Assembly (NCBI GenBank): GCA_021158265.1
Contig: JAGGUY010000009.1
Span: 1 to 32,828, forward strand
Length of the DNA: 32,828 bases
Source of the DNA: Thermoprotei archaeon
GTDB lineage: Archaea; Thermoproteota; Thermoprotei_A; EX4484-217-1
Direction of reading: 5' to 3'
Below the pieces are notes generated by a model, which made no database searches, was not told the origin of the DNA, and saw only the letters and a program-made list of their open reading frames with translations. Shown here piece by piece: positions 1 to 32,828 of this stretch. The position numbers were made by a program, and so were the translations under genes. Each line of letters begins with the position of its first letter. Position 1 is the first letter of the stretch.

Positions 1-974
1 CCCCTAGAACTAGAAATGGTCTGAAATGTAAATTCTGCGGAAACGAATGTTCACTAGGTAATGGTGAAAGAGGTTTTTGCGGAATAATAGTTAATAGGAA
101 TGGTAAATTAATGCCTATAACAAATGACTGGTCTAAGGCTGTAGGCCTATACTATCTTGATCCGCACCCTACAAACTGTGTTGCGGGGCCTGTATGTCCA
201 GCTAATACTTCGAGAGGATATCCTAAGTACACGAAAACTAAAGGTATTGAATATGGATATTCAAACTTAGCAGTATTCTATGGTGGATGCAATTTTGATT
301 GCCTATTCTGTCAAAACTATGATCATAAATCCATGAGTGTAAGGGGAAAACCATTAATGAGCATTGAAGAGTTACTTTATGAAGCTATGAAGCCTGAGGT
401 TTCCTGTGTTTGTTTCTTCGGAGGGGATCCAGGCCCCTTCATTGTCCATGCGCTTACGTTTTCAAGAAAACTCATGAAATTATCTAGGGAAAGGAATGTG
501 ATTAAGAGGGTATGTTGGGAAACGAATGGTTTTGAAAATCCCTCGCTCATGAGGGAAATGGCTAAGATAAGTATGGAAAGCGGGGGAATAGTTAAGATAG
601 ATTTTAAAGCATGGACACCGGAGGTTTATAAAGCTTTAGTAGGTGTTGATGCTTCGAGAAGAGTTAGAGAGAATGTTAAGTTAGTAGCGAAAATGTTTGA
701 TGAACGCCTGGAGCCTCCATTACTTGTGGTTTCAATATTGCTTGTTCCAGGATATGTTGACGTAGATGAGGTTAGAAGTATTGGCGAATACGTTGCTTCT
801 TTAAATCCTAAAATACCAGTTATTCTCCTAGCTTTTAGTCCTCAACATTTACTTTCAGATTTGCCGCCCACAAGTCGCGGTCACGCATATGAGGCATATA
901 GGGTTCTTAGGGACGAAATTGGTCTTAAAGAAGTGTATTTAGGTAATGTTTGGCTTTTAGGAAACTACTACTAA
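1..974 (+). CDS. Radical SAM protein, PflA-like / AmmeMemoRadiSam-type (5' truncated by window edge)
   Basis: Frame 3 is open from the window edge through the listed Met at 111 (upstream peptide PRTRNGLKCKFCGNECSLGNGERGFCGIIVNRNGKL). Radical SAM CxxxCxxC motif seen as CNFDCLFC. Confidence 0.88.
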   Translation, partial: PRTRNGLKCKFCGNECSLGNGERGFCGIIVNRNGKLMPITNDWSKAVGLYYLDPHPTNCVAGPVCPANTSRGYPKYTKTKGIEYGYSNLAVFYGGCNFDCLFCQNYDHKSMSVRGKPLMSIEELLYEAMKPEVSCVCFFGGDPGPFIVHALTFSRKLMKLSRERNVIKRVCWETNGFENPSLMREMAKISMESGGIVKIDFKAWTPEVYKALVGVDASRRVRENVKLVAKMFDERLEPPLLVVSILLVPGYVDVDEVRSIGEYVASLNPKIPVILLAFSPQHLLSDLPPTSRGHAYEAYRVLRDEIGLKEVYLGNVWLLGNYY

Positions 975-994
975 CACCTATTTCTTGAGTTCAT

Positions 995-1303
995 CTATTC
1001 TGGCGGAATCGAGTGAATATATCCTAAAACAATAGCTAATATTAGTAAACCCCATCCTAAAACAAGTATTACCTTAAGTATTTTCTTCGCTGATTCGAAA
1101 AGTACAAGAATTAAATATATTGCCGTTATTGAAGATAATATTCCGATAGCGTCAGCGTATTTCTGTGCTAAATCCGGATTCTCTTTGAGTACTGTAACCT
1201 CTAACGTGTACTTTACTATGTAAACTAGCCAGTTATAAAGCATTAAAAGACCTTCAATTATGTACTGAAGTATTGTTGCTGATTCTTGCATATCACGATT
1301 CAC
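995..1303 (-). CDS. Small hydrophobic membrane protein, unknown
   Basis: 102 aa ORF with two probable TM segments; fits the gap between flanking genes. Confidence 0.6.
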   Translation of the reverse strand: MNRDMQESATILQYIIEGLLMLYNWLVYIVKYTLEVTVLKENPDLAQKYADAIGILSSITAIYLILVLFESAKKILKVILVLGWGLLILAIVLGYIHSIPPE

Positions 1304-1376
1304 CCTATTAGATACTGTAGTTATTTAAAAACTAGTATTATATTTAATGGTTTAGGTATAGGGTTTGAATGCGAAA

Positions 1377-1895
1377 ATGGGTAATTTGGAAATAAAGCTT
1401 GTAGTAGGTGACATAACGGAAATGAATGTTGAAGCTATTGTTAACCCAGCAAATACGTTAATGATTATGGGGGGCGGTGTTGCTAAAGCGATTAAGATTA
1501 AGGGAGGTACTGAAATAGAGAGGGAAGCTAAGAGTAGAGCTCCAGTACCTATAGGAGAAGCCATTTCAACATCGGCTGGAAAGCTTAAGGCAAAATATGT
1601 TATTCATGCTCCTACAGTTCTCTATCCAGGCTTTAAATCGTCTGTAAAAAACGTTAAGAAAGCTGTCATTGCAGCCCTAAATGAGGCAGAAAGGCTAGGC
1701 GTGAGGGAAATTGCTTTTCCAAGCATGGGAACAGGTGTGGGAGGTTTAAAATATAGTGAAGCTGCTGAGTCAATGTTTAAAGCCATTAAGGAATATTCTA
1801 AAAAGCTAAGGAGTGTTCGTAGAATACTTATAGTCCTACGTAATAGAGAGGCTTATAATGAATTCGTAAATGCGCTAAAATCTATGATTGAATGA
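1377..1895 (+). CDS. Macrodomain (ADP-ribose binding) protein
   Basis: VGDITEMNVEAIVNPANTLMIMGGGVAKAI and FPSMGTGVGGL motifs typical of Macro domains. The ORF track starts at 1365; start taken at the internal Met (MGNLEIK). Confidence 0.88.
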   Translation: MGNLEIKLVVGDITEMNVEAIVNPANTLMIMGGGVAKAIKIKGGTEIEREAKSRAPVPIGEAISTSAGKLKAKYVIHAPTVLYPGFKSSVKNVKKAVIAALNEAERLGVREIAFPSMGTGVGGLKYSEAAESMFKAIKEYSKKLRSVRRILIVLRNREAYNEFVNALKSMIE

Positions 1896-1897
1896 AA

Positions 1898-1908
1898 CAT
1901 TTAAAACC
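1898..1908 (+). promoter_or_regulatory. TATA-like promoter of the ncRNA starting ~1932
   Basis: CATTTAAAACC about 25-30 nt upstream of the GC-rich RNA start. Confidence 0.5.
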
Positions 1909-1931
1909 CAAAGTAGATATTAATCATAAAT

Positions 1932-2165
1932 AGCCCCGGCTCTCACACTCCCCTAAGTTACCCAGCAAAAGGGATCGATGAAGGGGAGGCGGTCGCCGGG
2001 GCACACCACTATGTTAGGCGGGATGAAAGAGCCCCCTCGCGCCCCTCTCGACACTTAAACGTGGATGAGAGAGCTGGGCCGGCCTAGACCGCCCACCGAT
2101 GAGGTCCCAGTTGGGACACCGAAGAGGTTTGGAAATGTGGATTCCTCCGGCACCGAGGTTTTAAA
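1932..2165 (+). ncRNA. Structured ncRNA candidate; the 5' hairpin is H/ACA guide-like
   Basis: GC-rich island in AT-rich DNA, TATA box ~25-30 nt upstream, T-run at the 3' end. Hairpin GCCCCGGC(1933-1940)/GCCGGGGC(1995-2002) is followed directly by ACA (2003-2005). Inner stem CTCCCCT/AGGGGAG ends 14 nt before ACA. K-turn-like hairpin at 2045-2073. Confidence 0.65.
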
Positions 2166-2205
2166 TAAATCTTTTTAGCCGTTTGCTTCTTCTTTTAACA
2201 TGTAT

Positions 2206-2271
2206 GCTCCGATGACGAACGCGCCCTTCGTGAGGAATAGCTAATGACGAAGGGTGCAAACGCTGAGGAGC
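2206..2271 (+). ncRNA. C/D-box guide sRNA candidate
   Basis: Terminal stem GCTCC(2206-2210)/GGAGC(2267-2271) encloses C-box GATGA (2211-2215) and D-box CTGA (2263-2266). Internal C'-like AATGACGA (2243-2250). Confidence 0.65.
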
Positions 2272-2276
2272 ACATA

Positions 2277-2579
2277 ATGGAAATTGTGGGTGATTTGTTA
2301 TTGAGCGAAGCTAGAGCGTATATTAGGGTTTATGGTAGGGTTCAAGGTGTAGGCTACCGTTTCTTTACAGAGCGTCATGCTAGAAGGCTTGGGCTGAAAG
2401 GTTATGTTAGGAATTTAAGTGATGGTTCCGTAGAAGTAGTTGTTGAGGGAGATAGGATAAGGATAGAGGAGCTTATTGAGAGACTTAGGAAGGGGCCATT
2501 GTTAGCTAAGGTTGAAAGAATAGATGTGAGATGGGAGAAACCTAAAGGCGAGTTCTTCACATTCACAATACTATTTTAG
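2277..2579 (+). CDS. acyP: Acylphosphatase
   Basis: RVYGRVQGVGYRFFTERHARRLGLKGYVRNLSDGSVEVVVEG is the acylphosphatase signature. Start at 2277 (MEIVGDLL) preferred over track start 2244, which overlaps the sRNA. Confidence 0.9.
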   Translation: MEIVGDLLLSEARAYIRVYGRVQGVGYRFFTERHARRLGLKGYVRNLSDGSVEVVVEGDRIRIEELIERLRKGPLLAKVERIDVRWEKPKGEFFTFTILF

Positions 2580-3353
2580 TTCTTCAAGTATCTTAGCGGC
2601 ATTTCTCAAACATATGGGGATTTGTTCTCGTGGAATGTTTTCAGGGCATCTCTCTATGGTAAATCCGGCTTTACCTGATAAAGCATCTTTAAGCGATAGT
2701 GGTTCTCCCTTTCTCGAAATGTTTTCAACAGTAATACATCTTGGACCCGCCCATTTAAAGAGTAGGGGATGGACTTTCATGACCTCTTGCCACATTCTCC
2801 AAGCAACATATCTTATCTCCCATTGTGCTTTAACGCACATTCTTAACCCGAAGAAGTGGTGAAGTTCTCTAGCATTCATAGTTACAACAATTTTCGTAAT
2901 TACACCCTGGGGTAGAATGTAGCGAGCATCTTCAGGAGCAATACCCATATCTAAAAGTTTCAAATAAGCTTCATAAGATTCCTTAACGACCTTATCAAAT
3001 ATTCTCTTGGCTTCCTTATTCAACGCTATTCTTGGAGGCTTAACAACACCGAAGTATTCGCCAGTCATTCTAGCAAACCTTTGCGAAAGTTGAGTATAAC
3101 TAGCTATCCTATGTCTAATAAGCTGATGAGTACATACTCTACTACAGTTCTCTATTACGAAAGTGTATACTGAGTGCTCCCAAGGTGAAAAATGGTTTCT
3201 CTTAAGAGTCTCCTTAATCCAAACCTCAACTTCACTATCGGACATTTTATCCCATTGATACATGAAAGGCTTCCTAGATAATGACTGCTTAGCTGAAACA
3301 GCAACAAGCCTTTCACCATTGGGCGTGTACCTTATTAGCTTAACGGATATCAT
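2571..3353 (-). CDS. thyX: FAD-dependent thymidylate synthase ThyX
   Basis: RHRIASYTQLSQRFARM matches the ThyX RHRxxSxxxxSxR motif. Confidence 0.95.
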   Translation of the reverse strand: MISVKLIRYTPNGERLVAVSAKQSLSRKPFMYQWDKMSDSEVEVWIKETLKRNHFSPWEHSVYTFVIENCSRVCTHQLIRHRIASYTQLSQRFARMTGEYFGVVKPPRIALNKEAKRIFDKVVKESYEAYLKLLDMGIAPEDARYILPQGVITKIVVTMNARELHHFFGLRMCVKAQWEIRYVAWRMWQEVMKVHPLLFKWAGPRCITVENISRKGEPLSLKDALSGKAGFTIERCPENIPREQIPICLRNAAKILEELK

Positions 3354-3417
3354 AGTGTAACGACACCACAGTACAGTATTTCTCTAAGCTAAAGTTTAAA
3401 GCTATACGTCGAAAAGA

Positions 3418-4029
3418 TTGATCATGTATTTACGAATGGGTGGTTTCTTGAACATAGTTTTTATCACATCATCACCTAGGAGAATAGAACTCATAAGAAA
3501 ACTTAGGCTAAGATTCAAAATAGTTAAGCCAGTAGGCGAAGAAGACATCTTAGTGCCTAATAATCCATGCTTAACAGCGATATTACGGGCTAAATCCAAG
3601 GTTAGAAACTATATTATAGGCGAAAACGAAGTAGTTGTTTCCGCAGACACCATAGTTTCAATCAATGATAGGATACTGGGGAAACCTAGAGATAGAAATG
3701 AAGTAATAAGGTTCTTGGAAATGCTTAGTGGAAAAACACATGAGGTTATAACGGCAATATACGTGAAAACGAGAAATAGGGAGTATAGCGAATGTGTAAG
3801 AACTAAAGTTGTATTCAAAAAGCTTTCGCGAAGAGAAATCGAGTTCTATGTTAACACAGAAGAACCTCTGGATAAGGCGGGCGCATACGCTATTCAGGGA
3901 TTAGCATCACTGTTTATAAGGAAGATTATTGGAGACTACTATAATGTAATCGGATTTCCCGTGAATAGGCTCTACACTATACTTAAATCATACTTTGGAG
4001 TAGAAATAGACGATATCATTGAAAGGTAA
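3418..4029 (+). CDS. maf: Maf-like nucleotide pyrophosphatase
   Basis: ITSSPRRIELIRKL, SADTIVSINDRILGKPRDRNEVIRFLEMLSGKTHEVITAI, DKAGAYAIQGLASLFI. Confidence 0.92.
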   Translation: MIMYLRMGGFLNIVFITSSPRRIELIRKLRLRFKIVKPVGEEDILVPNNPCLTAILRAKSKVRNYIIGENEVVVSADTIVSINDRILGKPRDRNEVIRFLEMLSGKTHEVITAIYVKTRNREYSECVRTKVVFKKLSRREIEFYVNTEEPLDKAGAYAIQGLASLFIRKIIGDYYNVIGFPVNRLYTILKSYFGVEIDDIIER

Positions 4030-5212
4030 GGATCAGGTTAGCATAACCGTATACTGCTTTTTCAATATGCTTTAAGGGAACATGCTCGTTAGGTTGGTGA
4101 GCTAAGTCTTCATTCCCAGGACCAAACCCTATTGTTGCATACCCTTTCTCACCTGCAGAGTAAACTCCGTCTGTACTGAACTTCCAATAACCTATTGTTG
4201 CACCAGGTTTTATACGAGTTCTTATTGTGTTAAGTGCTTTTCTAACGTACATGCTCTTCTCATCTAGGACCCATGATTTAAAAAAGTCTTTCACCTTAAC
4301 TATTTTCCCTGTCCAAAACCTAAGCTCTTCCGTTAGAATAGAGACTCTAATCTTAAAACCTTCATGTTCGATATGTTCTTTCATCTTCCGGAATATGCGC
4401 AATATTGTGTCCTCTGTTTCGTAAGGCAAAATTCTTCTGTCAAAAATTACTCTACAGTAATCAGGTATTTGAGGTGTAACTTTAGGTGAACATTCTATTA
4501 CCGTAGGTGTTAGTGTTGAGTAACCAAGTTTCTCATGATATGACTTGGTTTTCTCGAAAGCTTCGAGAATACCAACTATAGATTTTGATGTAGCGCTTAA
4601 AGCGTTTAAGCCTAAATGCGGCATACTTGCATGCGCTGTTTTTCCTTGAACAACATATTCTATGAGGCATCTACCTCTATGTCCTACGTGCATGTTTAGG
4701 TTTGTTGCTTCACCTAGGATCACAATGTATGGCTTTCTTCTTATAGTGTTCTCTAAAGCATATTTGAAAGCTACTCCTTCAGCTGTTTCCTCATGTGTAA
4801 CAAACACGAGATACACTGTTCTCTCTATTTTATCAGGCAATAATGTTATTGAGGAAATCATTGATGCGAGAGAGGATTTCATATCAACAGCTCCTCTACC
4901 GTAAAGTTTATTGTCTATGATTTTGCCAGAGTAGGGATCAACTTTCCAGAGATCTCTATTTCCAGGCTCTACATGATCCATATGTCCCTCAAGAATTACA
5001 GGATCTTTATTTTCTACGCCTTCAATTTTAGCTATAACGTTACCTAACTCATCTATTATAAGGGAGTCTACTCCTAGGTTGCTTAAGGTATCCCTTATGT
5101 AATATGCTACCTCCTTTTCCTCCCCTGAGAGACTAGGTGTCCTTATTAGATCTTTAGCTATTTCAATAGCTAACTTGGCTGAATCAACCATTAACTTCAT
5201 ACCTCCGAGCAC
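4016..5212 (-). CDS. M20 family metallopeptidase / YgeY-type deacetylase
   Basis: LEGHMDHVEPG, GRGAVDMKSSLA, THEETAEGVAF, GHRGRCLIEYVVQGKTAHASMPHLGLNA. Confidence 0.9.
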   Translation of the reverse strand: MLGGMKLMVDSAKLAIEIAKDLIRTPSLSGEEKEVAYYIRDTLSNLGVDSLIIDELGNVIAKIEGVENKDPVILEGHMDHVEPGNRDLWKVDPYSGKIIDNKLYGRGAVDMKSSLASMISSITLLPDKIERTVYLVFVTHEETAEGVAFKYALENTIRRKPYIVILGEATNLNMHVGHRGRCLIEYVVQGKTAHASMPHLGLNALSATSKSIVGILEAFEKTKSYHEKLGYSTLTPTVIECSPKVTPQIPDYCRVIFDRRILPYETEDTILRIFRKMKEHIEHEGFKIRVSILTEELRFWTGKIVKVKDFFKSWVLDEKSMYVRKALNTIRTRIKPGATIGYWKFSTDGVYSAGEKGYATIGFGPGNEDLAHQPNEHVPLKHIEKAVYGYANLILTFQ

Positions 5213-5700
5213 TTAAGCACTTTGAAACTAAGCTTTAAAGATGTCAAAACCTTATTAATGTTTTTCATTACCTCTTCAAGACTTATATGCTCCATTACGA
5301 AGAAGTGCGAAGGACATTTACAATCGGTACTTCCAAACTTAGGGACATATTTGAACATTGTTGAGAAATACTTTGCGATTACATGTTCCACTTTTCTTCT
5401 AGGAATGATAATTACCGTAACAACTCTGCAACCTGTATTTGCGTTAAGCACGTAATCTATATGCCAAAACGTTTTCTTATCATGGTATTTTAAATGTCTA
5501 CTAACCCTACTAGCTAATCCCCCTTTATTAAATGCTGAACCTACATAAACGTAAACGTCCCAGTTTTTTAACATAATAGTTCCTAATGAACCTACTTTGA
5601 ACAAAACATTCTTAGGGCATTTGATAATCAAGATGTATGTTCCCTTATCCCTAGGTATTTCTTCCAAGACTTGTGCCTCATTATAAATGTTATTCCTCAA
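5197..5700 (-). CDS. DUF123 (GIY-YIG-related) domain protein
   Basis: KGTYILIIKCPKN...YVYVGSAFNKGGLASRVSRHLKYHDKKTFWHIDYVL. Confidence 0.85.
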   Translation of the reverse strand: MRNNIYNEAQVLEEIPRDKGTYILIIKCPKNVLFKVGSLGTIMLKNWDVYVYVGSAFNKGGLASRVSRHLKYHDKKTFWHIDYVLNANTGCRVVTVIIIPRRKVEHVIAKYFSTMFKYVPKFGSTDCKCPSHFFVMEHISLEEVMKNINKVLTSLKLSFKVLKCSEV

Positions 5701-5749
5701 CTAATTTATACTAGTGAAGCCGTAATAATGTTGATGAGGTTAAGAGGAA

Positions 5750-7144
5750 TTGAACCTGCTTAGCCTTAACGTTGATGAAATAGTTGAGAAAGGTAGAAAA
5801 GGGCTTATAACAGTAGCTATTCACGGCCTTGACATTGGAGGCCTTATACTTTCAGCAGTGTTTTTAAAAGCAGGTTTCATGGTTATAGGTGTGGATAGGG
5901 ATTCTGGAAGGGTTATTAGACTTAATCAGGGAATTCTTCCAAAACCTTACCCTTCAGAATTGGCTCCAATATTTAGAAAGTATGTTGCTGAAGAGAAATT
6001 TAGAGCGACAATAAACCACATATGGGCTTCTGAAAACAGTGATGTTTCAATAGTGATGATACCTCCCGAAGTTAAAAAGACACGGTCAGGTTTTGATGTT
6101 AATTTAAAGAACTTTTTAAACGTTGTTAAAGACGTTGGTAAGGGTATGAACGCTGGTAACTTAATAGTTATAGCGTCAAGTGTACCTCCAGGAACCACTA
6201 TTAAGATTGTAAAACCCATTCTTGAGCATTTAAGTGGGTTACGTGTTGAATACGATTTTGCACTAGGTTTCTATGCGGAAAAAGCTTCTGAAGGACCCAG
6301 CCTAAATAGCTTCATGAGCCAAAGACATTTGATAAGCGGGTTTGGTGCTAAGAGTCTCCGTGCTTTCTACGGTATTTTCAAGGCTGTTTTTGGAGAGAAT
6401 ATTTTAGCGTTAGAAGATATTACTTTAGCTGAAACAATGAACATATTATTTAAAACATATAAAGATGTGCTTTACGCATACGTAAACTCGCTGGTATCCT
6501 ACATGAGAAATATTGGAGTAAATATAAACTTAGTTGCTGAATATTTCCCTGAAATCTACGGATTAGAAATTCCTAAACCAACAGCCACAGCCTTTTCACC
6601 TAATGCCTTTAAAGAAACATACATTTTAATGAAAGAACTTGAAAAGCAAAATATGAATTACGAAATACTAAGGAGCGCTAGAGAAACTAACGAAAAAATA
6701 ATTGACAAAATAGTTGAGCTACTAGCTGAAGCAATAACTAAGATAGGTAAGGAACCTAAGAACATAAGAATAGCTATCTTAGGAGACGCTGTTAAGGAGA
6801 ACTCATCAGATCCCAGAGGCTCGCTAACCAAGATCATTGTTAGAGAGCTCTTAGGTGCTGGTATAAGGAAGGAAAACATAGTAGTTCATGATCCTTTCGT
6901 CATTGAAGATGAGGAGTTAAAGGTAAAGTTGACTGTGAATCTGAACCAAGCAGTAAAGGATGCGGACATAATCTTAACCTTAATACCACATAAGGTTTAC
7001 AGTGAAGTAACTGTTAGCGCGCTTAAAGCTATGAGTGGAAAGGAAAAGGTGGTTATAGTTGATGTAGCAAATATTCTAAGGAGAGATGCAATACCTTTAG
7101 GCTTAAGCTATGTAGGATTGGGAACACCATGGTATGAAGCGTAA
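5750..7144 (+). CDS. Nucleotide-sugar (UDP-glucose/GDP-mannose) dehydrogenase family protein, divergent active site
   Basis: Rossmann N-term, SVPPGTT, YAEKASEGPSL, C-terminal UDPG-binding domain. The canonical GGHCxPKD Cys is not seen. Confidence 0.82.
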   Translation: MNLLSLNVDEIVEKGRKGLITVAIHGLDIGGLILSAVFLKAGFMVIGVDRDSGRVIRLNQGILPKPYPSELAPIFRKYVAEEKFRATINHIWASENSDVSIVMIPPEVKKTRSGFDVNLKNFLNVVKDVGKGMNAGNLIVIASSVPPGTTIKIVKPILEHLSGLRVEYDFALGFYAEKASEGPSLNSFMSQRHLISGFGAKSLRAFYGIFKAVFGENILALEDITLAETMNILFKTYKDVLYAYVNSLVSYMRNIGVNINLVAEYFPEIYGLEIPKPTATAFSPNAFKETYILMKELEKQNMNYEILRSARETNEKIIDKIVELLAEAITKIGKEPKNIRIAILGDAVKENSSDPRGSLTKIIVRELLGAGIRKENIVVHDPFVIEDEELKVKLTVNLNQAVKDADIILTLIPHKVYSEVTVSALKAMSGKEKVVIVDVANILRRDAIPLGLSYVGLGTPWYEA

Positions 7145-7185
7145 TACATGAGAAACCCTTTATACCCGCTAAAAGCTAGAATATT

Positions 7186-7602
7186 TTGAATCGGGCGAAA
7201 AGTGTGAAAAAGACATTTCATGATAAGGACAGTAATGAAGAGTTTAGGAATTTCTTTGAATATTTCCTCTATGACTTCGTATCCTTAGCTAAGTTTCTGG
7301 AGGATCTACTAAATAGAGCAATTAGAGAGGAGGCGCAAGGTAAACTTGAAATTCACGAACTAGACGATAAGGTGGAGTTTCTGAATTTAAAAGATAAATT
7401 ATTGGTAATACTTGATTTCCAAGGTATATCTAATGAGGGAAAAGTGTTTGCTGAAATTAAAAACGGAATACTCTACGTTTCAGCATGGAGAGGAGATGTA
7501 AAATACTATAGGGAAATACCTTTAAGTAGAGATTTTTACATAGAAAATATCTCTCTTAGAAACGGTGTAGTTACAGTAACTTTGAAAAGGAAAAAGAAGT
7601 AA
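7186..7602 (+). CDS. Hsp20/alpha-crystallin-like small protein (divergent)
   Basis: C-terminal beta-rich segment ISLRNGVVTVTLKRKKK and DKLLVILDFQGISNEGKVFAEIKNGILYVSA resemble the Hsp20 core. Confidence 0.55.
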   Translation: MNRAKSVKKTFHDKDSNEEFRNFFEYFLYDFVSLAKFLEDLLNRAIREEAQGKLEIHELDDKVEFLNLKDKLLVILDFQGISNEGKVFAEIKNGILYVSAWRGDVKYYREIPLSRDFYIENISLRNGVVTVTLKRKKK

Positions 7603-7619
7603 TTAATGGGCAGTGGAAG

Positions 7620-9758
7620 GTGTATGAACTATCACCAATACTTAAAAACTTCTTAAATGAAAAAGGCATTAAAACACTATACCCTCCCCAAATAGAGGCA
7701 TTAGCTAAAGGCGTTCTTGAAGGTAAAAGTCTTGTTTTAGCTTCCCATACGGCATCAGGTAAAACACTAATAGCTGAACTTACTATTCTTTCACGATTTC
7801 ACAATGGTAATTTGGAGAAAGCAGTTTACATGGTTCCTTTAAAAGCTATTGCTTCTGAAAAGTACTCAGAATTTAAACAACTAGAAAAGTACGGTTTACG
7901 TGTGGCACTTACAACAGGAGATTATGATTCAGAAGATGAATATTTGAAAGACTACGACGTAATTATAACGACAAATGAAAAATTCGATTCCCTACTTAGA
8001 CATAAACCTACATGGTTAAACGATATTAATTTGGTTGTAGTTGATGAAATACACTATATTGACGATCCTAAAAGAGGCCCTGTTATCGAGAGCGTTCTTG
8101 CTAAAATAATGAGTTTAAGAAGGAACTTACAAATTCTAGCTTTAAGCGCAACAGTTTCCAATGTTGAAGAAATAGCTTCTTGGCTGAAAGCAGACTATGT
8201 TATTAGCTCATGGAGACCTGTTCCTTTAAAAGAGGGCATATACCTTAATGGTAAGATTTTCTTTAACAATGGCGAAGTTTCCGAAATAAAGCGAATAAAG
8301 AATAACCCTGTTCTCGACTTAGTGTATGATACTTTAAGTAAGAACGGTCAAGCATTAGTGTTTACGAACTCGAGAAGCATGGCTGAAAAACTTGCTTCAA
8401 AAATAGCCTCAGCAATAGGTGGTAAGCTGGACTTTTTACTTGATAGAGACTTAAATAAAATGTTAAGTGAATTTGAAAATTCAAGTAATGCTAGAAGATT
8501 AAATGAGAAATTAATAAATTTAGCAGCTAATGGTGTTGTTTTTCACCATGCAGGACTAACCTATATGCAAAGGAAAATTATTGAAAACTACTTTAGAGAA
8601 GGTGTATTGAAGGTTATTGTTGCTACACCAACTTTAGCAGCCGGGGTAAATCTTCCAGCTAGAAGGGTTATTATACATTCTTATAGGAGATATGAGATAG
8701 GAAAGGGGCATTTACCTATTAAAACTATGGAGTATAAGCAAATGTCTGGTCGTGCTGGTAGACCAGGCTTTGACGAGTATGGTGAAGCTATACTAATTGC
8801 TAAGTCTGAGTATGAAATGAGAATTCTTCAAACAATGTACATTAATGCTAAGCCGGAGTCATTATTTTCTAAGCTCATAAGAGAAAGTGCGTTAAGAAAT
8901 TTCATTCTCTCCTTAATAGCCTCTGAAGGAACGGTAAGCTTTAAAGAACTAGTTGAAGTTCTTAAGAAAACCCTGTATTATACACAATATAGAGTTAATG
9001 AGAAAGAGCTTACGTTTAAACTTGGGAAAATAACTGACTTTCTGCTTCGTGAAGGATTTGTAAACAAATATAGAGAGCTTATTGAAGTGACGCGTTTTGG
9101 TAAAAGGGTTTCGGAACTCTATATTGATCCATTAACTGCTATAATTTATAGGGAGTTTTTGGAAAAAGCTGATCCTTATTTAACATCCACCGATGAAGTA
9201 TTGTTTACGATGTCTTTAGCCCCTGATATACCTAGAATTAGTGTTCGTAAGCACGATAGAGGAAACATAGAGTACTTCTTACTAGATTTCTTAGATGAAG
9301 CGCAAATTGATCCGTACAAGTTTAGTTTTCTAAGCGAATACGACATAGCATGTGCTGCTAAAACTACAATGCTTTTACGTGATTGGATAAACGAGGTATC
9401 TGAGGACAGTATTGTTGAAAAATACGGTGTAGGACCAGGCGACATTTTTGGACTTATTGAAACAGCTGATTGGCTACTCTACTCATTAAGTGAACTAGCT
9501 AAAATAGTATCTCACAACACAGAGATAATAACTAAAATAAACAATGTTAGAAAGAGAGTTAAGTACGGTGTTAAAGAAGAGCTACTGGAGCTCGTAACAT
9601 TAAGGGAAGTAGGTAGGGTCCGAGCTAGAGCACTATTCGAAAAAGGTTTTAAATCCATTAATGATCTTAAGAAAGCTAAAATTGAGGATTTAATTAAGGT
9701 ACCTGGAATAGGATACGAAGTTGCAAGGAAAATAGTTGAGCAGGTTAAGATGAAATGA
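7620..9758 (+). CDS. hel308: ATP-dependent DNA helicase Hel308
   Basis: ASHTASGKT Walker A, VVDEIHYIDDPKRG, ALSATVSN, MSGRAGRPGFDEYGEAI, C-terminal HhH KVPGIGYEVARKI. GTG start. Confidence 0.93.
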   Translation: MYELSPILKNFLNEKGIKTLYPPQIEALAKGVLEGKSLVLASHTASGKTLIAELTILSRFHNGNLEKAVYMVPLKAIASEKYSEFKQLEKYGLRVALTTGDYDSEDEYLKDYDVIITTNEKFDSLLRHKPTWLNDINLVVVDEIHYIDDPKRGPVIESVLAKIMSLRRNLQILALSATVSNVEEIASWLKADYVISSWRPVPLKEGIYLNGKIFFNNGEVSEIKRIKNNPVLDLVYDTLSKNGQALVFTNSRSMAEKLASKIASAIGGKLDFLLDRDLNKMLSEFENSSNARRLNEKLINLAANGVVFHHAGLTYMQRKIIENYFREGVLKVIVATPTLAAGVNLPARRVIIHSYRRYEIGKGHLPIKTMEYKQMSGRAGRPGFDEYGEAILIAKSEYEMRILQTMYINAKPESLFSKLIRESALRNFILSLIASEGTVSFKELVEVLKKTLYYTQYRVNEKELTFKLGKITDFLLREGFVNKYRELIEVTRFGKRVSELYIDPLTAIIYREFLEKADPYLTSTDEVLFTMSLAPDIPRISVRKHDRGNIEYFLLDFLDEAQIDPYKFSFLSEYDIACAAKTTMLLRDWINEVSEDSIVEKYGVGPGDIFGLIETADWLLYSLSELAKIVSHNTEIITKINNVRKRVKYGVKEELLELVTLREVGRVRARALFEKGFKSINDLKKAKIEDLIKVPGIGYEVARKIVEQVKMK

Positions 9759-10609
9759 GTAAGCTTAAGGCATACTTAGATATCCTAAGACCTATAAATT
9801 CGTTAATGATGGGATTTGCTGTAATTGTAGGATACTTTATTGCAACACAAGGACAACTCAATCCTCTTCACTATCAAAAATTAGTACTCGGCTTTCTTAC
9901 AGGCTTTTTCTTAACAGCATCATCTATGGTCTTAAATGATTACTTTGATAAAGAAATAGACGCTGTAAACGCACCGTATAGACCTATTCCCTCAGGTTTA
10001 ATATCGCCCAGGGAGGCTATAGTATATGCGATACTGCTTTCAGTTGCGGGTTTAGTATTTTCACTACTAATTAATCAGCTATGTTTTCTTTTAGCTCTTT
10101 CATCTTTCACAGTATCGTCACTATATAATGCTTTGTTTAAAAAGACCGGTCTTTTAGGTAATTTCATGGTAAGTTTCTGTGTAGCAATACCTTTCATTTT
10201 CGGTGCCGCAATAGCTGACGGTATTAGTGTTGTTTCGCTAATATTCTTCCTGATGGTTTTCCTATCTAACACTGCCAGAGAGATAATTAAAGGTATTGCT
10301 GATGTTGAAGGAGATAGAATGAGAGGAGTTCTTACATTAGCCGTTAAGTATGGTGGAAAATATGCTTCTAAAGTTGCATTTCTCCTATTCATTTTAGCAA
10401 TACTTCTTAGTCCAATACCCTACATTTTAGGAGTAATGGGTTATATGTATTTAGTATTGGTTCTTATTGCTGACCTAGGATTCATATACTCTTCAATAAA
10501 GCTCATTGGAAATCCTTCAAAACATATGGCATTGAGAACTAAAAAGCAAATACTATTGTGGATGTTTATAGGCTTGTTAGCATTCCTTTTCGGAACTATT
10601 TTTGCCTAG
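9755..10609 (+). CDS. UbiA prenyltransferase, digeranylgeranylglyceryl phosphate synthase
   Basis: LNDYFDKEIDAVNAPYRPIPSGLISPREA and IADVEGDRMRGVLTLAVKYG. Start overlaps the hel308 stop (ATGA). Confidence 0.9.
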   Translation: MSKLKAYLDILRPINSLMMGFAVIVGYFIATQGQLNPLHYQKLVLGFLTGFFLTASSMVLNDYFDKEIDAVNAPYRPIPSGLISPREAIVYAILLSVAGLVFSLLINQLCFLLALSSFTVSSLYNALFKKTGLLGNFMVSFCVAIPFIFGAAIADGISVVSLIFFLMVFLSNTAREIIKGIADVEGDRMRGVLTLAVKYGGKYASKVAFLLFILAILLSPIPYILGVMGYMYLVLVLIADLGFIYSSIKLIGNPSKHMALRTKKQILLWMFIGLLAFLFGTIFA

Positions 10610-11987
10610 TTTTTCTTGGGACAATGTATTCTTTAGGCGCTTTCGGAAACATTTCCAAATATGGTCTAAGAACCTTCGGTATAATTACTGTTCCATCTTC
10701 TTCCTGATAATTTTCAAGTATTGCCGTTATCGCCCTTGTTGAAGCTATTGCTGTAGAATTTAGCGTGTGAACATAGTCTCTAACCATACCTTTCCTCTTG
10801 AGGAACCTTATTCTTAACCTATAGCTTTGCCAATCAGTACAATTGCTGCATGAAACCATTTCCCTATATCTTCCTTGCGCAGGCATCCATGCTTCTAAAT
10901 CATACTTTTTAGCTGCTACAGCGCCTAAATCTCCTGCAACAATATTGACTATTCTGTAGGGTATTCCTAGTCCTTGCCATAGCTCTTCAGCGTTTCTAAT
11001 GAGTTTCTCATGCCACTCCCATGATTCTTCGGGTTTGCTGAAAACGAACTGTTCGACCTTATGAAATTGGTGTACTCTAAATATTCCCTTAGTGTCTTTT
11101 CCATGTGCTCCGGCTTCTTTTCTAAAGCAAGGACTTATTCCAGCATACAGTAATGGGAGGTCTTCTTCAGTTATGATCTCATTTGCATGTAACGCGGCTA
11201 TAGGGTGTTCAGAGGTTGCTATGAGGTATAAGTCTTCGCCCTCTATCTTATATATGGAGTCTCTAAAGTCCTCTAGCGTTGTAACTCCAAGATAGTATTT
11301 TTCACGTAACATGTAGGGAGGTAATATTAGTGTGAAACCTTTTCTCGTAAGATAGTCTATCGCATACATAAGTAATGCTATGTCAAGCCAAACTAGATCA
11401 TCAAATAAGTAGTAGAATCTGCTACCTGCTACTTCGCCAGCTTTTTCAGTAGTTCCTAGCCCTAAAAATGTTAGCATGTCTGCATGTCCTTTAGGTTTCC
11501 AATGTATTACTTCATACTCTACATCAAATCCTCTTGTTTGCTCCTTGAATTTCTCAATAAAACCGACATATACTTTAGGCTTACCCCAAAACCTTATCGG
11601 AACGTTTTCCTCTTCAGTTAAGCCTTCAGGAACAGTTTCGTGAACTATGTTCGGTAATGAAAGCAATATTTTTTCCCTAGCTTCCTCAAGTTCCCTCAGT
11701 CTCTTCTCCTCTTCAGAAATTGTTTTAAGTAGCTCCTTGGCTTCCTTAATTGCCTTCTCCTTTTCCTTTCCCTTCAGTTTGGCTATTGATTTTGAGAGAA
11801 TATTATGCTTATGTCGCAATTGATTTACCTTAGTATATTGCCTTCTCCATTCAGCATCTAGCCTTATTGCTTCATCAACTACTGACACATCTAAGCCTCT
11901 CTTCCTTAATGACTCCTTTATTATCTCAGGTTTTTTTCTTAGGTACTCTAGCATACTCCAGGGCACTTTACTTTCGCCTCTTACCAA
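10596..11987 (-). CDS. serS: Seryl-tRNA synthetase
   Basis: N-terminal coiled coil, TSEHPIAALH, FRKEAGAHGKDTKGIFRVHQFHKVEQF, NSTAIASTRAITAILENYQEEDGTVIIPKVLRPYL. Confidence 0.96.
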   Translation of the reverse strand: MVRGESKVPWSMLEYLRKKPEIIKESLRKRGLDVSVVDEAIRLDAEWRRQYTKVNQLRHKHNILSKSIAKLKGKEKEKAIKEAKELLKTISEEEKRLRELEEAREKILLSLPNIVHETVPEGLTEEENVPIRFWGKPKVYVGFIEKFKEQTRGFDVEYEVIHWKPKGHADMLTFLGLGTTEKAGEVAGSRFYYLFDDLVWLDIALLMYAIDYLTRKGFTLILPPYMLREKYYLGVTTLEDFRDSIYKIEGEDLYLIATSEHPIAALHANEIITEEDLPLLYAGISPCFRKEAGAHGKDTKGIFRVHQFHKVEQFVFSKPEESWEWHEKLIRNAEELWQGLGIPYRIVNIVAGDLGAVAAKKYDLEAWMPAQGRYREMVSCSNCTDWQSYRLRIRFLKRKGMVRDYVHTLNSTAIASTRAITAILENYQEEDGTVIIPKVLRPYLEMFPKAPKEYIVPRKTRQK

Positions 11988-12085
11988 GTAATGTCTAGAA
12001 CTGTGGAGGTTTTAATAGTTAATGTAGAACTAAGCCTATTTTGCTTTAAAAAATTAAAATAATTGTTAAAATATGCTTACAGCTT

Positions 12086-13420
12086 TTATTCCAGAAGAGG
12101 TAGTGCTCCTAATCCTAATTTCTCTCTAATTTCCTCCAATGGAACATCGAATGTGTAATGTATTTTTGTGAAGTTCTTTCTAAATTCTATTACGTCTTTC
12201 CTTACCTTAGCTGGGTCTTCCTTATCTATGAGAACTCTTCTGAAGAACCTAGCTACTTCCTTCATATCGTCCTCTTTAAGACCCCATCTTGTTAACTCCT
12301 GGACTCCTAGTCTTAGTCCGCTTGGATCTTTAATCATTTCTGGCTTATCGTATGGCAGCAGATTCTTATTTACAATAACGTTAGCGTCTTCTAGGAGTTT
12401 AGCTGCTTTAGCTCCACCTCCAAGCTCTCTAACATCTATTAGAACCTGGTGACTCTTAGTGTAGCCATGTTTTTCGCCTAACACTTTAAATCCTTCAGCA
12501 GCTAATGCTTCAGCTAGTGTCTTCGCGTTTCTCAATATTTGTTCTGCATAGGCTTCTCCGAAATGTAGCATTTCTAATGCAACTATTGCTGTTGCTGGAA
12601 GTCTATGCAAGTGATGGTTTGATACGAAAATTGGGAACACTACCTTCTTTACTCTCTTAAATAATTCCTCATTGTTTGTGAGTATTACTCCTCCCTGTGG
12701 TCCTGGAAATGTCTTGTGAGTCGATGATGTTACTATGTCTGCTCCCTCCCTAATTGGATCTTGGAATTTTCCGCCAGCAATAAGACCTAGTACATGTGCT
12801 GCATCATAAAGTACATAAGCACCTACTTCATGTGCTACTTCGCTAAGCTCTTTAACAGGATGCGGGAATAGGAATACTGATCCTCCGAAGGTAACGAATC
12901 TCGGCTTAACCTCCCTTATCAGCTTAGCTGCTTTGTCCACATCGATGTTCATTTCTTCCATGTCGAACGGCATTTCTATTTGTTGTATACCTAAAGCTCC
13001 AAGCCCGCCAAACTTAGTGTGGCTTACATGAGCTCCTGCTTGAACAGGCACTACAACTGCTTTATCGCCGTATTTTGCCATCGCATAGTACGCTGATAAG
13101 TTAGCGGTTGTACCTGAGATCGGTCTTACATCAACATATTTTACTTTAAAGAGCTTCGACATTAACTCTTGAAGATAAAGTTCCATTTCGTCAACATATA
13201 TGAGTCCCTGATAGTATCTTTTCCTAGGCCATCCCTCAGCATACCTATGACCCATATCAGTTAAATAAACCATTTCAGCAAGAGGCGACATAACGTTTTC
13301 TGAGGGTATCATGTTTAAGCATTCTCTTTTTCTCCATCTGTTATGCTTTAATGTAATATCAATTACCTTTATAACTTCATCAGTAAGGTACTGTTTTAGA
13401 ACATCATGGATTCCACTCAT
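12086..13420 (-). CDS. glyA: Serine hydroxymethyltransferase
   Basis: [41 protein letters not shown]. Confidence 0.95.
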
Positions 13421-13604
13421 GGCTTTATAGACCTCATAAGGCTAGTTTAAGTTACATACTATACTTTACTAACTTCCCATAGATAAATTGTAGGTCTAAT
13501 AGCGGCCATGTTCGTCAATTGTGAGGGTGTCTATTACGCGTTTAAAGACATGTATTAAGAATTACATCATTAAGTGTTAAAATACATTGAATAACTAATT
13601 TAAA

Positions 13605-14411
13605 TTATAAAATCCTCGGATTGTTTAATAAACATTTTAGATTATTGCAGACATATTTTGGTTTAGTTGATGACTTCGCTAAATCTGTTTTTGAAGTAAC
13701 GCCTGTAAGGACGAGTAGGGAATCTATGCCTAGCCTGTTTGCTCCTAAAATGTCCGTATCTAATCTATCACCAATAACTAACACCTTATCTTTACTAATG
13801 CTTTCTCGTTTCAAAACTTCAAGATACATCCAGGGTTCAGGTTTTCCTACGATCATATCAGGTTTCTTTCCCGAAGCTTCTATGAGGGCGGCAACTATTG
13901 AACCTGCACCCGGAATTACCTTGCCATTTGTTGGTAGTGTTGCGTCAGTATTTGTGGCAACAAATAATGACCCGTTAAGTATGTAATCTAAGGCTTTAGC
14001 TAATTTTTTATAAGTTAGTTTTCTATCTAAACCTACAACAACAGCTTCCGGTTTTCTTCTTCTAGCAATTCCTAAATTTCTCATTGCTAGTTCTTCATAT
14101 AATCCTTTCTCACCTATGACGTAAACGCTTATTTCACCATATTTTTCCCTAAGTATCTTTGCCGTTAACGAACCGCTTGTTATTACATAATCCGTTGTGA
14201 CTGTGAATCCTAAGCTTTTCAGCTTACTCACATATTCCTCTCTTGACTTTGTTGAATTGTTTGTCGTAAAGTAAATTTTAATGTTCATTTCATTTGCTAA
14301 GGTCTTTAGAACTTCAATGTTCTCATAGAGTACTTTGCTTCCTCTCCATAGTACACCATCTAAATCTGAGAGTATTACCTTGTACTTAAAACTTGGTCTA
14401 GATTTGCTCAT
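13605..14411 (-). CDS. HAD superfamily hydrolase, NagD-like
   Basis: LSDLDGVLWRGS, FTTNNSTKSREEYVSKLKSLG, VIGDRLDTDILGANRLGIDSLLVLTGVT. Confidence 0.9.
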   Translation of the reverse strand: MSKSRPSFKYKVILSDLDGVLWRGSKVLYENIEVLKTLANEMNIKIYFTTNNSTKSREEYVSKLKSLGFTVTTDYVITSGSLTAKILREKYGEISVYVIGEKGLYEELAMRNLGIARRRKPEAVVVGLDRKLTYKKLAKALDYILNGSLFVATNTDATLPTNGKVIPGAGSIVAALIEASGKKPDMIVGKPEPWMYLEVLKRESISKDKVLVIGDRLDTDILGANRLGIDSLLVLTGVTSKTDLAKSSTKPKYVCNNLKCLLNNPRIL

Positions 14412-14469
14412 GCTTTTCCAACCTCACAGTGGCTCTAAAGAATCTATGTTTAAATATTTGCTTTAAAAT

Positions 14470-14530
14470 AACTCGCTAGTATTGTTTCATGGTCACCTAC
14501 TACTTTAAATAGACCATGTTTAATCGAGTT
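14470..14530. repeat. Nested inverted repeat in a divergent promoter region
   Basis: AACTCG(14470-14475)/CGAGTT(14525-14530) outer and CATGGTC(14488-14494)/GACCATG(14512-14518) inner arms; TATA-like TTTAAATA in the loop. Confidence 0.55.
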
Positions 14531-14609
14531 TTTTCCAGCACTTATTTAGTGGGCTTGGGAAAATATTGAACACACCCTTAAACTTTAGAATAACGTATGT
14601 TAGGATAGA

Positions 14610-14900
14610 GTGGTGCCTAGTATGTTTAAGGAGAAAAATAAGCTAGAACTTGAAGAAGTTAAAGTGAAAGGTATTTCGGGAATAGAACACTGTATTAGGG
14701 TGGTTAAGGATGGTAGCGATGTTTTCCTTTATGCTGAATTAGATAAGCCTAGAATTGAAGATATAATAAGTGTCTTAGCCATTGCCGTAGATACTAAACT
14801 TAAACCGTACTTTGTCATAAAGAATGGAAATGTTCCCGAAGAATGGATTAGTGAAATTAAAAAGTTTGGTGGAAAAATAACATATTCACTAACTAACTAA
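14610..14900 (+). CDS. Hypothetical protein
   Basis: 96 aa ORF filling the gap; ends 2 nt from the convergent protease gene; GTG start. Confidence 0.6.
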   Translation: MVPSMFKEKNKLELEEVKVKGISGIEHCIRVVKDGSDVFLYAELDKPRIEDIISVLAIAVDTKLKPYFVIKNGNVPEEWISEIKKFGGKITYSLTN

Positions 14901-14902
14901 AG

Positions 14903-15769
14903 TTATCTATGTCTATCAATACTTGGAACAGGATATCTAGGATAAGGTAAATACTCTATTCCCGGTCTATGCTGATGGGCTTGTGGATATAGATCCATTA
15001 AGCTATATACTTCCGGTGGTATGTTTTCTTTTACCGGAAGTCCTAATTCCTTAACTTCGTCAAATGTTAGGGGATAATCATGCGTCCATTTTCCTTCAGT
15101 TAAGGTTTTAGCTATTTCCTCTGCCTTTTCTGGGGGAACCTTTCCTTCCAGTAACTTTTTAATTATCTCTTGAACTTCCTTTAATGCCTTCTCTGCAACG
15201 TCGGCTAAAATTAATGTTTGATCGGAGGCTTCCTTACCTTTTTCCCTAACTACTTTTAGTATTGAGGGTGCTGGTAAGTGTATTCCTTGCTGTGTGGCGA
15301 TTTGTGGGTCTACGGGTCCTAGAACCGCGCTTCTATCCATCCAGATTTCGTCCGCTGCTAATGCTATAAGTGTTCCACCGCTCATAGCATAGTGTGGCAC
15401 GATGACTATTTTCTTTGCAGGATGTCTTTTTAAGGCTAATGCGATTTGTGTTGCAGCCAATATTAAGCCTCCTGGTGTGTGAAGTATTAGTGCTATTGGC
15501 TTATTTGGAGGAGTCGTTCTTATCGCTCTAAGTATTTCTTCAGAATCTTCAATATCTATGAATCTATATACTGGTATTCCGAAGATTCCTATTCTCTCCT
15601 GTCTATGTATCATTGTTATAACTCTAAAATTGTATTTCTGCTCCATGTGTTTAATTAGCTTAAGTCTTGCAGCTTTTAAGCTCTTATACTGTAGTGTTGG
15701 TGATAAGAATATCATCAGCAATAATAGCCAGAATAGGAATGATCCTACGTCGAAACCCACACCTTGCAT
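14903..15769 (-). CDS. ClpP-class membrane serine protease (SDH proteinase / DUF114 family)
   Basis: LILHTPGGLILAATQIALALKRHPAKKIVIVPHYAMSGGTLIALAADEIWMD; N-terminal TM. Confidence 0.9.
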   Translation of the reverse strand: MQGVGFDVGSFLFWLLLLMIFLSPTLQYKSLKAARLKLIKHMEQKYNFRVITMIHRQERIGIFGIPVYRFIDIEDSEEILRAIRTTPPNKPIALILHTPGGLILAATQIALALKRHPAKKIVIVPHYAMSGGTLIALAADEIWMDRSAVLGPVDPQIATQQGIHLPAPSILKVVREKGKEASDQTLILADVAEKALKEVQEIIKKLLEGKVPPEKAEEIAKTLTEGKWTHDYPLTFDEVKELGLPVKENIPPEVYSLMDLYPQAHQHRPGIEYLPYPRYPVPSIDRHR

Positions 15770-15855
15770 ATATTAATCACCAAAAACAGATTGTTACTTC
15801 AATTATTTTTGATGAATTATTGCTTATAAGTTTTCCAATTATCTATCGATTCGGA

Positions 15856-15915
15856 GTGTCAGCGTGAGACTAGGGGTCATCATTTTTCAGAGGCTGCCCA
15901 CCGCATCATCCAGTT
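15856..15915 (-). ncRNA. C/D-box guide sRNA candidate
   Basis: On the minus strand: GGATGATG (C-like, 15904-15911), CTGA (D', 15887-15890), ATGATGA (C', 15877-15883), CTGA (D, 15859-15862). Confidence 0.65.
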
Positions 15916-15944
15916 TAATGATAAGTGGGAGTATGAGAAAAACT

Positions 15945-16901
15945 TTATCCTTCAATGATTTCTACTTTTGCGCCATCAGCGATGCTTGCCTCATAAATGT
16001 GTGTTTTAATTTCTCTCCTAGAATATTCTTCGACAATATACTCTTTTATTTTCTCAAGAGTCTGTTTCGAAACATTGGGCTCAAACATTACAAGTATTGA
16101 GGGTCCGGCTCCGCTAACGCATACTCCTAAGGCACCCATGTTCTTTAATTTCTCTTTTACTTCAAAATATAATGGTAGTATAGGTTTTCTAGCAGGTTCA
16201 ACTATTGAATCTTCCATACCTTCGCCAGCTAACTTTAGATTTCCTGTTATAAACCCCGTAATTAGCGCTGCTATTCTTCCAGTATTTAAAACAACATTTT
16301 CTAAAGGAATCATTTTAGGAATTAAGGATCTTGCATATTTTGTTTTATCCTTAATTATTGAGGGTTCTGGAGATATGATTATAATTTTTGGCTTAATCTT
16401 TAACGGGATCTTCACTACTTTCAAGGGTCTTCTACTGTATATAAGAACTATTCCGCCAAGCAAGCTTGCTGCAACATTATCTGGGTGCGGTGCTCCTGCA
16501 GCAGCTTTTTCTCCTTCAGCGGCTATTTTAACTAGCTCATTAACATTGCTTATATTAAATGCCTTTGCTAGTGCGGCTACTGTCGCCGCGGCTGTCGCAC
16601 CACTACTACCAAGCCCTCTACCTACGGGAACGTTTTTTACTATTTTGAGCTTAATTTCCGCCTCTATATTGTATCTTTTAAGAAATTCTTTGGCAGCAGC
16701 TGTAGCTGTGTTTTCACTTATTGGTACATAGCTGCTATAGGGGCCGCTAACATTAACTGTTTCTATACGTGTAGTGCTTGACTTCTTTATTTCAACAATG
16801 ACTTCGTCGTAAAAGAGATCTATAGCCATAGCTAATACGTCGTATCCCGGTCCTAAATTTGCGGATGAACTATATGCTATAGCTTTGAGCTTCATTGTCA
16901 T
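15945..16901 (-). CDS. thrB: Homoserine kinase
   Basis: NLGPGYDVLAMAIDLFYDEV, VPVGRGLGSSGATAAATVAALAKAF (GHMP motif), GAPHPDNVAASLLGGI, GVCVSGAGPSILVMFE. Confidence 0.94.
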   Translation of the reverse strand: MTMKLKAIAYSSSANLGPGYDVLAMAIDLFYDEVIVEIKKSSTTRIETVNVSGPYSSYVPISENTATAAAKEFLKRYNIEAEIKLKIVKNVPVGRGLGSSGATAAATVAALAKAFNISNVNELVKIAAEGEKAAAGAPHPDNVAASLLGGIVLIYSRRPLKVVKIPLKIKPKIIIISPEPSIIKDKTKYARSLIPKMIPLENVVLNTGRIAALITGFITGNLKLAGEGMEDSIVEPARKPILPLYFEVKEKLKNMGALGVCVSGAGPSILVMFEPNVSKQTLEKIKEYIVEEYSRREIKTHIYEASIADGAKVEIIEG

Positions 16902-16943
16902 TACCCTAAAACACTTATATTCTGCTAACGTGAGAGATTAACA

Positions 16944-17007
16944 TGTCCGATGAGGAAACAGGGACGTTCGGATACGTTATGAAGAAAGGTGGAGCGACCT
17001 GAGGATT
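16944..17007 (+). ncRNA. C/D-box guide sRNA, dual-guide, probably targeting 16S rRNA
   Basis: TCC-GATGA (C, 16949-16953), CGGA (D', 16969-16972), TATGAAGA (C', 16978-16985), CTGA-GGA (D, 16999-17002). GGTGGAGCGAC next to D is complementary to archaeal 16S GTCGCTCCACC; CAGGGACGT next to D' is complementary to 16S ACGTCCCTG. Confidence 0.85.
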
Positions 17008-17012
17008 CCTCA

Positions 17013-17255
17013 CTAGCTTGTGCTTATTAGTGTCACTGTTTTAAGTACTCCACTCATTCTTCTAATAGTACTAACCAGTTTGTCTAGTATCGTTAGTGTA
17101 GGAGCTTCTATCCTAACAACAATATCGTATTCGCCATAGACTATTTTCGCCTCAGTAACATAGTTTAATTTTGAAATTTCCTCTCTTAACGTAGCCTCTT
17201 TACCTAATGCTACATTTAGTAGAACGTATGCTACAATATTCTCATTTCCACTCAA
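17013..17255 (-). CDS. Stand-alone Lrp/AsnC ligand-binding (RAM) domain protein
   Basis: VAYVLLNVALGKEATLREEISKLNYVTEAKIVYGEYDIVVRIEAPTLTILDKLVSTIRRMSGVLKTVTLI; no HTH. Confidence 0.88.
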   Translation of the reverse strand: MSGNENIVAYVLLNVALGKEATLREEISKLNYVTEAKIVYGEYDIVVRIEAPTLTILDKLVSTIRRMSGVLKTVTLISTS

Positions 17256-17332
17256 AATAAGACACCTAAATTTTTCGTGTCTAAAATAGATAGAGCGTTC
17301 TTATGTCATAAAACCTTTATGCTAATACTTTC

Positions 17333-17355
17333 GGTCACCTCTACTTTTTAAATAA
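17333..17355 (+). promoter_or_regulatory. Pilin gene promoter (TATA box CTTTTTAAATA) with upstream GGTCACCT
   Basis: AT-rich TATA element about 25-30 nt upstream of the pilin ATG. Confidence 0.55.
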
Positions 17356-17378
17356 GTTATGTATTTACGGGTAATAAA

Positions 17379-17819
17379 ATGAGAAAAAGCTTCCTAAGAA
17401 ATAAGAAAGCACTATCTCCGATAATAGCAACACTATTGCTAGTTTCAATATCCATAGCCGGAGTATTAGTAGTGTACAGATTCATGAACACTGTAGCAAC
17501 AGCCTCAACAACAGTTCTAAGCTTACAAACAATAGATAAACAACTGAAGATACTTAGCGACGGATCAGCAGCATTTTATATTTCAACAAAGAACGTAGGA
17601 AATACAGAATTAAAAGTGATTGAGATTTCTATAGGCAACTTTACCGACACATTTGCAACACCTGAAGAATTAAGGTCAGGCGATACTTTCACCTACAGCA
17701 AAGTAATATCGCCAACTCAAGCAACTTTCGAAAGAGGATACGAGTACCCAGTAATAATAAAGGTTAAGACACCTGACGGAAGCGTAAAAGTATTCCAAGA
17801 GATAGTTAAAGCAGAGTAA
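17379..17819 (+). CDS. Archaeal type IV pilin-like protein
   Basis: Short basic leader and class III signal peptide NKKALSPIIATLLLVSISIAGVLVVYRF. Confidence 0.88.
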   Translation: MRKSFLRNKKALSPIIATLLLVSISIAGVLVVYRFMNTVATASTTVLSLQTIDKQLKILSDGSAAFYISTKNVGNTELKVIEISIGNFTDTFATPEELRSGDTFTYSKVISPTQATFERGYEYPVIIKVKTPDGSVKVFQEIVKAE

Positions 17820-17875
17820 GCATAGCCAACACTAATTAAGATAATAAAACAACTAACATTTTTTACATTACTTTT

Positions 17876-19372
17876 TTGGTGAATAAGAAAATGACGCTTA
17901 CTGAGGAAATTTCTGAAGATAAAATTTTACTAGAATACAATGTTGGTGAAGCACAAATACTTATCGTAGAAAGGGAGGGAAAAGGGTACTACATAGTTAA
18001 AGAACCCCAAATCTTTGGCGAAGCAAAAGAGCTTTACGACATGTTAACAGGATATCTCTATAGAAATTTAAAGCCCATTTTCATAGAGAAAGACCCTATA
18101 GGATACATCGAATCCGTACTTGAAGAAATAGCAGAAGAATTAGGTATAAAGTCTAAGTATGAAGAATACTATGATGTACTTCACTACTACATCGTCAGAG
18201 ATGTTGTAGGCTATGGCAAAATAGATGTGCTAATGAAAGATCCTAGGGTAGAGGAAATCGCAGTTGAAGGACCTGGAATACCTGTAGCAGTAGTTCATAG
18301 AGATATTTCGGAATTCTACTGGTTAGATACAAACATTTACTTTACAAATGAAGAAGAACTACGCTCCTTTATACAGAAACTTGCTCTAAAAACGGGAAAA
18401 CATATTTCAACAGCATATCCCATTCTAGAAGCTCGCCTACCCGAAGGACATAGAGTAGCTCTTACATTATCGAAGGAAGTTAGTGGTAGAGGCTCGAGTT
18501 TTGTGATTAGAAAGTTCCCAAATAGCCCATTAACAATAACGCATTTACTCATGCTTAAAACCCTAAGTCCTCTCGAAGCAGCGTATCTATGGCTTATTGT
18601 TGAAGCTCAAGGACTTGTTTTCATAATAGGAGCTATGGCTACAGGTAAAACATCACTACTTCAATCTCTAGCTACATTGATACCGCCCGATGCCAGAGTA
18701 ATAACAGTTGAAGACACACCAGAACTTCGTCTACCACATACTCACTGGGATCCCCTATACACTAGACGATCATATGTTCCAGGAGATTCATGGATTAACA
18801 TAGATCTTAACGACTTAGTCAAGTTTGCTTGGAGAAGAAGAGCGGAATACATAATCATAGGAGAGGTTAGAGGAGAAGAAGTTCAAGTACTTGTTCAAGC
18901 AGCAGCTAGTGGTCATGGAGGATTAACTACATTCCATGCGGATAATGTCGAATCAATGATTTTAAGATTGACATCTCCTCCACTTAATGTTAAACAGTCA
19001 TTCCTATCTCTTATTTGGTCCATAGTTGTTATGAGAAAGCTTAGAATTGCTACAACAGGAAGAGTTGTTAGAAGATTAACGGATATTTACGAAATCGTTG
19101 TTAATGGAGATAGGGTGGAGAAGATAAAAATTTTCTCTTGGGATCCAAAAACAGACACTCATAGACCTGACGATGTAGATGAAGTTTTAGAGAGAAGCTA
19201 TAGATTAAAGGTAATTGCCGAAAGATACGGTTTATCGGAAAGTGATATATGTAGGGAATTAAAAGAAAGACAAGGTTTTCTTGAAAAACTAGTTGAGGAT
19301 GAAGCTTTTGATTACGAGGTGGTTTCTGAAAGGCTATTTAAGTTCTATTATCAAAGGAGAGGGATTATGTAA
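17876..19372 (+). CDS. Type II/IV secretion system ATPase (GspE/VirB11 family)
   Basis: Walker A GAMATGKTS, GEVRGEEVQVLVQAAASGHGGLTTFHADNVESMILRL. Confidence 0.93.
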   Translation: MVNKKMTLTEEISEDKILLEYNVGEAQILIVEREGKGYYIVKEPQIFGEAKELYDMLTGYLYRNLKPIFIEKDPIGYIESVLEEIAEELGIKSKYEEYYDVLHYYIVRDVVGYGKIDVLMKDPRVEEIAVEGPGIPVAVVHRDISEFYWLDTNIYFTNEEELRSFIQKLALKTGKHISTAYPILEARLPEGHRVALTLSKEVSGRGSSFVIRKFPNSPLTITHLLMLKTLSPLEAAYLWLIVEAQGLVFIIGAMATGKTSLLQSLATLIPPDARVITVEDTPELRLPHTHWDPLYTRRSYVPGDSWINIDLNDLVKFAWRRRAEYIIIGEVRGEEVQVLVQAAASGHGGLTTFHADNVESMILRLTSPPLNVKQSFLSLIWSIVVMRKLRIATTGRVVRRLTDIYEIVVNGDRVEKIKIFSWDPKTDTHRPDDVDEVLERSYRLKVIAERYGLSESDICRELKERQGFLEKLVEDEAFDYEVVSERLFKFYYQRRGIM

Positions 19373-21051
19373 TGAAAAGGAAAAACATGTGTTCATTAGA
19401 AGCGAAGCTTTGTGCCTTAGTTCTCAAAAACAACTTATTAAAGAAAATAGTGTTCTTTCTCGATAAGAGGCTTTCATCAGATGCTTTAAAAGCGGGGTGT
19501 TATAACTCAACTATTAAGAAGCAGTGCATATTGCTTATTATATCACTAATTCTGCTCATACCCTCCTTTACCCTATTACTTATAGCGATTCTAAATAGCC
19601 TATACTTCCTCATAGTTCTATCATTTATTTTGCCGTTAATGCCTCAAGCTATATTTTACGCTTATTTAAAGAATCTTATGGCTAAAAGAAGCAATGGTTT
19701 AAGGAAGGAATTACCCTACTTCACACTATACATAGCAACTCTCCAGTCAGCTGGGATCCCCTTACACATGTCGCTGTATAAGGTAGCTAGAAGCAATACT
19801 TTTAAAAGCATTAGAAAAGAGGCCATGGTTTTTCTCAGAGATGTTAGACTCCTAGGTAAAGATCCTCTATCAGCTCTTGACGCGTTGGCAAAGAATAGTC
19901 CTTATAAGCAATTTCAAGACTTACTTTACGGTTATACTTCAATATATAAGAGCGGTGGAGACTTAGTAAGATATCTTCACGAAAAAGTTAAAGATTATTT
20001 TAAAGAACTAAGGTTTCAATGGAAAATGTTTGTTGAAAGAAGCATGGACTTAGGTGAATCGTTAACAGCATTTTTCACAGTTTCAATAATGATTATTCTT
20101 TTAGCTTCTTTAATACTTTCTAAAGGATTTATACCTATGATTATCCTATTAAATTTCATTATTCTACCAGTAGCATTCATATTATCGCTTATGCTTATAG
20201 AGTCCTTAATTCCCGAAAATATATTCTACATAAGCATTTCAAAGGAGCACATACTACTAAGTCTTGCTCTATCTCTAACATTTTTTATTATAACAAACTA
20301 TGTGTTGAATGATTATTTACTTGCCATAGTTGCAGCACTTTCAACATTTGCTTTATCTTATGGTATAACGTATAAGCTTAAGGAGAAAACCCTAAGAGAT
20401 ATTGAAAATGGATTACCGAAGCTCTTAAGAGATATAACCGAGTTTAGAAAGCTTGGATTTACGCCCGCCCAAGCAATTGTAAGGCTTGTAACATTCCGCA
20501 AATACAATAAGAACCTTGATAAGTATCTTAATAAGGTGGCTATGAATATTAGAGCTGGCCTTGGCTTTAGAGAACTTCCTAAAACCGGCTCATGGCTTTT
20601 CGACTATACAATGTTTATCTTAAGAGAAATTGAGGAAAGCGGTGGAGGAACACCGGCAATTCTCGAAAATCTTACGCAACATGTTTCTGACGTTATGCAG
20701 TTTAGAAGGGAAGCCAGAAGCTCCCTAAGACTTTACGAAATACTGGCTTACATTACACCACTTATTTTGATATTTTCGCTCTTTCTAACACTTAAGCTCA
20801 TAAGTTTAGTGTCCTTTTCAGAAATAGCCTTGCTTTTATCAAGTTTGGGAATAACTTTAGAGAAATCCATTATTTCAATGCTTAAAATAACAATCATTGA
20901 AGCTTCCCTTATACTTTCACTATTAACAAGTAAAATTATTGACTTAACATTGAAAAATACCTTAAGAGCTTCAATAGTCTTGCTTGTTTCGCTCATAAGC
21001 TTCCTTATAGTACCTAGTATTGTGGATATGCTTGTAAAGGCAACTATTTAG
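19372..21051 (+). CDS. Type IV pilus assembly membrane protein TadC/GspF-like
   Basis: Polytopic, two GspF-type repeats (ELPYFTLYIATLQSAGIPLHMSLY; GLPKLLRDITEFRKLGFTPAQAIVRL); adjacent to the ATPase. Confidence 0.88.
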   Translation: MKRKNMCSLEAKLCALVLKNNLLKKIVFFLDKRLSSDALKAGCYNSTIKKQCILLIISLILLIPSFTLLLIAILNSLYFLIVLSFILPLMPQAIFYAYLKNLMAKRSNGLRKELPYFTLYIATLQSAGIPLHMSLYKVARSNTFKSIRKEAMVFLRDVRLLGKDPLSALDALAKNSPYKQFQDLLYGYTSIYKSGGDLVRYLHEKVKDYFKELRFQWKMFVERSMDLGESLTAFFTVSIMIILLASLILSKGFIPMIILLNFIILPVAFILSLMLIESLIPENIFYISISKEHILLSLALSLTFFIITNYVLNDYLLAIVAALSTFALSYGITYKLKEKTLRDIENGLPKLLRDITEFRKLGFTPAQAIVRLVTFRKYNKNLDKYLNKVAMNIRAGLGFRELPKTGSWLFDYTMFILREIEESGGGTPAILENLTQHVSDVMQFRREARSSLRLYEILAYITPLILIFSLFLTLKLISLVSFSEIALLLSSLGITLEKSIISMLKITIIEASLILSLLTSKIIDLTLKNTLRASIVLLVSLISFLIVPSIVDMLVKATI

Positions 21052-23776
21052 TAGTTCTCATGTACTCTAAAACTCTTTCATAGAGCTTTCTAAGTAATGC
21101 TCTCCTATCCTCCATAAGAACTACGTCAGAGTACCCTTGAAGAACTATGTTATGGGCAAACGGGCTAGGCACAGGTTTGCCGGTAATAATCCTAACTTCT
21201 ATCTCTCCCGCCTCCATCTTCTTAAGAACCTCTTTAGCATGCTTAATATCCATAAAGTCCTCTAAAATTTCACGATATGTTTCCTTAAGCACGGGAAAGT
21301 CCTTTATCTCCTCAACCACCTTCAGTAAGTTTTGGGCGTTAAGTTGTAGTCTATGGACTGACTTTTCTCTGCCCATGTATCTTTTAAGTATCATGAATGA
21401 TCGTTGAGCGCAATGTCTAAATCTTCGTTTAAGAAGCTCCGTATTCTTTAGAGCTCTCCTTAATATCTCGTCAATATTCGTCGATTTCACCTTACTAAGT
21501 AGGTTAGTTATTATAGTTTGTGATAAATTGATATTAGTTATCGTTAGCATAAATCCGTTATCTGTAACGGTTACTTTAACATTGGAGCCTGCTAGATTCG
21601 AGAGAACGTATGCGTATGCTCTACTTAACGCGTCATTAACTCTTCTACCAAATAATGTATGAAACACTATATTGATCTTAGAACCTTCATCAAACACTTC
21701 AATTAAGATCAACTTATCGTTTGGAACAATGCCTTGAGTAAAACGATATTGTTCTAGAATGTACTTATAAATGTCTTTAGCAACATGTTCCTCAACATAG
21801 TAATGCTCCATTATGAACCTTAAGATTTCCCCTTCGCTTTTTCCCTCATCTATCATGCTGGCTATCTTCCTTCTAAATTCACCAACAAGCAAAGCTGAAT
21901 CGTAAGATAGCGGTAACATTTCACTAAACCAGGTAGGTACGGTAGGTCTTTCTCCCTCTACAGGTTTAACTAAGGCTAATGAACCGTAGCTCCTTATGAA
22001 CTTATATGTTCTCCCGCCTAGGACGAAAATATCTCCTGGTAAAAGTATCTGTAGAAATTGCTCATCTATTGTACCTATGTATTTTCCATTATCCGAAATT
22101 ACAGTTATTTTAGCTTCATCAGGTATTGTTCCACTATTCATGTAATATATCATTCGCGTCTTTCCTCTCCCCTTTCTACCGAAGACTCCTTCTTCCTCAT
22201 CTAACCATATTTTAGCATAAACTCTTTGATGCTCAAGATTAACAAGCTTTCCACTTAAGTATTTAAGTACGCTCATGAAATCATTAAACGATAAGGTATG
22301 GTAATTATAGCTTCTCCTAACAAGCCTAAATGCTTCATCAACTTTCCATTTCCTCTCGAGAGCCATTCCAACAATGTGTTGCGCTAGAACATCTAGCGGG
22401 TTTTTAGGTATTCTAACATTGTCTATTCTCCTCTCTAAAGCAGCTTTAGCTAGAACTGTACATTCAACTAGGTCATCTCTATCTACAACTACAATTATCC
22501 CTTTGCTAACGTTGCTTAGTTTATGTCCAGCTCTACCTATTCTCTGAAGAAGTCTACTAACACTTTTAGGGCTACTAAGTAGAACTACAACATCAATGTA
22601 TCCTATGTCTATTCCTAACTCTAATGAGGTTGAGCAAACAACTACTTTAAGTTCTCCACGTTTCAGTTTTTCTTCAACGTTCAGCCTTAAGTCCCTACTT
22701 AAGCTACTATGGTGTGCTTCTATTTTATCGGCGTCGAGAACATTGTTTTCCTTAAACATTTTTCTAAGCTTAAAGACTACTCGTTCAGTAGCACTACGGG
22801 TATTTGTGAAAACAAGTGTCGTTCTATGCTTAAGTACTATGTCTTTAAGTGTTGAATAAATTGCTTCACTAATTTCACTAGCTGATGCTGTTGCAATATT
22901 TTTAAGAGGACTAACAACTCTTATTTCAAAAGGTTTTGCAAATCTAGCATCAACAATCTTACACTTTCTCGGCCTACCGTTATCTTCGAAACCTACAAGG
23001 AACTTCGCTACTTCATCTAGGGGCGCTATTGTTGCGCTTAAACCTATCCTTATAAGCCTATGTCCAACGAAATTCTCTAGCCTCTCTATTGCTAAGCTTA
23101 AATGTGCTCCTCTCTTACTACTGCATAACTCATGTATTTCATCAACAATAACCCATTTAACATTCCTAAGAGTTTCCCTAAATCTAGGAGCAACAAGCGC
23201 TATTGAGAAGCTTTCGGGAGTAGTAATGAGTATATGTGGTGGTATTTTTATCATACGCTGCTTTTCATAAGGTTTTGTATCACTAGTTCTAACAGCAACT
23301 CTTATCTCCGGAATTTCATAGCCAAGCTTCCTAGCTACATCAGATATTTCCTTAAGAGGCTCTATCAGATTCCGTTTCATATCATTATTTAAAGCTCTTA
23401 ACGGACTAACATAAACAACATAAACGTGATCCTCTAACTTACCTTCCTCACCAAGCTTAAATAGTTCATCAAGTATCCCTAAGAATGCAGCTAAGGTTTT
23501 TCCCGTACCTGTAGGTGAAGATATGAGTACATTATTTCCCTTCTTAATCTCAGGTATTGCTAATAGCTGAGCTGGGGTAAAACTACTATACTTACGTTTA
23601 AACCATTCTGCAACATAAGGTCTAAGAAGAGATAAAACTTCTTCATTCGTATATTGCTCATGAACATACTCTAAACTATCTTCAACTGTTTTAAACATGC
23701 CTTCTACTTCGGTTTCCTTAGTTTCAATGTAAAGGTCCTTTAAGTCTAATGTCACCCCATATACTACTTGCTTCAA
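21044..23776 (-). CDS. lhr: Lhr-type ATP-dependent helicase
   Basis: FTPAQLLAIPEIKKGNNVLISSPTGTGKT, VDEIHELCSSKRGAHLSLAIERL, GLSATIAP, STSLELGIDIGYIDVVVLLSSPKSVSRLLQRIGRAGH. Start may be Met27 (23698), which removes the overlap with the upstream gene. Confidence 0.94.
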   Translation of the reverse strand: MKQVVYGVTLDLKDLYIETKETEVEGMFKTVEDSLEYVHEQYTNEEVLSLLRPYVAEWFKRKYSSFTPAQLLAIPEIKKGNNVLISSPTGTGKTLAAFLGILDELFKLGEEGKLEDHVYVVYVSPLRALNNDMKRNLIEPLKEISDVARKLGYEIPEIRVAVRTSDTKPYEKQRMIKIPPHILITTPESFSIALVAPRFRETLRNVKWVIVDEIHELCSSKRGAHLSLAIERLENFVGHRLIRIGLSATIAPLDEVAKFLVGFEDNGRPRKCKIVDARFAKPFEIRVVSPLKNIATASASEISEAIYSTLKDIVLKHRTTLVFTNTRSATERVVFKLRKMFKENNVLDADKIEAHHSSLSRDLRLNVEEKLKRGELKVVVCSTSLELGIDIGYIDVVVLLSSPKSVSRLLQRIGRAGHKLSNVSKGIIVVVDRDDLVECTVLAKAALERRIDNVRIPKNPLDVLAQHIVGMALERKWKVDEAFRLVRRSYNYHTLSFNDFMSVLKYLSGKLVNLEHQRVYAKIWLDEEEGVFGRKGRGKTRMIYYMNSGTIPDEAKITVISDNGKYIGTIDEQFLQILLPGDIFVLGGRTYKFIRSYGSLALVKPVEGERPTVPTWFSEMLPLSYDSALLVGEFRRKIASMIDEGKSEGEILRFIMEHYYVEEHVAKDIYKYILEQYRFTQGIVPNDKLILIEVFDEGSKINIVFHTLFGRRVNDALSRAYAYVLSNLAGSNVKVTVTDNGFMLTITNINLSQTIITNLLSKVKSTNIDEILRRALKNTELLKRRFRHCAQRSFMILKRYMGREKSVHRLQLNAQNLLKVVEEIKDFPVLKETYREILEDFMDIKHAKEVLKKMEAGEIEVRIITGKPVPSPFAHNIVLQGYSDVVLMEDRRALLRKLYERVLEYMRTTK

Positions 23777-24104
23777 TAAGCCATCCAGCTAGGATTCTAG
23801 CTATCCTTCTTCTAGCATCCTCCAAACCATACTCTACATTATAAACTTCTTTTAACGCTTTAGCCGCTACCTCAGCATCAACCCTACCTAGCATGTATTC
23901 TTCAAGCTCGTTGAGAAGCTCAATTAGACTGATTATTCTTCTTTTGGAAAGCACTTCCAATAAGTAATCGAAATCTTCATTCTTTAACGTAGCATTTTCA
24001 GCTATACTCTTATCTATGCTTTTCGCTAACTCCCAATACTTAAAAAGAGGCTCATAATCTCCAACGATATCTCCGCTTGCTAATAGTGGTTTCCTCCTAC
24101 CCAT
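23724..24104 (-). CDS. Conserved-looking hypothetical protein upstream of lhr
   Basis: 126 aa charged helical ORF in the same orientation, adjacent to or overlapping lhr. Confidence 0.65.
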   Translation of the reverse strand: MGRRKPLLASGDIVGDYEPLFKYWELAKSIDKSIAENATLKNEDFDYLLEVLSKRRIISLIELLNELEEYMLGRVDAEVAAKALKEVYNVEYGLEDARRRIARILAGWLIEASSIWGDIRLKGPLH

Positions 24105-24189
24105 GCTTTCAAAGCACCTATTAGAGAATACTTAAAATAAGCTAGGTTATAAGCTAAACTGTAGCCAAAAGAATCTAGGGCTTAAAGGG

Positions 24190-24864
24190 ATGAGTAAGCT
24201 GAAAATAGCCATCTTAGATTTAGATATGACACTGGTAAACACAATATACAGATTCTATATTGTCTATAATAGGGTTAGGAAAAACTTTGGACTATACGAA
24301 ATAGGCTTCAAAGAATTCGTGGAGAACTTCAAGGAAGATAGGCTTACAGAAATACTTAATCCGCTTTCAGAAAGTGAGAGAGAACATTTTTGGAAGAAAT
24401 TTAGAAGGACATATAGTGGCTTCATTAGCCCATATGATAGACCATATTGTGGTGCTAAAGAAACTTTAAGATACCTTAAAGGTAAAGGCTTAAGTGTTAT
24501 AGTGTCTACTGGAAGAGAAACCGAACCTGAAGAAATATGGAAGGAACTTCGACATTTTAAACTAAACCCTTACGTGGATGAAGTATACACTCTTGCGCAA
24601 CAGGATCCTTCAGAGGAAGATCTTCTATTCTCAAGAAAAGGCATACTATCGCTTATTTTAAGAAAACATCAAGTAAGCGGTGATGAAACAATATTCGTAG
24701 CAGACTACTGGGTTGATATGGAAGCAGGTAGAAAAGCAGGAGTAATTACAATAGGTGTTCTAACGGGGCTTAAAAGCGAAGAACTCTTAAAAGCTCATGG
24801 AGCACACTATGTGATTAAAGGTATTTGGGAGCTTCCCAATTTACTTAGCAATGTTTCTCCTTAA
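24190..24864 (+). CDS. HAD superfamily hydrolase
   Basis: ILDLDMTLVNT (DxDxT), VSTGRETE, VADYWVDMEAGRKAGVITIGVLTG. Confidence 0.88.
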   Translation: MSKLKIAILDLDMTLVNTIYRFYIVYNRVRKNFGLYEIGFKEFVENFKEDRLTEILNPLSESEREHFWKKFRRTYSGFISPYDRPYCGAKETLRYLKGKGLSVIVSTGRETEPEEIWKELRHFKLNPYVDEVYTLAQQDPSEEDLLFSRKGILSLILRKHQVSGDETIFVADYWVDMEAGRKAGVITIGVLTGLKSEELLKAHGAHYVIKGIWELPNLLSNVSP

Positions 24865-25038
24865 AATAATCGTGAAGATTAATGACGCAATAAACCATAA
24901 GATTAAGAACATATAGTCAAGAATTTCTCTTTCAAACAATATGAGTTTAATGAGTGTAAGCATAGTGTTGACTACTGAAACAATTAGTACGAAAAACAGC
25001 ATTAACCTATATAGTTTCCTCAAAGAATCTTCAGACAT
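24841..25038 (-). CDS. Small membrane protein, unknown
   Basis: 65 aa with two hydrophobic segments; occupies an otherwise empty gap. Confidence 0.5.
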   Translation of the reverse strand: MSEDSLRKLYRLMLFFVLIVSVVNTMLTLIKLILFEREILDYMFLILWFIASLIFTIILRRNIAK

Positions 25039-25125
25039 TATTTACCTCATCAAAATAGCTTAAACCAAGCATCTTAAATAGTTTTAGTAGTTACGAACTA
25101 TTGGAACACTTAAATGGTGAATTGA

Positions 25126-26199
25126 ATGGCAAAGCCTATTGTGGAAAGAGTAAGAGAAATTATTGAAAAAAGAAATGTTGACTGCTTACTCTTCACAGAT
25201 CTCTCCAACATATTCTACATCTCAAGGTTCAAGGGATTTGAAGGAATAGCATTAATTGTTCCTAAAGATGGAGCCCCAAAACTTTATGTTCCAAAATTAG
25301 AGTATGAAAGAGCCCTAGAGGAATCCAAAAATACTGAAGTACACGTCTATGAGGAAAGATTTGAAAAGACAATTAAGGAAGCTTTAGAGGAATGTAAATG
25401 TAATAAGGTAGGTTTACCTTACTATAAAGTTAGCTTCTGGCTAATATCTGCTCTTTCAAAGAACAACGGCAATATAAAATTCGTGGACATTTCGAAGGAC
25501 ATTATGAATGTGAGATCTGTAAAAACATTTGAAGAAATAAATGCTATTAAGAAGGCAATAAAAATAACTGAAATAGGCTTCGCTGTAGCTCTCGAATCTC
25601 TTAGAGAAGGTATTAGAGAGTTAGAGCTAGCTGCTAAAATAGAATACGCATTTAAAACTAATGGAGGTCTTGAAGTAGCGTTTCCGAGCATAATAGCTTC
25701 CGGCGCAAATTCTGCATTGCCTCATGCGATAGCGTCTACGAAGCCTATTAGGAAAGGGGAGCTTATAGTTGTAGATATAGGAGCTAAATATGAAGGATAC
25801 TGCGGAGACTTAACAAGAACACTGAGTTTAGGAAGCGTAAGCGAAAAGCTTAAAGACATTTTCTACGCTGTTCTCGAAGCTCAAAAAGAAGCTATAAGGA
25901 ATATTAGACCGGGAATTAAGGCTTCAGAAGCCGACTCTATAGCGAGAAATGTGCTTAAAGAGTATGGTTATGAAAAATACTTTATCCACTCATTAGGACA
26001 CGGCATAGGTGTTGACGTACATGAGTTTCCTAGGTTAAGCTCCAAATCCGATGAAATATTAAAGCCCGGAATGGTGGTGACTGTAGAGCCAGGGGTCTAC
26101 ATTAAGGGATTAGGAGGGGTAAGAATAGAAGACGACGTTTTAATAACAGAATCCGGAAATACCATACTATCAACTTATCCAAGAGACCTAATAGTTTAG
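25126..26199 (+). CDS. pepQ: M24 family Xaa-Pro peptidase
   Basis: VVDIGAKYEGYCGDLTRT, HSLGHGIGVDVHEFP, VEPGVYIKGLGGVRIEDDVLI. Confidence 0.93.
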   Translation: MAKPIVERVREIIEKRNVDCLLFTDLSNIFYISRFKGFEGIALIVPKDGAPKLYVPKLEYERALEESKNTEVHVYEERFEKTIKEALEECKCNKVGLPYYKVSFWLISALSKNNGNIKFVDISKDIMNVRSVKTFEEINAIKKAIKITEIGFAVALESLREGIRELELAAKIEYAFKTNGGLEVAFPSIIASGANSALPHAIASTKPIRKGELIVVDIGAKYEGYCGDLTRTLSLGSVSEKLKDIFYAVLEAQKEAIRNIRPGIKASEADSIARNVLKEYGYEKYFIHSLGHGIGVDVHEFPRLSSKSDEILKPGMVVTVEPGVYIKGLGGVRIEDDVLITESGNTILSTYPRDLIV

Positions 26200-26212
26200 T
26201 CGGTGACCTAAT

Positions 26213-27061
26213 ATGAGCTATGACCTAAAAACCCTAGCTTCAATAACTATTGAAGCTGCCAAGACAGCTTCGCAATGGCTAAGGGACATTCAAGGTAACG
26301 AATACTTTACCGAGTTCGTTAAATGGAGTAAGGAAGACGTTACTAGAAGATTCGATATTGAATCCGAAAATGTAATTCTTGACGTTTTCAGAAGGGAACA
26401 TGTTAATGCACTATTTGTTAGTGAAGAATTTGGATGCAAGGCGTTCAGCACAGAACCAGAATATATTGTCATAATAGACCCATTAGATGGAAGCAACAAT
26501 TACACCGCAAATATACCATACGCTACAGTAAGCATTGCAGTAGCTAAGTACTCTAAAAAAGCAACATTAAAGGATATTTTAATAGGTGTTGTTTCTGAAA
26601 TATTTAGGGAAAACATTTACTATGCAATTAAGGGCTATGGGGCTCTTGAAAACGGTAAAGAACTTATTAAACCTAAAAACATAGGGCCGCCGTTTATTTT
26701 CGGCTATTTAAATTACGAATCATACGATGTATTTAAGGAGTTAGAAAAAGAGTTTGGAGCATTTAAGCTTAGAAGCTTAGGTTCAGCAAGCTTAGACATA
26801 GTGTATGTAGCAAAATCCGTTGCAGGAATATTTCTTGATCTAAGATCTAAGCTTAGAAATGTTGACGTTGCGGCAGCTCTTCTAATACTAAATGAAGCTG
26901 GAGGTAAAGCTAAAAGTTACCACTTAAACCTATACGATGTACCGATAACTAGTGTTGAAAAAATATATTCGATCGCAACCTTCAGTAAGGAGTGGGGGCT
27001 AAAGTACGAAAACATTATCGATAATATTGTGAACTCTGCTTTCCGGGTGAGGAAGCATTAG
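26213..27061 (+). CDS. Inositol monophosphatase / FBPase-family phosphatase
   Basis: VSEEFG, IIDPLDGSNNYTANIPYATVSIAV, DVAAALLILNEAGGK. Confidence 0.9.
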   Translation: MSYDLKTLASITIEAAKTASQWLRDIQGNEYFTEFVKWSKEDVTRRFDIESENVILDVFRREHVNALFVSEEFGCKAFSTEPEYIVIIDPLDGSNNYTANIPYATVSIAVAKYSKKATLKDILIGVVSEIFRENIYYAIKGYGALENGKELIKPKNIGPPFIFGYLNYESYDVFKELEKEFGAFKLRSLGSASLDIVYVAKSVAGIFLDLRSKLRNVDVAAALLILNEAGGKAKSYHLNLYDVPITSVEKIYSIATFSKEWGLKYENIIDNIVNSAFRVRKH

Positions 27062-28578
27062 CTCCATCCAGCCATTTCAGCAATTATCGGGGTTACATTA
27101 GATTCTATAATACCTGCCACTAAGAAAACAAGTGAAAGACCTATTATGAAAATCGCTGTTCTTTCAAGATCAATAGTGACTTCTTCTAAAGAAACCTTAT
27201 CTCCCCTCAACATTATCATTTTAAATCCTAAAAGAATGCCTGATGCGCTAGCCAGAAGAAACGCTGGTATTTCTAATATTCCGTGAGGTAGAATTATAGC
27301 TGACGCTTTTATGGGATCATTTATTGTAGCATAAACGACACCTATGACGTAGCCGTTGAAGAGAGTAGATATTGTTGAAGGTATGGCATAAGCGATACCT
27401 GACATTGCTGTCGAAAGAGAAGTCCTCCAGTTATGGAAGAAAATATCTAGTCCAAGGAATATTCTATTATACACCCTAAATTCGGGATTCAGTCTTCCTG
27501 GAACAATAATTCCCGAGTTTATGAGGATGGATCTTATCTCAGGATCAACAGTTAAGTATCCTAAAGTAAAGCCTATAAGGAAAACGATAAATGTTACTAT
27601 CAGCGCTATTAAACCGTATTTCGTTGTAAAGAATATCCTTATGAGCTTTAAACCCTTATTTAACGTTGTATACATTAGCTTAAACGTTAACCTCGCTTTT
27701 GAGGGTTCAAGTAGGGTTTCATTGTTGTGTGTTTCGTAGACTGCTACAAGGTATAGATGGAGAATAGGGATTATTGCTAAGCTAATTACTGTACTAACTA
27801 AGCTGCCTAATGTTATATAGAATGATTTAACAGCCGATTCAACAGCTATAGCTACAAGTGTTACTGCAACTAGTGCTGAAAAGTAAAGTATTATCGCGCC
27901 AGCCTCAGTTTTAGCCATCAAAACACTCCTAATAATGCTCTGAAGCGGTGAGTTTTCATCTATTGATGCAGCCATCGGAGCGAAAACCAGCGCTAAATAG
28001 ATAATCAATGCTAAGAATATTCCAGCAATAAATGTTAAGGCTGAAAAACCAAGTTCCTCAATAGATCCAGCAATTATTTTTTCAAAGCTCGAATAGAAAA
28101 GTATTAGCGAAGGAATTAGCGGTATTGTAGCGAAGAAATATATTAGCATGTTTGTTTTAAACACCAAAGCCCAGTTCCTGAATGCTTCTTCTAAGAAATA
28201 TTTCGTACTAACCTCTCTCTCGATAAGTACTTTCTGAAGGAATGGGTAAAGACCTGCTTTTACGAAGCTATCAAAGACTATTCTTATCAACATATACGCT
28301 ATACCGGCGATGCCTAATGTTATAAGTATTGGCTGCATTATTTCGGGTGATGCAAGTGCTTCGAAATTTCTAGCCTCAATAGATTCTACGATTTTGGGGA
28401 TTAGATTGAATGCTTTAAAATAGCTTAGTAGGGAAAGAGAGGCTATTACTATTACCGCTTGTCCAACAATAACTCCGGCTTCATATATCATGAAGGGAAG
28501 TATCATTTTAGGGTACGATAGAAGATAGCGGTAGCCGTATCTTAAAATGTCGTTTGGCTTCCTTACTTTAACCATCAA
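27058..28578 (-). CDS. Polytopic membrane protein with C-terminal SpoIIM-like (DUF95) domain
   Basis: C-terminal half: FFHNWRTSLSTAMSGIAYAIPSTISTLFNGYVIGVVYA...ILPHGILEIPAFLLASASGILLGF; long N-terminal multi-TM region. Confidence 0.82.
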   Translation of the reverse strand: MMVKVRKPNDILRYGYRYLLSYPKMILPFMIYEAGVIVGQAVIVIASLSLLSYFKAFNLIPKIVESIEARNFEALASPEIMQPILITLGIAGIAYMLIRIVFDSFVKAGLYPFLQKVLIEREVSTKYFLEEAFRNWALVFKTNMLIYFFATIPLIPSLILFYSSFEKIIAGSIEELGFSALTFIAGIFLALIIYLALVFAPMAASIDENSPLQSIIRSVLMAKTEAGAIILYFSALVAVTLVAIAVESAVKSFYITLGSLVSTVISLAIIPILHLYLVAVYETHNNETLLEPSKARLTFKLMYTTLNKGLKLIRIFFTTKYGLIALIVTFIVFLIGFTLGYLTVDPEIRSILINSGIIVPGRLNPEFRVYNRIFLGLDIFFHNWRTSLSTAMSGIAYAIPSTISTLFNGYVIGVVYATINDPIKASAIILPHGILEIPAFLLASASGILLGFKMIMLRGDKVSLEEVTIDLERTAIFIIGLSLVFLVAGIIESNVTPIIAEMAGWS

Positions 28579-29213
28579 TTTTCCCTCAGGAAATCAAGTA
28601 GCGTGTATTTTTTCTTACTGCCCTCCTCTATGCTCTTATAGATTTTAGCTAATGCTTTAAAATCACTTTCTATCTTAGACCTTAACTTGGGATTGTAAAG
28701 TGCTGCTGCTGGATGATATGTTGGGAGTATTTTAACTTCTACTTCGCCTATCTTTGCTTCTCTAATAACACCCCTATCTTTGCTCATGCTTTTAAAGACT
28801 AAACCTCCAAGCTGAAATGTTGTTTTAGTTGAAATCCTGCCTAATGTAACAATGATTCTAGGTTTAATAATGTTTATTTGCTCTACTAGGTATGGTAAGC
28901 AAGCACTTATTTCATCATCTAAAGGATCTCTGTTATGCGGAGGTCTGCATTTAACAACGTTTGTTATGAAAACATTTTCCCTCTTTAACCCTATGCTCTC
29001 GAGTAATGTTGTTAAAAGCTTACCTGCTGCACCCACAAATGGTCTGCCTTGTTCATCTTCTTTAGCTCCAGGAGCTTCACCTATGAACATTATTTTTGCA
29101 TTTAAAGATCCTTCTCCGGGAACAGGGTTTTTCCTATACTTATGAAGTCTACATTTCTTACACTCCTTAATTTCCCTGACAATTTTCTCCCACGTGTTCT
29201 CCTTAGAAGCCAT
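28575..29213 (-). CDS. udg: Uracil-DNA glycosylase, Fe-S type (family 4)
   Basis: CKKCRLHKYRKNPVPGEGSLNAKIMFIGEAPGAKEDEQGRPFVGAAGKLL; NVVKCRPPHNRDP; TYHPAA. Confidence 0.94.
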   Translation of the reverse strand: MASKENTWEKIVREIKECKKCRLHKYRKNPVPGEGSLNAKIMFIGEAPGAKEDEQGRPFVGAAGKLLTTLLESIGLKRENVFITNVVKCRPPHNRDPLDDEISACLPYLVEQINIIKPRIIVTLGRISTKTTFQLGGLVFKSMSKDRGVIREAKIGEVEVKILPTYHPAAALYNPKLRSKIESDFKALAKIYKSIEEGSKKKYTLLDFLREN

Positions 29214-29239
29214 ATATTTACACTTCGCTAAAGTTTTTA

Positions 29240-29298
29240 GCTCAGAGGCCTACCTTCTCCATCACCAAATTCGGCTCCTAGCCTGCTCATCATTGCTT
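29240..29298 (-). ncRNA. C/D-box guide sRNA candidate
   Basis: On the minus strand: C ATGATGA (29287-29293), D'-like CGAA (29270-29273), C' GTGATGGA (29258-29265), D CTGA (29242-29245); short flanking AGC/GCT complementarity. Confidence 0.65.
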
Positions 29299-29500
29299 CA
29301 CTAAACTATATAATATGTAGCCTAGGTTTAAGAAAAACTTAGTGTGAATAAGTGTTTTCATTAAGGGGTAGTATGGTTTTTTATGTTTATTGGGGGAGTT
29401 TATATTGATTTATGGTTAAGTCCTCTTAAGGCTATTATGTGTGCTGATGTTGTGTGCCTGTCTAGTTTATGTTTTCTCATTACTTCATCATGTTCTAAAC

Positions 29501-29509
29501 TTATAAACC
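29501..29509 (+). promoter_or_regulatory. TATA box TTATAAACC for the ncRNA at ~29531
   Basis: Strong TATA-like sequence ~25-30 nt upstream of the GC-rich segment. Confidence 0.5.
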
Positions 29510-29530
29510 GCTATTACCTAATAAATTTAT

Positions 29531-29605
29531 TGGTGGCCTCGGGTTTCCGAGAACCGCCCCCTGGAAGGGTGGTGAAGAGCCCCGAGGAGACCGTGATGAA
29601 CCCAA
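29531..29605 (+). ncRNA. Structured ncRNA or leader candidate upstream of MGMT
   Basis: GC-rich island; CCTCGGG(29537-29543)/CCCGAGG(29581-29587) and ACCGCCC(29553-29559)/GGGTGGT(29567-29573) nested stems; K-turn-like GTGAAGA; GTGATGA at 29593-29599. Length limits approximate. Confidence 0.5.
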
Positions 29606-29667
29606 GGGTGAACATAAATGACCATCAAAAACAATAAAGTACCACTTTCGGGCGAACGGTATTAAAA

Positions 29668-30009
29668 ATGGGTAATTTCCTAAAAGAACTCGTTTACACG
29701 CTTATACAGCTAGTGCCTATAGGGAAAGTTACAACATATGGTTCTATAGCTAAAATTCTTAACATACATCCTAGAGTTGTGGGAAGAATTTTAGCTAAAA
29801 ATGAGAGGCTAATAGAAATACCTTGCCATAGAGTGGTACGTTCTAGCGGTGAAATCGGAGGATATAGGGGTGGTTCCATAGAATTCAAGGCTAAACTTCT
29901 TAAACTTGAAGGTGTAAGGGTTCATGTTAAAAACGGTAAGTTTTATGTTAATAAGGAGGATATTGTTGATCTCTACGTTAGATTATTTGGTAATTCCCGA
30001 AGATCTTAG
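29668..30009 (+). CDS. ogt: Methylated-DNA--protein-cysteine methyltransferase (catalytic domain only)
   Basis: IPIGKVTTYGSIAKIL-type sequence and active site IPCHRVVRSSGEIGGYRGG. Confidence 0.93.
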   Translation: MGNFLKELVYTLIQLVPIGKVTTYGSIAKILNIHPRVVGRILAKNERLIEIPCHRVVRSSGEIGGYRGGSIEFKAKLLKLEGVRVHVKNGKFYVNKEDIVDLYVRLFGNSRRS

Positions 30010-30523
30010 GTAATGTAACTCCGCGTTGGCCCTGATAAGTTCCGCTATATGGCTTCTCGATAGGGCTTGAAAGTTTGGCAAAAACCACGTGTATAAACCT
30101 TATTCCCGCACATAATTTTACGGGAAACGAACTACCTATAAGCTCAATTGTTAATTGCCCTTCAAACCCTCCATCAATTATTGTTGGAGGAGCCATTATG
30201 CCAAGTCTAGCGTATGTGCTTCTTAAATTTACGAATCCCATGAGCTCAGGCGGTAGCTTGATGTACTCTAATGTATGAAGTAAGACATGCTCGTTAGGGT
30301 ATATTACGAATTCTTCTCCTTCTTCTACTTCATAAAAATCTTCAATATTTGCTTCGCGAGCGTTTAAAACATCTAGGACCTTATCGGTTCTCTTTAATCT
30401 AGCTATTTTATTACCCAGTCTAAGGTCTAAACCGTTTTCTCTAATTATTGATTCGTCAAAAGGCTCTATTTTGAGCCTACCTGATTTAATATAGTTTTTT
30501 AAGTCGAAATCGCTAAGTATCAA
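29978..30523 (-). CDS. dcd: dCTP deaminase
   Basis: MILSDFDLKNYIKSGRLKIEPF, LRSTYARLGIMAPPTIIDGGFEGQLTIEL, YQGQRGVTLPKIF. Confidence 0.95.
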   Translation of the reverse strand: MILSDFDLKNYIKSGRLKIEPFDESIIRENGLDLRLGNKIARLKRTDKVLDVLNAREANIEDFYEVEEGEEFVIYPNEHVLLHTLEYIKLPPELMGFVNLRSTYARLGIMAPPTIIDGGFEGQLTIELIGSSFPVKLCAGIRFIHVVFAKLSSPIEKPYSGTYQGQRGVTLPKIFGNYQII

Positions 30524-30570
30524 TCCCTAAACCCGATGCTTAATTTAGGTAGGGGTGGAAAGAAAAAGTT

Positions 30571-31137
30571 TTACTTTCTTAGGCATCCCAGCTCATCTAG
30601 CTTATGGTAGATTTTCTTAACTACCTCATAGATTTCCTCTTCTTTCTTAGCCCCTGTTACTACCATTTTTCCAGAACTGAAAATTAGAAGCACTACTCTT
30701 GGCTCATCCATTCTATATATGAGTCCTGGGAACTGTTCTGGCTCGTACATGCAGTTTTCTAGTAGTAACGCGGCCATCTCTAAGTTAACTTCAACACCTA
30801 GGTTTGCTGAGGCAACAATGTTTTGTATTTGAACTCTTGGCCTACCCGTTATTATTATGCCGTTTTCCCTTAGAATCTTAATTATCTTCTTAACAGCTCT
30901 CTTCAAATTGTCTGTGCTTTTAGCTCCTGTTACTACCATTTTTCCTGAGCTAAAAATTAGTGCGGTAACCCTTGGTCTATCAAGTCTAAACACAAGTCCT
31001 GGGAACTGTTCAGGATTGTATTCTACACCGGGGATGCTTCTTTCAATAGCGTAAAGGTCTATTTTTTGGTCTAGAGTTACTGTTGAAACTATGTTTTCTA
31101 TTTTAACACTAATCCTAGGTGTCGCCATAAGCGCCAT
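30571..31137 (-). CDS. tbp: TATA-box binding protein
   Basis: Two direct TBP repeats: [34 protein letters not shown] and [34 protein letters not shown]. Confidence 0.97.
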
Positions 31138-31223
31138 CTCTAAAATAGCATTTACAGTGTTTAAGAAGCTTTTTAAATTTTATAAACTTACCTAGTATAA
31201 CTGTTTAAAAATCCCTAAAATAT

Positions 31224-31976
31224 CTACATCATTACCAAGTCTTTAAGCATGGGAAGCTCTAAAACACCCACCTCTTTATCCACAATGTAAGGTTTGAAAT
31301 ATTCTATTAAACCGTACTTTTTAACTATAGGTGAAAGATAAGATTCCCTATCTAGTGTTACAGGATTTCCCGAAGCATAAAGGCTCATATGAGCTAGAAC
31401 TACTATTTCATGGTTTGTTATAAGCTTCCCTTTCAGGAAGCATTGGAACTTATATGCTATCCCTAATTCATCCCTTAAACTTATACTGGGATGTTCATGA
31501 CCTATGATTATTATTTCTACATCGTATTTTCGAGGATCAAAAAGCTCATGACCATGAGTTATCATTATTTTACCTATAATTAACTTATCAACAAAGTTTA
31601 CACCTAAATCCCTAAGCACTAGAGAAACGTAGTTATCGTGATTTCCCCTAACAACAATTATTTCACCAACCCCTTTACTTCTAAGAAAATCTATAAGCTT
31701 CACTATTTCCTCTCTCTCCTGCCTTAGCAACCTACTAAAGTCATGTTTTAAATCACCATTTATAATTACCCGAGCTGGCTTAGTAATTTTAATCATTTCA
31801 TCTAAGGTTTCAAGAGTTTTAGCCAACTGCCTTCTTGGAACATATATTCCACTTTCCGAAATAGAGCTTTCAAAGCCCAAATGAACATCTGCAATAACTA
31901 ATGAGTCATGTTTCGTAAGAAATAATCCCGGATAACCAGCCACAATGGAGATGCCATCGCCTATTTCATATAGCAA
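31224..31976 (-). CDS. Metallophosphoesterase (archaeal ICC-like)
   Basis: VIADVHLGFE, INGDLKHDFS, VVRGNHDNY, ITHGHELF, IIGHEHPS. Confidence 0.9.
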   Translation of the reverse strand: MLYEIGDGISIVAGYPGLFLTKHDSLVIADVHLGFESSISESGIYVPRRQLAKTLETLDEMIKITKPARVIINGDLKHDFSRLLRQEREEIVKLIDFLRSKGVGEIIVVRGNHDNYVSLVLRDLGVNFVDKLIIGKIMITHGHELFDPRKYDVEIIIIGHEHPSISLRDELGIAYKFQCFLKGKLITNHEIVVLAHMSLYASGNPVTLDRESYLSPIVKKYGLIEYFKPYIVDKEVGVLELPMLKDLVMM

Positions 31977-32026
31977 AACATAAGCACCTTAACACGTGGA
32001 GGGTGTATGATGGGGGAAGTGTTTTG

Positions 32027-32104
32027 TGGCGGGCCCGCCGGGATTTGAACCCGGGACCTACGGGTTAAGAGCCCGTCGCTCTAACCAGGCTGAGCTACGG
32101 GCCC
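32027..32104 (-). tRNA. tRNA-Lys (anticodon CTT), CCA encoded
   Basis: Minus-strand cloverleaf GGGCCCGTAGCTCAGCCTGGTTAGAGCGACGGGCTCTTAACCCGTAGGTCCCGGGTTCAAATCCCGGCGGGCCC plus G-CCA. Anticodon stem ACGGG/CCCGT, loop CTCTTAA. Confidence 0.96.
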
Positions 32105-32212
32105 TTTTTCCTCCTTATTTCTTTTCGTTAACCTCTATTTTTAGACTTTTCTATTTAGCTTCAGAAGGAAGAAACAGCTAGTATTAAATATATGTTCCCT
32201 GTTTACAGTTTT

Positions 32213-32278
32213 CTCAGATGATGAAGTCGACATAGGCTTAGCGTTTAAGCTATGACGAGGGGTCGATAGGCTGACACT
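32213..32278 (+). ncRNA. C/D-box guide sRNA candidate
   Basis: C ATGATGA (32218-32224), D'-like CTTA (32237-32240), C' TATGACGA (32251-32258), D CTGA (32271-32274). TATA-like ATTAAATATA at 32183-32192. Confidence 0.72.
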
Positions 32279-32284
32279 CAAATT

Positions 32285-32668
32285 ATGAGAGGCTGTGTGG
32301 TCTTGGTTAAGTTCTTTAATTTCGACAACATAGCTGTTGTTGAAAGAGAAAATTACTTTAGAAGTATTTTTGAGGTTTTAGAAGTAAGTAGTGAGCAAAT
32401 AGGCCTGTTAAAGGTCATTATTCCTTCAAATACTACTGCTAGAAAACATTACCATAGAGAACACTTTGAAATATTCATTTTCCTAAGGGGTAGAGGTAGG
32501 GTTCTTGTGGAATCGCAAAGGAATACAAACGAGTACTATGTTACTGAAGGCTCAATACTAATTATTGAGCCAGGTGAAAAACATACTGTGGAAGCTCTAG
32601 ATAAACCCTTAGAAATTGTAGTAATTAAGGTACCGCATAAGCCTGAGGATAAAGTGTTAGAAGGGTAA
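32285..32668 (+). CDS. Cupin-domain protein
   Basis: ARKHYHREHFEIFIFLRGRGRVLVE...EGSILIIEPGEKHTVEAL. Confidence 0.82.
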   Translation: MRGCVVLVKFFNFDNIAVVERENYFRSIFEVLEVSSEQIGLLKVIIPSNTTARKHYHREHFEIFIFLRGRGRVLVESQRNTNEYYVTEGSILIIEPGEKHTVEALDKPLEIVVIKVPHKPEDKVLEG

Positions 32669-32671
32669 ATA

Positions 32672-32828
32672 ATGTTCAAAATACTGCACATAAGCGATAT
32701 TCACTGTCAGTATAGTTACCTGGAATACATTTTAGAGTATGCTGAATCAGAAAACTTCAACTTAATAGTTGTTTCAGGGGATTTAGAATGCGATTTCGTA
32801 GCTGAAGCTTTAGCCAATGCGAAAACGA
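32672..32828 (+). CDS. Metallophosphoesterase, N-terminal fragment (truncated by window edge)
   Basis: MFKILHISDIHCQYSYLEYILEYAESENFNLIVVSGDLECDFVAEALANAKT: DIH and GDL motifs; open to the window edge; absent from the ORF track. Confidence 0.8.
   Translation, partial: MFKILHISDIHCQYSYLEYILEYAESENFNLIVVSGDLECDFVAEALANAKT

Follow-up and report, generated by a model that had tools for sequence, protein, structure and literature searches.

A putative C/D box guide sRNA aimed at two nearby 16S rRNA sites in a Thermoprotei archaeon, with a shifted helix 44 guide register

Between two genes on the reverse strand of the stretch of DNA analyzed here (32,828 nucleotides from a Thermoprotei archaeon; hereafter the window), a short segment at 16944-17006 on the plus strand resembles a small guide RNA, which raises the question of what it encodes and which RNA it would act on. 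Our preferred answer, to which we give a probability of roughly 0.86, is an archaeal C/D box guide sRNA of ~62 nt, transcribed on its own, that would direct two 2'-O-methylations in 16S rRNA. The boxes, the covariation of the terminal stem, the complementarity to the 16S rRNA of a sister genome, and the conservation of the guides, their order, and the locus directly support this reading.

We analyzed the arrangement of the segment, which reads UGUCC-G-AUGAGGA-AACAGGGACGUU-CGGA-UACGUU-AUGAAGA-AAGGUGGAGCGAC-CUGA-GGAU, in the order stem, C box, D' guide, D' box, linker, C' box, D guide, D box, and stem. All four boxes that define the C/D class (C, D', C', and D) are present in the correct order at 16950-17002(+). 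They had been noticed in an earlier sequence-only reading together with complementary TCC/GGA ends, and these ends belong to a real GUCC/GGAU stem, in which the 5' arm GTCC (16945-16948, plus strand as for all following elements) pairs with the 3' arm GGAT (17003-17006). The C box AUGAGGA (16950-16956) has one mismatch to RUGAUGA, the C' box AUGAAGA (16979-16985) likewise deviates from its consensus at one position, and the D box CUGA (16999-17002) is exact. The D' box CGGA (16969-16972) has one mismatch to CUGA and is identical in the window genome (G000) and its two sisters, G001 and G002. The guide spacers are AACAGGGACGTT for D' (12 nt, 16957-16968) and AAGGTGGAGCGAC for D (13 nt, 16986-16998), the norm of the class being ~12 nt, and the D'-C' linker TACGTT (16973-16978) is 6 nt long, compared with 4 to 5 nt in the sisters.

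AUGAGGA and CUGA together form the C/D k-turn, with tandem G-A pairs, the G-C pair expected between the sixth C-box base and the first D-box base, an NRU bulge (GAU, 16949-16951), and the GUCC/GGAU stem; between this stem and the C-box tandem GA lie exactly 3 nt (GAU), as k-turn geometry demands. A C box placed one step upstream (CCGATGA) was rejected, as no 3-nt bulge would then precede a stem. With AUGAGGA, all three family members show the stem and the GAU bulge, and an equal geometry is seen in most loci of Pyrodictiaceae described below; automatic box calling produced no stem in two of the other genomes, G154 and G197. The internal C'/D' motif (AUGAAGA with CGGA) keeps the G-A, A-G, and G-C pairs, whereas A-G replaces U-U, and this state is conserved in the three family members. 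According to PMC7994747, the k-turn test of SnoReport requires the U-U pair, and the C'/D' motif of the window is without that uridine.

The four-box architecture occurred five times in the real window versus none in six order-1 Markov shuffles of it. Furthermore, the terminal stems of 14 loci summed to 69 base pairs, compared with a mean of 27 when the arms were swapped between loci, and none of 20000 swaps reached as high a value, although the 14 loci are related by descent, so that the swap result is no formal probability. This covariation is independent evidence for a predicted structured RNA on the plus strand. A TATA-like box, CTTATATT (16914-16921, plus strand), precedes the terminal stem, with its center 26 nt away, and TATA-like 8-mers stand at the same distance in the sisters (TTTTTTAA in G001 and TTTTTAAG in G002). 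The constant 26-nt spacing in all three family members suggests that the putative sRNA is driven from its own promoter.

Next, we examined the rRNA targets of the two guides. The window's own assembly, which is 60% complete, was searched for 16S, 23S, fibrillarin, and Nop genes, and none of them was found; the assembly being so incomplete, their absence is probably a gap. Genes for fibrillarin and Nop stand next to each other in G001, G002, and G003, the three nearest relatives. As the 16S gene was missing, target sites were examined in the 16S rRNA of the nearest sister, G001 (L012). The 16S and 23S (L229) genes of that genome exceed the family models by ~700 nt each, probably owing to introns; the 16S target region is uninterrupted. 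The D guide GGTGGAGCGAC (16988-16998) forms 11 contiguous Watson-Crick pairs with GTCGCTCCACC, starting right at the D box, and the D' guide CAGGGACGT forms nine pairs with ACGTCCCTG through guide positions 2-10 (16959-16967). Complementarity next to both D and D' was thus found in the sister rRNA, and the two sites lie 28 nt apart in the same molecule (...GGTGAATACGTCCCTGCTCCTTGTACACACCGCCCGTCGCTCCACCC...). In G001 itself, position 9 of the D guide is mismatched (GGCGGAGCGAC). Positions are given in E. coli numbering, which presumably holds, as it comes from an alignment to the E. coli 16S sequence and agrees with that of the sequence-only reading. By the N+5 rule for the methylated position, as given in PMC4644070, the predicted bases are C1409 for the D guide and U1380 for the D' guide. 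The sequence-only reading had expected an 11-nt perfect complement of the D guide, a D' site some 25-30 nt upstream in the same rRNA, and methylated bases near these two positions, and had proposed aligning both guides to 16S rRNA as a check; run on the sister sequence, the alignment bore out each expectation, with both sites present. Among 2000 shuffled guides, 11 pairs were reached twice for D and nine pairs 22 times for D', and no shuffled guide pair out of 2000 had both sites within 60 nt.

Further C/D candidates were observed in the window. A candidate at 2212-2266(+) has a 6-bp terminal stem (TGCTCC/GGAGCA) and a 3-nt GAT bulge, overlaps the start of an open reading frame at 2244-2579(+), and carries a D' guide, ACGCGCCCTTCG, with 11 pairs to the G001 23S rRNA near position 50. 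Another, at 32218-32274(+), lies just upstream of an open reading frame at 32285-32668; the best matches of its guides are imperfect and ~25 nt apart in the sister 23S rRNA, so that it is possibly a second near-site dual guide. A third at 15859-15909(-), ~36 nt downstream of the kinase gene described below, has candidate sites in the sister 23S rRNA for both guides, one with eight pairs from the D box. Finally, a C/D-like four-box candidate at 29242-29293(-) showed no strong target in the sister 16S or 23S rRNA and may be an orphan guide or a chance occurrence.

We then compared the locus among relatives. In the window, the sRNA is flanked by two minus-strand genes, an intact GHMP kinase, probably a homoserine kinase (15945-16901), and a protein with an Lrp/AsnC ligand-binding domain (17013-17255). 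It occupies the same locus in both sisters, on the strand opposite the flanking Lrp-like and kinase genes, and its guides and boxes are almost invariant across G000, G001, and G002, whereas the flanks diverge. A pattern search found no such sRNA in G003, which belongs to the same order. The kinase gene spans two separate frames in G001 (L052 2498-3251) and is interrupted by stops in G002 (L055), which reflects either gene decay or poor assembly. The sRNA is kept where the sister kinase genes are broken, indicating that the RNA outlives its neighbor.

Outside this family, 231 genomes of the class were searched for both guides together. The same pair in the same order was found in G154, which represents one further family, and in Pyrodictiaceae-type genomes, with five more once longer linkers were allowed, and ten Pyrodictiaceae loci were analyzed (G188, G190, G024, G197, G205, G048, G045, G010, G196, and G200); the reversed order was found in none of the 231 genomes. 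A match in G056 was discarded as chance, its surroundings not being box-like. A guide-pair scan of all species genomes returned at least 100 stretches, mostly chance bacterial matches, and only those with C/D boxes were kept. The Pyrodictiaceae RNAs share with the window RNA the two guides, their order, the k-turn geometry with a covarying stem, and the D' target U1380. They differ in that their D guide stands in the G1408 register, their D' box is CCGA or CAGA, their D'-C' linkers are mostly longer, and they lie in another gene neighborhood. On the opposite strand of the G154 locus, slightly overlapping its sRNA, a second C/D-like RNA was observed (L162 1137-1193(-); best Rfam match sR41, below threshold).

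These contexts bear on whether the segment might instead lie in the 5' leader of the kinase gene or serve as an antisense regulatory element, with the rRNA match incidental. Its position between two opposite-strand genes, 43 nt from the kinase start, would suit such a role. However, we consider this extremely unlikely, as the sRNA persists in both sisters beside a broken kinase, the same guides recur in unrelated gene contexts of Pyrodictiaceae, the boxes and the stem covary on the plus strand, and the chance of the dual match is negligible.

The helix 44 guide was also analyzed by itself. Its sequence, GTGGAGCGAC, stands beside a D-type box in 76 of the 231 genomes, some of these being chance matches, among them essentially all Sulfolobaceae-type genomes (family f9; the names of the f-numbered families are presumptive, with Rfam matches among their basis). 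The gathering score of sR2 (Rfam RF01139) is exceeded in three Sulfolobaceae-type loci that carry this guide. Across the window, only a tRNA was found at Rfam gathering scores; the best match of the window RNA is sR2, end to end, but its 18.7 bits fall short of the 42-bit gathering cut-off (E = 0.029 for 201 bases). Like Sulfolobus sR2, the window RNA has GTGGAGCGAC next to the D box and a C' box of the RUGAAGA type. Unlike sR2, it carries a D' guide for 1380 along with a terminal stem, and it has one nucleotide fewer before the D box, which moves the prediction from G1408 to C1409. The 1380 guide was absent from the Sulfolobaceae-type and family f10 loci, where the partner guides are unrelated. 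In the Sulfolobaceae-type loci L199-L213, only a few bases separate the end of the sR2-like RNA from the start codon of a gene whose reading frame opens like an acylphosphatase, and this upstream context is conserved. In family f7 (L168-L184), the helix 44 guide appears to be the D' guide, followed by C' and a second guide resembling GAGCGACTTTCC, so that it would have another partner and the other position.

The D' half is the weakest part of the dual-guide claim, with a D' box that departs from consensus and lacks the usual uridine and a duplex of only 9 bp. Because of this box and the short pairing, the D guide on helix 44 could be the only one that directs methylation, with the D' duplex mainly aiding binding. 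The C'/D' combination of CGGA with AUGAAGA, which lacks the usual uridine pair, would fit such a single guide, as would the wide distribution of the helix 44 guide by itself (the 76 genomes above, chance matches included) and its unrelated partners in Sulfolobaceae and in family f10. In contrast, 14 loci from three families share the D' guide core AGGGACGU without change, although this core belonged to the search pattern, so that its invariance is partly by construction. The register is not, and it points to U1380 in 13 of the 14 loci, those of the window family and Pyrodictiaceae, with A1377 predicted in G154. Conservation of the D' register in two families argues that the D' position matters, and we regard a single working guide as somewhat unlikely.

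Bases 1408 and 1409 of helix 44 line the decoding site, and it is here that the register of the D guide varies. Counted from the D box in 52 loci, and read by the N+5 rule, the register is G1408 in all 48 loci of families f7, f8, f9, f10, and f15, where GAC and one more base precede the D box. In the window family, one nucleotide is missing before the D box in 3/3 loci, so that the predicted base is C1409 instead of G1408; in G154, two are missing and the register is U1410. The guide-rRNA duplex is thus retained while the predicted methylated base steps from 1408 to 1409 to 1410. We propose, with confidence evenly divided, that the guide register drifted, such that loss of one nucleotide would have moved the helix 44 methylation from G1408 to C1409 (to U1410 in one genome), selection having kept the duplex rather than the exact base.

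The same drift would also fit selection on pairing itself, in which case the main role of the duplexes would be to hold segments 1377-1385 and 1405-1415 open while the 16S rRNA folds, methylation coming second. This would suit the positions of the segments, which lie on either side of the 3' strand of helix 28, the D target being one strand of helix 44. Nevertheless, the register is fixed within families, at 48/48 in five others and 3/3 in the window family, and such sRNAs normally have their two sites near each other (PMC7994747); we therefore consider it unlikely that a chaperone function comes first. The sequence-only reading was right in proposing a dual-guide C/D sRNA for two nearby 16S sites, but the special coordination or chaperone-like role that it drew from their closeness is unsupported beyond plausibility, since near-site dual guides are the norm. 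PMC7994747, citing Lui 2018, states that most archaeal rRNA-directed C/D sRNAs are dual guides with sites within 100 nt, and the published chaperone proposals, as presented in PMC4644070, rest mainly on sites distant in sequence.

In our preferred reading of a dual methylation guide, L7Ae would bind the C/D k-turn (AUGAGGA/CUGA with the GUCC/GGAU stem) and the C'/D' motif, and the L7Ae-bound sRNA would recruit Nop5 and fibrillarin. The D guide would then pair with the upper 5' strand of 16S helix 44, placing a 2'-O-methyl group at C1409, and the D' guide would pair just upstream in 16S, placing another at U1380. Transcription, assembly of the sRNP, and methylation itself are steps that we infer.

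Comparable systems are known. Methylation at the equivalent of A1408 has been predicted in S. acidocaldarius and N. equitans, according to PMC4644070. The same paper describes the A512/G491 group (Tte sR114, Pca sR28, and Sac sR115), which similarly has two conserved guides for neighboring sites of the decoding region, although in another 16S segment, helix 18. In actinobacteria, the methyltransferase TlyA-II 2'-O-methylates 16S C1409, the predicted base of the window RNA (PMC7317525); TlyA-II is a stand-alone bacterial protein enzyme, whereas the window RNA is predicted to act in an RNA-guided manner, so that the target is the only shared feature.

The window RNA is an additional member of the known C/D class, and its helix 44 guide is itself already known. 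It adds one well-supported sRNA family, apparently without a name so far, to this large class. The register shift is a new detail, of modest weight, and the main source of interest, as it offers a natural test of whether selection acts on the exact position of the methyl group or on the pairing between guide and rRNA.
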